A stretch of 64,000 bases of DNA from contig NZ_SCUT01000045.1 of the NCBI RefSeq assembly GCF_004297265.1, positions 124,001 to 188,000 on the forward strand. The letters are read 5' to 3'. This document shows, one piece after another, positions 1 to 64,000 of the stretch. The notes under the pieces were generated by a model. That model was not told the origin of the DNA and made no database searches. It saw only the letters and a program-made list of their open reading frames with translations. The DNA comes from Reyranella sp. Its GTDB lineage: Bacteria > Pseudomonadota > Alphaproteobacteria > Reyranellales > Reyranellaceae. A program made the position numbers and the translations under genes. Position 1 is the stretch's first letter; every line of letters begins with the position of its first letter.

Positions 1-9
1 TACGCCGAC

Positions 10-54
10 GGAGGGGTCATGCGTGCCCATCGTGGCGCCGTACTTGACCCCTCC
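10..54. repeat. Inverted repeat, 10-bp arms, upstream of permease gene
   Basis: Perfect arms GGAGGGGTCA (10-19) and TGACCCCTCC (45-54) are separated by 25 bases. With the second palindrome at 74-95 it fills most of the leader in front of the first permease gene. It could be a dispersed palindromic repeat or the end of an upstream transcript. There is no T-run, so it is not a classical intrinsic terminator. Confidence 0.55.
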
Positions 55-73
55 ATCGCGGGTTACCGCGCCA

Positions 74-95
74 CCTCCCCATTTGAATGGGGAGG
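74..95. repeat. Perfect 10-bp palindrome overlapping a Shine-Dalgarno
   Basis: CCTCCCCATT (74-83) and AATGGGGAGG (86-95) form a perfect hairpin with a 2-base loop. The right arm contains the GGGGAGG ribosome-binding site of the permease that starts at 102, so the hairpin would hide that site in the mRNA. It may be a REP-like repeat or a translational control element. Confidence 0.55.
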
Positions 96-101
96 CACGG
101 A

Positions 102-923
102 ATGACGCGCTCAAGCGGCTTCTCCTTCATCGCACCGCTGCTGGTGCTGATGGTCGTCGCCTTCAACGCGCCCATCGTCTACATGCTGGGCCTCGCCTTC
201 TGGGAGAAGGGGCGGGGGTTCACGCTCGAGCACTATGAAGGCCTGGCGGAAGCCCCTGTCTATCTGCGCGTGCTGGGCAACACGATGCGCATCGCGCTGA
301 TCGCGACCCTGGCCAACATCGTCATCGGCTATCCGCTGGCGCACTGGATGCGCGGTCTCGGCAGCCGCGGCCGCATGATCGCGATCGCCCTGGTCGTGCT
401 GCCCTTCTGGGTCTCGATCCTCGTGCGGACGTACGCCTGGATCGTCGTGCTGGGCAATGGCGGGATCGTGAACCGCGCATTGCAATGGAGCGGCCTCACC
501 GACGCGCCGGTCTCCTTCCTCTACAACGAGCTGGGCGTCACGATCGGCATGGCCAACGTCCTGCTGCCGTTCCTGGTGCTGCCACTGTTCGCCGCCATGA
601 TCCGCATCGACGACCGGCTGCTGCAGGCCGCCGCCTCGCTGGGGGCACCGCCGCGAACCATCTTCTGGAAGGTGTATTTCCCGCTCACCCTGCCGGCACT
701 GGCCGCGGGCGCACTCCTGGTCTTCATCCTCTGCCTCGGCTTCTACGTGACGCCCGCGATCCTGGGCGGCGGCCGGGTGCCGATGATCTCCAACCTGCTC
801 GATACGCTGATCAACCAGATCCCGCGCTGGGAGCAGGCTTCGGCCATCTCGACGATCCTGCTGATCGTCACGCTGCTGATCTTCGCCGCCTATCGCCGGC
901 TCGACCGCAAGGCTTCGGCATGA
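102..923 (+). CDS. ABC transporter permease, PotB-type
   Basis: 273-residue inner-membrane subunit of a spermidine/putrescine- or iron-type ABC importer. About six hydrophobic segments are visible, beginning at residues 8-32. The cytoplasmic coupling loop (EAA-type, QAAASLGAPPRTIFWKVYFP, about residues 175-194) sits where the family has it. The ATG at 102 is preferred over the in-frame ATG at 87 because GGGGAGG lies just upstream of 102 and the ATG at 87 overlaps that site. The partner permease follows 10 bases downstream. No ATPase or binding-protein gene for this pair is in view, so those probably lie before the window. The substrate cannot be told from the permease. Confidence 0.9.
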   Translation: MTRSSGFSFIAPLLVLMVVAFNAPIVYMLGLAFWEKGRGFTLEHYEGLAEAPVYLRVLGNTMRIALIATLANIVIGYPLAHWMRGLGSRGRMIAIALVVLPFWVSILVRTYAWIVVLGNGGIVNRALQWSGLTDAPVSFLYNELGVTIGMANVLLPFLVLPLFAAMIRIDDRLLQAAASLGAPPRTIFWKVYFPLTLPALAAGALLVFILCLGFYVTPAILGGGRVPMISNLLDTLINQIPRWEQASAISTILLIVTLLIFAAYRRLDRKASA

Positions 924-933
924 GGGACGGGGC

Positions 934-1752
934 ATGAGCCGCGAAGCGATCGGCGGGTCGGTCTGGACGCGGCGCGGGCTGGCGGCCATGGGCGTCTTCG
1001 GCCTGGTCTTCCTCACCGTGCCGCTGGTCATCGTGATCCCGATGTCCTTCTCCTCGGCGCGGGCGCTCACCTTTCCGCCGCCCAGCCTGTCGCTGCGCTG
1101 GTACGAGACCTTCTTCGGGGATCCGCGCTGGATGGAGGCGATGTGGACCTCGACCTTCGTCGCTGCGATCTCGTCACTTGCCGCGCTGGTCCTGGGCGGA
1201 CTTGCGGCCTACGGCTTGCGGCGCGGCACCTTCAAGGGCCGCGACTGGGCCGAGGGCAACTTCATGGCGCCGCTGATCGTGCCGACCATCATCGTGGCGA
1301 TTGCGCTCTATCTCGCCCTGGCCAAGGTCGGCCTGCTGGGCTCGCTCCTGGGCCTGGTGGTCGCCCACACCTTGCTCAACGTGCCGCTGGTGATGATGGT
1401 TCTGGGCGTCGCGATCCGCGAGTTCGACCAGCGGATCGAGCAGGTCGCCTGGAGCCTCGGCGCCTCCTGGAGCTACGCGATGCGCAAGGTCGTGCTGCCG
1501 AACCTGGCGCCCAGCGTGTTCGCCGCCTGGATCTTCGCCTTCATCGGCAGTTTCGACGAGGTCATCGTGACCTCGTTCATCGCCGGCAAGTACGAGACCG
1601 TGCCGAAGAAGATGTTCAACGAGCTGGTTCTCGAGGTGAATCCGACGATCACCGCCGTTGCGACGTTGCTGATCGCCTTCACCGTGCTGGCGCTTGCCGC
1701 TGTGGCGTTCGTTCTTGGCCGTGCGGGGAAGCTCAAAGAGACCGTGGTCTGA
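934..1752 (+). CDS. ABC transporter permease, PotC-type
   Basis: 272-residue second permease of the same importer, starting 10 bases after the first permease stops. An N-terminal membrane helix (about residues 16-36) is followed by the FPPPSLSLRWYE segment typical of PotC-like subunits. The EAA-type coupling loop (EQVAWSLGASWSYAMRKVVL, about residues 169-188) is intact. Together with the preceding gene it would form the heterodimeric membrane channel. A bicupin gene follows after about 100 bases and may belong to the same transcript, hinting that the substrate is a small organic compound. Confidence 0.9.
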   Translation: MSREAIGGSVWTRRGLAAMGVFGLVFLTVPLVIVIPMSFSSARALTFPPPSLSLRWYETFFGDPRWMEAMWTSTFVAAISSLAALVLGGLAAYGLRRGTFKGRDWAEGNFMAPLIVPTIIVAIALYLALAKVGLLGSLLGLVVAHTLLNVPLVMMVLGVAIREFDQRIEQVAWSLGASWSYAMRKVVLPNLAPSVFAAWIFAFIGSFDEVIVTSFIAGKYETVPKKMFNELVLEVNPTITAVATLLIAFTVLALAAVAFVLGRAGKLKETVV

Positions 1753-1855
1753 GAGATCCGTATTCCTTCGTGGATTTGAAATACGACGGCGCTACAAGAC
1801 TGCTCCGGTCCCGAGCGGACCGAATCCTACGTGGATTCCAGACGAGGAGGTCTTC

Positions 1856-2827
1856 ATGCCTGGCAGCGAGAGTTTTCCCAACGGCACCCTGCTGACGAGC
1901 GACGCACAGTACTTCGACTACAGTTCGGCAGCGAACCCGATCCGGCAGGGCATCATCCCGCCGGTGCCGTACCGGGCCTTCTCGCCGTCCTTTTTCGACG
2001 AGGGGCCGACGCGCGTGCAGCCGCTCGACGTCAGCGAGGAGCTGGGGATCGTTGGCCCGGCGACGAGCCCGGCCCTCTGCGCCAACTTCATCCGCATCGA
2101 TCGCGGCTCGGTCATGACCTCGGCCGAGGCGACCAGCCAGGTGTTCTTCGTGTTCCGGGGTAACGGGCGCACGGATGCGTGTGGCGAGACGATCCAGTGG
2201 TCGCAGGGCGACTACATCGTGCTGCCGGCGCACGGCCATGCCATGCATCATTCGGACGGCGAGGCGGGCCTCTACTGGGTGCACGATGCACCCTTGCTGC
2301 GCTACCTTGGCGCGGCACCGTCGGTCGCGCGCTTCAAGCCCACCTTCTATCAGCACAGCAAGGCCCAGCAGAAACTCGCGGAGATCGCGTCCGATCCGAA
2401 GACCGCGCAGGCGAACCGGGTCAGTGTCCTGCTGGCCAACAGGAACTTCCCTGCCACGCGCACCATCACCCACACGATGTGGACGATGTTCGGCCTCCTG
2501 CCGAAGGACAAGATCCAGTATCCGCACCGCCACGAATCGGTGGCGCTGGATTTCGTCATCGACTGCAAGCCCGGCTGCTACACGATGATCGGCACGGAAC
2601 TCGACGAGTCCGGCATGATCAGGAACGGCCGTCGCGAGGATTGGGCGCCCGGCGCCAGCTTCATCACGCCGCCCGGTTACTGGCATTCGCACCACAATGA
2701 ATCGGGAGCGGATGCCCACGTCCTGCCCATCCAGGATGCCGGTCTGCACACCTACCTGCGGACCCTGGAGATCATGTTCAGCCATCCCGGACACGATCGC
2801 ACCGCGCATATTTCGCAGACGCCATAG
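1856..2827 (+). CDS. Bicupin-domain protein (possible ring-cleavage-like or isomerase)
   Basis: 323 residues with two cupin barrels. The first (about residues 80-150) has a FRGNGRTDACGE... GDYIVLPAH...MHHSDG pattern. The second (about 205-300) has PHRHESVALDFVID and ends in PPGYWHSHHNESG, giving plausible metal-binding His clusters in both. The overall look resembles the bicupin dioxygenases related to gentisate 1,2-dioxygenase, but I do not see enough to assign a reaction. The ATG at 1856 has GAGGAGG at the right distance, so it is preferred over upstream in-frame starts. It follows two importer permeases and precedes HMG-CoA lyase, so a catabolic role is inferred. Confidence 0.75.
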   Translation: MPGSESFPNGTLLTSDAQYFDYSSAANPIRQGIIPPVPYRAFSPSFFDEGPTRVQPLDVSEELGIVGPATSPALCANFIRIDRGSVMTSAEATSQVFFVFRGNGRTDACGETIQWSQGDYIVLPAHGHAMHHSDGEAGLYWVHDAPLLRYLGAAPSVARFKPTFYQHSKAQQKLAEIASDPKTAQANRVSVLLANRNFPATRTITHTMWTMFGLLPKDKIQYPHRHESVALDFVIDCKPGCYTMIGTELDESGMIRNGRREDWAPGASFITPPGYWHSHHNESGADAHVLPIQDAGLHTYLRTLEIMFSHPGHDRTAHISQTP

Positions 2828-2894
2828 CGGCGAAAATACTGACTGGCGGCCTTCCCACTGGTGCAGTATGTGGCGCCAGTAACGGGAGGTAACC

Positions 2895-3803
2895 ATGAAT
2901 CACCCCAAGCGCGTGCGGCTGGTCGAAGTCGGGCCGCGCGATGGGCTGCAGAACGAGGCAAAGCCGGTTTCGGTCGACGCCAAGGTGGCGCTGATCGACG
3001 CGCTGTCGGCCGCCGGCCATTCGGCGGTCGAGGCCGGCAGCTTCGTGTCGCCCAAGTGGGTGCCGCAGATGGCCAATACCGACCAGGTCATGGCGCGCAT
3101 CCAGCGCAAGCCGGGCGTGAGCTATCCGGTCCTCGTACCCAACAAGCAGGGCATGAACGGCGCGGTCGAGGCCGGCGTCGGCGAGATCGCGATCTTCACG
3201 GCGGCGTCGGAAGCCTTCTGCCGCAAGAACACCAACTGTTCGATCGACGAGAGCTTCGAGCGTTTCGCGCCTGTGATGGAAGCCGCGCAGAAGCACGGCA
3301 TGAAGGTGCGCGGCTACGTCTCGACGGTGATCGCCTGCCCGTATGACGGCAAGGTCTCGCCCGCCAAGGTGGCCGAAGTGTCGGAGCGGCTGTTCCGCAT
3401 GGGCTGCTATGAAGTGTCACTCGGCGACACGATCGGCGTCGGCACGCCCGGCGAATGCGTTGCCATGATCGATGCCGTCGCCGAGAAGATGCCGCGTGAA
3501 AAGATCGCCGCGCACTTCCACGACACCTACGGCCAGTCGCTGGCCAACATCCTGGCGGTCATGGAGCGCGGTATCGCCGTGTTCGATACCGCGGTCGCGG
3601 GCCTCGGCGGCTGCCCCTACGCCAAGGGCGCCTCGGGCAATGTCGGCACCGAGGACGTGATCTACCTGATGAACGGCCTCGGCATCGAGCACGGCGTCGA
3701 CCTCGACGCCATCGCCAAAGCCGGCCGCGAGATCTGCGCCGCGCTCGGTCGCGAGCCGGCGTCCAAGGTGGCCCAGGCGCTCAAGGCGAAGGCAGCGGCC
3801 TAA
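2895..3803 (+). CDS. mvaB: Hydroxymethylglutaryl-CoA lyase
   Basis: 302 residues, the usual length for bacterial HMG-CoA lyase, which splits HMG-CoA into acetyl-CoA and acetoacetate at the end of leucine breakdown. The HMGL-like TIM barrel opens with VEVGPRDGLQNE. The metal site HFHDTYG is at about residue 207, and the signature Cys loop GGCPYAKGASGN is at about residue 239. That loop separates true HMG-CoA lyases from isopropylmalate synthases. GGGAGG lies just before the ATG. It stands 67 bases after the bicupin gene. The other leucine catabolism genes are not nearby in the window. Confidence 0.92.
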   Translation: MNHPKRVRLVEVGPRDGLQNEAKPVSVDAKVALIDALSAAGHSAVEAGSFVSPKWVPQMANTDQVMARIQRKPGVSYPVLVPNKQGMNGAVEAGVGEIAIFTAASEAFCRKNTNCSIDESFERFAPVMEAAQKHGMKVRGYVSTVIACPYDGKVSPAKVAEVSERLFRMGCYEVSLGDTIGVGTPGECVAMIDAVAEKMPREKIAAHFHDTYGQSLANILAVMERGIAVFDTAVAGLGGCPYAKGASGNVGTEDVIYLMNGLGIEHGVDLDAIAKAGREICAALGREPASKVAQALKAKAAA

Positions 3804-3829
3804 GCCTCACGAACGTTCAAGACGGAAGT

Positions 3830-3858
3830 CCATGGCCGGCGTCAAATCGCCGGCATGG
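3830..3858 (+). promoter_or_regulatory. Hairpin occluding the lysE-family start codon
   Basis: CCATGGCCGGCG (3830-3841) pairs with CGCCGGCATGG (3848-3858) across a 6-base loop, with one bulged base. The right arm includes the ATG (3855) of the following exporter gene, and no Shine-Dalgarno is visible outside the stem. It may act in translation control or simply end the upstream transcript without a T-run. Confidence 0.45.
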
Positions 3859-4448
3859 ACGCTCTTTCCGGATTCCTGATCGCCGCGATCGCGCTGGCCG
3901 GCAGCCCTGGCCCGGCGACGCTGAGCCTGGCCGCCGCCGGTGCGGCGTTCGGCGCGCGCCGGGGCATCGGCTATCTGGCGGGCATTGTGGTGGGCATGGT
4001 CGCGGTGATGGCGGTCGTGGCCAGCGGCATGGTCGGCCTGCTGCTCGCCGTGCCGGGCGTGGCGTCTGTCGTGGCGGCGCTGGCCGCGCTCTATTTCCTG
4101 TGGCTGGCCTGGCGCATCGCGACCGCGCCGCCTTTGTCCGAAGAGGGTGCGCGCGGGGAACCGCCGACCGTTACGGCAGGGCTGCTGCTGTCGCTGGTCA
4201 ATCCCAAGGGCTATGTCGCGATGGGCGCGCTCTATTCCGGCTTCACCTTGTTGCCGGACCGGCTGGGGGCAGACGTGGCGTTGAAGCTCGTCGTGCTGAC
4301 CTTGGTCATCACCGCGGTGAACGTCGTGTGGCTGGTCGCCGGTGCGGCGCTCACGCGCTTCTTCCGCGATCCGCGCACCAACCTGATCATCAACGTGGCG
4401 TTTGCCTTGTCGCTCGTCGGATCGGTCGCGCTGGCCTTCGTCGTCTGA
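3855..4448 (+). CDS. LysE/RhtB-family amino-acid exporter
   Basis: 197-residue integral membrane protein, near the normal length of LysE/RhtB translocators that export amino acids or related metabolites. The N-terminus carries the hallmark GSPGPATLSLAAAGAAFG (about residues 17-34), followed by about five more hydrophobic helices. The loop VNPKGYVAMGALYSG is also typical. The start ATG lies inside a strong hairpin and has no clear ribosome-binding site. The gene ends 6 bases before the convergent pbpC gene. Substrate unknown. Confidence 0.88.
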   Translation: MDALSGFLIAAIALAGSPGPATLSLAAAGAAFGARRGIGYLAGIVVGMVAVMAVVASGMVGLLLAVPGVASVVAALAALYFLWLAWRIATAPPLSEEGARGEPPTVTAGLLLSLVNPKGYVAMGALYSGFTLLPDRLGADVALKLVVLTLVITAVNVVWLVAGAALTRFFRDPRTNLIINVAFALSLVGSVALAFVV

Positions 4449-4454
4449 ATACGG

Positions 4455-6491
4455 CTATTGCCGTTGAACGATCCTGACGGTGATGGAACTCGAGCGGCCT
4501 GCTTCGTCGACGACGGCGAGACGCGCCGTGCCGGCGCCGTCGGGCACCCACTGAGTTCCCTCCAATGGGCGGCCGTCGACCAGCCAGCGCAGGCGGCCCT
4601 GGCCGCCCATGGCATTCAAGACGACGGTCTCGCGCGCGGCCAGTTCGATGCGGGCATCGGCCGGCGGATAGGCGATGCGCGGGCCGCCGCTGGTTTCGGC
4701 ATAGGGGGCAAGCGTGCGCATGCGCGGCGGCAGCTCGCGATGGGATGCGACCCTGATGGCATCGGCCGGCGGCCGGATCGAGCGGTTGTCCTCACCGGGG
4801 AGCCGGCCATACGCCTTGAACAGGATGGGCAGCGCCGAGAGCCGGCCGAGCTGGCCGGGGCGCGGCGTGCCGTCGGCATGGCCGACCCACACGACGACGG
4901 TCCAGTTGGCGCTGTAGCCGGCGGCCCAGGCATCGCGATAGCCGGCCGAGGTGCCGGTCTTGAAGGCGATGCGGCGCTCGCGCAGCGCGACCGGCAGGGA
5001 GGCGAAGCCCTCGGGCAGCGGCGCCTCTGCCAGCACGTCGGAGACATACCAGGCGGCGGTTGGTCCGAGGAGGCGGAGCGGCTCGGATCGCGGCCGGTCA
5101 CGGCGGACCTGGGGCGGCGCGAAGCGGCCGCCATTGGCCAGCCCGGCATAGAGCCCCGCCATCTCGAGCGGCGAGATCGTGGCGCTGCCGAGCGCGACGC
5201 CCAATGAGTTTCCGTTGTCGCCAGGCGGCAGGCCGGGCGACGCGCCGGCGGTGCGCAGGGTGGAGAGGAAGCGCTGCGGGCCGACCTTTTCCAGTGCCAG
5301 CACCGCCGGCACGTTCAGGGATTGTTGTAGCGCGCGCCGCACCGTCACCGCGCCCTGATGGTCGCGGTCGAAATTGCGCGGCAGCCAGTCGCGGAAACGA
5401 ACTGGCACATCCTCGACCAGCGTCTCGGGATGCAGCGTCCGGTCGTCGAACGCCATGGCGTAGATCAACGGCTTCAGCGCCGAGCCGGGCGAACGGCGGG
5501 CGCGCACCAGGTCGACCTGGCCGGCGCGTCCGAAAAAATTGTCGCCCCCCAGCCAGGCGACGACTCCGCCGGTGCGGTTGTCGAGCACGACCATGGCGAT
5601 CTCGGCGCCATCGCCCAACTGGCGGCGCTCCTCGTGCACCAGCTGGGCCATCGACTGCTGCAGTTCGTAGCGCACCGTGGTCGGCACGGCGGTGCCGGGC
5701 GATTGGCCCGCCAGCCAGGTCGAGAGATGCGGCGCCTGCATCGGCAGCGCGAGCCGGCGATCGGGCGCGAGACGGCTTCGCGCCATCTCGAACTGGGGTG
5801 CATCAATCACGCCATGTTCGACGCCGCGTTCCAGAACACGGTCGCGCGCCTTCTGCGCCACGAGCGAGGCTCTGTCCGGGCGTCGTCGTTCCGGCGACTG
5901 GGGGATGGCGACCAGCAGCGCGGCCTCGGCGGCGCTGAGCTGGCGCGGCTCCTTGCCGAAATAGGCCAGCGACGCGGCGCGCACGCCTTCCAGATTGCCG
6001 CCCATCGGGGCCAGCGTCAGATAGATCGCCAGTACGTCGCGCTTGGAGTAGCGCCATTCGAGCTGCAGCGCGCGGGCCGACTGGAGGAGCTTGGTGGTGA
6101 AGCTGCGCTGCCGGGGATCGAGCAGGCGGGCGGCCTGCATCGACAGTGTCGAGGCGCCGGATACGATGCGGCCCCGCTCGGCGAGCTGGCCGGCCGCGCG
6201 TAGTGCCGCGAGCGGATCGACTCCCCAGTGCGAATCGAACCGGCGATCCTCATAGGCCTTGAGCAGCCCGAGATAGAGCGGATCGACATCGTCGACCGAC
6301 GTCTTGAGGCGCCACTTGCCGTCGGCCGTCGTGAAGGCGCGCAGCAGTCGGCCGTTGGCGTCGACCACCTCGGTCGACCGGTCATGATAGCGCGACAGGT
6401 CGGGCGGGAAGAGACGGTCGATCGTCAGCGCCGTCGCCACCAGGGTCGTGGCGGCGACGGCGAGGCCGGCCAGCAGGGGCCTGAGCCGCAT
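4455..6491 (-). CDS. pbpC: Penicillin-binding protein 1C
   Basis: 678-residue bifunctional peptidoglycan synthase of the PBP1C class. An N-terminal membrane anchor (about residues 6-25) is followed by a GT51 glycosyltransferase domain containing AYEDRRFDSHWGVDP. The transpeptidase domain has SPGSALKPL (nucleophile Ser) and KTGTSAGYRDAWAAG. A C-terminal domain typical of PBP1C follows (ending RLAVVDEAGRSSSITVRIVQ). The ATG at 6491 gives the anchor at the right place, and longer in-frame starts would add 60 low-complexity residues. It begins 5 bases after the alpha-2-macroglobulin gene stops, so the two are surely co-transcribed, as in other proteobacteria. Confidence 0.93.
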   Translation of the reverse strand: MRLRPLLAGLAVAATTLVATALTIDRLFPPDLSRYHDRSTEVVDANGRLLRAFTTADGKWRLKTSVDDVDPLYLGLLKAYEDRRFDSHWGVDPLAALRAAGQLAERGRIVSGASTLSMQAARLLDPRQRSFTTKLLQSARALQLEWRYSKRDVLAIYLTLAPMGGNLEGVRAASLAYFGKEPRQLSAAEAALLVAIPQSPERRRPDRASLVAQKARDRVLERGVEHGVIDAPQFEMARSRLAPDRRLALPMQAPHLSTWLAGQSPGTAVPTTVRYELQQSMAQLVHEERRQLGDGAEIAMVVLDNRTGGVVAWLGGDNFFGRAGQVDLVRARRSPGSALKPLIYAMAFDDRTLHPETLVEDVPVRFRDWLPRNFDRDHQGAVTVRRALQQSLNVPAVLALEKVGPQRFLSTLRTAGASPGLPPGDNGNSLGVALGSATISPLEMAGLYAGLANGGRFAPPQVRRDRPRSEPLRLLGPTAAWYVSDVLAEAPLPEGFASLPVALRERRIAFKTGTSAGYRDAWAAGYSANWTVVVWVGHADGTPRPGQLGRLSALPILFKAYGRLPGEDNRSIRPPADAIRVASHRELPPRMRTLAPYAETSGGPRIAYPPADARIELAARETVVLNAMGGQGRLRWLVDGRPLEGTQWVPDGAGTARLAVVDEAGRSSSITVRIVQRQ

Positions 6492-6496
6492 GCGGG

Positions 6497-9400
6497 CTAC
6501 TTCGTTCCCGCGGGAACGATCGTCAGCGCGCGCATCGCCGTCCGGCCATAGACCCGCGGCGCATACATGTCGGAGACGTTCGTTGCCGGGACGGCATAGG
6601 TGCCGGGCGTCACGGCGCGGACGATGTAGGCGACGTGATAGGAGTTCGGGTTCTTGGCCGAGGAATCCCACCAGGTCTGGTAGGGCCGAGTGCCCATGTT
6701 GAAGGACGCGAAGAAGCGGTCGTCGCGCGCCTCGGCAATGCGGGTCTCGGTGAGGTCGGACAGGAACGGGAAGGACTTCGCCGTCTCGTCGTTCAGCACC
6801 GCTTCGATCTCGAAGCCGGCCGGCAGCAGGTCGAGCAGCGCCACCTCGTGGTAGCCACCTTCCAGGTTGCGGCCGGAGATCGAGACGATGAACCGCTCGT
6901 TCTGTACGACGTGGCCCAGCGAACTGGGCTCGCCGTCGAACTTCAGGAATTCACGCTCGACGCTGATACCGGCCGTCGCCGCGGGCTGCGGATCGACCGG
7001 CACACCACGCGCCGTCACCTGCATCCAGATCGGCCGGTCGGTGTCGTTGCGCAGCTTGAGGCCGCGGGCCAGCGCCGCCGCGTCCGGGTTGAAGGTCACC
7101 GGTTCCGTAGCCGACTGGCGTTGCTGGCCATCCACTGAATAGGCGAGCTGGCTGCTGCCGCTCATGGCACGCGCCGCCATGACCAGCCACGCCTGCTCCT
7201 GGGTCGTGGTGAGATTGACGGACGACGTGAGGCGTTCGCCCACCAGGCTCGTCACTTCGGTCAGGGCATCGCGTCCACCGGCCTCGACGGCGAGCGTGAC
7301 GAGCGCCGCGCGGTTGCGCAGCGGCGAGCCGTAGTAATCGGACGGGTCCCGCTCGTCGATGCGCTGGCGCGCCGTGGCGAAGGCGAGGCGTCCGCGCCCC
7401 GGTTCGCCCACCTGGTTCAGCGCCGCCGCCAGCATGGCCCAGGCGATGCCGCCCTTCATCTCTGCCGCCTTCGTGTCCTGGAAGTAGCGGACCCGGCCAG
7501 GATCGGCGTAGCCCGACTTCGCCAGCACGTACCAGGCATAGGCCTGGGCATTGGGCGAGAGCTTCTCGGCGGTCTTGTTGAGCCAGTTCAACGCCCGCTG
7601 CAGCGAGGCGGAGGGTACCGTCATCTGCTGCTGGTTCGCGCGGACCAGGAAGTCGAGCACGTAGGTCTGCAGCCATTCTGCCGCAGGCGTGGAGAAGGGC
7701 CCCCACATGCCGAACGATCCGTCGGGCAGCTGCATGTCGACGATGCGATAGACGGCATCCTGCACGCGCTCGTTGATGCGCGGATCGGCCGGGCCGTAGC
7801 CCAGCAGCGCCACGTCATTGTAGTAGAGCAGCGGCATCGCACGGCTGGTCGTTTGCTCGATGCAGCCGAACGGATACTTGTCGAGCTGGCGCAGCAGTCC
7901 CGCGACGTCGATCCCCGGAATGCGGGTCAGCGAGGCGCTGACCTGCGCGGTCCCGGGCGCGAAGGCGGCGATCACGTTGCGGTCGACCGTGGCCTCGTTG
8001 CCGGGCGCGAGGCGCGCCGCCGTGTCGACGGCGCTGGGCGTCTGTGCCGGCCGCACCTGGATGTCCCATTCGCGCTGGACGGCGAAGTTGCCTGGTCCCT
8101 GGACGGCGACCGTGACCTTGCCGAAGCCCGCCTCGCCGGCGCGCAGCGGCCAGGTCAGCAGCTCGCGCTGGTTGGCGGCGAGGCGCTTCGTCTCGCTTAC
8201 CGGCCGTTCGAGCGAGACCGAGCCGTTCGCGGTGAGGGTCACTCGGTAGTCGCCCGCTTGGCCGTCGACATTGTGCAGCGACAACGCCACTCGCCCGAGA
8301 TCCTTGGGCGCGAGGAAGCGCGGCAGCACGACGTCGGCCGTGACGGCATCGCGCACGAACAGACGCTGCTCGCCCGAGCCGACGCGAGTCTTGTCGTAGG
8401 CCACCGCCATCAGCCGGAGCTGGCCGATGAAGTCGGGGATGTCGAAGGCGATCCTTGCTTCGCCCTTGTCGTCGAGCTTCACCGGACCGCTGAACAGCGA
8501 GACGGTGCGCGTCGGCACGATGTCGAGGCCGCCAATTTCGCCGGCATCGCCGCCGGCCCGGATGCGGCCGAGCTCGTCGGCGCGCGTATCGAGCAGGCGG
8601 CCGTAATCGTCGCGCATCGAGACGCCGAGGCGACGCTTGCCGAAATAGTGGTCGGCGGGATTGGGCGTCTTGTAGCGGGTGAGCTGAAGGATGCCCTCAT
8701 CCACCGCAGCCAGGGTGACGAAGGCTTCCTGTCCGGCCTGCAGGTTCGAGACTTTCACCGGCACTTCGATGCGCTGGCGCGGCGTGATCTTTTCCGGCGT
8801 GCCGATCTGGATGCCCAGCGTCCGCAGGGTCGGGTTGAGACCCAGCCACGTGGCGCCGATGGCCCGCGTGGGGGTGCGTTCGGCCGGCGCCGCCAGCGGC
8901 CGCCAGGCCGTGACCAGCGCATAGGCGCCGGCACCCCATTCACCCTTCACCGGGATGTCGACCGTCGTGCCGCCGGCCGGCACCTGGACCGATTGTGTGG
9001 AGACGATGCGGTCGGTCGCGATGGCGATCAGCGCCTCGCCGGCGAACGGCGCCTCGATGCGCAGGCGGGCCGTGTCGCCCGGCGCATAATTCTGCTTGTC
9101 GCTGGCGACGCGCAGCGTGTCGGGTGCCTCCTCGGTCCCCGTGCCGCCGTACCAGCCTACGTAGAAGGTGAGGCTGGTCGAGGTGTTCTTCTCGTTGTCG
9201 ATGACGGTGAGCCTGTGCTGGCCCCAGTCCAGCCGCTGCGAGAGACGGGTCGGCGTGTCGGCCTTCAGGGTCACCTTGTCGGCCGTGATCAGACGGGTGT
9301 TCGTGACCGACTGCCAGCGCCAGCGGCCGTCCACCTGGAACCATTGATAGGCGTTGGTGATGCGTTCGATCCGGTACTCGACCGAGGGGCGGGCGATCTG

Positions 9401-11473
9401 GGTACCGGCCGCGTCGACTGCCACCACGTCGAACTCGGTATCGATGCCTTCGCGGGAATAGCGGCCCTCGAAGGTCGGACGGACACCGATATAGGTGTTT
9501 CGGGTGCGCACGGGCATGACTTTCTCGGTCTTGGTGGCGCGGCCGCCGCCCGGTTCGAAGACGCGCGCCTGGATCTGGGCACGCAGCGGGAGAACGGTTT
9601 CCCTGGCGAGGTCGCCGGCCCATTCGAGGCTCGATTTGCCGGCCTGGTCGGTATTCTCGCCCTTCAGTTCGATGAAGGGCGGTTCGAACTTCTCGCGATC
9701 GTCCTCGGGGCCGAAGCGGTATTTGGCGAAGGCCGGGAACGGGTTGTCGTCGACCGTGATGCGCATGTCGCCTTCGACGGCGAGATCCGAGGCCGACGCG
9801 CCATAGAGGAAGTCGGCCGAGAGGACGAAGCGGTTCACGCTGCCGGGCCGGATGATCGGCTCGTCGGGCGTGAGCTCGACCTTGAGTTTCTCGGGTACAA
9901 AATCCTCGACCGAGAATTCGGCCCGGCCGACCGGTGCGCCCTTGGGATCGATATGGGCGGCAACCGACCAGCGGCCACGCCGCGAGGACTTCGGCAGGTC
10001 GATCGCCTGGGCAACTGCGCCGGAGCCGTGCAGGGCGTGGGTGAAGCGCGTGAACTCGCTGCCGTCCGGCCGCTTGACGATCAGGGTGACCGGCAGGTTC
10101 GACAGGGCGTTGGCCGCGTCGTCGCGCATCAGCGCCATGAGCTGCACGGTCTCGCCGGGCCGGTAGATGCCGCGCTCGGTATAAAGGAAGGCGTCGACCG
10201 GGCCGGGCTGCGGCCGGCCATCGACGCCGCGGTCGGACAGGTCGAAGGCCGACTTGGTGAGTTCGAGGCGCGAGAATTCCTTCTTCGCCGGATCCTGCGC
10301 CATGACGGCGACGGGTTCGGCGGCGCCGGTGCCCCTGAGCAGGCCGGCCGCGAAGGAGGCGCGGCCGTCGGCGCCCGTCACCACCTTACCGATCGGCTCG
10401 TTGCCGCGCGACAGGACCGTGACCTCGATGCCGGCCAGCGGCTGCGCGGTCTGCAGCGAGCGCGCGAAGACGTTGAGCCCGTCGTCGCCGCTGAAGGAGG
10501 TGAGGCCGATGTCGGTGTCGATCACCCACAGGCCGGCGGCGGCGCCGTTGGTCGACTCGTCGTCGTCATAGTCGCGCGACGGCGGCTTGGCGGCATTCCA
10601 CACCACGACGAAATAGGCACCGGGCTTCCAGTCCTGGATCGTCTCGCGGATCGGGAAGGCGGTGACGACGGCCTGGTTGGGCACGTTCCGCACCTCCATC
10701 GTCCCGGTCCACTGCTCGGCGCCGTTGCTGCCGTTCAGCCAGCTGCGCAGCGACCAGGATTCGGTGATCGGCTCGGAGCCGGGGAAAGCCACATCGTAGT
10801 AGCGGTCGGCGGAAAAGCGATCGATGCCGCGCTCGTTCACGCGATAGACCGAGATTCCGACCTTGGAGACGTTGATGGTCGTGACAGGCAGGCCGGCGGC
10901 GCTGCCACGCGGCAGGATGAAGCCCTTGCCTGGAAGGTTCACGACGGCGGGACGGGCGCCCAGCGCCACGCTCACGCTCTGCTCGTCGCGCAGCTTCTCG
11001 CCGTCGCGTCCCGGAAAGCCCGCCAGCAGCTTCACGGTATAGTCCTGGCCGTAGGTGAGGCCCGCGATGCACAGCCGGTCGTCGACGGTACGGAGCGCGG
11101 TCTTGGCTTCAGGCTCTATGCGGATGAAGTCGCCGTACTTCACGTCGCCGGTGGCGAGCGGCTTGTTGAAGGCGAGGCAGGCTTCAGCCTCGCTGCGGCT
11201 GGAATCGACCGCGACGCGACGGAAGGAGAAGGGGGCGGAGGGCGATGCCGGCGGTTGCACGATGGCGGCCGGCGCGGAGGACTGGGCCGTCTGCGCCGGC
11301 GGGTTCGCCGGCGGAGTTGGCGTGGCCGGTGCCGTGGCGGGAGGTGCCGCGACAGTCGCAGGTGCCGGTGGGGGGCGGTCGAGCGAATCGCCCGGTCTCC
11401 CGATCAGGTAACCCGCAATGCCGGAGCCCAGCATGAGGGCCACAATCAGGGCGGCCAGCGTCGATCGATTCAT
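6497..11473 (-). CDS. yfhM: Bacterial alpha-2-macroglobulin
   Basis: 1658-residue periplasmic protease-trap protein. An N-terminal hydrophobic segment (residues 6-26) is followed by a Pro/Ala-rich linker to about residue 75, then macroglobulin-like domains. The thioester motif CIEQ lies at about residue 1202 in YPFGCIEQTTSRAMPL, so thioester chemistry looks intact. C-terminal receptor-like domains follow. No Cys lipobox is visible after the hydrophobic segment, unlike the lipoprotein form known from E. coli, so it is probably held by an uncleaved signal anchor or is soluble. It is paired with pbpC: the family is thought to guard the cell wall by trapping host or competitor proteases while PBP1C repairs peptidoglycan. 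Confidence 0.93.
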   Translation of the reverse strand: MNRSTLAALIVALMLGSGIAGYLIGRPGDSLDRPPPAPATVAAPPATAPATPTPPANPPAQTAQSSAPAAIVQPPASPSAPFSFRRVAVDSSRSEAEACLAFNKPLATGDVKYGDFIRIEPEAKTALRTVDDRLCIAGLTYGQDYTVKLLAGFPGRDGEKLRDEQSVSVALGARPAVVNLPGKGFILPRGSAAGLPVTTINVSKVGISVYRVNERGIDRFSADRYYDVAFPGSEPITESWSLRSWLNGSNGAEQWTGTMEVRNVPNQAVVTAFPIRETIQDWKPGAYFVVVWNAAKPPSRDYDDDESTNGAAAGLWVIDTDIGLTSFSGDDGLNVFARSLQTAQPLAGIEVTVLSRGNEPIGKVVTGADGRASFAAGLLRGTGAAEPVAVMAQDPAKKEFSRLELTKSAFDLSDRGVDGRPQPGPVDAFLYTERGIYRPGETVQLMALMRDDAANALSNLPVTLIVKRPDGSEFTRFTHALHGSGAVAQAIDLPKSSRRGRWSVAAHIDPKGAPVGRAEFSVEDFVPEKLKVELTPDEPIIRPGSVNRFVLSADFLYGASASDLAVEGDMRITVDDNPFPAFAKYRFGPEDDREKFEPPFIELKGENTDQAGKSSLEWAGDLARETVLPLRAQIQARVFEPGGGRATKTEKVMPVRTRNTYIGVRPTFEGRYSREGIDTEFDVVAVDAAGTQIARPSVEYRIERITNAYQWFQVDGRWRWQSVTNTRLITADKVTLKADTPTRLSQRLDWGQHRLTVIDNEKNTSTSLTFYVGWYGGTGTEEAPDTLRVASDKQNYAPGDTARLRIEAPFAGEALIAIATDRIVSTQSVQVPAGGTTVDIPVKGEWGAGAYALVTAWRPLAAPAERTPTRAIGATWLGLNPTLRTLGIQIGTPEKITPRQRIEVPVKVSNLQAGQEAFVTLAAVDEGILQLTRYKTPNPADHYFGKRRLGVSMRDDYGRLLDTRADELGRIRAGGDAGEIGGLDIVPTRTVSLFSGPVKLDDKGEARIAFDIPDFIGQLRLMAVAYDKTRVGSGEQRLFVRDAVTADVVLPRFLAPKDLGRVALSLHNVDGQAGDYRVTLTANGSVSLERPVSETKRLAANQRELLTWPLRAGEAGFGKVTVAVQGPGNFAVQREWDIQVRPAQTPSAVDTAARLAPGNEATVDRNVIAAFAPGTAQVSASLTRIPGIDVAGLLRQLDKYPFGCIEQTTSRAMPLLYYNDVALLGYGPADPRINERVQDAVYRIVDMQLPDGSFGMWGPFSTPAAEWLQTYVLDFLVRANQQQMTVPSASLQRALNWLNKTAEKLSPNAQAYAWYVLAKSGYADPGRVRYFQDTKAAEMKGGIAWAMLAAALNQVGEPGRGRLAFATARQRIDERDPSDYYGSPLRNRAALVTLAVEAGGRDALTEVTSLVGERLTSSVNLTTTQEQAWLVMAARAMSGSSQLAYSVDGQQRQSATEPVTFNPDAAALARGLKLRNDTDRPIWMQVTARGVPVDPQPAATAGISVEREFLKFDGEPSSLGHVVQNERFIVSISGRNLEGGYHEVALLDLLPAGFEIEAVLNDETAKSFPFLSDLTETRIAEARDDRFFASFNMGTRPYQTWWDSSAKNPNSYHVAYIVRAVTPGTYAVPATNVSDMYAPRVYGRTAMRALTIVPAGTK

Positions 11474-11633
11474 GGGAACCCTCGCAAAATGCGACCGGAC
11501 AATAGAGCGTGGATTGTGCAGACAGTGTGGAGTCCGAAGTCCGAACTGTAATTCTCGCAGCCTGTGGCGCGAAGGTCACGCTGTGGATAGGCGGCGCTTG
11601 AGCAGGCGACCGGTCACGTACTAAGCGCAGGCG

Positions 11634-12062
11634 ATGGCGTTGCATCTCATCAAGCTGGCGGTCGGCGTCGACGACCTTGCCCACATGAAGAAGGTCCAGG
11701 CGGCACGACGCCGGGAGCGGGGGCAGTCGGCACGCTCGCCACACTGGATCTACACCCGCAACTCGCCGCGGCGGGCCGAGGATCTGCTGGGTGGCTCGCT
11801 CTACTGGGTGGTGCGCGGCGTCATCCGATGCCGGCAGGAACTGATTGGCTTCGAGGATGATTTCGACGAGGAGAGCGGCAAGAAGTTCTGCCGCATCAAG
11901 CTCAAGCGCCCGCTGATCGAAACCGCGCCCCGTGCCTGCAAACCCTTCCAGGGATGGCGCTACCTCGAGCCCGAGCGTGCGCCCCCCGACCTGTCGAGCG
12001 GCGATACGGCCGACATGCCGGCCGAAATGGCGGCCGAGCTGAAGAGACTCGGGCTTCTCTAA
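11634..12062 (+). CDS. DUF1489-family protein
   Basis: 142 residues, full length for this family of unknown function, which is common in alphaproteobacteria. It opens with the family-like MALHLIKLAVGVDDLAHM, and contains WIYTRNSPRRAEDLLGGSLY and WRYLEP. No signal peptide or membrane helix is seen, so it is probably cytoplasmic. It is transcribed divergently from the alpha-2-macroglobulin gene across a 160-base region and converges on the MotB-like gene. Confidence 0.88.
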   Translation: MALHLIKLAVGVDDLAHMKKVQAARRRERGQSARSPHWIYTRNSPRRAEDLLGGSLYWVVRGVIRCRQELIGFEDDFDEESGKKFCRIKLKRPLIETAPRACKPFQGWRYLEPERAPPDLSSGDTADMPAEMAAELKRLGLL

Positions 12063-12096
12063 GAATTTCGTCGCCTCGCCGAGTGACTGGCTGGCT

Positions 12097-13368
12097 CTAC
12101 CGATTGGTGAGCTTGAGCTCGATGCGGCGGTTGCGAGCGGCGTCGGTCGACGACAGCGGCTGGTATTGGCCGTATCCAGCCGCCACCAAGCGATCGTTCG
12201 GGATGCCTTCGCTGTGCAGGAACTTGACCACGGCGATGGCGCGGGCAGCCGACAGCTCCCAGTTCGACGGGTACTGCGCACTGGCGATCGGCTTGTTGTC
12301 GGTGTGGCCGTCCACCTGGATGACCCAGTTGATGTCTTTGGGAATGCTGGTGGAGAGCTCGACGAGGCGCTGGGCGACGCTGGCGAGCTGCTTCTCGCCG
12401 CTCTCTTGGAGTTTGGCTGAGCCGGAGGCGAAGAGCACTTCCGACTGGAACACGAAACGGTCCCCCACGACCTGGATGTCCTGCTGGCCACGCAGCGCCT
12501 CGCGCAGCTTGCCGAAGAACTCGGAGCGGTAGCGCGCCAGCTCCTCGACCTTGCTGGCCAGCGCGCGGTTGAGCTTCTGGCCGAGATCGACGATCTGCGC
12601 CTGCTGTTCCTTGGCCTTGGCATCGGCGGCGTCGAGGACGGTGCTGAGGCGGGCGAGCTCGCTCTTGAGGGCCGCCAGCTCGGCGGTGAGCCGCACCACT
12701 GCGGACTTCTGCTCGGCACTGAGCTTCTGCTCCTCCGTGAGATCGCCGAACAGCTTGCCCTTTTCCTGATTGGCGGCGGCCAGCGAGGCCGCGAGCCGCG
12801 TGAGCTCCAGCCGCTGGCGTTCGACCTCCTTTTGCAGGTCGCCGGCCTGGGAGGCGGTGGATTTGGCCTCCCTGTTGGCGGTTTCGAGCGAGGCGGCGAG
12901 CCGGTCGCGTTCCACCATCATCGAGGTCAGGCGCTCGGTGAGCTGGTCCCGCTCGATCTTCAGGGCGTCCGACGAGCTGCGCTGGCTGGAAAGATCGGCG
13001 GTGAGACGATCGCGCTCGCTTTTCAGCGCATCGGTAGCGCCGCGCTGGGCCGCCAGATCGGCGCCCAGCCGGTCGCGCTCGGCCTGATTCTCGCGGAGCT
13101 GGAGGGTGAGTTTCTCGAGATCCTGCTTCAGGTTCTCGCTCGCGGCCTTCTCCAGCGACAGCACGCTGGCCAGGCTGCCGAGCTGCTTGTTCAGGGCGTC
13201 GATCGCGCTGTCGCGGGAGCTGAGCGTGTCGGTCAGGGTGAACTGCGCGACGCTGAACAGCGACAGCAGGAAGATCAGCACCATCAGCAGGGTCGTCAGC
13301 GCGTCGACGTAACCCGGCCAAGTGTAGTCGGCGCCTCCTCCTCCTCGACGGCGGGATGCGGCTGCCAT
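12097..13368 (-). CDS. MotB-like stator protein with long coiled coil and OmpA domain
   Basis: 423 residues. A short cytoplasmic basic tail is followed by one membrane helix (about residues 20-43) that begins YVDALTTLLMVLIF. The Asp at residue 22 matches the ion-carrying Asp of MotB. A coiled coil of roughly 230 residues follows, with 21-residue (three-heptad) near repeats of the type ERDRLxADLxxQRxxxDALK. The C-terminal OmpA/MotB peptidoglycan-binding domain (about residues 290-420) has VDGHTDNKPI and NWELSAARA. It starts 5 bases after its MotA/ExbB-like partner. It is probably a non-flagellar proton-driven stator whose long stalk spans the periplasm; no flagellar genes are present. Confidence 0.85.
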   Translation of the reverse strand: MAAASRRRGGGGADYTWPGYVDALTTLLMVLIFLLSLFSVAQFTLTDTLSSRDSAIDALNKQLGSLASVLSLEKAASENLKQDLEKLTLQLRENQAERDRLGADLAAQRGATDALKSERDRLTADLSSQRSSSDALKIERDQLTERLTSMMVERDRLAASLETANREAKSTASQAGDLQKEVERQRLELTRLAASLAAANQEKGKLFGDLTEEQKLSAEQKSAVVRLTAELAALKSELARLSTVLDAADAKAKEQQAQIVDLGQKLNRALASKVEELARYRSEFFGKLREALRGQQDIQVVGDRFVFQSEVLFASGSAKLQESGEKQLASVAQRLVELSTSIPKDINWVIQVDGHTDNKPIASAQYPSNWELSAARAIAVVKFLHSEGIPNDRLVAAGYGQYQPLSSTDAARNRRIELKLTNR

Positions 13369-13373
13369 GGTGG

Positions 13374-14516
13374 TCAGTCGCCCGGCGTCGCGTTGCGCAT
13401 CGAGGCGATGGTGCGGGCGAGCAGGCGGAACTCACCGCGCAGCTCATCGGCCAGCGCGGTGCGGCTGCGCACGCTTTCCTCGATCAGGCGGGCAAGGCCG
13501 GCCTCGATGTTGCGCTGATGGGCCAGCAAGGCCTCGCTGCCGGTTTCCGGCTTGCGCTCGGTCAGCCGCCCGACGGCGCCGCGCAGTTCGATCGATTGTT
13601 CGGCGAGGCGCGCCAGCAGCGCCTGCTGCGAGCGCATGCTCTCGGTCAGCGACGACAGGCGCTCGACCAGCGCGGCGTTGGCGGCCGCCGCCTGCTCGCG
13701 ACCCTCTTCGCTGCGGCGGAGCGTGCGCGTGAGATCGTCGAGACCGTCGGCCGTGCGCTCCAGCAGGGCCTCGACATAGGCCGAGACGCCCTGCTCGCCT
13801 TCGGTCTGGAGCGTGCCGCTCGAGAGCCGCGTGGCGCCTGCCAGCCATTCCTCGAGCTCGGTGTGGAAGCGGCCCTGAGCCTGGCTCGCCTGCAGTTCGA
13901 GGAAGCCCAGCACGAGCGAGCCGGAGAGGCCGAACAGCGAGGCGCCAAAGGCCGTGGACATGCCCTTGAGCGGTCCCTCGATACCCTGCTTCAGCTTGGC
14001 GAAGATCTGCACCGCATCGCCGCCGGTGACCTGCATGCCGACGATGGCGTCGGCGACGGCGCCGATGGTCTCCAGCAGGCCCCAGAAGGTGCCGAGCAGG
14101 CCGAGGAAGATCAGCAGGCCGATCATGTAGCGGCTGAGTTCGCGCCGCTCGTCGAGGCGGCTGGCGATGCCGTCGAGCATGGCCCGCGTCGCCGTGGGCG
14201 ACAGGCGGAAATTGTCCTGCCGGTCGCCCATCATGGCGGCCATCGGGGCCATCAGGTCGATGGAGTCGGTTTCGAGCGGCGGTGCGCCGGGCTCGCGATG
14301 CTGGAAGCGCCGCAGCCAGCGCACTTCGGGCCACAGGGACAGGACCTGGCGCATCACGAAGAAGATGCCGATGGCGAGCACGCCCAGGATGACGCTGTTG
14401 AGGATTGGCGTGTTCAGGAACACGCGCAGCAGATCGTGGTGGAGGAGGTAGGCGATGCAGGCCACGATCGCGAGGAACAGCAGCATGCGAACGAGATACG
14501 GAATCGGATTACTCAT
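13374..14516 (-). CDS. MotA/TolQ/ExbB-family membrane protein
   Basis: 380 residues. Two membrane helices near the N-terminus (about 10-28 and 42-62) precede a cytoplasmic loop. The MotA/TolQ/ExbB core follows: RYMIGLLIFLGLLGTFWGLL near residue 128, and GMSTAFGASLFGLSGSLVLG near residue 185. A long C-terminal coiled-coil tail (about 210-370) would reach into the cytoplasm. It lies directly before the MotB-like gene, so the two should form an ion-driven stator-like unit. The spacing from the upstream OmpA-family gene is 33 bases. Confidence 0.83.
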   Translation of the reverse strand: MSNPIPYLVRMLLFLAIVACIAYLLHHDLLRVFLNTPILNSVILGVLAIGIFFVMRQVLSLWPEVRWLRRFQHREPGAPPLETDSIDLMAPMAAMMGDRQDNFRLSPTATRAMLDGIASRLDERRELSRYMIGLLIFLGLLGTFWGLLETIGAVADAIVGMQVTGGDAVQIFAKLKQGIEGPLKGMSTAFGASLFGLSGSLVLGFLELQASQAQGRFHTELEEWLAGATRLSSGTLQTEGEQGVSAYVEALLERTADGLDDLTRTLRRSEEGREQAAAANAALVERLSSLTESMRSQQALLARLAEQSIELRGAVGRLTERKPETGSEALLAHQRNIEAGLARLIEESVRSRTALADELRGEFRLLARTIASMRNATPGD

Positions 14517-14549
14517 ACTGTCTCCCGATGCCTGCGGACGCTTGGGGGA

Positions 14550-15620
14550 TCATGTGCTCGGCACCAGGATTTCCACCCGCTCGCCGCCATCGCCCACGAT
14601 GGAGGCGATCTCGATCCTCGATCGAACGCCCTTGTCGATCAGGTAATTCCGCACGATCAGCGCCCGGGCCAGCGAGATCTTGCGGCTGTCCGGATCGCCG
14701 TTTTCGGCGACGCTGCGCAGTTCGACCTGTCGCAGCGCACGGTCGGTCAGGTCCTTGGCGAGGCGATCGAGCTCGGCCTTGGCGGCATCCGACAGTTCGG
14801 TCGACCGGGCGGCGAAGGCCAGAGTGACCGCGACGCCGCTGCGCGCCGGCGGAACGGGCGGCGGCGAAGGCGCGGGCGCGACGGCAGCCATCTGGCGCTG
14901 CGGGGCCACAGGAGGTTGAGGTGGGGGCGCCGCAGCCACGGGCGGCGCCGGCGCGGTCAGGCCAGGGGCGGTCGGTGCGTTTGTCGGCGCAGGCGCGGAC
15001 CGAACCGAGGCGGGCGCAGCGGCGACCGGCGAAGGTGCAGCCGGTGTTGCCGCAGCCGCCGGCGGCGTTGCCGGCACGGGGGTGGCAGGCACGGCGGCTG
15101 CCGGCACCGGAGCCTGAGCCTGAGCCGGTGGTACGGCGACAGGCGCGGCAACCACCGGCGGGACGGTCGGCGTGGAAGCGGGCTTGACCGCCGGCTCGAC
15201 GTAAGCGGCGCTGGCCTTCGCGATATCGCGCGGCTTGCTGCGGCTCGTCGTCAGCTCGGGGACGGCGACGACACGACTCCTGATCGGACCGGGCGGGGGC
15301 GGCGGCAGGGAGGCACCTGCCTTGGTCTGTGGTGCCGGGCGATGGGTTTGCGGAGGAGCGGCCTCGCGTGACGCCAGCGCCGGGGCGGGAGATGACCATG
15401 GATTGAAAGCCGGACCGGCGACCGGACCGGGGGGACCAGCGGCATCAACGGCCGGGCCGCCCGGCGGCGATGTGTATTGCGGCAGTGGTCCGCCCGTCAG
15501 GCCGGCGCCGGAGTACGGGTTGAAGGCGGTGACGTTCTGCCCATGGGCCGCGAACGACGCCGCGCCGACGCCGACCACGGCGAGGGCGAAGCTGCGTGCA
15601 ACGGCCGAAGAGGGGGGCAT
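14550..15620 (-). CDS. Secreted OmpA-family protein with Pro/Ala-rich linker
   Basis: 356 residues. A signal peptide (about residues 1-28, ending FAAHGQ) is followed by roughly 220 residues rich in Pro, Ala and Val. A C-terminal domain of about 100 residues resembles OmpA/MotB folds (ELSDAAKAELDRLAKDL, then SLARALIVRNYLIDKGV). The ATG at 15620 has GGAAAGG ten bases upstream and gives a clean signal peptide, so the longer in-frame start at 15683 was not used. Its place just before the stator pair suggests a periplasmic partner, which is an inference. Key residues for peptidoglycan binding are not obvious, so it may be a degenerate OmpA domain. Confidence 0.72.
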   Translation of the reverse strand: MPPSSAVARSFALAVVGVGAASFAAHGQNVTAFNPYSGAGLTGGPLPQYTSPPGGPAVDAAGPPGPVAGPAFNPWSSPAPALASREAAPPQTHRPAPQTKAGASLPPPPPGPIRSRVVAVPELTTSRSKPRDIAKASAAYVEPAVKPASTPTVPPVVAAPVAVPPAQAQAPVPAAAVPATPVPATPPAAAATPAAPSPVAAAPASVRSAPAPTNAPTAPGLTAPAPPVAAAPPPQPPVAPQRQMAAVAPAPSPPPVPPARSGVAVTLAFAARSTELSDAAKAELDRLAKDLTDRALRQVELRSVAENGDPDSRKISLARALIVRNYLIDKGVRSRIEIASIVGDGGERVEILVPST

Positions 15621-15735
15621 AACCGATTGCCTTTCCAAGGGATTTGGCGGGTCGACCATAACGAATGGTCGCTCAGCGCTCAACCGCTCGCGGCAACGCA
15701 GTAGAGGATGAACGGACCTGACGGTGATGCGGCCG

Positions 15736-16647
15736 TCAGGCCTTGGACAGGATCTCGACCATCGAATCGCGCAGGCCGAAGTTGCTGGCGAGGAGGGACG
15801 GTCCGCCGAGTTCGTAGGGCTGCCCCGCGACGTCGCCGACGAGGCCGCCGGCCTCGCGCACCATCAGGATCCCGGCCGCGACGTCCCAGGGCGCCAGGCC
15901 AAACTCGAAGAAGGCGTCGTAGCGGCCGGCTGCCACGAAGGCGAGGTCGAGCGCTGCGGCGCCCCAGCGGCGGACGCCGGCCGTACGTTCGGTGACCGCC
16001 GCCAGCTTGGCGTGATAGGCGGCGTGGTTGCCCTTGCCGATATGGGGAATGCCGGTGCCGATCAGGCCGCGTGCCGGGTCCTTGCGACCCGAGACGCGCA
16101 GGCGGCGCGACCGGGCGTTCGGCGTGTCGATATAGGCGCCGTTGCCCTTCTCGGCCCAGAACAGCTCGTCGGAGATCGGCTGGTAGATGACGCCCGCGAT
16201 GATCTCCTTCTCGCGCTCCAGCGCGATGGAGATGGCGAAGTGGGGGACGCCGTGCAGGAAGTTGGTCGTGCCGTCGAGCGGATCGACGATCCAGCGGTTG
16301 CGCCCATCGCCCTTGGTCTCGCCGCCTTCCTCGCCGAGGAAACCGTAGTCGGGACGGACACGCGACAGCTCGGCACGCAGCGTGCGCTCGGCCTTGATGT
16401 CCGCGTGGCTCACGAAGTCGCCGGGACCCTTCTCCGAGATCTGCAGATGCTCGACCTCGCCGAAGTCGCGCTTGAGATTCTTGGCCGCGGCAAAGGCGGC
16501 GCGGATCATGACGGTGATCGTGGCCGAGCGCTGGGCCAGCGACTTGCGCTCGGGCGGACCCGAACGCTCGCGTGCTTCGCCCATCGGGGCGCGGCCGACA
16601 CGGGCGACCGGGGTCTCTCGCGGGGGACGGTTGGTGGGAAGGGCCAC
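15736..16647 (-). CDS. suhB: Inositol monophosphatase family protein (SuhB-like)
   Basis: 303 residues. The Mg-dependent phosphatase signature WIVDPLDGTTNFLHG is at about residue 117, and the second motif WDVAAGILMVREAGG is at about residue 247. It should dephosphorylate inositol-1-phosphate or related sugar phosphates, and SuhB proteins also act in ribosome/antitermination biology. The core begins near RSATITVMIRAA. The GTG start at 16647 adds about 40 residues, and ATGs at 16584 or 16509 are alternatives. It lies 9 bases after efp, so the two are probably one transcript. Confidence 0.87.
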   Translation of the reverse strand: MALPTNRPPRETPVARVGRAPMGEARERSGPPERKSLAQRSATITVMIRAAFAAAKNLKRDFGEVEHLQISEKGPGDFVSHADIKAERTLRAELSRVRPDYGFLGEEGGETKGDGRNRWIVDPLDGTTNFLHGVPHFAISIALEREKEIIAGVIYQPISDELFWAEKGNGAYIDTPNARSRRLRVSGRKDPARGLIGTGIPHIGKGNHAAYHAKLAAVTERTAGVRRWGAAALDLAFVAAGRYDAFFEFGLAPWDVAAGILMVREAGGLVGDVAGQPYELGGPSLLASNFGLRDSMVEILSKA

Positions 16648-16656
16648 GGTGCGCGC

Positions 16657-17226
16657 CTAATCCTTGGCGCGTTCCATGTAGGTGCCTTCCTCGGTATTGA
16701 TCACCAGGCGCGTGCCCACGCCGATATGCGGTGGCACCATCACGCGGATGCCGCCCTCGACGATCGCGGGCTTGTAGGAAGAGGAAGCGGTCTGGCCCTT
16801 CACGACGGCGTCGGCCTCGGTAACGGCCAGAACCACGGTCTTGGGCAACTCGGCGCCCACCGGGGTGCCTTCATAGAGCGACACCGTCACTTCCATGCCG
16901 TCCTGCAGCCATCGCGACTGATCCTCGTCGAGGACGTCGGCGCCAACCACGAGCTGCTCGAAGGTTTCCTTGTCCATGAACGTGAAGCCGTTCTCGTCCT
17001 TGAACAGGTAGGTGCACTCGCGCTCGTCGATATGGACGCGCTCGATGGTCTCGCCCGAACGGAAGCGTTCCTGCAGCTTGTTGCCCTCGCGCAGCGCCTT
17101 GGCCTCGATGGCGACGAAGGCGCCACCCTTGCCGGGGCTGATGTGCTGGACCTTCGAGGCCACCCAGAGCTTGCCGTTGTACTCGATGACGTTGCCGGCT
17201 CGGATCGAATTGACTTGGACTTTCAT
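16657..17226 (-). CDS. efp: Translation elongation factor P
   Basis: 189 residues, the standard length. EF-P binds ribosomes stalled on polyproline and promotes peptide bond formation. The tip loop reads SPGKGGAF with Lys at position 33, the residue modified by EpmA-type beta-lysylation. The other EF-P domains look intact. The ATG has TAACTCC-complement (GGAGTT) spacing upstream and matches the usual MKVxxNxIRxGNVIE start. epmA lies only about 530 bases away on the other strand, consistent with the modification pathway. Proline-rich TolA, the OmpA-family protein and alpha-2-macroglobulin in this window are natural clients. Confidence 0.96.
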   Translation of the reverse strand: MKVQVNSIRAGNVIEYNGKLWVASKVQHISPGKGGAFVAIEAKALREGNKLQERFRSGETIERVHIDERECTYLFKDENGFTFMDKETFEQLVVGADVLDEDQSRWLQDGMEVTVSLYEGTPVGAELPKTVVLAVTEADAVVKGQTASSSYKPAIVEGGIRVMVPPHIGVGTRLVINTEEGTYMERAKD

Positions 17227-17360
17227 GGAGTTACCCGGCCCTACCGCTGTCTCGGATGAATGGAATTCGGCCTCGCCCGCAGAAGCGGTTCGAGGCCGGC
17301 GCGGGCCTTCTATCAAAGGCGGCCCGGGGTCGCAACCGGGCCCGCCGGGGCCTTTCGGGG

Positions 17361-17714
17361 CTATTTCAGGCCCAGTTCGACCTGTTTCTTCTTTGGCAGG
17401 GCCGCCGCGATGACGGCATGCGCCTGTTTCAGGTACGCCCGCGTCTCGGCCGGCGTCAGGACCGACGGGTCCTCGAGGGCCACCCATTTCGCACGGGCGA
17501 GATAGGGCGCGGGCCTGAACCCCTCGGCATGCGAGAGGGCGTCGAAATGCTCGGGTGGACACTTGAAGCAGAGACGCGCAACGGAATGGCCCGGTGGACC
17601 GATCAGGCAGAACATCTTGCCGCCCACCTTGAAGACGGTGACACCTTCCCATTGCACGGTCCGCGTCGCGGCCGGCAGCGTGCGGCAGAAGGCGTCGATC
17701 TGCTTGGGCGTCAT
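17361..17714 (-). CDS. MmcQ/YjbR-family protein
   Basis: 117 residues of the MmcQ/YjbR DNA-binding-like fold. Visible features are MTPKQIDAFCRTLPAATRTVQW at the start and VFKVGGKMFCLI, followed by HAEGFRPAPYLARAKWVAL. The function of the family is unclear. The gene reads toward efp but is separated from it by 134 bases, so it may have its own promoter. It is divergent from epmA, with 44 bases between the two starts. Confidence 0.85.
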   Translation of the reverse strand: MTPKQIDAFCRTLPAATRTVQWEGVTVFKVGGKMFCLIGPPGHSVARLCFKCPPEHFDALSHAEGFRPAPYLARAKWVALEDPSVLTPAETRAYLKQAHAVIAAALPKKKQVELGLK

Positions 17715-17758
17715 GACGACACCCTACACGCCGCGCCGTTCGCATGCGATGGTGGGGC

Positions 17759-18754
17759 ATGAACGAGTGGCGTCCCGACAGGCTCGAGCGGCGCCTGCCG
17801 CATCTTCAGGCGCGTGCCCGCGTCCAGGCCGCGATGCGGCAGTGGTTCGCAGCCGAAGGCTTCGTCGAGGTCGAGACGCCGATCCTGCAGGCTGCCCCCG
17901 GCGCCGAGGTCCATCTCGCGGGCTTCGCGACGGAATGGGAGCTACCCAACGGCGAAAGCCGGGAGCGTTGGCTGCACAGCTCGCCCGAATTCGCGATGAA
18001 GAAGCTGCTGGCGGGCGGAATGCCGAAGATCTTCCAGTTCGCGCACGTCTTCCGCAACGCCGAAGGCTCGGCCCTGCATCATCCCGAGTTCACGATGCTG
18101 GAATGGTATCGCGCCGGCACGGGCTACGAGACGATCATGGCCGACTGCAGGGCGCTGCTCGCCTCGACCGGCGTCGACGAACTGCGCTGGGGCGGCCATG
18201 CCTGCGATCCCAGGGCCGAACCGGAGCGACTCACCGTGGCGGAGGCCTTCGTACGCCATGCCGGGGTCGATCTGTTCGCGACACTCGGCAATGCCGAAGC
18301 GCTGTCGGGTGCCTCGGGCATTGCCATGCATGCCGGTGACAGCTGGGAGGACGTATTCTTCCGCATCATGTTCGAGAAAGTCGAGTCGCGCCTCGGCATG
18401 GGCCGGGCGACCATCCTCTGCGAATACCCGATCTCGATGGCGGCACTCGCCCGTGCCAAGCCCGGCGATCCCCGCGTGGCGGAACGCTTCGAACTCTATG
18501 TCTGCGGTGTCGAGCTTGCCAATGCCTTCGGCGAGCTGACCGATCCGAGCATCCAGCGCGAGCGGCTGGTGGCGGACATGGACCTCAAGGAGGAACTCTA
18601 CGGCGTGCGCTGGCCGGTCGACGAGGATTTCCTGGCGGCGCTCGACCATGGCCTGCCGGATTGTTCCGGAATCGCGCTCGGGTTCGATCGGCTGGTCATG
18701 CTGGCGAGCGGGGCCTCGCACATCGAAGAGGTGCTATGGCTCCCCGTCCGATGA
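17759..18754 (+). CDS. epmA: EF-P lysine aminoacylase EpmA
   Basis: 331 residues: a class II lysyl-tRNA-synthetase-like catalytic core without the anticodon-binding domain, exactly the EpmA (PoxA/GenX) layout. Class II motif 2 is in [19 protein letters not shown] and motif 3 is in [12 protein letters not shown] near the C-terminus. It attaches (beta-)lysine to the EF-P tip Lys. The ATG at 17759 follows GGTGGGG; an in-frame ATG five codons earlier is possible. The 3' end overlaps the convergent thiE gene by 21 bases. The lysine 2,3-aminomutase EpmB is not in the window. Confidence 0.93.
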
Positions 18755-19378
18755 TCCGTGCGCGGCGAAGAGTTCGTTGAAGGCGCGGACTGCCGCTTCC
18801 GGACCGTCCTTGTAGCTCCACACGCCGTCGGCGACGGCCAGGAAATCGGCGCCCGCTTCGATCAGGGGCCTGCAATTCTCGACGGTGATGCCGCCGATCG
18901 CCACGCAGGGCACCTCCATCAGGCTGCTCCACCATTCGACGATCTCGAGGTCGGCCGGCGTCGTCACCGGCTTGGTGGCGGAGGAGAAGAACGCACCGAA
19001 GGCCACATAATCGGCGCCGGCTTCGGCTGCCTCCATCGCGAGATGGCGCGAGGCCTTGCAGGTGACGCCGATCTGGCGGTCGGGCCCGACGATCCGCCGT
19101 GCCTCGGCGCAGGGCATGTCGTCCTGGCCGACATGGACGCCGTCGCAGTCGAGCTTCACGGCGAGATCGGGTCGGTCGTTCATGATGAGCGCCACGCCGC
19201 GTTGCTGGCAGATCGGCCGCAGCGTGTCGGCGGCGCGAGCGATCGCCTCGTCGGGCACGTCCTTCAGCCGCAGCTGGAAGGCCGCGACGTCGCCGCCGTC
19301 GAGGGCGGCGCGCAGTTCGTCGGCGAAGATCGAGGGATGCTCGATGTGGGGCGGGGAGATGAGATAGAGACGGGTCAC
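18734..19378 (-). CDS. thiE: Thiamine phosphate synthase
   Basis: 214 residues from the GTG at 19378. It couples HMP-pyrophosphate and the thiazole phosphate to thiamine phosphate. The TIM-barrel shows [35 protein letters not shown] and [11 protein letters not shown]. The GTG gives the family's usual N-terminus, whereas an ATG at 19453 would add 25 unconserved residues without a ribosome-binding site. No strong site is seen for either. The pyrimidine kinase gene thiD is also in this window, far away at 54651. Confidence 0.88.
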
Positions 19379-19506
19379 GGGCTGCCTGATTTTGCCCGTG
19401 ATGTATGCGGAAGCCGGCGCCCCGTCGAGGGCCCATGGCGAAAATGCCGCCATTGTTTTCGTGCGGCGGCCGGGGCTAACTGGTGGAAGCCTTCTCGCCA
19501 GGATTC

Positions 19507-20559
19507 ATGAGCAAAGTCAGGAAAACCGTCGCCCTCTTACTGGCGTCGACCGTCGTCAGCCTCCTGGCGGGCATAGCCATCGCCAGCTACCTCACCGTTC
19601 CGCATATTCCGCTGCTGTCGGAAGGGGACCTTCTGCTGGTCTTCGACCCGGAGATCGGCGCGCGCGCCAATCCCAGCTCCCATGCCCGCCGCATCTATCC
19701 GGCGGTCCGTGACCGGAAGACCTTCGCCTTCGACATCTACACCGACGATCGCGGCGCGCGGGTCGACGGGCCGGGGCAGCGCAGCCCCGAACAGGTCGAC
19801 ATCATGGTGGTCGGCGACTCGTTCACCTGGGGCTATGCGCTGGCCAACGAGGATACCTGGGCGCGCCACCTCTCGCGCGAGCTCGACGCCAGCGTTTCCA
19901 ACTTCGCGATGGCCGCCTACGGCACGACCCAGTCGCTGCAGGTCCTGCAGCGCCACGGCGATCTCGCGCCGAAGCTCGTCGTGTACGGGATCATTGCACA
20001 CCATTTCGAGCGCAACCTCATGCCGTGTCTCCCGTCCTACTACCCGTTCTGCTTCAATGCCTCGCATGTCACATGGAACGAGGCGGGCGAGCCGCGGATC
20101 GGACGGCCGGAAAGCAACGGCGTGCGCCGGTTCCAGCGGCACCTGGCGGGCGACTTCATCGATCCGATCGGCTGGCTGGACCATGGCATCGACGTGATTC
20201 GCGGACGGATCGAATACGCAAGGGCTACCTACAACACGCCGAGCGACGAGAAGAAGGAGGAGGCGCTGGCCTTCCTGCTGCGCGAGATGGAACGGTCGGC
20301 GTCCGCGATCGGGGCCAAGCTGCTCGTGGTTTACCTGCCGACGAACTACTACTCGGCGCCCCAGGGACTGCAGCGCGTCATCGGCGACGTCCGGCTGCTC
20401 GACCTCACCGAGGCCTTCCAGCGCGAGCGCGACAAGGGCACGAATCTCTACATCGTGGGCGACGGGCACCCGAACCAGGCCGCCCACGAGCTGATATCGC
20501 GGGAGATCGCGAAGTACGTCCGTGAGAACGGCCTGCTCGAGGTCACGGCCTCGCGCTGA
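19507..20559 (+). CDS. SGNH/GDSL-family hydrolase-like protein, membrane anchored
   Basis: 350 residues. An N-terminal hydrophobic segment (about residues 5-27) probably anchors or exports the protein. Block I of SGNH hydrolases appears as VVGDSFTWGYAL with the nucleophile Ser, and the catalytic Asp-His block appears near the C-terminus as VGDGHPNQAAHELI. Such proteins often act on O-acyl groups of envelope polysaccharides. The substrate cannot be read here. The ATG at 19507 with AGGA upstream is preferred over a GTG at 19483. The end overlaps the convergent SnoaL-like gene by 17 bases. Confidence 0.75.
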   Translation: MSKVRKTVALLLASTVVSLLAGIAIASYLTVPHIPLLSEGDLLLVFDPEIGARANPSSHARRIYPAVRDRKTFAFDIYTDDRGARVDGPGQRSPEQVDIMVVGDSFTWGYALANEDTWARHLSRELDASVSNFAMAAYGTTQSLQVLQRHGDLAPKLVVYGIIAHHFERNLMPCLPSYYPFCFNASHVTWNEAGEPRIGRPESNGVRRFQRHLAGDFIDPIGWLDHGIDVIRGRIEYARATYNTPSDEKKEEALAFLLREMERSASAIGAKLLVVYLPTNYYSAPQGLQRVIGDVRLLDLTEAFQRERDKGTNLYIVGDGHPNQAAHELISREIAKYVRENGLLEVTASR

Positions 20560-21043
20560 CGGCCCGGTCGAAGCTCAGCGGCTCCGCTGCCGAGGGAGCA
20601 AGCCGGGTGCGCAGGCCGTGGATGTCGCCGAGCACCCACAGGTCGCGCACGAGCGGGCCCTCGAAGGTGAAGATGGGAGCACCGTACCACCACACCCGCG
20701 CGTTGGTCGGTGGTTCGCCGAACAGCGACCGGCGGTGGATGCCATGGAAGCGGAGCTTGCCGGAGACGCGATTTCCTTCTTCGATGAGTTCGAGGATGTC
20801 GGAGGTATAATCCTCAAGCGTGTTCGTCAGCCAGCTCACGTAGTCGCCGAATTGTCGGTGGCCTACCAGTACGGGACCGAGCGAGCCGCGAAAAGTGAAG
20901 TCGGGATGGAAGATCCGGGGAACGATCGTCAGGTCGGCCTTGTCCCAAAGGTCCTTGTAGAACATCCGCACGAGGTTCTTCTGCGCGCTGAGTCGGGCCG
21001 GCGTCAGATCGACTTCAACTTCCTTGGGTAACTCTGTACGCAT
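20543..21043 (-). CDS. SnoaL-like / ester-cyclase family protein
   Basis: 166 residues with the NTF2-like cone fold pattern of the SnoaL/ester cyclase group: NLVRMFYKDLWDKADLTIVP, then FRGSLGPVLVGHRQFGDYV, and GNRVSGKLRFHGIH. Members range from polyketide cyclases to uncharacterised small-molecule enzymes, so no reaction is proposed. The ATG at 21043 has CAGGAG seven bases upstream. It is the last gene of a minus-strand group after a truncated ABC binding protein. Confidence 0.7.
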   Translation of the reverse strand: MRTELPKEVEVDLTPARLSAQKNLVRMFYKDLWDKADLTIVPRIFHPDFTFRGSLGPVLVGHRQFGDYVSWLTNTLEDYTSDILELIEEGNRVSGKLRFHGIHRRSLFGEPPTNARVWWYGAPIFTFEGPLVRDLWVLGDIHGLRTRLAPSAAEPLSFDRAVSARP

Positions 21044-21121
21044 CCGCCAACTCCTGGAACTTCGACCGAGCCCAGCAAAGAAAAGGCCGCGACGCAAGCT
21101 GCCGTGGCCGTGGTCAATCGA

Positions 21122-21901
21122 TCAGTCGTCCGCCCTCGCCATGACGTTCAGCGGTATCGGAATCCCGATCTCGTTGGCTGTCCGGTTGTTGATGACGGTC
21201 TCGATGACCGTGGGCCATTCGACCGGGATGTCGCCAGGGGAGACTCCGGCGGCGATCCGTTCGATGAACCGGGCCAGCTGCGAGATCAAGGCGGGAACAT
21301 TCGGGCCGTAACTCACCAGGCCGCCGGCCACGCAATACTCGCGTCGGGGAAACACCGCCGGAATGCGCAATCGCCGGGCATGATCCGCGATGATGCGCCT
21401 GTTGGCGATCGTCACCGAGTCGGTGAAGCACAGCATCGAGTCGCAACCACTGGCCGCACTCTCGCCGAGGGCCGCTTCCAGCGTCGCTCGATCCCGGACG
21501 GGCCGTACCATGAGTTCCAGTCCGAGCTGGCTTGCAGCGCTTTGCGTGCGTGTGCGCTCCTCGGATTCCCCGGGATGGTCGGGGCTCTGGACCACGAGCG
21601 TGTTTTTTGCACCTGGGGCAATTTCACGGAGAAGCTGGATGCGCTTTCCGACCAGCTCCCACATGAGCTGTGAGTTGCCGGTCGCATTGATCCCGGGCCT
21701 AGCCATGCTGCGCACATATCCGGCCGCGACCGGATCGCCGCTGAACGAAAATACGACAGGGACGGATCGTTGGGCCGCGGGAACGACCCTTGTGGCGGCA
21801 CCATATGCCACGAGAACGTCGATCCCCTCCTGCAGCAGCTGGTCGAGCAGCGCGGAAAGAGCCTGAGTGTCGAGATTCGCGAAACGCGCGGCAATCCGCA
21901 C
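21122..21901 (-). pseudogene. ABC-type substrate-binding protein, N-terminally truncated
   Basis: 259 residues of the ABC_sub_bind (TrpX/XapX-like) family, clear from SGDPVAAGYVRSMARPGINATG and KRIQLLREIAPGAKNTLVV. Family members are normally about 320 residues with a signal peptide and an opening lobe. Here the reading frame starts at a GTG in the middle of the first lobe, with no signal peptide. Only 20 bases separate it from the end of the upstream membrane-protein gene, so the missing part is not present in another frame. It is either a decayed gene or a protein reshaped to work inside the cell; I favour decay. Confidence 0.6.
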
Positions 21902-21920
21902 ACCATTGTCGTTTTTGCTT

Positions 21921-22589
21921 CTACGACAGTTGCTTTAGGCGCCGCACGATAACGGCCAGCGCTCCTGTGGAAGCGATCGCCAGGCTCAGGACGGCGCACG
22001 GGTAGGCAAACCGCCAGGTCGTATAGACCGTGCTGGCACCCTCCTGGCCGTAGTGAATCTGACCGACGAACTCCGACAGCACGCTCGTCATCAGGGCGAT
22101 GAAGAAAACGAGTAGCGCGGCCGTGATTGGCCAGCTCCGAAAACCGAGCGCAATCTTGTCGATGCCGGTCGCTCTGTCGACGGGCAATGGCTGATCTTGC
22201 ACGAGCTTCAGCTGATATCGAATGCGCGCGGTGGAGATCTTGAACCACCAGACCGCGCCGAAGATGCCGACAAGCCAGGCCGCAGGTAGCGCGATCATCC
22301 CGAAGATCAGATCGCGGCACTCGCCGGTGCAGTAGAGTAACGAAAAGTTCGACGTGCCCGGTCGCAGTCTCCAGGTCGCTCGTGCAGCGTCCATCGCCCA
22401 AGCCTCGGGCAAAGTCCGCATGAGCGCCCAGAGTGCGAAAGGCCAAGCCATCAGCAGGACCAGGAGCCAAAAGCTCGACCTGGCCCAACCGGGGGGGCGG
22501 CCCGCGACAAGCTCGGGATCGACAACGAGCCCGTCGCGCTTCTGAGCCCATATCGTGATGCGGCTCAGGAACCATCCGAGTGGCCCCAT
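21921..22589 (-). CDS. Hypothetical membrane protein, four helices
   Basis: 222 residues, not recognised. Four hydrophobic segments are visible at about residues 37-56, 93-116, 150-168 and 190-212, with a basic C-terminal end. A Cys pair sits in YCTGECRD (about residues 86-93). There is no good ribosome-binding site before the ATG. It lies directly upstream of the truncated binding-protein gene on the same strand and may be part of the same acquired or decaying segment. Confidence 0.5.
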   Translation of the reverse strand: MGPLGWFLSRITIWAQKRDGLVVDPELVAGRPPGWARSSFWLLVLLMAWPFALWALMRTLPEAWAMDAARATWRLRPGTSNFSLLYCTGECRDLIFGMIALPAAWLVGIFGAVWWFKISTARIRYQLKLVQDQPLPVDRATGIDKIALGFRSWPITAALLVFFIALMTSVLSEFVGQIHYGQEGASTVYTTWRFAYPCAVLSLAIASTGALAVIVRRLKQLS

Positions 22590-22976
22590 CAGCCAGCAAG
22601 CATCCGCGGCAAAACCGCATCGACGCGAGCGGCATCAGGACGCACGAGTGACCGCCTCACGGCAGCGACCCGCCGAGTGGCACGACACAGGTCCGTCTGG
22701 CAGTGGGACCGATCGGGAAAGGAGCGAGATAGCCGACAAACACGCAGCGCCCTCATCAAGATTGCGGAGTTTGCAGCAGCCCGCGACAGGCTGCAACCAG
22801 CGGTCGTACCCTTGAAGCTCGACAGGGAGTGCGCTTCGAGGCGGCGGCAATCCGTCGGGCTTGAGTCCGGCGAGGTGGATGTCATCGGCAGCGACGCCAC
22901 CTGACCTCTCCGGGAGCGATACGCCGCCGCCAACCTTTGCCGCTCTCGACGTGAGGGTTGACGCTCCGCCAACAAA
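22590..22976. other. Intergenic stretch without a recognisable gene
   Basis: About 390 bases between the four-helix membrane protein gene and the aldolase terminator. A 128-codon minus-strand frame spans it but has Arg/Ser/Ala-rich shadow-like composition and no homologous look, so I do not call it. It may contain the promoter for the minus-strand group 22589-20543 and debris of an older gene. Confidence 0.5.
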
Positions 22977-22978
22977 GC

Positions 22979-23018
22979 AAAAAAGGGCGCTGAGTTACCC
23001 TGAGGTTACCCAACGCCC
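22979..23018 (-). terminator. Intrinsic terminator of the class I aldolase gene
   Basis: Read on the minus strand, GGGCGTTGGGTAACC and GGTAACTCAGCGCCC form a 15-bp stem with three mismatches and a 4-base loop. Six Ts follow. It lies about 27 bases past the aldolase stop codon. Confidence 0.85.
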
Positions 23019-23044
23019 CTTGAGGGTCTCTATTTCAGCTTGTT

Positions 23045-23965
23045 CTACATCTTGCCCTGATAGATCGCGATGATCTTGTCGAGCATGTCGAGCGCGTCGG
23101 CGCGGGGGCGCTGGAAGGTGTTGCGGCCGATGATCGAGCCGTTGGCGCCGCCGTCGCGCAGGCCGCGGATCTCGGTGAAGAGGCCCTCGAGATCCTTCGC
23201 CTCGCCGCCGGAGAAGACGACGATGCGGCGGTTGTTGAAGGTCGCCTGCATCACATGCTTGATGCGCGCGGCCAGGGTCGACGTGTCGACGTTGGCTTTC
23301 TCGTAAGCGGCCTTGGCCTCGGGCTGCCACAGCACGTTGGTCGGCGGCTTCACCTTGATGATGTGCGCGCCGAGCAGGGCGGCGATGTGGGCAGCGTAGG
23401 CGCAGACGTCCAGCGCCGTCTCGCCGGCCTTGTCGAGCTTGCCGCCGCGCGGATAGGACCACATGACGACGGCGAGGCCGACCGACTTGGCCTCTTCCGA
23501 CATCTCGCGGATCTCTTCCATCATCTCGTACTGGTCTTCCGAGCCCGGATAGATCGTGAAGCCGATCGCCGAGCAGCCCAGACGCAGCGCGTCGGACACG
23601 GTGGCCGTCACGGCCTGGTCCTTGTTGGTCGACAGCGAGTTGGCCGAGTTGACTTTGAGGATGGTCGGGATGGCGCCCGCGAAGGTGTCGGCACCGGCCT
23701 CGAGCGGGCCGAGCGGAGCGGCGTAGGCGTTCAGGCCGGCGTCGATGGCCAGCTGGTAGTGGTAGTGCGGGTCGTAGGCGTCCGGGTTCGGCGCGAAGGA
23801 GCGGGCCGGGCCGTGTTCGAAGCCCTGGTCGACGGGGAGGATCACCATCTTGCCCGTGCCGCCCAGGCGGCCGTGCATCAGGATGCGGGCCAGGTTGGCC
23901 TTGGTGCCGGGGCAATCGCTCTCGTAGTTGTCGAGGATCTTCTTGACGGTGCGGGTGATCTTCAC
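23045..23965 (-). CDS. fba: Class I fructose-bisphosphate aldolase (DhnA/LacD-like)
   Basis: 306 residues of the Schiff-base aldolase class found in archaea and many bacteria, unrelated to the Zn enzyme. It shows VILPVDQGFEHGPARSF, GCSAIGFTIYPGSEDQ and HIIKVKPPTN, whose Lys is a strong candidate for the Schiff base. Near the C-terminus it has IVVFSGGEAKDL and GSIIGRNTFQRPR, the phosphate-binding part. The GTG at 23965 has GGGAG at good spacing, so the longer ATG start at 24025 was not used. It should interconvert fructose-1,6-bisphosphate and triose phosphates. It has its own terminator and is divergent from an MFS gene. Confidence 0.9.
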   Translation of the reverse strand: MKITRTVKKILDNYESDCPGTKANLARILMHGRLGGTGKMVILPVDQGFEHGPARSFAPNPDAYDPHYHYQLAIDAGLNAYAAPLGPLEAGADTFAGAIPTILKVNSANSLSTNKDQAVTATVSDALRLGCSAIGFTIYPGSEDQYEMMEEIREMSEEAKSVGLAVVMWSYPRGGKLDKAGETALDVCAYAAHIAALLGAHIIKVKPPTNVLWQPEAKAAYEKANVDTSTLAARIKHVMQATFNNRRIVVFSGGEAKDLEGLFTEIRGLRDGGANGSIIGRNTFQRPRADALDMLDKIIAIYQGKM

Positions 23966-24117
23966 GTCCGGACTCCCATTTTGTGCGGTCCGCGCGGTGA
24001 TAGCGGCGCGGAAGGAGCGGTTCAAGCCCCGGCGGGGCCGCGGGAGGCCCGACTACCTGCCACGTCATTGACCTCGGGCCGGGGGTAGGGACAGGCTGTC
24101 ACCCCCTCCGGGCCACG

Positions 24118-25473
24118 ATGCGTCTGGCGAAACGCAGAAAAAAGGATAAGTCGGTGCCGTCTCCCCCGTTGCCCGCGCGACGCGCGTCTTTCGCGGCGCG
24201 CCTGCCGTTCTTCTTCGGCTGGGTGATCATCGCGATCGCCTTCCTGACCGTGGCGGTCAGCGTGACCACCCGCACGGCCTTTTCGCTGATGTTCCCGCCG
24301 ATCGTCGACGAATTCGGCTGGGATCGCGGCCTGGCGGCGGGCGCCTTTTCCTTCGGCTTTCTGGTGTCCGCAGTGATCAGCCCCGTCGTCGGCCGGACCA
24401 TGGACCGGCGCGGGCCGCGCATCGTGATCGAAATTGGCGTCCTGCTGACGGCAGCGGGGTTGCTCAGCGCCACGATGATCAGCGAACCGTGGCAGCTCTA
24501 CGCGACCCTGGGCGTGCTGGTCGGTGCGGGAGCGAACTGCATGAGCTTCTCTGTGCAGTCACAGTACCTGCCTAACTGGTTCGTGCGCCGCCGGGCGCTA
24601 GCGACCGGTCTGGCTTTCTCCGGCGTCGGAGTGGGCGCGATCCTGATCCTCCCGTGGCTGCAGACCGTCATCCTGAAGGACGGCTGGCGGGGCGCCTGCT
24701 GGGCACTCGGATTGATGACCCTGTTCGTTCTGCTGCCGATCAACCTGTTCGTCACCAAGCGGCCGCAGGATCTCGGGCTTCTGCCTGACGGCGCAAAAGA
24801 AGCCGGAACCGCCGCGGCGCGGCGGGCGGCCGCCATCGTCGATCCGCGCTGGACCGCCATCGAATGGACGATTGGCCGGGCCGTCCGCACGCACCGCTTC
24901 TGGTGGCTCTGCATCGGCTTCTTCAGCACCGGCTACGCCTGGTACGCGGTGCAGGTGCACCAGACCAAGTACCTGGTGGAAATCGGCTTCGGTCCCATGG
25001 AGGCGGCCTGGGCGCTGGGCCTCGTGGCGATGGTGGGGATCCCGGGCCAGATCCTGCTCGGCGCGCTGTCGGACCGGATCGGCCGCGAGATCGTCTGGAC
25101 GATCGCCGGCGCAGGCTTCGTGATCTGCTACGCGGCGCTCCTGGCGCTGGCCGCGGTCCCGTCGCAGCCACTGCTCTACCTCATGGTCCTGTCGCAGGGC
25201 GTTCTGGGCTACTCCTTCACCAGCCTCATGGGCTCGGTGGTGGCGGAGATCTTCGAAGGCCCGCACTTCGGCTCGATCTTCAGCATCATCATGGTCTCGC
25301 TGCTGGCAGGCGGCGCCGCCGGCCCCTGGATCACCGGCGTGCTGTACGATTACGAAGGCGCCTATCGCCTGGCCTTCATCGTGGCGCTTGGCTTCAGCGT
25401 GCTGGGCGCCACCTCGATCTGGTTCGCCTCGCCCGGCAAGGTCCGCATGGTTGCCGGGCGCGCAAAGGTCTGA
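24118..25473 (+). CDS. MFS transporter (oxalate/formate- or monocarboxylate-like)
   Basis: 451 residues with about 12 membrane helices. The conserved MFS loop between helices 2 and 3 appears as GRTMDRRGPRIVIE, and its half-repeat later as GALSDRIGREIVW. A NWFVRRRALATGLAFSGVGVG segment is typical of the monocarboxylate/OFA side of the superfamily. Substrate is unknown but likely a small organic acid. The ATG at 24118 gives a basic N-terminus before the first helix. The gene ends 3 bases before the convergent allantoinase-like gene, and both stops lie inside a shared hairpin. Confidence 0.85.
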   Translation: MRLAKRRKKDKSVPSPPLPARRASFAARLPFFFGWVIIAIAFLTVAVSVTTRTAFSLMFPPIVDEFGWDRGLAAGAFSFGFLVSAVISPVVGRTMDRRGPRIVIEIGVLLTAAGLLSATMISEPWQLYATLGVLVGAGANCMSFSVQSQYLPNWFVRRRALATGLAFSGVGVGAILILPWLQTVILKDGWRGACWALGLMTLFVLLPINLFVTKRPQDLGLLPDGAKEAGTAAARRAAAIVDPRWTAIEWTIGRAVRTHRFWWLCIGFFSTGYAWYAVQVHQTKYLVEIGFGPMEAAWALGLVAMVGIPGQILLGALSDRIGREIVWTIAGAGFVICYAALLALAAVPSQPLLYLMVLSQGVLGYSFTSLMGSVVAEIFEGPHFGSIFSIIMVSLLAGGAAGPWITGVLYDYEGAYRLAFIVALGFSVLGATSIWFASPGKVRMVAGRAKV

Positions 25474-25496
25474 GGGCTATTCATTCAGACCTTTGC
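25462..25496. terminator. Bidirectional hairpin across two convergent stop codons
   Basis: GCAAAGGTCTGA (25462-25473) and TCAGACCTTTGC (25485-25496) are perfect 12-bp inverted arms around an 11-base loop. The plus-strand stop TGA of the MFS gene closes the left arm, and the minus-strand stop of the PuuE-like gene lies in the loop at 25477. It has no long T-run, so its strength as a terminator is uncertain. Confidence 0.6.
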
Positions 25497-26400
25497 CCGG
25501 ATAGGGATGAGTGGCGAGCCAGTGCCTGGCGATGTCGAGGCGCTTGGTGACCCAGACGCCCTGATGCTTCTGGACATAGTCGAGGAAGCGCCAGAGGCCC
25601 GCCATGCGGGCGGGATGGCCGATCAGGCGCTGGTGCAGGCCGACCGACATCATCTTGGGCTGCGTCGAACCCTCCTTGTAGAGGACGTCGAACGCGTCCT
25701 TCACCAGGCCGAACCATTGTTCCGAGTGGACCATGCCGGCGGCATACTTGCCGTCGTTGTTGGTCAGCGAATAGGGGACGATGAGGTGCGGCTTGCCCTC
25801 GACGGTCTGCCAAAAGGGCAGCTCCTCGCCGTAATAGTCGCTGTCGTAGGTGAAGCCGCCTTCCTCGATCAGCAGCCGGCGCGTGTTCACGCTGGGTCCA
25901 TAGCGGCAGTACCAGCCGGCCGGCCGCTCGCCGACCGTCTGCTCCAGCGACTTGATCGCCTTCCGGATATGGTCGCGCTCCTCCTCTTCGGAAAGCTGGA
26001 AGTGGCGCACCCAACGCCAGCCATGACAGCAGACGTCCCAGCCGGCGGCCCTGATCGCCTGTGCGGCCAGCGGATTGCGCTCCAGCGCCAGGGCGCACCC
26101 GAACACGGTGAGCGGCAAGCCACGCTCCTGGAAGGCGCGATGTATGCGCCAGAAGCCGACCCGGCTGCCGAACTCGAACATGCCTTCGCCGGCGAGGTCG
26201 CGGCCCTTCAGCCCCTGCGAGGAGGTGCTCGATTCGGTGAGGCCGGTCTCGGTGTAGCCCTCTCCGTCCTGGACCGACGGCTCCGAGCCTTCCTCGTAGT
26301 TGACGACGAAATTGATGGCGATGCGCGCGCCGCCGGGCCATTTCGGATCGGGCGGGTTGGGGCCGTAGCCGATCAGGTCTCGTGTCGGTTGCCAGCTCAT
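25477..26400 (-). CDS. puuE: PuuE-type allantoinase (polysaccharide deacetylase fold), copy 1
   Basis: 307 residues, matching PuuE allantoinases that open the allantoin ring without metal. Diagnostic stretches are RDLIGYGPNPPDPKWPGGAR, NYEEGSEPSVQDGEG, CCHGWRWV, WYCRYGPSVNTRRLL and YYGEELPFW. The ATG at 26400 has GAGGAGA upstream and overlaps the end of the preceding 110-residue gene by 4 bases, implying translational coupling. It is a close paralogue of the gene at 26741. Each could serve a different ureide; allantoinase is assigned from family resemblance only. Confidence 0.87.
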   Translation of the reverse strand: MSWQPTRDLIGYGPNPPDPKWPGGARIAINFVVNYEEGSEPSVQDGEGYTETGLTESSTSSQGLKGRDLAGEGMFEFGSRVGFWRIHRAFQERGLPLTVFGCALALERNPLAAQAIRAAGWDVCCHGWRWVRHFQLSEEEERDHIRKAIKSLEQTVGERPAGWYCRYGPSVNTRRLLIEEGGFTYDSDYYGEELPFWQTVEGKPHLIVPYSLTNNDGKYAAGMVHSEQWFGLVKDAFDVLYKEGSTQPKMMSVGLHQRLIGHPARMAGLWRFLDYVQKHQGVWVTKRLDIARHWLATHPYPGKGLNE

Positions 26401-26729
26401 GCAGGTCTCCTCACCAGTTCGGCGCCCATCTGACGGGCGATGTCGGCAATCTTGTCGTTCCAGGTGCGCATCGAGAGGGTACGAACCCCGGCGCGCAGGC
26501 AGGCGAGCGCGTAGCCCGGCGCGTCGCCGCAATCGACGATCAGCGTGAAGGCCACGTCGGGGAACTCTTCTCGCGCCCGTTCCTGCAGGGCGCCGAGATA
26601 TCCCGCGCCATAGAACGAGGCGGCATCCTCAGGCGTCAGCAAGACCGGCGCCGTACCCGAGGCGCGCGCAGCGAGCAGCGCCGCCTCGGTCTGCTTCCAG
26701 TCGCGCACCACGATGATCTCGTCTGCCAT
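26397..26729 (-). CDS. Unrecognised 110-residue protein between two puuE copies
   Basis: 110 residues, no family recognised. It starts MADEIIVVRDWKQTEAALL and contains VTLIVDCGDAPGYALACL-like hydrophobic beta-alpha alternation (residues about 60-80), looking like a small alpha/beta domain. No signal peptide or membrane helix is present. It begins 11 bases after the upstream puuE copy ends and overlaps the next one by 4 bases, so it is translated as part of the operon. Codon use looks like its neighbours. A regulatory or accessory role in ureide catabolism is inference from position alone. Confidence 0.7.
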   Translation of the reverse strand: MADEIIVVRDWKQTEAALLAARASGTAPVLLTPEDAASFYGAGYLGALQERAREEFPDVAFTLIVDCGDAPGYALACLRAGVRTLSMRTWNDKIADIARQMGAELVRRPA

Positions 26730-26740
26730 GACGCGCGATA

Positions 26741-27670
26741 TTACTCATTCAGCCCCTTCCCCGGATAGGGATGGGTCTTGATCCAGTGGCGCGCAATGTC
26801 GAGGCGGCGGGTCACCCAGACGCCCTCGTGCTTCTGGATATGGTCGAGTAGCCGCTGCAGGCCGACGGCGCGTGCGGGATGGCCTATCAGGCGCATGTGC
26901 AGGCCGATCGACATCATCTTTGGCTGCGTGGCGCCTTCGCGGTAGAGCATGTCGAAGGCGTCGCGCACGAAGGAGAACCACTGGTCCGAGGTGCCGATGG
27001 AGGCGGCGAACTGGCCGTCATTGTTGGTGACGGAGTAGGGCACGACGAGTTGTGGCTTGCCTTCGACAGTCACCCAAAAGGGCAGCTCCTCGCCGTAATA
27101 GTCGCTGTCGTAGAGGAAGCCGCCTTCCTCGACCACGTGGCGGCGCGTGTTCACGCCGGGTCCATAGCGGCAGTACCAGCCGAGCGGCCGCTCTCCGGTC
27201 ATCTTCTGGATGGCCGCGATCGCCTTGCGGATGTGCTCGCGCTCGGTCGCCTCGTCGAGCTCGTAGTGCTTGATCCAGCGCCAGCCGTGCGAACAGACGT
27301 CGAAGCCCGACTTGGCGATGGCCGCCGAGGCTTCGGGATTGCGTTCCATGGCAAGCCCGCAGCCGAAGATCGTCATCGGCAGGCCGCGTTCCTGGAAGAG
27401 CCGCATCAGCCGCCAGAAGCCGACCCGGCTGCCATATTCGAACAGGCTTTCGGCGGCGAGATCGCGGCCCTGGATCGACTGGCCCATGCGTGCCGCATCA
27501 CTGAGGCCGATCTCGGTATGCCCCTCGCCGTCCTGGATCGAGGGCTCCGAGCCCTCCTCATAGTTCATGACGAAGTTCACGGCGATGCGCGCACCGCCGG
27601 GCCATTTCGGATCGGGTGGATTGGCGCCGTAGCCGATGAAATCGCGGCGGACCTCGTAAGGCATCGTCAT
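26741..27670 (-). CDS. puuE: PuuE-type allantoinase, copy 2
   Basis: 309 residues with the same architecture as the copy at 25477: RRDFIGYGANPPDPKWPGGAR, NYEEGSEPSIQDGEGHTE, CSHGWRWI, WYCRYGPGVNTRRHV and YYGEELPFWV. The C-termini of the two copies are nearly identical (ending HPYPGKGLNE), so they come from a duplication. The ATG at 27670 is followed by another ATG two codons later. The start is 10 bases after the ureidoglycolate lyase stop. The pair allantoinase plus AllA makes an allantoin-to-glyoxylate route likely. Confidence 0.88.
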   Translation of the reverse strand: MTMPYEVRRDFIGYGANPPDPKWPGGARIAVNFVMNYEEGSEPSIQDGEGHTEIGLSDAARMGQSIQGRDLAAESLFEYGSRVGFWRLMRLFQERGLPMTIFGCGLAMERNPEASAAIAKSGFDVCSHGWRWIKHYELDEATEREHIRKAIAAIQKMTGERPLGWYCRYGPGVNTRRHVVEEGGFLYDSDYYGEELPFWVTVEGKPQLVVPYSVTNNDGQFAASIGTSDQWFSFVRDAFDMLYREGATQPKMMSIGLHMRLIGHPARAVGLQRLLDHIQKHEGVWVTRRLDIARHWIKTHPYPGKGLNE

Positions 27671-27680
27671 TGGCTCAGGA

Positions 27681-28154
27681 TCAGGGAATGCGGACGGTGA
27701 AGGGCGGCACCGGCACGAATTCCTCGTCGCCCTTGCCGCCGTCGCGCCACATGAAGACGGCGAAACGGCCCGGCCGGTCGAGCACGGTCAGGCCGTGATG
27801 CCAGGTGTCGGGCCGGTAGGTGACGCCCTGCTTGCCGGTGGCGATGAAGGCTTTCATGCCGCTCACGTCGGGACCGCCCGCGGCGGCATGCGGCGCCACG
27901 ACGATCAGCCAACGCTCGACATCGAGGGGAACGAAGGTCTGGGAGGAAAATTCGTGGCGCTCCAGATAGTCGCTGCGCAGCGGCCGGTCGGCCGTCTCGG
28001 CTTTCAGGCTGACCGACAGGCTGGCATGGGCGGTCGGGCGCAGGTTGCCCAGCGCGTCCTCGTAATAGGTGCGGCCCGGAGAGTCGGGCACGTCGATCAC
28101 GTCACCGAACGGGGCGAAGGCTTCCCCGGTGAGGGGCTGGGGGATCAGTTCCAT
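27681..28154 (-). CDS. allA: Ureidoglycolate lyase
   Basis: 157 residues, near the usual 160 for AllA, which cleaves ureidoglycolate to glyoxylate and urea. It starts MELIPQPLTGEAFAPFGDVID, and the cupin-like core contains WLIVVAPH and YRPDTWHHGLTVLD, whose His residues belong to the active-site region. It lies 13 bases after the permease stop and 10 bases before puuE copy 2. It is the strongest pathway marker in this locus. Confidence 0.92.
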   Translation of the reverse strand: MELIPQPLTGEAFAPFGDVIDVPDSPGRTYYEDALGNLRPTAHASLSVSLKAETADRPLRSDYLERHEFSSQTFVPLDVERWLIVVAPHAAAGGPDVSGMKAFIATGKQGVTYRPDTWHHGLTVLDRPGRFAVFMWRDGGKGDEEFVPVPPFTVRIP

Positions 28155-28167
28155 TGGCGGGTCCTCG

Positions 28168-28995
28168 TCAGTCGCGCATGCGGCGGGTCAGTCCCACCGT
28201 CCATTCCATCACCAGCATCAGCAGGAAGGCGGCGGCGATCAATACTCCCGACACGGCGGCGATGCGCGGGTCGAGCGTGGACTCCATCATGCCCCACATG
28301 CGGATGGGCAGCATGTCGGTGCGCGCCGTCGACAGGAACAGCGACACGGGCACGTTGTCGATCGACGCCATGAAGGCCAGGAACGCCCCGGCGAAGATGC
28401 CGGGCGCGATCAGCGGCAGGGTCACGCGGCGCATCGTGTAGAGCCAGCTCGCGCCCAGGCTCTGCGAGGAATCGTTCAGCGCCGGGTCGAGCTGCGAGAT
28501 GCTGGCGGACGTCGTGCGAATGATGAACGGCACGGTCACGATCATGTGGCCGGCGATGATCAGGTTCAGCGACGGCCGGAAGCCGATCAGGGTGAAGTAC
28601 ATCAGCGCCGCCAGGCCGAAGGTGAGGCCGGGCAGCACCAGCGGCGACATGAAGAGCCCGTCGGCGACGCGCGCCAGCCTGTGGCGGTTCCGCGCCAGCC
28701 CAAGCGACGCCATGCTGCCGAACAGGATGCCGAAGCCGGTCGACCAGGCGGCTACTTCGAGCGAGTTATAGACGGCGCGATGGATCTGCCTCGACTGGGA
28801 GGCGTCGAACAGGGCTTCGTACCATTGCAGGGAGAAGCCGGTCGGCGGGAACTTGAGCGAGCGGCCTTCGGTGAAGGATGTGGTCAGTACGATCACCACC
28901 GGTGACACGATGATCAGCAGCGCCAGCGTGGCCAGGGTGCCGATCACGAGACTGTACGAAAGATCGCCGAGGCTGCGACGCCTACCCATGGACAT
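28168..28995 (-). CDS. ABC transporter permease, PotC-type (ureide locus)
   Basis: 275 residues with about six membrane helices starting at residues 15-36. It contains KFPPTGFSLQWYEALFDA and a coupling loop NDSSQSLGASWLYTMRRVTL near residue 174. It overlaps the end of the PotB-type partner gene by 14 bases. It is the second channel subunit of the importer encoded at 28168-32040. By gene context the cargo may be allantoin or a related ureide, whereas the transporter family generally takes polyamines, iron chelates or amino-acid-like compounds. Confidence 0.88.
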   Translation of the reverse strand: MSMGRRRSLGDLSYSLVIGTLATLALLIIVSPVVIVLTTSFTEGRSLKFPPTGFSLQWYEALFDASQSRQIHRAVYNSLEVAAWSTGFGILFGSMASLGLARNRHRLARVADGLFMSPLVLPGLTFGLAALMYFTLIGFRPSLNLIIAGHMIVTVPFIIRTTSASISQLDPALNDSSQSLGASWLYTMRRVTLPLIAPGIFAGAFLAFMASIDNVPVSLFLSTARTDMLPIRMWGMMESTLDPRIAAVSGVLIAAAFLLMLVMEWTVGLTRRMRD

Positions 28996-29863
28996 AGCCT
29001 CCGGAACGGCGGCCCAGGTAGGAGAGCGCGCTCACCACGGTCAGCACCGAGACCAGCAGCGTGAGCGACACCACGGCGGCGAAGGGCCAGTTGAAGACGA
29101 CCAGCGACTGTTGCCAGATCAGCAGCGGCAGATAGATCAGGCGGACGCCGCCAATCACGGTCTGCGAGATGAAAGCGGTCGTCGAGCTTGCGAACACCAG
29201 CAGGCAGCCCGCGACCAGGCCGGGCATGCTGAGCGGCACAATCACCTTGAACAGGGTGCGCCAGCGCGAGGCGCCGAGGGCGGACGAGGCGTCGCGCAGA
29301 TTGGGGTCGAGCCGCGACATCACGCTGATCAGCGGCAACAGCATCAGCGGCATCTCGATCTGGGTGAGCGAGATCACGAGGCCGAGCTCGGTCTGCAGCA
29401 GGCGCAGCGGCTCGGAGATGATGCCGAGCTGCAGCAGCAGCGTGTTCACGACGCCCTCGCGGCCCAGCACGACGATCCAGGCGAAGGTGCGGACCACCAC
29501 CGAGAGCAGCAGCGGCATTACGATGATGAAGATCAGCACCTTCTGCAGGCGTGGCGAGGCATCGAGGTAGATCAGCGCCAGCGGATAGCCGATTACTATG
29601 GTGGCGCAGACGGTCTTGATACCCAGCAGCATCGTGTCGGCGATCACCTTGTAGCTGAAGGGATCGCCCAGGAATTTCACCCACTGGCCGATGCCGGGCT
29701 GGGTGATCTTGTCGTCATTGAAGAAGCTCACTCCGACCAGCATCACTAGCGGTGCGAGGAAGATCGACGCAAAGGCCAGCGCGAGCGGCAGCGCGAGCTG
29801 CCACTCGGCCAGCGGCAGTTTTCGCCGGGGGCGCGCCACTCCCGTGGCGCGTTCAGGAGTCAT
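28982..29863 (-). CDS. ABC transporter permease, PotB-type (start lies in an inverted repeat)
   Basis: 293 residues from the ATG at 29863; a GTG at 29878 is also in frame. Six helices begin at about residue 20, and the coupling loop RDASSALGASRWRTLFKVIV is present. The first dozen codons (ERATGVARPRRK) are written by a 26-bp inverted-repeat arm, so the native N-terminus appears to have been replaced or extended by the repeat. No Shine-Dalgarno is visible for either start, because that position is also repeat sequence. It overlaps the next permease by 14 bases. The core looks intact, so it is probably functional. Confidence 0.85.
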   Translation of the reverse strand: MTPERATGVARPRRKLPLAEWQLALPLALAFASIFLAPLVMLVGVSFFNDDKITQPGIGQWVKFLGDPFSYKVIADTMLLGIKTVCATIVIGYPLALIYLDASPRLQKVLIFIIVMPLLLSVVVRTFAWIVVLGREGVVNTLLLQLGIISEPLRLLQTELGLVISLTQIEMPLMLLPLISVMSRLDPNLRDASSALGASRWRTLFKVIVPLSMPGLVAGCLLVFASSTTAFISQTVIGGVRLIYLPLLIWQQSLVVFNWPFAAVVSLTLLVSVLTVVSALSYLGRRSGGYVHG

Positions 29864-29895
29864 GAGAAGACGCGCCACGGGAGTGGCGCGCCCCC
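29827..29895. repeat. Perfect 26-bp inverted repeat, REP-like, across a gene start
   Basis: Arms 29827-29852 and 29870-29895 are exact reverse complements around a 17-base spacer. Each arm is itself a near palindrome (GCGCCACTCCCGTGGCGC inside it). The spacer holds the ATG of the PotB-type permease. Its self-complementary nested design resembles REP/BIME-type dispersed elements rather than an insertion sequence end. No target-site duplication is obvious. Confidence 0.85.
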
Positions 29896-29906
29896 AGCAA
29901 CGAAGA

Positions 29907-30926
29907 TCACTTCGCCATTTCCTTGTTGAACTTCTCGATCCAGCCGGCGCGCAGCGGATTGATCTTCGCCCAGTCGTGGCGGACGTAGCTCGACATCTCG
30001 TCGAGGCTCTTCATCGGCAGGTAGGACGGGACCGGGACGTCCTTGTTGACCGGGATGAAGTTGTACGGCGGCTTGGTCAGCGCCTCCTGCACTTCCTTGC
30101 CGGCGACGATGTCGAGATACTTGTAGGCGTTCTCGACTTCCGCGGCGCCCTTGGCGATGTGCAGGGTCGTGAGGAAGGTGATGGCGCCTGTCTCCGGCTT
30201 CACGAACTCGATGTCGACGCCGCGGCCCTTGAGCGTCGCGACGGTCTGGGTGTTGGTGTAGATCACATCGCACTGGCCCTGCTGGAACAGGCCGGGCATG
30301 GCGGCGGGCTGCCCGACCGCGGCAATCTTCGGCAGGACCTTCTTCAGCTCGACGAGCGCCGGCTCGATGTTGGTCTCCGAACCGCCGAATACCTTGGCGA
30401 TCTCGATCAGCGACACCGTGCCGAACGTGGTCTGGAAGCCGGTGATGCCCAGCCGCGAGACCCAGGGATCGGTGAACAGGTCCTTCCAGCCCTTGGGCGC
30501 CGGCAGCTTCTTGGGATTGTAGGCGATGCCCACGACCTGCGCGTTGACGCCGATGCCCCACTCGTCGACCAGGCCGGCCGGCAGCTTTGAGGCGTTGCTG
30601 ATCTTCTTGACGTCGATCTTGTCGAACAGCCCGTCCTGGATCGCGGTGATGCGCGGTCCTGGATCGAGCACAAAGGCATCGAACGGCGGCGCGCCGCGCG
30701 CGGCCTTGGCCTTGGCGACCTGGTCGACGGCGAAAAGTGGCTGGAGCTCGAGGTCGACGCTGTCCTTCTTCTTCAGCGCCGGCACCACGATGGCGCGGAA
30801 GGCCTCTTCCCAGGTGCCGGGATAGATGGCGGCGGCGACGCTGCCCTTGGCATGGGCGATCGAGGGAAGGAGCGAGGCGCCGCCGAGGGCGGTGGCCCCG
30901 GCGAGCAGGCGTCTGCGGCTGAACAT
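29907..30926 (-). CDS. ABC transporter substrate-binding protein, spermidine/iron type
   Basis: 339 residues. A twin-arginine-like signal MFSRRRLLAGATALGGASLL ends at about residue 28 with IAHA. The mature protein looks like the extracellular solute-binding family 1/8 that serves PotABCD or Fe(III) importers (YPGTWEEAFRAIVVPAL, DAFVLDPGPRITAIQDG, YTNTQTVATLKGRGV). The ATG at 30926 has GGAGAG upstream. It sits between the ATPase and permease genes, so the importer is complete. Polyamine-specific residues cannot be checked by eye. Confidence 0.9.
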   Translation of the reverse strand: MFSRRRLLAGATALGGASLLPSIAHAKGSVAAAIYPGTWEEAFRAIVVPALKKKDSVDLELQPLFAVDQVAKAKAARGAPPFDAFVLDPGPRITAIQDGLFDKIDVKKISNASKLPAGLVDEWGIGVNAQVVGIAYNPKKLPAPKGWKDLFTDPWVSRLGITGFQTTFGTVSLIEIAKVFGGSETNIEPALVELKKVLPKIAAVGQPAAMPGLFQQGQCDVIYTNTQTVATLKGRGVDIEFVKPETGAITFLTTLHIAKGAAEVENAYKYLDIVAGKEVQEALTKPPYNFIPVNKDVPVPSYLPMKSLDEMSSYVRHDWAKINPLRAGWIEKFNKEMAK

Positions 30927-30945
30927 GGAAATCTCTCCGTGGTTG

Positions 30946-32040
30946 TCAGGTGGAACGCGGGAACAGCGTGGGACGCGCATCGGCGGCCAGCGAGCAGTAG
31001 GTGCGGTCCGCATCGGCCGCGGCCGCGCGGCGTGGCTCGATGATCTTCAGAACCGTGCCGTCGATCGCACGGGCCTCGTGGACGAGCTGCGCGCCAATCG
31101 GCAGAGCCAATCCCGGTTCGATCTTCCAGGCCTCGGGGCCGGGAACTGCGCAGAGCGCGAGTTGCTCGGGTCGCACCGACATCAGCACGGCCGTTCCGAC
31201 ACCAAGGCCGGCAGGCGCGGGCAGGGTGAGCGTGGCCCCGGCATCCAGGGCGACGGTTGCCGTGCCGTTTTGGCGGGAGGTGACCCTGCCGTTCATCAGG
31301 TTGGTGGTCCCGATGAAGCCGTTGACGAACAGCGTCTGCGGCTTGTCGTAGATCGACACCGGCGTATCGAACTGCTCGACCTTGCCCCTGTTCATGACGG
31401 CGATGCGGTCGGCGACGCTCATCGCCTCGTCCTGGTCGTGCGTCACGAGGATGGTCGTGAGGCCGAGCGTCCGCTGCAGGCGCTTGATCTCGATCTGCAT
31501 GTCGAGGCGCAGGTTGCGATCGAGCGCGGCGAACGGCTCGTCGAGCAGCAGGATCGAGGGTTCGATGGCGAGCGCACGCGCCAGCGCCACCCTCTGCTGC
31601 TGGCCTCCCGAGAGCTGGCGTGGCAGGCGCTCCTTGAAGCCGCCGAGCTGGACGGTCTCGAGGAAGCGCGAGACCCTGGCCTGGATTTCCGGACCCCTGA
31701 CGCCGCGGGCACGTAGGCCGTAGGCGACGTTCTCCGCCACCGTCATGTGCGGGAAGAGCGCGTAGTTCTGGAAGACGATGCCGATGTTGCGCTGGTTGGA
31801 CGGCAGGTGGTCGATGGTGGCGCCGTCGACGCGCACGCGGCCCGCTGCCTGCCGCACGAAGCCGGCGATGACCCTGAGCAGGGTGGTCTTGCCGCAGCCC
31901 GAGGGCCCGAGCAGCGCCACGACCTCACCAGGCTCGATGGCAAGCGTCACACCGTCCACGGCGGTCGACGTTCCATAGCGGACGCTCAGATCCTCGACGT
32001 CCAGCGAGCGCGCTGCGTTGACTTTCAATGCTTCGGGCAA
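30946..32040 (-). CDS. ABC transporter ATP-binding protein, PotA-type (TTG start)
   Basis: 364 residues. Walker A GPSGCGKTT, the signature LSGGQQQRVALARAL and Walker B LLLDEPFAALD are all intact, followed by the switch His in LVTHDQDEAM. A TOBE-like C-terminal region occupies about residues 250-364. No ATG fits before the conserved start. The TTG at 32040 has GGGAGG eight bases upstream and avoids overlap with the preceding gene, so it is chosen. It powers the importer made with the next three genes. Confidence 0.9.
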   Translation of the reverse strand: MPEALKVNAARSLDVEDLSVRYGTSTAVDGVTLAIEPGEVVALLGPSGCGKTTLLRVIAGFVRQAAGRVRVDGATIDHLPSNQRNIGIVFQNYALFPHMTVAENVAYGLRARGVRGPEIQARVSRFLETVQLGGFKERLPRQLSGGQQQRVALARALAIEPSILLLDEPFAALDRNLRLDMQIEIKRLQRTLGLTTILVTHDQDEAMSVADRIAVMNRGKVEQFDTPVSIYDKPQTLFVNGFIGTTNLMNGRVTSRQNGTATVALDAGATLTLPAPAGLGVGTAVLMSVRPEQLALCAVPGPEAWKIEPGLALPIGAQLVHEARAIDGTVLKIIEPRRAAAADADRTYCSLAADARPTLFPRST

Positions 32041-32098
32041 CTGTTGCGCCTCCCGCGAAGGACAAACGCAAGGGGCATGCCAACCATCGGCGAGGCAC

Positions 32099-33013
32099 TC
32101 ATGCCGGAAACTGCTCGCGCCACGATTGCGCAATGTCATCGCGCCGCGCGATCCACACTTTGCTGCCGTAGGATTCGAGCAGCGTGAGCACGCGCTTGAA
32201 GGCGGCGAAGCGGCCGGGACGGCCGGCGATGCGCAGGTGCCAGCCGATGTTCAGCAGCTTGGGATGGCCGGCTTCGCCTTCCTCCATCAGCGTCTCGATG
32301 GCGTCGCGCACGTAGTCGACCATCTCGTCCGCGCGCACGAAACCGTTGGGATGGAAGAACTTCATATCGTTGCTGTCGAGCGCATAGGGAACGACGAGGA
32401 GAGGGCGCCGCGCATCCGTCCGGTCCCAGTAGGGCAGGTCGTCGTCGAAGCCGTTGCTGGCATAGAAGAAGCCCAGTTCGCGCAGGATCGATCGCGTCTC
32501 GCGGCTTTCGCTGCCGCGGCAGAAAAACCCGGCAGGACGCTGGCCTGTCGCGCTTTTCATGACGTCGACGCAGCGCCTGAGATCGGCCAGTTCGCTTTCT
32601 CTGTCCGCGTATTCTGCATGCGCACGCCACAGCCAGCCATGGCACGCCGCCTCGTGTCCGGCCTCGACAATCCGACGGGCGAGGTGGGGCAGGCGCTCGA
32701 CAGCACGACCGCACATGTAGAAGGTCGCGGGCATCCGGTGCTTATCGAGCGCGGCCAGCATGCGCCAGATACCGGCACGCATGCCGTAGGCGAAGATCTG
32801 CTCGTTGCCCTGGTCCCAGCGTCCGGGCGGCACCACGCTCACCACCTCGGAGATCTTCTCGGCCTGCGGATCGCCGTCGCTGACGGCGAGCTCCGCGCCT
32901 TCCTCGAAATTGACCACCATCGAGACGGCGAGGCGGGCCCCGCCGGGCAGCTTCCAGGCCGGCGGTGTCCCGCCATAGCCCACCAGGTCGCGCTTCTGGC
33001 TCACGCCTTGCAT
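32099..33013 (-). CDS. Polysaccharide-deacetylase-family hydrolase, divergent PuuE paralogue
   Basis: 304 residues of the NodB/PuuE fold, more distant from the other two copies. Visible parts are RDLVGYGGTPPAWKLPGGAR, NFEEGAELAVSDGD, AACHGWLWRAH, GFFCRGSESRETRSIL and FDDDLPYWD. The ATG at 33013 has GGAGG seven bases upstream. It is the first gene of the minus-strand run and is controlled from the divergent region with the twin palindromes. It probably attacks a related amide or ureide ring; the exact substrate is open. The gap to the ATPase is 58 bases. Confidence 0.83.
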   Translation of the reverse strand: MQGVSQKRDLVGYGGTPPAWKLPGGARLAVSMVVNFEEGAELAVSDGDPQAEKISEVVSVVPPGRWDQGNEQIFAYGMRAGIWRMLAALDKHRMPATFYMCGRAVERLPHLARRIVEAGHEAACHGWLWRAHAEYADRESELADLRRCVDVMKSATGQRPAGFFCRGSESRETRSILRELGFFYASNGFDDDLPYWDRTDARRPLLVVPYALDSNDMKFFHPNGFVRADEMVDYVRDAIETLMEEGEAGHPKLLNIGWHLRIAGRPGRFAAFKRVLTLLESYGSKVWIARRDDIAQSWREQFPA

Positions 33014-33029
33014 GTCGTCCTCCAACAGG

Positions 33030-33060
33030 ATGTGCACATTTCTTGACGTTATGTGCACAT
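33030..33060. promoter_or_regulatory. Twin ATGTGCACAT palindromes, candidate GntR operator
   Basis: Two identical 10-bp palindromes at 33030-33039 and 33051-33060 are 21 bp apart start to start, which puts them on the same face of the helix. They fill the 72-base region between the divergent deacetylase and amidohydrolase genes. The GntR/FCD regulator gene at 34356 is the natural binder. A TTGACG hexamer (33043-33048) lies between them, so binding would block a promoter there. Confidence 0.7.
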
Positions 33061-33085
33061 AATTTTACCAACCACCGGCAGACCC

Positions 33086-34366
33086 ATGACCGAACTCCAC
33101 CGCGACCTCGATCCTGAAACGGCCCTGGCAGGCCGGTGGTTCGAGCATCTGCGCTCGCATTCCGGGGGCCGCCTCGGCGTCACCCGCGCGTCCTACGGCG
33201 AGGGCGAGCAGATGGCGCATGACCTGATGCAAGGCATTGGCCAGACGCTGGGACTGGAGGTGCGCACCGATGCCGCCGGCAACCTCTACGTGACCTTGCC
33301 GGGGCGGGACCGTTCCTTGCCTGCCATCATGACGGGGTCGCATCTCGATTCGGTACCGGAGGGCGGCAACTACGACGGCGCGGCGGGTGTGGTCGCCGGC
33401 ATGGCGATGCTGGCGCGCTGGCATCGCGCCGGCCGCCGCCCGAAGCGCGACATCACCGTGATGGGCGTGCGCGCGGAGGAGCTGTCGTGGTTTCCCGCGC
33501 CCTACATCGGCAGTCGCGCCGCTTTCGCCCTGCTGGAACCCGAGGCACTCGATCGCTGCCGGCGTCCCGACACCGGGCGGACGCTGGCGGAGCACATGGA
33601 CGAGGCGGGCTTTGCACCCGACCGCATTCGCGCCCGCGAGCGCCAGCTCGATCCGGCGCGCATCGCCTGCTTCCTCGAACTCCACATCGAGCAGGGACCG
33701 GTGCTGGTGCAGCGCGGGCTGCCGGTCGGGATCGTCACGGGAATCCGCGGCAACCTCCGCTATCGCGATCCGCACATCGTCGGCCGCTACGGTCATGCCG
33801 GCGCCGAGCCGCGCCTCTCGCGCAACGACGCGGTGATGGCCGGCGTCGAATTCGTGTCGCGACTGGAGGCGCTGTGGCTCGAGCACGAGGCGGCGGGAAA
33901 GGATCTCGTCTGCACGGTCGGCCAATTCCACACCGACACCGCCGTGCACACGATGACCAAGATTCCGGGCGAACTCTGGTTTTCGATGGATATTCGCAGC
34001 GAGGACAACGAAGTGCTGCTCGCGATCGACCGGCGGCTACGCGAAATCGCGGCAGAGATCGGCGCACGGCGCGGCGTCGCGATCGATCTCGGCGCCTTCA
34101 CCAACGCGAAGCCGGGCCCGATCGACCCCGGTCACCGCGCGCGGCTCGAACGGCTGGCGAAGGAACTGGGCATTGAGGCGCTGCCGATGGCGAGCGGGGC
34201 GGGCCACGATGCGGCAGTCTTTGGTATCATGGGGGTACCGACGGCAATGATCTTCATCCGCAACGACCACGGCAGCCACAATCCCGACGAGGCGATGGAC
34301 CTCGCCGATTTCGCGCAGGGCCTGCGGTTGCTGGTGGCTACCGTGGAGGAGATGGATGCCGCGTAA
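33086..34366 (+). CDS. M20-family Zn amidohydrolase (allantoate or N-carbamoyl-amino-acid type)
   Basis: 426 residues of the AllC/HyuC/beta-ureidopropionase group. Metal-site stretches TGSHLDSVPEGGNYDGAAGV (about residues 80-99) and ELHIEQGPVL are present, as is the C-terminal IRNDHGSHNPDEAMD. Enzymes of this group hydrolyse allantoate or carbamoyl amino acids. In this locus allantoate would be the product of PuuE and the AllA substrate would follow, so allantoate amidohydrolase is likely but not proven. The ATG at 33086 is chosen; a GTG at 33053 would place the start inside the operator. Its end overlaps the regulator gene by 11 bases. Confidence 0.88.
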   Translation: MTELHRDLDPETALAGRWFEHLRSHSGGRLGVTRASYGEGEQMAHDLMQGIGQTLGLEVRTDAAGNLYVTLPGRDRSLPAIMTGSHLDSVPEGGNYDGAAGVVAGMAMLARWHRAGRRPKRDITVMGVRAEELSWFPAPYIGSRAAFALLEPEALDRCRRPDTGRTLAEHMDEAGFAPDRIRARERQLDPARIACFLELHIEQGPVLVQRGLPVGIVTGIRGNLRYRDPHIVGRYGHAGAEPRLSRNDAVMAGVEFVSRLEALWLEHEAAGKDLVCTVGQFHTDTAVHTMTKIPGELWFSMDIRSEDNEVLLAIDRRLREIAAEIGARRGVAIDLGAFTNAKPGPIDPGHRARLERLAKELGIEALPMASGAGHDAAVFGIMGVPTAMIFIRNDHGSHNPDEAMDLADFAQGLRLLVATVEEMDAA

Positions 34367-35078
34367 GCCGAGGAAGGGCGACGTCGCCGCCGACGAGGCG
34401 GTCTATGGTGCGATCCGGCGCGCGATGCACATGGGCCGCCTCACGCCCGGCACCAAGCTGCAGGAGCCGGCACTGGCACGCGTGCTCGGCGTCAGCCGCG
34501 AGCGCGTGCGCAAGGCGCTGCACCGGCTGGTGCACGAGGGCTGGCTGACCGCGATCCCCAACCGAGGCACCTTCGTGCCGTCGCTCACGGTCGAGGAGAT
34601 GCGCGAGATCTATGACGTGCGCTCGATGCTGGAGGCGGCGATCGTGCGACGGCTCAGCGAGGGCCATACCACGGCCGCGGCGAAGCGCCTCAAGGCGCAT
34701 GTCGCCGAAGAGAAAGCGGCCACCCGCCGAGACGATCGCGGCCGTCTTTTCGAGCTGTCGGGTGAGTTCCACGTCCTGCTGGCCGAACTCTGCGGCAACG
34801 AGGAGCTGACGCGCCTGCTGCGTGGCCTGCTGACGCGCTCCACCATGCACTTCTCGCTGGCTGCGCCGCGCCAGCTCACCAATTGCGCCGGCCCGCACGA
34901 CCATGGCGACATCGCCGAGGCGATCCTGGGCGGCAGAGCGGACAGGGCCGCGAAGCTGATGCTCGGTCACCTGGCGGGCCTGGTGACGATGCAGGCGGCG
35001 CGCCCGCCCCAGCATGAACCAATCGATCTTCCGCAAGCCTTCCGCGGGATCAAGGCGCGGCGACCGGAGCGCGACTGA
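34356..35078 (+). CDS. GntR-family transcriptional regulator (FCD domain)
   Basis: 240 residues. An N-terminal winged helix (about residues 8-72) shows KLQEPALARVLGVSRERVRKAL and GWLTAIPNRGTFV. A C-terminal all-helical FCD ligand domain (about 80-220) begins EEMREIYDVRSMLEAAIVRR, and later has SGEFHVLLAELCGNEELTRLL and HGDIAEAILGGRADRA, whose His/Asp residues fit the metal/ligand site. It overlaps the amidohydrolase gene by 11 bases, so it is co-translated. It probably controls the divergent ureide operons through the palindromes at 33030-33060. Confidence 0.9.
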   Translation: MPRKPRKGDVAADEAVYGAIRRAMHMGRLTPGTKLQEPALARVLGVSRERVRKALHRLVHEGWLTAIPNRGTFVPSLTVEEMREIYDVRSMLEAAIVRRLSEGHTTAAAKRLKAHVAEEKAATRRDDRGRLFELSGEFHVLLAELCGNEELTRLLRGLLTRSTMHFSLAAPRQLTNCAGPHDHGDIAEAILGGRADRAAKLMLGHLAGLVTMQAARPPQHEPIDLPQAFRGIKARRPERD

Positions 35079-35097
35079 ACGGCGCGACGCCCCCGCT

Positions 35098-35129
35098 CAA
35101 ACGAAAACGGGCGCCCCGAGGGACGCCCG
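35098..35129 (-). terminator. Intrinsic terminator of gap
   Basis: On the minus strand CGGGCG and CGCCCG pair around TCCCTCGGGG, which can extend the stem, and are followed by TTTTCGTTTG. It lies 24 bases after the gap stop and separates it from the convergent regulator gene. Confidence 0.85.
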
Positions 35130-35153
35130 TCGATTCCCCGCAGGAAGGCTGGA

Positions 35154-36161
<1,008 letters not shown>

Positions 36162-36174
36162 TTTCTTCCCTCCG

Positions 36175-38163
36175 TTATTGCGCCAGCCGGCGCGCCGCTT
36201 CCGCAATCGCTTCGGCCGTAATGCCGAAATGCTTGTAGAGTTCCGCAGCCTTGGCCGAGGCGCCGAAGCCCTTCATGCCAACGAACGCGCCCTTCGATCC
36301 GAGCCAGCGCTCCCAGCCGAAACCGGTCGCCGCCTCGCAGGCGACGCGGATGGTGCCGTCGCCGCCCATTACCTTGTTGCGATATGTGTCGTCCTGCGCC
36401 GCAAACAACTCCCACGACGGCATGGAGACGACCGCAGCGGTCAGCCCGTCCTTTGCGAGCAAATCGCGCGCGGCGAGGGCGAGCTGCACCTCCGAGCCCG
36501 ACGCGATCAGGCGGATCGTCGCCGACTCCTCGCCGGCCAGGATGTAGGCGCCCTTGATGCTCAGATTTCCGTCGCCGGCCTCGCGCACCGTTGGCACGTT
36601 CTGACGCGTGAGCGCGATGACGCTCGGCGTATGCTTGGATTCCAGCGCGATCTGCCAGCATTCCGCCGTCTCGATGGCGTCGGCGGGGCGCAGCACCTGA
36701 AGATTGGGGATGGCGCGCAGCGCCGCGAGATGCTCGACCGGCTGGTGCGTCGGGCCGTCTTCGCCGAGGCCGATCGAATCGTGGGTCATTACGTAGATGA
36801 CCCGCACGCCCATAAGCGCGGAGAGGCGGATCGAGGGGCGGCAGTAGTCGGTGAACACCATGAAGGTGCCGCCATAGGGAATGACGCCGCCATGCAGCGC
36901 CATGCCGTTCATGGCCGCGGCCATCGCATGCTCGCGGATGCCGTAATAGATGTAGCGGCCTGCGGTATCGCTGCGCGAGGCACTCTTCAGCGTGGCGGTC
37001 TTGGTGTTGTTCGAACCCGTCAGGTCAGCCGAGCCGCCGACCGTGTCGGGCAGCACCGGGTTGATGACCTCGAGCGCCTCCTGGCTGGACTTGCGCGTGG
37101 CCCAGGACGGCTTCTCGGCCGCGATCTTCGCCTTGAACGCGGCAATCGCCTCGCCGACGGCGGACGGGATGTCGCCCTTCTGGCGGCGGTCGAACTCGGC
37201 GCGATCCTCGGGCGCCAGGGCGGCGAGGTTCTTGTTCCACTTGCGACGGGCCGACTTGCCGCGGGCGCCGATCTTGCGCCAGGCGGAAAAGATCGCCTCG
37301 GGAATGTCGAACGGGCCGTGGTTCCAGCCGAGCTTGGCGCGGGCGCCGGCAATCTCGTCCTTGCCGAGCGGCGAGCCGTGGGTGGCGGCGGTGCCGGCCT
37401 TGGTCGGCGCGCCGTAGCCGATCACCGTCTTGCAGGCGATCAGCGAGGGCTTGTCGGTGACGTTGCGGGCCTTGCGGATGGCGCGCGTAACGGCCTCGGC
37501 GTCGTGGCCGTCGACCGCCTGCACGTGCCAGCCGGCGGCGGCGAAGCGCTTCTTGTGATCCTCCGAGGTCGACAGTGAGGTCGGACCGTCGATTGAGATG
37601 CCGTTGTCGTCGAACAGCACGATCAGGCGGCCCAGGCCGAGATGGCCGGCCAGCGTGATCGCTTCCTGACCGACACCTTCCATCAGGCAGCCGTCGCCGG
37701 CGATCACGTAGGTGTAGTGGTCGACGACGTCGCGGCCGAACCGCTCGGCGAGGATGCGCTCGGCTAGCGCGAAGCCCACCGAGTTGCCGAGACCCTGGCC
37801 CAGCGGACCGGTGGTCGTCTCGATACCACTCGCGTGGCCGTATTCGGGGTGGCCCGCGGTGCGAGCGCCGAGCTGGCGGAACTTCTTCAGCTCGTCGAGG
37901 GTCATGTCGGCATAGCCGGTGAGATGCAGCAGCGAATAGAGCAGCATCGAGCCGTGGCCGGCCGACAGGATGAAGCGGTCGCGATCGGGCCAGTTGGGCT
38001 CCGAGGCGTCGAACTTCAGGAATTTCGAGAACAGGACGGTGGCCACGTCGGCCATGCCCATCGGCATGCCGGGATGACCCGAATCCGCCAGCTGCACGGC
38101 GTCCATGGCCAAGGCCCTGATGGCGTTCGCCATGTCGCGTGGGGCAGCGGTTTGGTCGGTCAT
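36175..38163 (-). CDS. tkt: Transketolase
   Basis: 662 residues, standard length. It moves two-carbon units in the pentose phosphate route using thiamine diphosphate. N-terminal features are [14 protein letters not shown] and the cofactor motif [13 protein letters not shown]. The pyrimidine-side domain has [19 protein letters not shown] and the C-terminal domain ends with [20 protein letters not shown]. The ATG at 38163 gives the usual N-terminus; no good ribosome-binding site is seen, and an in-frame start at 38229 would add 22 basic residues. It is divergent from the small coiled-coil/zapA genes and co-transcribed with gap. Confidence 0.97.
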
Positions 38164-38291
38164 TTTGTGCTTGTGCCGTATGGTTTTTCGAATGGCGCGC
38201 AACATGACGACCACCCCTTGGCGCGTCAATGCGCAAAAACTCGGGCAAAGCCAAGATATTGCGGGCCTTTCCCCTCCACAGGGTCAAGATG

Positions 38292-38320
38292 TTGACCGCT
38301 CACAGGCACACCACCTATCC
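38292..38320 (+). promoter_or_regulatory. Putative sigma70-type promoter for the zapA group
   Basis: TTGACC (38292-38297), a 17-base spacer and CTATCC (38315-38320) fit the alphaproteobacterial housekeeping consensus moderately well. It would give a leader of about 50 bases before the ATG at 38379. Confidence 0.4.
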
Positions 38321-38378
38321 TTTCACCATGGAGCAGATTCAGCCGGGTGACCAACGGCGATCCGCTGTCGGGGGAGCG

Positions 38379-38612
38379 ATGTCCAAGGCAGCCAGCGTAA
38401 CGGACCGAGTCGACAGCGCGCTCAGCCGGCTCGAGTCGATGGTCGACGAGCGTCTGCGCGTCGAACGGGCGCATTCCGATGAGCTGGCCGCCCGTCTCGC
38501 CAAGGTCGAAAGCGAGCATGAAGAGCTGAAGCGGGTGGCGACCGAGGTCGAAGCGCGCCTCGAACGCGCCATGGAATATATCCGGTCACTTCTGGCTGCC
38601 GATCAATCGTAG
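38379..38612 (+). CDS. Small coiled-coil protein, DUF4164-like, upstream of zapA
   Basis: 77 residues, nearly all predicted helix with heptad pattern (DRVDSALSRLESMVDERL... AARLAKVESEHEELKRVATEVEARL). The ATG at 38379 has GGGGAG six bases upstream; in-frame starts further upstream would run through the promoter region. Similar short coiled-coil genes sit before zapA in many alphaproteobacteria, so a division-related role is plausible but not shown. Confidence 0.72.
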   Translation: MSKAASVTDRVDSALSRLESMVDERLRVERAHSDELAARLAKVESEHEELKRVATEVEARLERAMEYIRSLLAADQS

Positions 38613-38718
38613 CCAGCCCTCTTTCTCCCCAGCCCGGGAGTGCGTCGCCGGGTGCGACGTGTCAGACTGCAAATCCCCTCAAACGCCGAATAAGGCGCAA
38701 AAACAGGAGACGCGGAAA

Positions 38719-39051
38719 ATGCCGCAGGTTTCGGTTCAGATCGCCGGTCGTACCTATGATCTCGCTTGTGGCGAAGGCGAGGAAGCGCGCGTCCAGGAAC
38801 TGGCCGCCTATGTCGAGGAGAAGGTGACCGATCTGCGTCGCCAGCTTCCCGGCACGCCCGAGTTCAAGCTCCTGGTGTTCGCCTCGCTGCTGCTGGCCGA
38901 GGAGAGCCGCGAGGCGCGCGGTGTCGCCAAGGCGGCCGAGAGTGCTCGCGCGACCGCGTCGGATAGCGCCGAGACGCTGGCCACGGCGCTCGAGGAGCTG
39001 ATCACGGCCCGCGTCGACAAGATGTCGAAGAAGGTGTCAGGGGCCGCGTAG
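38719..39051 (+). CDS. zapA: Cell division protein ZapA
   Basis: 110 residues: the short beta/alpha ZapA head (MPQVSVQIAGRTYDLACGEGEE) followed by YVEEKVTDLRRQL and a C-terminal coiled coil. ZapA crosslinks FtsZ filaments at midcell. GGAGA lies before the ATG; a start 20 codons earlier would add charged residues without family support. The zapA-6S-fau order downstream is conserved across proteobacteria. Confidence 0.92.
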   Translation: MPQVSVQIAGRTYDLACGEGEEARVQELAAYVEEKVTDLRRQLPGTPEFKLLVFASLLLAEESREARGVAKAAESARATASDSAETLATALEELITARVDKMSKKVSGAA

Positions 39052-39114
39052 GCGGCGCCTGACATCCCGAGCAACGCGAGGGATCTGCATCAGTACGGCT
39101 CCCTCTCATTGCGA

Positions 39115-39265
39115 CGACCGCCCCGAGTCCCTACATTGGATGCGGGGCGGATTTCTGCGCGGCGCGTGGTTCGCTAAAAACCCCGGGGCCAATAAGAACT
39201 CCTGGGAGTTGTTCCTGGCCTTGACCCTGGTCTTGGCTACACGACGCCCACCTGCTTTTGCAGGC
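39115..39265 (+). ncRNA. ssrS: 6S RNA (bounds approximate)
   Basis: The 276-base gap between zapA and fau is the classic place for 6S RNA, which mimics an open promoter and binds sigma70-RNA polymerase. A closing stem GGCGCGTG (39161-39168) pairs with CACGACGCC (39240-39248) with one bulge. An apical arm GGCCA...AACTCC-TG-GGAGTT...TGGCC (39187-39220) is also clear. Between them are asymmetric single-stranded strands that would form the central bubble. The outer ends are guesses. Confidence 0.62.
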
Positions 39266-39327
39266 CTTGGAGGTTCTTCGAGCCACGGCCCATCGTGGAG
39301 CCGCCCCACCTTGCTTCCCTTGCCGCA

Positions 39328-39903
39328 ATGACACTGATCGAACGCAAACGGGCGCTTCGCGGCGCGATGATGATCCGCCGCCAAGGACTCGGCGAGGACG
39401 ATCGCCGCGCCGCAGCCGCGGGCCTTCTCGAAATCTACCAACTCGAACGCCCCGCTGAGTTGCCCGCCGTGGTCGCGGGCTTTTGGCCGATCAAGGACGA
39501 GATCGATATCCGCCCCCTGATGGCTCATCTTCACGGCGAGGGATGCCGGTTGGCCCTGCCGGTCGTGCACGGCCGTGGACAACGGCTGTCGTTCCGGGCC
39601 TGGCAACCGGGCGATCCACTGGAAGCGGGCGTGTTCGGCACGCTGCAGCCGTCGGCCGGCTGCGAGACGCTGGAGCCCGACGTCCTGCTGGTGCCGTTGC
39701 TGGCCTGCGATCCGGAGGGCTGGCGGCTGGGCTATGGCGGTGGCTTCTACGACCGCACGCTCGACGACCTGCGCGAGCGGCGCAAGGTGACGGCGATCGG
39801 CGTCGGCTTCGACCTGCAGCTCGTGGAGGAGGTGCCGCACGGTGCCGGCGACCAGCGGCTCGATTGGCTGTTGACCGACCGGCGTGCTTGCGCCTTTGTC
39901 TGA
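39328..39903 (+). CDS. fau: 5-formyltetrahydrofolate cyclo-ligase
   Basis: 191 residues. It converts 5-formyl-THF to 5,10-methenyl-THF with ATP. The substrate/phosphate loop GYGGGFYDRTL is at about residue 139, and the N-terminal RKRALRGAMMIRRQGL is typical. The ATG at 39328 is preferred over one 11 codons earlier because that codon and the bases around it still belong to the RNA leader. It is followed after 3 bases by the YmdB-like gene. Confidence 0.92.
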   Translation: MTLIERKRALRGAMMIRRQGLGEDDRRAAAAGLLEIYQLERPAELPAVVAGFWPIKDEIDIRPLMAHLHGEGCRLALPVVHGRGQRLSFRAWQPGDPLEAGVFGTLQPSAGCETLEPDVLLVPLLACDPEGWRLGYGGGFYDRTLDDLRERRKVTAIGVGFDLQLVEEVPHGAGDQRLDWLLTDRRACAFV

Positions 39904-39906
39904 TAC

Positions 39907-40713
39907 ATGAAGATCATGTTCTGCGGCGACATCGTCGGCCGCGCCGGCCGCGACGCGGTCGTCAAGGAAGTGCCGCGGCTCCGTCGCGAACTGGGGCTCG
40001 ATTTCGTCGTGGTGAACGGCGAGAACGCCGCCGCCGGTTTCGGCATCACCGCCAAGATCTGTGCCGAGTTGCACGAGGCCGGCGTCGACTGCATCACCAC
40101 CGGCAATCATGCCTGGGACCAGCGCGAGATCATCCCCTACATCGCACAGGACAAGCGCCTGCTGCGGCCGGTGAACTTTCCTCCCGGCACGCCGGGATGG
40201 GGCGCCAACCTGTTCCAGACGCCGCGCGGCCAGAAGGTCGTGGTGATCAACGTCATGTGCCGGCTGTTCATGGACGCGCTCGACGACCCGTTCCGCGCGC
40301 TCGATGCCGAACTCTCGAAGTATGCGCTGGGCCGGGGCGCGCAGGCGATCCTGATCGACGTGCATGGCGAGGCGACCAGCGAGAAGCAGTCGATCGGGCA
40401 CTTCTGCGACGGCCGCGCCTCGGCAGTCCTCGGCAGTCACAGCCATGTCCCGACCGCCGATGGCTGGGTGTTGCCCGGCGGCACGGCATACCAGACCGAT
40501 GTCGGCATGTGCGGCGACTATGACAGCGTGATCGGCATGAAGAAGGAGGTCGCGATGCAGCGATTCATCCGGAAAATGCCCGGTGAGCGCCTGTCGCCGG
40601 CCGAGGGCGAGGGGACTTTGTGCGCGGCGGTTGTCGAAACCGACGACCGGACGGGTCTCGCCCGGTCGATCCGGCCGGTCAGGGTCGGGGGGCGGCTGGC
40701 TCCAGCCGCCTGA
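39907..40713 (+). CDS. ymdB: YmdB-family metallophosphoesterase (TIGR00282)
   Basis: 268 residues. Metal-binding motifs appear in order: FCGDIVGRAGRDAV, NGENAAAGFGIT, GNHAWDQRE, DVHGEATSEK and GSHSHVPTAD. The family in Bacillus hydrolyses cyclic nucleotides in vitro and alters multicellular behaviour; the role in alphaproteobacteria is not established. It is 3 bases after fau, so the two are likely co-translated. Confidence 0.92.
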   Translation: MKIMFCGDIVGRAGRDAVVKEVPRLRRELGLDFVVVNGENAAAGFGITAKICAELHEAGVDCITTGNHAWDQREIIPYIAQDKRLLRPVNFPPGTPGWGANLFQTPRGQKVVVINVMCRLFMDALDDPFRALDAELSKYALGRGAQAILIDVHGEATSEKQSIGHFCDGRASAVLGSHSHVPTADGWVLPGGTAYQTDVGMCGDYDSVIGMKKEVAMQRFIRKMPGERLSPAEGEGTLCAAVVETDDRTGLARSIRPVRVGGRLAPAA

Positions 40714-40754
40714 CTTTCCCGCATCTTGTGTCTGATGGGCGTCGTGCCCATCTA

Positions 40755-40863
40755 TTAGCGGTGCTCGAAGAGGGTCGTTGACGGCCTGGGGAAAAACCGG
40801 CATCCTTTTGAAGTTAAACGGTTTTTCGCCGGATCGGCGAACTGTCTTCAAGGTTAGAGGGGG
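40755..40863 (+). ncRNA. Structured intergenic region, candidate small RNA or leader
   Basis: Between ymdB and yebC (300 bases without a gene) lie several stems. GAAAAACCG (40791-40799) pairs with CGGTTTTTC (40819-40827). CGCCG-GAT-CGGCG forms a hairpin at 40827-40839, in competition with the first stem by one base. Two tandem terminators follow at once. This packing suggests a discrete transcript rather than plain spacer. No known RNA family was recognised. Confidence 0.4.
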
Positions 40864-40891
40864 CGTCGGAATCAAGGTTCCGACGTTTTTT
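40864..40891 (+). terminator. Intrinsic terminator 1 of a tandem pair
   Basis: CGTCGGAA (40864-40871) and TTCCGACG (40878-40885) form a perfect 8-bp stem with a 6-base loop, followed by six Ts. Confidence 0.88.
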
Positions 40892-40892
40892 A

Positions 40893-40920
40893 GCGGGGGC
40901 TTCGGCCCCCGCCTTTTTTT
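40893..40920 (+). terminator. Intrinsic terminator 2 of a tandem pair
   Basis: GCGGGGGC and GCCCCCGC form an 8-bp stem with a TTCG tetraloop, followed by seven Ts (40914-40920). It lies 2 bases after the first terminator and would give very tight termination before yebC. Confidence 0.92.
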
Positions 40921-41013
40921 GTCCCAAAGGCCTGTTGGGCCGTCTCCAGCCTGCCAAAACCCACGAGAAGTGGTATAGCCGGCTCATCTCGTTACCTAAT
41001 CTGGTTGTCTGCG

Positions 41014-41772
41014 ATGGCGGGGCATTCCCAATTCAAGAACATCATGCACCGCAAAGGGCGTCAGGACGCCGTGCGGGCCAAGATCTTTACCAAGCTGATC
41101 CGCGAAATCACGACGGCGGCGCGGCTGGGGGCGGCCGATCCGGCGTCGAACCCGCGCCTGCGGGCCGCCGTGATCGCCGCGCGCGACGCCAACATGACCC
41201 GCGACACGATCGATCGCGCCATCAAGCGCGGCTCGGGTCCCGATGCCGACGCGAACTACGACGAGGTGCGCTACGAGGGTTACGGCCCGGCCGGCGTCGC
41301 CGTGATCGTCGAGGCGCTGACCAACAACCGCAATCGCACCGCCGGCGAGGTCCGCTCGATCTTCTCCAAGCACGGCGGCAACCTGGGTGAATCCAACAGC
41401 GTGTCGTTCATGTTCGACCGGCTGGGCGAATTCCGCTTCCCGCTGTCCGTCGGCAGCGCAGACGAGGTGATGGAGAAGGCGATCGAGGCCGGCGCCGAGG
41501 ACGTGGTGAGCGGCGAGGGCGAAGAGGGTGTCCACGAAATCTACTGCGCGCAGGAGGATTTCAACCTGGTGCGCGAGGCGCTGGAGAAGTCGCTGGGCCA
41601 GCCCAGCGTCGCCAAGCTGACCTGGCGTCCCAAGACCGGTGCGCCGATCGAGGGCGAGACCGTGCAGACGCTGCTGGATCTCATCTCGGCCCTGGAAGAC
41701 AACGACGACGTCCAGAACGTCTACGCCAACTTCGAGGTGTCGGACGACGCCCTGGCGAAGTTCGCGGCCTGA
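41014..41772 (+). CDS. yebC: YebC/PmpR-family regulator or translation factor
   Basis: 252 residues, full length. The start [19 protein letters not shown] is a family hallmark, followed by [16 protein letters not shown] and [21 protein letters not shown]-like text ([20 protein letters not shown]). YebC proteins are described as transcription regulators and, more recently, as helping translation of proline-rich stretches. It precedes ruvC by 10 bases, as in many proteobacteria. A TTG three codons upstream is an alternative start. Confidence 0.95.
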
Positions 41773-41782
41773 GCCGGGTGGA

Positions 41783-42274
41783 ATGAGACTGATCGGCCTC
41801 GATCCCGGCCTGCGGCTGACCGGCTGGGGCGTGATCGAGGTCGAAGGCAACCGGCTGCGCCACGTGGCGCACGGTGTCGTCAGGGTCGCGACGGCGGGCA
41901 CGCTGGCCGAGCGGCTGAGGGAACTGTTCGAGGGCGTCGCCGGCGTCGTCGAAGCGCAGCGGCCGGTCGAGGCCGCGGTCGAGGAGACCTTCGTGAACGT
42001 CAATCCGGGGTCAACCCTGAAGCTCGGCCAGGCGCGCGGCGTCGTCATGCTGGCGCCTGCCCGGGCCGGCCTGCCCGTGTTCGAATACTCGACGAATCTG
42101 GTGAAGAAGTCAGTGGTCGGGGCCGGGCACGCCGACAAGAGCCAGATCGCCATGATGGTCGGACGGCTGCTGCCGGGCGTCGATGCCAAACAAGACGCCG
42201 CCGATGCGCTGGCGGTCGCGATCTGCCACGCCCACCACCGCGCCACCGCGCGACGCATCGAGGCCGCACTGTGA
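41783..42274 (+). CDS. ruvC: Holliday junction resolvase RuvC
   Basis: 163 residues. It cuts Holliday junctions after RuvAB branch migration. Acidic catalytic residues are visible: Asp7 in [12 protein letters not shown], Glu in [12 protein letters not shown] (about residue 70), and the C-terminal Asp pair in [20 protein letters not shown] precedes the ATG. Its stop overlaps the GTG of ruvA by 4 bases. Confidence 0.96.
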
Positions 42275-42885
42275 TCGCCAAGCTGAAGGGCCTCGTCGAC
42301 TCGGTCGACACCGACAGCGCCGTCATCGACGTGGGCGGCGTCGGTTATCTCGTCTCTGCCTCGGCGCGCACCTTGCGCGACCTCTCCGTCGGCGCAGCAG
42401 CGACCATGCTGGTCGAGACGATCGTGCGCGAGGATGCCATCGCGCTCTACGGCTTCCTCGAGACGGGTGAACGCGACTGGTTCCGCATCCTGACGACCGT
42501 GCAGGGTGTGGGCGCGCGCGTGGCGCTGTCGATCCTGTCGACCCTGTCGCCCGACGAGATCGCCCGTGCGATCGCGGCGCAGGATCGCGCGACCCTGAGT
42601 CGACCGCCCGGCGTCGGGCCGAAGCTCGCGGCGCGCCTCGCCACCGAATTGAAGGACAAGGCGGCCGCGTTCGGTGTGGCCACCGTTCCCGCGGCAGCAA
42701 GCAAGCCCGGCGCGGCGGTTAGCGCGCCCGGCTCGATCAACGAGGATGCGATCTCCGCCCTGGTCAACCTGGGCTACAAGCGCGTCGAGGCCTTCGGCGC
42801 CGTCGCGCGCGTCACCCAGCGGTTGGGTGCTGAGGCCCAGCTGGATGCCGTGATCCGTGCCGGCCTTCAGGAGCTTGCACGATGA
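42271..42885 (+). CDS. ruvA: Holliday junction branch migration protein RuvA
   Basis: 204 residues with the usual three domains: an OB-fold (1-62, [23 protein letters not shown]), helix-hairpin-helix motifs ([17 protein letters not shown] and [17 protein letters not shown]) and a C-terminal domain III after a flexible Ala/Pro linker (about 140-155). It starts with GTG and is coupled by 4-base overlaps to ruvC and ruvB. Confidence 0.96.
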
Positions 42886-43940
42886 GCGCCGCGCCCGAAC
42901 GCCTGGTGACGGCCAAGCGGTCCGAGGAAGACGCCGCCGAGCTGGCGTTGCGCCCGCAGACGCTCGACGATTTCATCGGCCAGAAGCAGGTCCGCGAGAA
43001 CCTGAAGATCTTCATCGCTGCCGCCAAGGGCCGCGGCGAGGCGCTGGACCACGTCCTGCTGCACGGACCTCCGGGCCTCGGCAAGACGACGATGGCGCAG
43101 ATCGTGGCGCGCGAGATGGGCGTGGGTTTTCGCGCGACATCCGGGCCCGTCATCCAGAAGGCGGGCGACCTCGCGGCGCAGCTCACCAATCTACAGCCAC
43201 ACGATGTGCTGTTCATCGACGAGATCCACCGTCTCAATCCTGCAATCGAGGAGGTCCTCTATCCCGCAATGGAGGATTTCCAGCTCGACCTGATGATCGG
43301 CGAGGGGCCGGCTGCGCGCTCGGTTCGCATCGAGCTGCCGCCGTTCACGCTGGTGGGCGCCACCACCAGGTCCGGCCTCATGACGCGGCCGCTGCGCGAG
43401 CGCTTCGGTATCCCGCTGCGCATGGTGTTCTACGAGCCGGCCGAACTCGAGACCATCGTGCAGCGCGCTGCCCGCGTCCTCAGGATGCCGCTCGCGCCCG
43501 ATGGCAGCGCGGAGATCGCCAAGAGGTCACGGGGCACCCCGCGCGTCGCCAACCGCCTGCTGCGCCGGGTTCGCGACTTCGCGGCGGTCGCGGGAGATGC
43601 CGGCGTCGATGCGCAAGTGGCCGATGCAGCGCTGACGCGCCTCGAAGTCGACGGGCGCGGCCTCGACGCCATGGATCGCAAATATCTCGCCTGCATCGCC
43701 GAGAATTACGGCGGCGGCCCGGTGGGCGCTGAGACGCTCGCGGCGGCACTGGCGGAACAGCGCGACGTCATCGAGGACGTGATCGAACCCTATCTGATGC
43801 AGCTCGGCCTGTTGATGCGCACACCGCGCGGCCGCCTCCTGTCCGAGGCCGGGTACCGGCATCTCGGGCTGGCGATGCCCAAGGGGCAGAAGCAGCAGCT
43901 CGACCTTCTGGCCGCGGGTAGCCCGACGGAGGATGCGTGA
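42882..43940 (+). CDS. ruvB: Holliday junction helicase RuvB
   Basis: 352 residues. This AAA+ motor drives branch migration with RuvA. Walker A is GPPGLGKTT, Walker [10 protein letters not shown], sensor 1 lies in [11 protein letters not shown] and the C-terminal winged helix contains [15 protein letters not shown]. The N-terminal [11 protein letters not shown] is family typical. It overlaps ruvA and ybgC by 4 bases on each side. Confidence 0.97.
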
Positions 43941-44416
43941 ACGCGTTCCCGACCTCCGGGTGCATCCACGAGGGCAGCCACGTGCTGCCGCTGCGCGTCT
44001 ACTACGAGGACACCGATGCCGCGGGCATCGTCTACTATGCCAACTGGTTGCGCTTCCTCGAACGGGGCCGCACGGAACTGCTGCGGCTGCTGGGAGAGCA
44101 GCACACGGCGCTCCGCGAGGAGCGTGGCATCCACTGGGTCGTGCGTCGCTGCGCCATCGATTACCTCAAGCCGGCGCGGCTGGACGATGCGATCGAGATC
44201 GTCACCGGCTGCGGTGAGTTGCGTGGCGCATCGCTCGACATGATTCAGCATGCGCGCCGCAATGGAGAGATCCTGGTTCGAGCCGAACTCGTCGTCGCCT
44301 GCATGGGCGAGGGCGGTCGGCCTGTCCGATTGCCGCCGCTCGTGCGGACTGCCCTGGCCCAGGTAGCGCTGAGCGGATCGCCCCGCTCACGCCATATTCG
44401 GATACAACCCTCTTGA
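43937..44416 (+). CDS. ybgC: Tol-Pal-associated acyl-CoA thioesterase YbgC
   Basis: 159 residues of the hot-dog fold. The catalytic region [21 protein letters not shown] (only its first half is needed: [16 protein letters not shown]) carries the essential Asp. Family members hydrolyse short or lipid-linked acyl-CoAs near the membrane and lie at the head of tol-pal operons, as here. The GTG start at 43937 overlaps ruvB by 4 bases. tolQ follows after 17 bases. Confidence 0.93.
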
Positions 44417-44433
44417 ACCAACGGAGAACATAA

Positions 44434-45167
<734 letters not shown>

Positions 45168-45168
<1 letters not shown>

Positions 45169-45719
45169 TGTCGGGCGTCATTCCGGCACCCGGCGCCAAT
45201 TCGTCGGGCGGCAAGTTCAAGCGGCGAAGCTATACGCCCATCGCCGACATCAACGTGACGCCCCTGGTCGACGTCATGCTGGTGTTGCTGATCATCTTCA
45301 TGGTGACGGCGCCGCTGCTCCAGGTCGGCGTGCCGGTCGACCTGCCGAAGACCAGCGCCCAGCAGGTCGGCGGCAAGGATGAACCGATGGTTGTGTCGGT
45401 GAACTCTCAGGGTGAGGTGTTCCTGGGCGAGACCAAGTACGACATCGCGGAACTCGGCGCGAAGCTGAAGGCCGTGCATGAGGAGAAACCCGACCAGCGT
45501 GTCTTCATGCGCGGCGACAAGAGCGTCGACTACGGAAAGATGATGGAGGTCATGGGCGTCGTGATCGACAGCGGCTTCCGCCAGCTTGGCCTGCTCGGTG
45601 AACAAGCGCAGGCGCTCGGACGGGGCGGCGGCACCGTCACGCCGGCCACGCCCGGCCAGCCCGCTCCCCGCGCTCCGCAACCTCAACAGCAACCCCAGGC
45701 GCCAACGCCCCGGCGCTGA
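45168..45719 (+). CDS. tolR: Tol-Pal system protein TolR
   Basis: 183 residues, longer than the usual 140-150. The single helix ADINVTPLVDVMLVLLIIFM (about residues 25-44) carries the conserved proton Asp, followed by the periplasmic D/R domain up to about residue 145. The extra C-terminal tail is rich in Pro, Gln and Gly (AQALGRGGGT then PAPRAPQPQQQPQAP). The tail is unusual but the functional parts are intact. Confidence 0.95.
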
Positions 45720-45742
45720 GAGCAACGGACACGAAGAGGACG

Positions 45743-46699
45743 ATGGTTCGGCGTCACCCTGACAGCATCGAGATGCGCACACCGGCCATCGCGTCGGCGA
45801 TGGTGCACGTCTTCGTGTTGGGAGCGGCGGTGCTCAATCTCGACTTCTTCGGCCGCACGCCGCCGATGGAGCCCGAGCCCGTGATGGTCGAGTTCGAGGC
45901 GATCGACAAGAAGGCGGGTGCACCCACGGTGGCCAACCTGCCGCCGCAGCCGAAGGACGCGCCCATCGCGCAGGAGACGACCAAGGCGCCGCCGGTGAAG
46001 TCGGCGGAGCCGCCGCCGTCGCCGCCGACTCCCAAGCCGCCCGAAGTCGTCGAGCCCCCGAAGCCGCCGACCCCGCCCAAGCCGGAGGAGAAGCCCAAGA
46101 CGGAGGCCGCCAAGCCGGTCGAGGATCTCGTGGCGATGAAGCCCAAGGAGCCCGAGAAGCCGAAGGTCGAGAAGCCGCCGGAGCCGCCCAAGCCTGCCCC
46201 CGAGGTGAAGAAACCGGAGCCGCCCAAGCCGCCGCCGCCCAAGCCTGCGCCGCCCAAGCAGAGCGTCGATTCCATGATCGACGACATCCTGAAGAACAAG
46301 CAGTCGCAGCAGAAGATCCAGACGCCTGAGCAGAGCCCGAAGCCCGTGCAGCAGGTCACCCGCCAGGCGCCGGCCGCGCCGAACCTGGCGGCCGTCGTCA
46401 CGGCGAGCGAGATCGAGGGCGTGCGCCAGAAGATCCGGCCCTGCTGGAACACGCAGGGCGGATCCCGTGATCAAGCTATGATCATTACGCTGACCGTCGA
46501 GATGAACCAGAACGGTACACCGGTGAAGGCTGAGCTGCGAGATACGGGGCGCTATAACAGCGATCCGGTCTTTCGTGCCGCAGCCGATGCGGCGCATCGC
46601 GCCATCATGAATCCGCGTTGCCAGCCCTGGCCGCTTTCGCCAGAGAAGTTCGCGAGCTGGCGAACGATCACCTTCAATTTCGATCCACGTGACTACTAA
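45743..46699 (+). CDS. tolA: TolA-type protein with proline-rich spacer
   Basis: 318 residues. One helix (about residues 15-35) anchors it in the inner membrane. The middle (about 65-170) is dominated by Pro, Lys and Glu ([20 protein letters not shown]-like), instead of the Ala/Lys helical rod of E. coli TolA. The C-terminal TolA/TonB-like domain (about 215-315) has [13 protein letters not shown] and [15 protein letters not shown]. It spans the periplasm to TolB/Pal. Position between tolR and tolB supports the name. Translation of the spacer should depend on EF-P. Confidence 0.88.
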
Positions 46700-46743
46700 G
46701 ACCCCTCCACCCTAATAGAAGCCTTGAGATGAAGAGGTCCGAC

Positions 46744-48066
46744 ATGATGCTTCCCCGACGGACGACCCTGCTGGGCGGTGCTGCCCTCGCCACCATCGGC
46801 GTTGCGGGCACGGCGCGCGCGCAGCTCACCATCGACATGACGCGGCCGAGCTTCGAGCCGGTGCCGATCGCCATCGTCGACTTCAAGGGCGACCCGGTGG
46901 GCGCCCAGATGGCGGGCGTGATCCGGAACAACCTGCAGAATTGCGGCCTGTTCCGGGTAATCCCCACGAGCGCCTACATCCAGAAGGACGTCGACGCGAC
47001 CTCGCCGCCGCGTTTCCAGGACTGGCGCAGCGTCGGCGCGGCCGGCCTGGTCGTCGGCCAGGTCACCTCGGTCGGCGGCAGCATCAAGGTCGACTTCCGC
47101 CTGTGGGACGTCGTCACGAGCCAGCAGGCCACCGGCCTGTCCTTCACCAGCCAGCCGAGCAACTGGCGGCGCCTCGCGCACATCATTTCCGACGCGATCT
47201 ACAAGCGCGTGACTGGCGAGGAAGGTTATTTCGACACCCGCGTCGCCTACGTCTCCGAGACCGGCCCAGGCAACAACCGGACCAAGCGCATCGCGGTCAT
47301 GGACCAGGACGGCGCCAACAACCGCTACCTGACCGACGGCAAGACCATCGCGCTGACGCCGCGCTTCTCGCCGACCCTGCAGGAAATCGTCTACATGGCG
47401 TACGGCGAGAACAACGGGCCGCCGCGCGTCTACCTGCAGAACGTCGACAGCGGCCGCCGCGAGCTGCTCGGCAACTTCCCGGGCATGAGCTTCGCGCCGC
47501 GCTTCTCGCCGGACGGCACCAAGGTGGTCATGAGCATCGCGGAGAACGGCCGCACCAACATCTATGAGATGGACGTGCGCGGCCGGCAGCTCCGCCGCCT
47601 GACCAACTCGCCCGCCATCGACACCTCGCCGTGCTTCTCGGCCGACGGCTCGCAGATCGTGTTCAACTCCGACCGCGGCGGCGCCCAGCAGCTCTACGTG
47701 ATGAGTGCCGGCGGGGGCGGCGAGCGGCGCATCAGCTTCGGTGACGGACGCTACGCGACGCCGGTCTGGTCGCCGCGCGGCGACTTCATCGCCTTCACCA
47801 AGATCGGTGCGGGCGGCTTCGGCATCGGTGTGATGCGCTCGGACGGCAGCGGCGAGCGCATGCTGGCCAGCGGCTTCCTCGTCGAGGGTCCGACCTGGGC
47901 GCCCAACGGCCGCGTGCTGATGTTCTTCCGGGGACAGCCCAGCTCGGGCGGCAGAGCGGGGTCGGCTTCCCTGCACCAGATCGACATCACCGGCCGCTTC
48001 GAGCGGCAGGTGCCGACGCCGACCGACGCGTCGGATCCGGCCTGGTCGCCCTTGATTCCGCAGTAG
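46744..48066 (+). CDS. tolB: Tol-Pal system beta-propeller protein TolB
   Basis: 440 residues. The signal peptide [19 protein letters not shown] ends near GTARA and has twin arginines, so Tat export is possible. The N-terminal domain (to about 160) leads into a WD40-like PD40 propeller with repeats such as [32 protein letters not shown] and [16 protein letters not shown]. It binds Pal under the outer membrane. The ATG at 46744 has AGAGG seven bases upstream; an in-frame ATG at 46729 is possible. Confidence 0.95.
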
Positions 48067-48142
48067 CGAAATATATGATCTTTTCTGTCGACCCGTGCGT
48101 ACCCCTCGCCCGGGTCGATTCCGTCAGGGAGTGGATCGAAAT

Positions 48143-48604
48143 ATGAGCATGATCAAGGCTTTGTCGGCCATTGCAGCGCTGTTCCTCATTGCGGCCTGCA
48201 GCAACAACGACACGCAGACGGCCTCTGCGGCCACCACGACCGTGACGCCCGGATCGGTCGGCGACTTCCGGCAGAACGTCGGCGACCGCGTCTTCTTCGA
48301 CACCGACTCCTCCACTGTGCGCGAGGACGGCCGTCAGACCCTGAACCGCCAGGCCGAGTGGCTGAAGAAATATTCGAACTACCAGATCACCATCGAGGGC
48401 CACTGCGACGAGCGCGGCACGCGTGAATACAACCTCGCGCTCGGCGAGCGCCGTGCCAATGCCGCGCGCCAGTACCTGATCGCACAGGGCATCCCCGCGA
48501 CGCGCATCAAGACCGTCAGCTACGGCAAGGAAAGGCCCGATCCGGTCGGCTCCGACGAAGCGGCCTGGGCGCGTAATCGCCGCGCCGTTACCGCCCTGGA
48601 GTAG
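48143..48604 (+). CDS. pal: Peptidoglycan-associated lipoprotein Pal
   Basis: 153 residues. The lipobox LIAAC places the lipidated Cys at about residue 19. The OmpA-like domain (about 50-150) contains RVFFDTDSSTVREDGRQTL, the binding residues in EGHCDERGTREYNLALGERR, and the conserved SYGKERP. It links outer membrane and wall and completes the Tol-Pal complex. The ATG at 48143 gives a proper lipoprotein signal. A strong terminator follows. Confidence 0.96.
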   Translation: MSMIKALSAIAALFLIAACSNNDTQTASAATTTVTPGSVGDFRQNVGDRVFFDTDSSTVREDGRQTLNRQAEWLKKYSNYQITIEGHCDERGTREYNLALGERRANAARQYLIAQGIPATRIKTVSYGKERPDPVGSDEAAWARNRRAVTALE

Positions 48605-48635
48605 GAATCGCCTCGCACCGAGGCGAGTGCGGACA

Positions 48636-48668
48636 ACGCCGGTCGCCATGCGACCGGCGTTTTCGTTT
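48636..48668 (+). terminator. Intrinsic terminator after pal
   Basis: ACGCCGGTCGC and GCGACCGGCGT form a perfect 11-bp stem with a 3-base loop, followed by TTTCGTTT. It separates the tol-pal genes from cpoB. Confidence 0.9.
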
Positions 48669-48726
48669 GGCGGCGGGACGGCCATGCCTGAAAATGGCCG
48701 CGTTTGATGTGAACAAAGCGTTGGCC

Positions 48727-49443
48727 ATGAAGATCTTTCCCTCCCGGCTCGCTCTCCTAATCGTTCTTGCCCTGCCGACCGCGGCAGCGGCGCAACGGGG
48801 AGGCGATGCAGTCTATATCGATGATCGACTCAATCAGCTCCAGCAGTCGCTCACGATGATGACCGGCCAGATCGAGCAACTGCAGAATCGCAACGCGAAG
48901 CTGCAGCAGCAGATGGAGAAGATGCAGGCCGACTACGAGTACCGCATCGAGCAACTCGAGAAGGGTGGGGCCGGCCGCCCCGGAGGCGCCGCGCCGCGTC
49001 CGGGCGCGCAGGCCGCGGCGCCCGCGACACCTTCGCCGACGCCTCCCGCAGGCGCTGCCAATGCCGACCAGCTCTACGACGAGGCCGTCAAGAAGCTGCA
49101 GGAAGGTGACTATGCGGCCGCCGAGCGCGGCTTCAGGACCTTCATCCAGCGCAATCCGCAGAACAAGCTCGCCGGCAATGCACAGTACTGGCTCGGTGAG
49201 ACCTATTACGCGCGCCGCGACTACAGCAACGCCCTCACGGCCTTCGCCGAAGGCTACAAGGTCTACAAGAACAGTCCGAAGGGGCCCGACAATCTCCTGA
49301 AGCTCGGCATCACCATGTCCGTGATGGGCCGCAAGCCGGATGCCTGCGCCGTGTTCGCCCGCTTCAACCAGGACTATCCGCGCGCGACCGACCTGCAGAA
49401 GCGCCGGATCGACCAGGAGCGGCAGAAGAACGGCTGCGGGTGA
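48727..49443 (+). CDS. cpoB: Cell division coordinator CpoB (YbgF)
   Basis: 238 residues. A signal peptide (about 1-22, ending TAAAAQ) is followed by a coiled coil (about 30-80) rich in Gln and Leu that forms trimers, then a Pro/Ala linker and TPR-like repeats (about 110-235) including YDEAVKKLQEGDYAAAERGF and AQYWLGETYYARRDY. It couples peptidoglycan synthesis to Tol-driven constriction. Its stop overlaps the GTG of tilS by 4 bases. ATGs 11 and 20 codons earlier are alternative starts. Confidence 0.92.
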   Translation: MKIFPSRLALLIVLALPTAAAAQRGGDAVYIDDRLNQLQQSLTMMTGQIEQLQNRNAKLQQQMEKMQADYEYRIEQLEKGGAGRPGGAAPRPGAQAAAPATPSPTPPAGAANADQLYDEAVKKLQEGDYAAAERGFRTFIQRNPQNKLAGNAQYWLGETYYARRDYSNALTAFAEGYKVYKNSPKGPDNLLKLGITMSVMGRKPDACAVFARFNQDYPRATDLQKRRIDQERQKNGCG

Positions 49444-50519
49444 GCGATCCCGCCGAGCCGCGCCCCGTCGACGGAGCGACCTTCGCGCGCCTGATGGCGC
49501 TGTTCGGACCTTTCGAGGCATGTCCTGAACTGGCTGTCGCCGTTTCCGGCGGCCGCGACTCTCTCAGCCTCGCCCTGCTCGCGCACGAATGGTCGACCGG
49601 GCAGGGCGGCCGGGTTCTGGCGCTGATCGTCGATCATGGCCTGCGGCAGGAGGCGGCGGGGGAAGCGCAGGTGACAGTGGAGGTGCTGGCTCGGCACGGG
49701 GTGCAGAGCCTCGTCCTGCGCTGGACCGGCGCCAAGCCGCTGGCCAGCCTGCAGGAAGCCGCGCGCGACGCCCGCTACCGTCTGCTGCGCGAGGCGTGCC
49801 GGGAGCGCGGCATCCTCCATCTTCTGGTGGCCCACCATGCCGGCGACCAGGCCGAGACGATCGCGATGCGCGCCGCGCGCGCCAGCGGCCCGGATGGGCT
49901 GGCCGGCATGGCCGCCCTCGTCGAGTGGCCGGAGGTTCGCCTGCTGCGGCCGCTGCTCTGCGTGCCGCGGGCACGCCTGTCGGCAACACTCATGGCGCGC
50001 GGCGTCGCCTGGGTCGACGATCCTTCCAATTTCGATCCGCGCTTCGAGCGGGCTCGCCTGCGCCTCACCGGGACGATCGGGCCGGGGCAGCCGGATGCAG
50101 ACCTCCTGCGTGCCGGCCGGGAGGCGCAGGCCGCCCGGGCGGGGGTCGAACTTATCGAGTCCCGGGCGGACGGGAGCATCGCGATCGACCGTACGGCGCT
50201 CGAGCGGCTGGCCCGCGACACGCGTGCCCGGCTGGTGAGCCGCGTCGTGCAGGCCTTGGGAGGCGGTTCTCATCCGCCGCGGCGAGACCGGCTCGATCGG
50301 GGCCTGGCCCGGATGTTCGGAGCGCCGGACCGCGGCAAATCGGGCCGCAGGCAGGATTTCACCCTGTCGGGGTGCCAATTCGCCCTGCGTCAGGCTGTCG
50401 GCTCGCGCCAGCTTGAGTGGATTGTCCGGCCCGAAAGTGGCAGGAAAGGAAGGCAGCCCTTGATTCCCGCTGCATTTTTCGCTTGCGACCCGGCGGCCGC
50501 AACCCATCTTTGGTCGTAG
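49440..50519 (+). CDS. tilS: tRNA(Ile)-lysidine synthase
   Basis: 359 residues. The N-type ATP pyrophosphatase loop [18 protein letters not shown] is at about residue 30. [13 protein letters not shown] and later [10 protein letters not shown] support the assignment. It modifies the CAU anticodon of tRNA-Ile2 so that it reads AUA, an essential step. The C-terminal part is shorter than in E. coli but usual for alphaproteobacteria. GTG start, coupled to cpoB. ftsH follows after 22 bases. Confidence 0.93.
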
Positions 50520-50541
50520 CCCTATTTTACGGAAGCCATCA

Positions 50542-52475
<1,934 letters not shown>

Positions 52476-52479
<4 letters not shown>

Positions 52480-53294
52480 CGCGAAGCTTCGCGGGCCTCG
52501 CGCTCGATCGCCCTGTCGTGATGGCGATCGTGAACGTGACGCCCGATTCCTTTTCCGACGGCGGTGAACGCCTCGACCCGGCGCGGGCCATCGACGATGG
52601 CCTGCGCTTCGTGGCGGAGGGGGCCGATATCCTCGATGTCGGCGGCGAGTCCACGCGCCCCGGTTCGGCTTCCGTCTCTCCCGAGGAGGAATGCCGCCGC
52701 ATCCTCCCCGTCGTGGAGGGGCTGGTCCGGCAGGGAGCAATCGTCTCGCTCGACACGCGCCGCGCCCTGGTCGCGGATGCGGGATTGGCCGCCGGCGCGC
52801 AGATCGTGAACGATGTGTCGGCGCTGCGCGACGATGGGGCGATGCTGCCCCTGGTGGCGCGGCGCAAGGCGGCGGTCGTCCTGATGCATCGGCGCGGCCG
52901 GCCCGAGGAGCGCTATGCCGGTCCGGCCTATGACGATGTCGTCGAGGATGTACGGCGGTTTCTGCTCGATCGTGCCGCCGCTTGCGAGGCGGCGGGCATC
53001 GACCGGCAGAGCATCGCCCTCGACCCCGGTCTCGGCTTCGGCAAGAAGGTCGAGGAGGAACTGGCCTTGATCACGGGGACGCAGCGTCTGGCACAGGCCG
53101 GATACCCCGTGTTGATAGGCTGCTCTCGCAAGAGCTTCATCGGCCGGCTGACGGGCGTCGAAAAGCCGGCGGATCGCGATCCGGCCTCGGCGTTTCTGGC
53201 CGTCGAAGCCGTACGGCGCGGGGCTTCGATCGTCCGCGTCCACAACGTCGTCGCGACGCGGCAGGCTCTCGCGGTCTTCGAGGCGATGCGGTAA
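52476..53294 (+). CDS. folP: Dihydropteroate synthase (TTG start)
   Basis: 272 residues. It joins pABA to the pterin in folate synthesis and is the sulfonamide target. Signatures are [22 protein letters not shown] and the late [11 protein letters not shown]. The TTG at 52476, overlapping the ftsH stop by 4 bases, keeps the N-terminal strand; the next ATG (MAIVNVTPD) would remove it, so TTG is preferred. glmM follows after 10 bases. Confidence 0.93.
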
Positions 53295-53304
53295 AATTAT
53301 CATT

Positions 53305-54654
53305 ATGGTTCGATCACTCTTCGGCACGGATGGCATTCGCGGTCGTGCGAACACTGCGCCGATGACCGCCGAAATCGCGATGCGCATCGGCATGGCCGCG
53401 GGACAGGTGTTTCACCGGGGCGCCCATCGCAACCGTGCCGTGATCGGCAAGGATACGCGCCTGTCGGGCTACATGCTGGAGCAGGCCCTGACTGCGGGCT
53501 TCCTCTCGGTCGGCGTCGACGTGTTCCTGTTGGGGCCCATTCCTACGCCCGCGGTCGGCTTCCTGACGAGATCGATGCGCGCCGACGTTGGCGTGATGAT
53601 CTCCGCATCGCACAACCCGTACGAGGATAACGGGATCAAGTTGTTCGGTCCTGACGGCTTCAAGCTGTCCGATGCGGTCGAGATCGAGATTCAGGCGCTG
53701 GTGATGTCGCCCTCGGATCTGGTTCTCGCCGATTCCGCCGCGATCGGCCGCGCGCAGCGGCTGGACGACGTGCAGGGCCGCTACATCGAGGCGGTCAAGG
53801 CATCGGCGCCGCGCGGCCTCGACCTCAGCGATCTCAAGATCGTCATCGATTGTGCCAATGGCGCGGCCTACAAGGTAGCGCCCACGGTGCTCACCGAACT
53901 CGGTGCCGAGGTCATTCGCGTCGGCGTCTCGCCGGACGGCTTCAACATCAACGGCAACTGCGGCTCGACGCATCCCGGCGTGCTGCAGGAGCAGGTGGTC
54001 GCGCACCACGCCCACATCGGCATCGGCCTCGACGGCGACGCCGACCGCGTCATCATGGTCGACGAGACGGGCGCGGTCATCGACGGCGACCAGCTCATGG
54101 CGACCATCGCCGACCAGTGGACGCGGAGCGGCCTGCTGTCGGGCGGCGGCGTGGTGGCGACGGTCATGTCCAATCTCGGGCTGGAGCGCTATCTCGACGC
54201 GCGGCGGTTGAAGCTGGTGCGCACGCAGGTCGGCGACCGCTACGTCCTCGAGCGCATGCGTGCCGACGGTTACAATCTGGGCGGCGAGCAATCCGGCCAC
54301 ATCATCATGACCGACCATGCCACCACCGGCGACGGGCTGATGGCGGCATTGCAGGCGCTGGCCGCCCTGATCTGCGACGGTCGTCCGGCGAGCGAGCTTT
54401 TCCGGGCATTCGAGCCTGTGCCGCAGCTGCTGAAGAACGTGCGCGTGGCCGATGCCACACAGGCCCTGCACGCCGCATCCGTGGTCAAGGCAATCGCCTC
54501 GGCCGAGGCCCGGCTCGGCAAGAGCGGGCGCATCCTCGTGCGAAAGTCGGGTACGGAACCGCTGATCCGCGTCATGGCCGAGGGGGACGATTCCGATCTC
54601 GTGCACAGCGTCGTCGACCAGATCATCGAGGCGATCCCCCGGCAGGCGGCATGA
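53305..54654 (+). CDS. glmM: Phosphoglucosamine mutase
   Basis: 449 residues. It interconverts glucosamine-6-P and glucosamine-1-P for peptidoglycan and LPS precursors. The phosphoserine loop [18 protein letters not shown] places the active Ser at residue 102. The Mg loop is [14 protein letters not shown] and the sugar loop GGEQSGHII. The C-terminal phosphate site is [13 protein letters not shown]. ftsH-folP-glmM is a common gene order. Its stop overlaps the thiD start (ATGA). Confidence 0.97.
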
Positions 54655-55448
54655 AGGGCCGTGTGCTGATCATCGCCGGCTCGGATTCCGGCGGCGGGGC
54701 GGGCATCCAGGCCGACATCAAGGCGGTCACCGCGATGAACGGCTTCGCGGCGACGGCTATCACGGCGCTGACCGCTCAGAACACCGAGGGTGTGCATGGC
54801 GTGGTCGGCATCGAGCCGACCTTCATCGCCCAGCAGATCGAAGTCGTGCTGAGCGACATCGGCGCCGATGCCGTGAAGACCGGCATGCTGCACAGCGCCG
54901 AGGTGATCGGCGTGGTGGCGGCGGGGCTTGCCCGGCATGCGGCCAGTGTGCCGCTGGTCGTCGATCCAGTGATGGTCGCCAAGGGCGGGCACCGGCTGCT
55001 GCTGACCGAAGCCGAGGCCGCGCTGCGCGACACGCTGCTGCCGATGGCGGCGCTGATAACGCCGAACCTGCCGGAGGCAGAAGTGCTGGTGGGATTTCCC
55101 GTGAGGGTCGAGGCCGACATGAAACGCGCCGCCGAAAGACTGGCTTCGCTGGGGGCCGGCGCCGTGCTGATGAAGGGCGGCCATCTCGAGGGTGACCGCG
55201 TTGTCGACCTGCTGTTCCACGACGGAAGATTCGACCGCTTCGAGGATGCGAGGATCGTGAGCCGCAGCACCCATGGGACCGGCTGCACGCTCGCGTCGGC
55301 AATCGCGGCGGGGCTGGCGCAGAGGATGACGTTGCGCGATGCCGTGGCGCGTGCGCGCGACTATGTGCGCAAGGCCATCGAAACCGCGCCCGGCTTCGGA
55401 CGCGGCCACGGTCCGCTCAATCACGCCGTGACGGTCAAATCAGGCTAG
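54651..55448 (+). CDS. thiD: Hydroxymethylpyrimidine/phosphomethylpyrimidine kinase
   Basis: 265 residues, ribokinase-like fold. It phosphorylates HMP twice for thiamine synthesis. Signatures are [18 protein letters not shown] at the start, [13 protein letters not shown], and the anion-hole [18 protein letters not shown] near the C-terminus. The ATG overlaps the glmM stop, so the two are coupled. The 3' end overlaps the convergent hydrolase gene by 14 bases. Confidence 0.95.
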
Positions 55449-56307
55449 CATCCTTCGTGGCAGGCTGCCGCGGCGTCCATTTCCCGGCCTCGGTCTGGAC
55501 GATGAAGTTCCAGAGCTCGCGATTGAAGGCATCAGGCTCCTCGAGGTTCACCGCATGGCCGGTCTTGGCGAACATCGCGAGGCCGGCATTGGGCAGAACG
55601 CGCTTCAGGTAGAGGCTGGGCTGCAGGCACGGATCGTCCTCGTCGCCGCAGATGATCAGCGTCGGCACGTCGAGCGTCTGCCATTCCTCCTCGAAATCAT
55701 AGAGCGACGGCCGCTTGCCCTGGTAGTTCTCCATGGTGTTGGCGGCGCCGAGGTCCGGATGCTCGGAGAGATGCTTCGTGAATTCCGCGAAGCCGCGCGG
55801 GTCCTTCAGTCTGAAGCGCGAACGGGTGGGGTTGGTCGTCAGGCTCTCGGCATACTTCGCCATGCCGTGCTTGCGGATGAGTCCGGCCGTCGTCACCGCA
55901 TCCTTCTTGAACTGCTCGTGGCCGTCGCGGCCGGCGCCGGACCCTACGCCTGCGAGGGTCAGCGAGAGGGCACGGTCGGCATGCAATCGGCCGAAATGCG
56001 CCGTCGCGAAGGCGCCCTGCGACAGGCCGACGATATGCGCTTTCGAAATCTTGAGGTGGTCGAGCATGCGCCTGGCATCGTCCACGGCGAATTGTTGGCC
56101 GTACATGTCACCGCTCGCGGGCACATCGGAGCCGGGATAGCCGCGGAAAGAATAGGTGATGCAGCGATGGCGGCGGGCGAAGAAGCGCATCTGCGGCTCC
56201 CAGGCGCGCCAGTCTCCGCAATATTCGTGGACGAACAGGATCGGCGTGCCGTTGCCGGCCTCCTCGTAATAGAGCTTCACCCCGTCGGGCGTGGTGGCGT
56301 GCGGCAT
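55435..56307 (-). CDS. Alpha/beta-hydrolase
   Basis: 290 residues. The oxyanion region is PILFVHEYCGDWRAWEPQ, the nucleophile elbow GLSQGAFA, and the late acid and base lie in ICGDEDDPCLQPS and AKTGHAVNLEEPDAF. Similar proteins hydrolyse esters or C-C bonds in aromatic catabolism, but no substrate is assigned. The ATG at 56307 has AAGAGGAA upstream; longer in-frame starts lack family support. It is convergent with thiD and divergent from a DUF2200 gene. Confidence 0.85.
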   Translation of the reverse strand: MPHATTPDGVKLYYEEAGNGTPILFVHEYCGDWRAWEPQMRFFARRHRCITYSFRGYPGSDVPASGDMYGQQFAVDDARRMLDHLKISKAHIVGLSQGAFATAHFGRLHADRALSLTLAGVGSGAGRDGHEQFKKDAVTTAGLIRKHGMAKYAESLTTNPTRSRFRLKDPRGFAEFTKHLSEHPDLGAANTMENYQGKRPSLYDFEEEWQTLDVPTLIICGDEDDPCLQPSLYLKRVLPNAGLAMFAKTGHAVNLEEPDAFNRELWNFIVQTEAGKWTPRQPATKDASLI

Positions 56308-56364
56308 GGCGCGGTTCCTCTTCGCATTGTTGATGGTGGTGGCAAATAGGCTAGCATCGCGGTC

Positions 56365-56718
56365 ATGGCAAAGCATCGCATCTACACGACGAGCTTCGCG
56401 AGCGTTTACCCGCACTACGTCACGAAGGCGGAGAAGAAGGGACGCACCAAGGCGGAGGTCGACCGGATCATCGCTTGGCTGACGGGCTACAGCGCCAAGG
56501 CGCTGGACACGCATATCAAGAAGCAGACCGACTTCGAGACCTTCTTCGCCAAGGCCCCGAAGCCCAACCCGTCCCGTGCGCTCATCAAGGGCGTCGTCTG
56601 CGGCGTCCGCGTCGAGGAGGTCGAGGAGCCAACCATGCGCGAGATCCGCTACCTCGACAAACTCATCGACGAGCTGGCGAAAGGAAGGGCGATGGAGAAG
56701 ATCCTGCGCATGGAGTGA
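56365..56718 (+). CDS. DUF2200-family protein
   Basis: 117 residues, full length for this small family of unknown function. Recognised from [38 protein letters not shown] and [20 protein letters not shown]. It is lysine-rich and lacks signal or membrane segments. It starts 57 bases from the divergent hydrolase gene and ends 15 bases before the convergent aminotransferase gene. Confidence 0.88.
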
Positions 56719-56733
56719 CGCGCAGGATCCGCT

Positions 56734-57912
56734 TTACACGCCAAATCGCTCCAGTCGTTCCAGCACCGCCGGAATCTTGTCGTCGGTGACGTTGGCGAAG
56801 GCGAGGCGGATGAATCTCTCCTGGCCGGCGCCGAACATGTCGCCGGGAATGGTGAGCAGGTTTTCCTCGTCGGCCATGCGCCTGGAGACTTCGGTGGAGG
56901 CGGTGCCGGCGAAGGGGTGCTCTACATACGCGAAGTAGGCGCCGATGCTCACCAGGCGCCAGCGGTTGGAGCGCTCGAGTCCCCGGCCCAGCAGGTCGGC
57001 CCGCGCCTTGAGGCCGGCCGTGTTGTTCCGGGCCCAAGGCAGCAGGTTGCGCAGGCCGTAGAGCGCCGCCTCCTGGCCAAGCCGCGGCGGACAGATCGAG
57101 ACGCAGTCCATCGCCTTCTCGATCTCGGCCATCAGCTCGGTGCCCGCGGTGACGGCGCCGACCCGGTAGCCGGTCAGCGCGAACACCTTGGAGAAGCTGT
57201 AGAGGTGCACCAGCGTGCCGCGCCAGTCGGGCCGGCTGAAGAGGTCATGCGGCCGCTCGCCTTCGGGCAGGAAATCCTTGTAGGTCTCGTCGAGCAGCAA
57301 GGCGATGCCGTGCTTCTTGGCGAGTTCGAAGAAGGCGTGGATCGTTTCGGGCGGATAGACGGCACCCGTCGGATTGTTGGGCGAGATCAGGATGATCGCG
57401 CGGGTGCGAGGCCCGATCAGCTTCTCGGCATCCTCCGCGCTCGGGACGGCGCCGGAGCCGGGCCGGAAGTCGAGCGGCACGGGCTCGACACCCTGCATGC
57501 GCATCCACATGTCGTGATTGAAGTAGTGCGGGCGCGGCACGATCACCTGGTCACCCGCCCTGGCGATGCTCATCAGGGCGAGGCAGAAGGCCTGGTTGCA
57601 ACCCGACGTGATGCCGACTTCGGCGGGCGTGACCGGAGCACCGTAGAATTCGCTGAGGTGTCCCGCATAAGCCTCGCGCAGCACCGGCAGGCCGAGGATC
57701 GGCGTGTAGCCATGCATCGTCGGATCGAGCAGCAACTCGCCCAGATGCTTGCGCAACTCGAGCGCCGGCGGATAGCCCGGCACGGCCTGGCTGAGGTCGA
57801 TCAGCGGCCGGTCGGCGGGAAAGGTACGGCCCAGCACCCAGCGCTTGGTTTCGCCGATGGGCGAGGGGGCGACGGCTGCGAGCCAGGGATTGGTGATCGG
57901 AACGGTATTCAT
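56734..57912 (-). CDS. Class I/II PLP-dependent aminotransferase
   Basis: 392 residues, aspartate-aminotransferase fold. The Schiff-base Lys lies in YSFSKVFALTGYRVG (about residue 239). The cofactor-contacting stretches SPNNPTGAVYPPET and LLLDETYKDF are present, and the C-terminal Arg region reads ERFIRLAFANVTDD. The substrate is unknown. It is transcribed away from an ABC importer operon across a 305-base region, and a regulated catabolic role is possible. Confidence 0.87.
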   Translation of the reverse strand: MNTVPITNPWLAAVAPSPIGETKRWVLGRTFPADRPLIDLSQAVPGYPPALELRKHLGELLLDPTMHGYTPILGLPVLREAYAGHLSEFYGAPVTPAEVGITSGCNQAFCLALMSIARAGDQVIVPRPHYFNHDMWMRMQGVEPVPLDFRPGSGAVPSAEDAEKLIGPRTRAIILISPNNPTGAVYPPETIHAFFELAKKHGIALLLDETYKDFLPEGERPHDLFSRPDWRGTLVHLYSFSKVFALTGYRVGAVTAGTELMAEIEKAMDCVSICPPRLGQEAALYGLRNLLPWARNNTAGLKARADLLGRGLERSNRWRLVSIGAYFAYVEHPFAGTASTEVSRRMADEENLLTIPGDMFGAGQERFIRLAFANVTDDKIPAVLERLERFGV

Positions 57913-58217
57913 GACGAGGCAGACGCTTCTTTCAAATCTGGTGCCGAGAGAGACGGCGATGGAACTCGATCGGGATGCAATTCACAGAAAATTCTCGCAG
58001 GAATTGCAGGCCCGCTCCGGCTCGGGGCCGCGGAGCATCCAAGTCTCGCTGCTACCTGTCAAATCCCTGTCGAATCCGGGTCTCATGTCAAAATGCATTG
58101 CTTGCCCGGTGTCTTGTGCATAGCATCGAGTCAAGGCTCCGTCTGAGAGCCAGTGCCCCAAGCGTCAGCTCGGGCTGGGATCAATCTGCCGGTCGAAATC
58201 GGCGTTGAGGAGGAAAC
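57913..58217. promoter_or_regulatory. Divergent promoter region of aminotransferase and sugar ABC operon
   Basis: This 305-base region separates two divergent genes. It contains an inverted repeat, TGCAATTC (57976-57983) and GAATTGCA (58001-58008), a perfect 8-bp pair 25 bases apart start to start, which may bind a dimeric regulator. A short plus-strand frame (57961 to about 58122) lacks family features and is not called. No clear -35/-10 pair was fixed by eye. Confidence 0.45.
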
Positions 58218-59558
58218 ATGGTCTCGAGGAAGGTCAATCGTCGTCGATTTGTCGCCGGTACCGCTGCCGTTTCGGCAGCGTTCGTGGCTGCGCCATTCGT
58301 CCGTGGCGCCAATGCCGCCGGCAAGCTTTCGGTCGGATTCTGGGATCACTGGGTGCCGGGCGCCAACAAGGCGACCGAGGATCTCGTCAAGGAGTGGGCC
58401 GAGAAGAACAAGGTCGAAGTCCAGATGGACTTCATCACCTCGCAGGGCAACAAGCTGTTGCTCACGACCGCTGCGGAAGCGCAGGCCAAGTCCGGCCACG
58501 ACGTGCTCGCTTTCTCGACCTGGCTCCCGGCGCGCTATTCCGAGCAGCTCGTCCCGATGAACGATGTCATGGAGCCGCTCATCAAGGAGAACGGCGCGGT
58601 CAACGGAACGGTCGAGTATCTCGGCAAGCTGAACGGAAAGTGGCTCGCCGTGCCGGCCACGGTGGGCAGCCAGATCAAGGGGCCCTGCTCGCGCATCGAT
58701 CTGCTGAAGAAGCATGCCGGCATCGACATCCAGGCGATGTACCCGGCCGGACAGGCGCCCAAGGCGGACGCCTGGAATCTCGACAACTTCCTCAAGGCGG
58801 CGGAAGCCTGCCAGAAGGGCGGTAACCCGTTCGGCATCGGCCTCGGCACGACGTCGGACAATGTCGACACGGCCGGCGCGCTGTTCCACGCCTTCGGCGC
58901 GCAGCTCGTCAACGCCAAGGGCGACATCGTCGTGAAGAACGACCAGGTCCGCCAGGTGCTCGACTACTACAAGAAGCTGATGCAGTTCCTGCCGCCCGAC
59001 GTCCCGTCCTGGGATGACGCTTCGAACAACAAGTTCCTGGTGTCGGGCCAGGGCTCGCTGATCATGAACCCGCCCAGCGCCTGGGCCGTCGCCAAGCGCG
59101 ATGCGCCGCAGGTCGCCGAGCAGCTCTGGACGCACGGCTTCCCGGTCGGGCCGAAGGGCCGCTATGCGCCGTTCCTGCCGTACTTCTGGGGTATCTGGAA
59201 CTTCAGCAAGAACCAGTCGGCGGCCAAGAGCCTGATCACCCATCTCTCGCAGGCCAGCTCCGCCGAGAAGATGACCAACGCGTCGCAGGGCTACGACCTG
59301 CCGTCGTTCGAGAAGCTCACAACCTTCAAGGTGTGGGCTGAAGAGTCGCCGCCCAAGGGCACGCTCTACCACTACCCCAACCCGCACAACCATCAGACGC
59401 TTTCGATCGCCGCGGCTCCCGCGCCGCACAAGATCGCCGAGCAGATCTACACCCAGGCCATCATGACCCAGATGGTCGTGCGCTACGCCAAGGGTGAAGC
59501 GATGGACAAGACGCTCGACTGGGCGGCTAAGGAGCTCGAGGGCTTCACACGTAACTGA
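58218..59558 (+). CDS. Sugar ABC transporter substrate-binding protein
   Basis: 446 residues. The signal has a twin-arginine pattern NRRRFVAGTAAVSAAFVAAP, ending near residue 34. The mature part is of the extracellular solute-binding family 1 type (FWDHWVPGANKATEDLVKEW and later PSAWAVAKRDAPQ). AGGAGG lies at ideal distance before the ATG. It heads a five- or six-gene run with two permeases, an ATPase and two dehydrogenases, so it probably captures a sugar, polyol or glycoside. Specificity is not readable by eye. Confidence 0.9.
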   Translation: MVSRKVNRRRFVAGTAAVSAAFVAAPFVRGANAAGKLSVGFWDHWVPGANKATEDLVKEWAEKNKVEVQMDFITSQGNKLLLTTAAEAQAKSGHDVLAFSTWLPARYSEQLVPMNDVMEPLIKENGAVNGTVEYLGKLNGKWLAVPATVGSQIKGPCSRIDLLKKHAGIDIQAMYPAGQAPKADAWNLDNFLKAAEACQKGGNPFGIGLGTTSDNVDTAGALFHAFGAQLVNAKGDIVVKNDQVRQVLDYYKKLMQFLPPDVPSWDDASNNKFLVSGQGSLIMNPPSAWAVAKRDAPQVAEQLWTHGFPVGPKGRYAPFLPYFWGIWNFSKNQSAAKSLITHLSQASSAEKMTNASQGYDLPSFEKLTTFKVWAEESPPKGTLYHYPNPHNHQTLSIAAAPAPHKIAEQIYTQAIMTQMVVRYAKGEAMDKTLDWAAKELEGFTRN

Positions 59559-59645
59559 CGCGTCGTCGTTCTGCATCCGTTGGGGGCGCCGCGTGAGCGC
59601 GGCGTCCCTGCGATTGCATCTTTGGTCTCGCCGCGGGAGTACAAC

Positions 59646-60575
59646 ATGGCAGACATCGCCGCCCGAAATCCGACCATCCTTACGGGTGATCGCCGCAGTG
59701 GCTTGCACAAACTCATGCAGCGCAAGTCGACCATCGCCTTCCTGATGGCCCTGCCGCTGATCCTTCTGATCGCCATACTGGTCGCCTATCCGGCGGGCTA
59801 CGCGGTCTATCTCGCAACGCTCAACAAGGGCATGACCCGCTTCGTCGGCTTCGGAAATTTCGAGTTCCTGTTCGGCCGCGACACGTTCTGGCTGGTCGTC
59901 TACCAGTCCTGCCTGTTCGCCATCACGGCGGTGATCTTCAAGGCGATCATCGGCTTTGTGGTCGCGCACTTCGTCCATAACATTCCAGCGAAGGGCCAGC
60001 GTAAGTGGCGTGGCATGCTGCTGGTGCCGTGGGTCATTCCGCCGGCCATGAGCACGCTCGCCTGGCTGTGGCTGTTCGATCCGTCCTACAGCGCCCTCAA
60101 CTGGCTCCTGGGAATTTTTGGCATCGAGGGCATTCCCTGGACCGGCGAGGCCGGCTGGGCACGCTTCTCGGTCATCCTCGTCAACGTGTGGATCGGCTCG
60201 CCGTTTTTCATGATCATGTACCTCGCGGCGCTGAAGTCGGTGCCCGAGCAGCTCTACGAGGCGGCCTCGATCGACGGCGCCACCTGGTGGCAGCGCATCT
60301 GGTACGTGACCCTGCCGATGATGCGCAATATCATCGCGATCACAGCGCTCTTCTCGCTGATCGTCACTTTCGCCAACTTCGACATCGTGCGCGTGCTGAC
60401 GGCGGGCGGCCCGCTGAACAGCACGCATATCTTCGGGACATGGGCATTCCGCGTCGGCATCGAGGGCGGAGACATCCCGCTCGGCGCCGCCGTGTCGCTG
60501 TTCATGGTGCCGATCCTGGCCGTCGCCGCGACCTTCATCCTGCGCGACATCACCAAGCGGGGGAGTGAAGTCTGA
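59646..60575 (+). CDS. Sugar ABC transporter permease, MalF/UgpA-type
   Basis: 309 residues. The first helix is at about residues 32-55, and about six more follow. The EAA coupling loop is YEAASIDGATWWQRIWYVTL (about residues 204-223). The ATG at 59646 has GGGAG upstream, so the frame extending to 59580 was trimmed. Its stop TGA overlaps the ATG of the next permease. Confidence 0.92.
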   Translation: MADIAARNPTILTGDRRSGLHKLMQRKSTIAFLMALPLILLIAILVAYPAGYAVYLATLNKGMTRFVGFGNFEFLFGRDTFWLVVYQSCLFAITAVIFKAIIGFVVAHFVHNIPAKGQRKWRGMLLVPWVIPPAMSTLAWLWLFDPSYSALNWLLGIFGIEGIPWTGEAGWARFSVILVNVWIGSPFFMIMYLAALKSVPEQLYEAASIDGATWWQRIWYVTLPMMRNIIAITALFSLIVTFANFDIVRVLTAGGPLNSTHIFGTWAFRVGIEGGDIPLGAAVSLFMVPILAVAATFILRDITKRGSEV

Positions 60576-61483
60576 TGGCCGACGCATCGATCGCCAGCGG
60601 GGCGCCGAGCCGCCCCAAGTACGGCAGCATGAGCCGGGACCGGGCCTGGGCGCTGCGCTGGTCCTATTTCTTCCTCGTGCTGTTCGCCATCTTCTTCCTG
60701 ATGCCGCCGATCTACATGCTGATTACCTCGCTGAAGACCAGCGCGGAGATCTCGGCCGCTGCCAACCCCTGGTGGATCAGCAATCCGACGCTGCAGAACT
60801 ACATCGACCTGCTGTCGCAGAACCAGTTCCTGGTGTTCTTTCGGAACTCGGCGATCGTATCGATCTGCGTCGTCATCCTGACCATGATGATCAGCGTGAT
60901 CGCGGCCTTCGCGCTCGCCCGCATGAAGTTCTGGGGATCGGCCACGCTGGCGACCGGGGTGTTCCTCACCTACCTGATACCGGAAACGCTGCTGTTCATC
61001 CCGCTGTTCAAGATGTTCGCCTGGGTGAACGAGACTTTCGGCATCCAGTTGATGAATCATTGGTGGACGATGATCATCCTCTACCCGACGCTGACGGTGC
61101 CGTTCGCCACCTGGATCATGATCGGCTACTTCGCCTCGATCCCGAAGGAACTCGACGAAGCGGCGCTGATCGACGGCGCGACCTGGATGCAGACCTTGAC
61201 CAAGATCTTCATTCCGGTAGCCCTGCCCGGGATCATCGCGGCGACGATCTTCACCTTCACGGTGGCCTGGGCGCAGTTCCTCTATCCGCTCGCCTTCACG
61301 ACCTCTACCAGTGAGCTGGTGCTGCCGGTGGGCATCATCACGACCCTGATCAAGGGCGACGTCTTCAACTGGGGACAGATCATGACCGGCGCGCTGCTCG
61401 GCGCGGCTCCGCCGCTCATCATCTACGCCTTCCTCATGGACTACTACATTGCGGGTCTGACCGCGGGCGCGACAAAGGGATAG
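60575..61483 (+). CDS. Sugar ABC transporter permease, MalG/UgpE-type
   Basis: 302 residues with six helices. An N-terminal helix (about 30-50) is followed by a periplasmic loop, and the EAA loop [20 protein letters not shown] is present. It is coupled by TGATG to its partner permease and ends 7 bases before the ATPase gene. Confidence 0.92.
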
Positions 61484-61490
61484 TCGACAC

Positions 61491-62591
<1,101 letters not shown>

Positions 62592-62626
62592 TCGTCGCTT
62601 TCCAAGCGAGCGTTGAGGAGATTTTC

Positions 62627-63391
62627 ATGGGTTCGTTGACGGGCAAGGTCGCCTGGGTGACCGGTGCTGGCTCGGGTATTGGACAGGCGGCGGCGGTCGC
62701 GCTGGCGAAAGAGGGCGCCACGATCGTGCTGACCGGCCGGCGCAGCGCGCCGCTCAAGGAAACGGCCGCCATGATCAAGAAGGCCGGTGGTGCGTCCGAA
62801 GTGAAGCCGGGCGACCTGATGAAGGCGGCCGCGGTCACCAAGATCGCCAAGGAGATCGAGAAGAAATATGGCCGTTGCGACATCCTGGTGAACAACGCCG
62901 GCCTGAACATCCTGAATCGCCAGTGGGCCAAGCTGACGCCGGCCGATGCCGAACTGGTGATCGACGGCAATCTCGCCAGCGCCTTCTACTGCACGACCGC
63001 GGTGCTGCCGATGATGCGCAAGCACAAGGATGGTGTGCTGATCCACACCTCCTCGGTGGCCGGCAAGGTGCCGAGCCTGCTGTCGGGCCCGGCCTATTCG
63101 GCGGCCAAGCACGGCGTGGTGGCGATGAGCCACACGATCAACATGGAGGAATGCGTCAACGGCATCCGCTCCTGCGTCGTTTGCCCGGGCGAGGTGGCAA
63201 CGCCGATCCTCGACAAGCGCCCGGTGCCGATCACCCCGGCCGAGCGCAAGCGCATGGCGCAGTCGGAGGATGTCGGCGATCTGATCCGCTATGTCGCCTG
63301 CCTGCCGCCGCACATCGTCATCAACGAGGTGATGATCAACCCGACCTGGAACCGCGGCTACGTCGCGAGCCTGCAGCGCGGGAAGTCCTGA
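62627..63391 (+). CDS. Short-chain dehydrogenase/reductase
   Basis: 254 residues, classical SDR. The cofactor loop VTGAGSGIGQ is at about residue 10, NNAGLN at about residue 90, and the catalytic Ser and YSAAK (Tyr about residue 160) follow. It ends with a family-like PGEVATPI segment. GAGGAG precedes the ATG. It sits behind a sugar importer and 1 base before an Ldh2-family gene, so it likely oxidises the imported compound. Confidence 0.9.
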   Translation: MGSLTGKVAWVTGAGSGIGQAAAVALAKEGATIVLTGRRSAPLKETAAMIKKAGGASEVKPGDLMKAAAVTKIAKEIEKKYGRCDILVNNAGLNILNRQWAKLTPADAELVIDGNLASAFYCTTAVLPMMRKHKDGVLIHTSSVAGKVPSLLSGPAYSAAKHGVVAMSHTINMEECVNGIRSCVVCPGEVATPILDKRPVPITPAERKRMAQSEDVGDLIRYVACLPPHIVINEVMINPTWNRGYVASLQRGKS

Positions 63392-63392
63392 C

Positions 63393-64000
63393 ATGGGCAG
63401 CGTGACCATCAAGGCGAAGGAACTCGAATCCTTCGTCGCGGACATCTTTGCCGCCGCGGGATGCTCGAAGGAGGAGGGCGGCCGCATCGGCCGCTATCTC
63501 GTGAGCGCGAACCTGTCGGGCCACGACAGCCACGGCGTGGTGCGTGTGCCGCGCTACGCCTCGCAGAAGAAGAGCGGCACCGTCATTGCCGACGTGAAGG
63601 TCGACGTGCTGGTCGACACGCCGGTGATCGCCGTGGTCGACGGCAAGTACGGATTCGGCCAGACCGTGACGCCGCAGGCGGTACAGATCGGCATCGACAA
63701 GTGCCTGAAGAACGGCCTCTCGGCCGTGACTCTGCGCAATGCGGGCCATGTCGGCCGGGTCGGCGACTGGGCCGAGATGGCGGCCGAGGCGGGCCTCGTC
63801 TCGGTGCATTTCGTGAATGCCTCGGGCAGCGTGCTGGTGGCGCCCTATGGCGGTGTCGAGCGGCGTTTCTCGACAGCGCCCTATTGCGTCGGCGTTCCGC
63901 GGCCGGGCGAGGATCCGCTGATCCTCGACTTCGCCACCTCGATCGTGGCCGAGGGCAAGGTCCTGGTGACCAGCCAGGGCGGCAAGAAGCTGCCCGAGGG
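63393..64000 (+). CDS. Ldh2-family (malate/L-sulfolactate/L-lactate type) dehydrogenase, partial
   Basis: About 202 residues are visible and the gene runs off the window end; the family is usually 330-360 residues. The active-site motif SGHDSHGVVRVPRY is at about residue 40. GFGQTVTPQAVQIG and NAGHVGRVGDWAE follow, and DFATSIVAEGKVLV is near the end. It starts 1 base after the SDR stop. Related enzymes reduce or oxidise 2-hydroxy acids with NAD(P). With the importer and SDR it forms a catabolic unit for an unknown substrate. Confidence 0.85.
   Translation, partial: MGSVTIKAKELESFVADIFAAAGCSKEEGGRIGRYLVSANLSGHDSHGVVRVPRYASQKKSGTVIADVKVDVLVDTPVIAVVDGKYGFGQTVTPQAVQIGIDKCLKNGLSAVTLRNAGHVGRVGDWAEMAAEAGLVSVHFVNASGSVLVAPYGGVERRFSTAPYCVGVPRPGEDPLILDFATSIVAEGKVLVTSQGGKKLPE

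Follow-up and report, generated by a model that had tools for sequence, protein, structure and literature searches.

Two identical copies of the 10-bp palindrome ATGTGCACAT, located at positions 33030–33039 (site 1) and 33051–33060 (site 2) of the window (the whole 64,000-nucleotide stretch of Reyranella DNA that was analyzed), probably constitute a composite operator of the GntR/FCD regulator encoded at 34356–35078 on the forward strand. At this operator, touching dimers of the regulator on the same face of the DNA would block both arms of a divergent gene cluster until they are released by an effector. As given in the preliminary description, the two palindromes are identical and recur with a period of 21 bp, with the hexamer TTGACG (33043–33048, forward strand) between them.

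The palindrome by itself is not over-represented: the complete genome of 6,020,389 bases contains two copies of ATGTGCACAT, with ~1.6 expected from the base composition, and at least two matches to the 10-mer, with one mismatch allowed, appear in 28 of the 100 shuffles of the window. The pairing of the copies is of a different order. The expected number of ATGTGCACAT pairs at a set distance is <1e-6 genome-wide, and of the 126 perfect 10-bp palindromes that the window contains, no other two are identical and within 100 bp of each other. The genome-wide search proposed in the preliminary description returns only the two sites of the twin in the 6.02 Mb, and it is not a matter of chance that these only copies share a single promoter region at a distance of 21 bp. 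The reality of the twin palindromes is settled by their conservation in 38/38 orthologous loci (see below).

The genes on both sides of the twin comprise a putative cluster for the breakdown of nitrogen-rich ring compounds. The left arm (reverse strand) starts with deaA (32099–33013), which encodes a PuuE-like hydrolase of the polysaccharide deacetylase family, and continues with the genes for a PotA-like ABC transporter ATPase (30946–32040; none of the NCBIfam matches shown reaches its cut-off), an ABC solute-binding protein (29907–30926), PotB-like (28982–29878) and PotC-like (28168–28995) ABC permeases (both matches below the cut-off), a protein of the ureidoglycolate lyase family (27681–28154; PF04115, 117 bits, above the cut-off) and two more PuuE-like hydrolases, deaB (26741–27670) and deaC (25477–26403). 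The first gene of the right arm (forward strand) encodes an M20 family Zn-dependent amidohydrolase of the allantoate amidohydrolase/carbamoylase type (33086–34366; NF009527, 478.6 bits, cut-off 461); also in this arm lies the gene of the regulator that is proposed to bind the operator; this protein consists of a GntR winged helix-turn-helix domain (PF00392, 62.2 bits, cut-off 27) and an FCD domain (PF07729, 74.9 bits, cut-off 24.3). The products of deaA, deaB and deaC score 291, 403 and 393 bits, respectively, below the 424.6-bit cut-off for the PuuE allantoinase (TIGR03212), and the only PuuE match in the genome that exceeds this cut-off (441.6 bits; G000:C23:234775-235659, L395) lies outside the window, so that the three hydrolases may act on another ring compound. 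The ‘ureide' label attached to this promoter in the preliminary description fits the gene set. Judging from the gene content, the common theme of the cluster and its relatives appears to be the opening of cyclic ureides of one kind or another. Among the partners in related clusters is an Asp/Glu/hydantoin family racemase (L074, L251). An AtzD/TrzD-type ring-opening amidohydrolase replaces the PuuE-like gene across the operator in one Ferrovibrio genome (L117:256-1389), hinting at cyclic ureides other than allantoin.

The link between the twin and the regulator was tested by their co-occurrence within the genus. Among the 65 Reyranella genomes searched, an ortholog of the regulator (E ≤ 1e-40) is found in 38 (20/37 and 18/28), and a twin, i.e. 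two TGTGCACA separated by 8–18 bp (period of 16–26 bp), is found in exactly the same 38 genomes, one in each and always with a 13-bp gap, which corresponds to the 21-bp period. The remaining 27 genomes, some of which are incomplete (60–89%), contain neither the regulator ortholog nor the twin, and the reversed-control motif gives no matches in this search; in the good-quality genomes of the genus, the twin is present in 29 of 44. Absence of the palindrome from orthologous regions had been named as grounds for abandoning the operator, and the opposite is observed: the twin is kept at each of the 38 orthologous loci. The 8-bp cores of sites 1 and 2 are invariant in all of these, and the 13-bp spacers between the cores come in 26 different versions, with a mean of 6.0 differences per 13 positions in pairwise comparisons; in the window, the stretch between the 10-mers (33040–33050) accordingly has a fixed length and a changing sequence. 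The constant inter-site distance amid changing DNA that characterizes cooperative double operators is thus 21 bp in 38/38 loci.

The gene order around the twin is less constant. In the 20 type I loci, which share the order of the window, the hydrolase gene always (20/20) lies between the site and the regulator, and deaA is seen on the other side in 15, the other five having a short flank in the test. The 18 type II loci lack the hydrolase; a distance of 42–99 bp separates the site from the regulator, and the transporter ATPase is directly across the site in 18/18. The operator keeps its middle place and follows the regulator through the gene rearrangements. The proposal, made from the window alone, that the regulator at 34356 owns the sites is borne out by the matching presence and absence in 65/65 genomes, by the sites beside homologs in other genera and by a recognition-helix signature (both discussed below), and on this comparative evidence, the regulator very likely binds the twin sites.

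The regulon appears to be narrow. The genome contains 12 TGTGCACA (5 for the reversed control), 10 of these outside the twin site. In nine of the 10, one flank or both are without A/T, and the only one flanked by A/T on either side (L384) lies within predicted reading frames, the frame calls being crude; by the same crude calls, two single sites (L383 and L385) may fall between genes. No second twin is found in the genome at spacings of 16–26 bp. A larger regulon was considered and rejected on these grounds. Because the outlying TGTGCACA lack the A/T flank or lie inside reading frames, the regulon probably consists of this one promoter, with further single, weaker sites possible.

Beyond the genus, the twin still tends to accompany the regulator. 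In 385 genomes of the class, scanned with spacings of 12–42 bp allowed, TGTGCACA pairs are found in 15 genomes (3 for the reversed control). Six of these pairs adjoin the regulator or a homolog, with spacings of 21, 21, 21, 21, 22 and 38 bp, and the other nine are not beside the regulator and include none at 21 bp, i.e. all 4 genomes with a 21-bp pair have the regulator next to it. A scan of 84,980 species for an A/T-flanked twin at exactly 21 bp yields 81 stretches, 80 of which were examined; in 43 of these, Reyranella included, the regulator, the hydrolase or the PuuE-like gene of the cluster is located near the twin. Outside Reyranella, the regulators of Ferrovibrio and Rhodoplanes are 40–47% identical to that of the window (61% in one Ferrovibrio), those of Burkholderiales, where the twin is at the head of the regulator operon with the 21-bp spacing, are 38–44% identical, the same spacing is also seen beside the regulator in UBA7691, and one more regulator-linked twin is apparent in a larger stretch of Hydrogenophaga.

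The other 37 of the 80 twins have no cluster genes nearby, as judged by tblastn with three cluster proteins (E ≤ 1e-3), a search that could miss a distant FCD protein; one of these loci (L078) was found to carry the regulator further away. Ten of the 37 were looked at and set aside, and some of the twins lie inside genes. Such cluster-less 21-bp twins of TGTGCACA, for example, those in Macrococcus, are what would be expected if a different or global transcription factor read the palindromes and the regulator were merely a neighbor. The chance of this is slight in the extreme, given the co-occurrence in the genus (38/38 vs 0/27), the persistence of the site with the regulator when the neighboring genes differ, and the lack in the genome of a second twin or of ATGTGCACAT in a second place, which would be expected for a global factor.

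Several loci depart from the simple twin. A third TGTGCACA is located 81–83 bp from the twin, approximately four times the 21-bp period, in Ferrovibrio, Rhodoplanes, UBA7691 and two further genomes (L177-L180, L195, L196; also L257-L260). One of the genomes with a third site (L258) has 22 bp in place of 21, the sites in L256 are spaced by 38 and 172 bp, and some relatives (L251-L254, L265, L284, L301) keep only one exact site. Among five Glu-Arg loci with one exact site, a weaker second site lies at exactly 21 bp in three and at 23 bp in one, with none in L301, against a background of 0.00085 weak sites per position. Given these single-site and other-spacing relatives, the 21-bp distance is not required by every relative. 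In three species of Macrococcus/Macrococcoides (L093, L131, L142), twin ATGTGCACAT at 21 bp is present with no cluster genes near; the flanking genes are presumably topA-like and trmFO-like, the names being taken from the protein starts.

The twin is also tied to a particular recognition helix. In the alignment of 124 FCD loci (with at least two places entered twice, under different handles), Glu-Arg at residues 49–50 (window numbering; codons at 34500–34505 on the forward strand, recognition helix SRERVR) is found in 47/47 loci with at least two TGTGCACA; the 67 loci that differ at these residues include one with a single site and none with two TGTGCACA. Within 1.5 kb, ten Glu-Arg rows show at most one exact site. 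Six of these (five places) have their exact twin further off, where the operon starts; in three, the exact site is accompanied by a weaker one at a distance of 21 bp, and in the last one, L254, by a weak one at 23 bp. In the tree, which was built by a quick method with 28 of the 124 rows left out, 27 of the 29 Glu-Arg rows belong to one clade (SH-aLRT 96) and two lie elsewhere, one of these on a long, uncertain branch; the concentration of the 27 rows in one clade suggests that the association with Glu-Arg has one or two origins, not many. The relatives of one outlying Glu-Arg row have matches in 39 of the 82 genomes of its own order. Homologs from plasmids (4 of 74 records) have other helices and no twin site.

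A second clade combines the same helix with distant sites. The best 30 of its 39 loci (L261-L290) all encode SRERVR and have at least one TTGTGCACAA 44–117 bp upstream (30/30); at least two TGTGCACA are present in 28 of these 30, with the pair 207–219 bp apart in 25. By its sequences, this is a different architecture built on the same core, and the 207–219 bp distance suggests DNA looping rather than side-by-side binding.

In the mechanism proposed for the window, one regulator dimer would bind each 10-bp palindrome, the 21-bp center-to-center distance, equal to two helical turns, would bring the two dimers to the same side of the helix, and dimers so placed could touch and aid each other's binding. 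Site 2 lies in the presumed promoter of the hydrolase and the regulator, and the pair is just upstream of the transporter/hydrolase arm, so that the bound pair would block both arms along with the regulator's own gene. A compound of the pathway would cause the release; the inferred ureide effector is probably a small carboxylate that originates from a cyclic ureide. Both cooperativity and repression are plausible, if unproven. In FadR-type divergons, two sites at a nearly constant distance are known and have been interpreted as controlling both operons cooperatively (Suvorova, Korostelev and Gelfand 2015, PMC4494728). With its unvarying 21-bp period, its variable spacer and its location between the two arms, the present pair fits this constant-distance class, consistent with a single cooperative unit acting on both arms. 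The same regulator could instead bind the palindromes independently, each serving the nearest arm, with no contact between the dimers, which is unlikely. Double sites controlling the respective own operon are the larger class among the FadR-type divergons that include the regulator gene (71 of 100 in the same survey), and the sites 207–219 bp apart in the second clade imply that related proteins manage with no close pairing; independent sites, however, should drift in spacing, whereas 21 bp is maintained in 38/38 loci with spacers that differ at ~6 of 13 positions.

The promoter elements between the arms are weak. TTGACG could serve as the −35 element toward the hydrolase and the regulator only if the weak −10-like hexamer TACCAA (33066–33071, forward strand), 17 bp after TTGACG, is the −10 element; the ACCA part of TACCAA is largely conserved in the type I loci. 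TTGAC is present in the spacer of 17 of the 20 type I loci vs 1 of the 18 type II loci and, accordingly, is part of the type I promoter, not of the operator. A standard scan of positions 32900–33200 for sigma-70 promoters and for terminators finds neither, so that the promoter presumed to be blocked is a tentative one. Overlapping or flanking weak elements in this manner, with no strong promoter found, is how a pair of sites would be arranged at an activator-dependent promoter, where the regulator would be an activator, or switch between repression and activation, rather than a plain repressor. This is quite improbable, considering that site 2 falls between TTGACG and TACCAA, the only −35/−10-like pair seen toward the hydrolase, which is a position typical of a repressor, and that Atu1419 and NanR, the characterized regulators discussed next, are described as repressors released by effectors. 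A composite operator for a repressor is retained as the preferred reading.

The kind of system proposed here is known, since paired FadR-type operators have already been described (PMC4494728). Like the double operators of that survey, the present one combines a FadR-type regulator with a GT-N2-AC palindrome placed centrally between divergent arms, one of which contains the regulator gene; unlike in the parts of the survey considered here, the operator belongs to this particular regulator group, its GTGCAC center recurs after exactly 21 bp, and the helix of the regulator carries Glu-Arg. The rule for FadR-type operators is that GT and AC are 2–3 nucleotides apart, and ATGTGCACAT conforms to it. 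One regulator with such an operator, HpxS, belongs to purine/ureide use. It is listed with a 2-nucleotide spacing between GT and AC (PMC4494728), in agreement with the spacing here, which is the only feature compared, and could represent the same or a related group.

Among the individually studied regulators, Atu1419 of Agrobacterium fabrum is an FCD protein that binds the 10-mers ATGTATACAT (ATGT-NN-ACAT) at repeated sites in or near promoters, with Arg45 of the recognition helix reading the G of GT, and forms a tetramer for which DNA looping between two sites 190 bp apart has been proposed (PMC7797058). The regulator of the window resembles Atu1419 in being an FCD protein with repeated 10-bp palindromes. 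The two differ in the center of the palindrome, which is AT in ATGTATACAT vs GC here, and in the helix, which is SRTPVR in the group of PDB 6z74 vs SRERVR here. The protein in 6z74 is taken to be Atu1419; the residue numbers agree. The three histidines of the FCD metal site are conserved in 57/57 Glu-Arg rows, and the position four residues before the first of these is occupied by Ser (54) or Ala (3), compared with Asn in Atu1419. NanR of Escherichia coli is a GntR-type repressor whose dimers bind neighboring repeats cooperatively and need a defined spacing (PMC8012715). Binding of neighboring dimers at a defined spacing is likewise proposed here, with the cooperativity suggested by the arrangement of the sites. 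NanR is described as binding direct GGTATA repeats as three dimers, with cooperativity that involves an N-terminal extension of 32 residues (PMC8012715); the sites here are, in contrast, perfect palindromes, and the GntR domain match starts at residue 14. In the searchable text of the open-access literature, which leaves motifs in figures and supplements outside the search, there is no match for ATGTGCACAT, or for TGTGCACA together with GntR, and neither the regulator clade nor its GTGCAC pair is found. The result is a well-supported regulator–operator pair for a GntR/FCD clade of alpha- and betaproteobacteria and its cyclic-ureide-type clusters, in which the effect of a fixed two-turn spacing is open to study in a natural setting.

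The Glu-Arg signature bears on a broader, more tentative proposal, namely, that the residue at HTH position 39 (Glu49) sets the central base pair of the palindrome: Glu, GTG-CAC; Thr, GTA-TAC; Ala/Val, GTC-GAC; Pro, GTT-AAC. There is some reason to entertain this rule and rather more to doubt it. HTH position 39, numbered from FadR Ser7, has been reported to correlate with the central nucleotides (PMC4494728), and Thr46 is among the conserved DNA-contacting residues in the Atu1419 study (PMC7797058). Numbering from FadR Ser7 puts position 39 at residue 46, and the counterpart of Glu49 of the window in the alignment with the 6z74 protein is residue 46, a Thr. When perfect NGTNNACN palindromes within 350 bp upstream are counted in the 124 loci, Glu goes with TGTGCACA in 59/64, Thr with GTATAC in 16/18, Ala/Val/Met with GTCGAC in 10/11 and Pro with GTTAAC in 2/2; control stretches taken from within the genes in the rows without Glu contain 2 palindromes in all.

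The rule was fixed before it was tested on 88 new loci, 3 of which were dropped as near-copies. In the new loci, Thr goes with GTATAC in 19/25 vs 1/11 for all other residues (Fisher p 0.0003, with relatedness not corrected), Glu with GTGCAC in 1/1 and Ala/Val/Met with GTCGAC in 3/4; no Pro row with a palindrome is found among these loci. A strict rule is ruled out by the exceptions: 5 of the 25 Thr palindromes are GTGCAC and one is GTTAAC, Gly occurs once with GTGCAC, and Met once with GTTAAC. In view of these exceptions, the relationship is a tendency, not a law. Should this dependence of the central base pair on the helix residue be confirmed, protein sequences could serve as a guide to operators throughout a very large regulator family, and the operators of many uncharacterized FCD regulators could be predicted, with the Glu-Arg clade and its 21-bp pairs as the clearest example.

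The FCD loci compared here also include a group with the helix SRVPVR. With the exception of L378, which belongs to this group and has no TCGTCGACGG palindrome, a conserved TCGTCGACGG palindrome is located 92–110 bp upstream of the regulator gene (L025, L027, L028, L030-L032, L368, L381).
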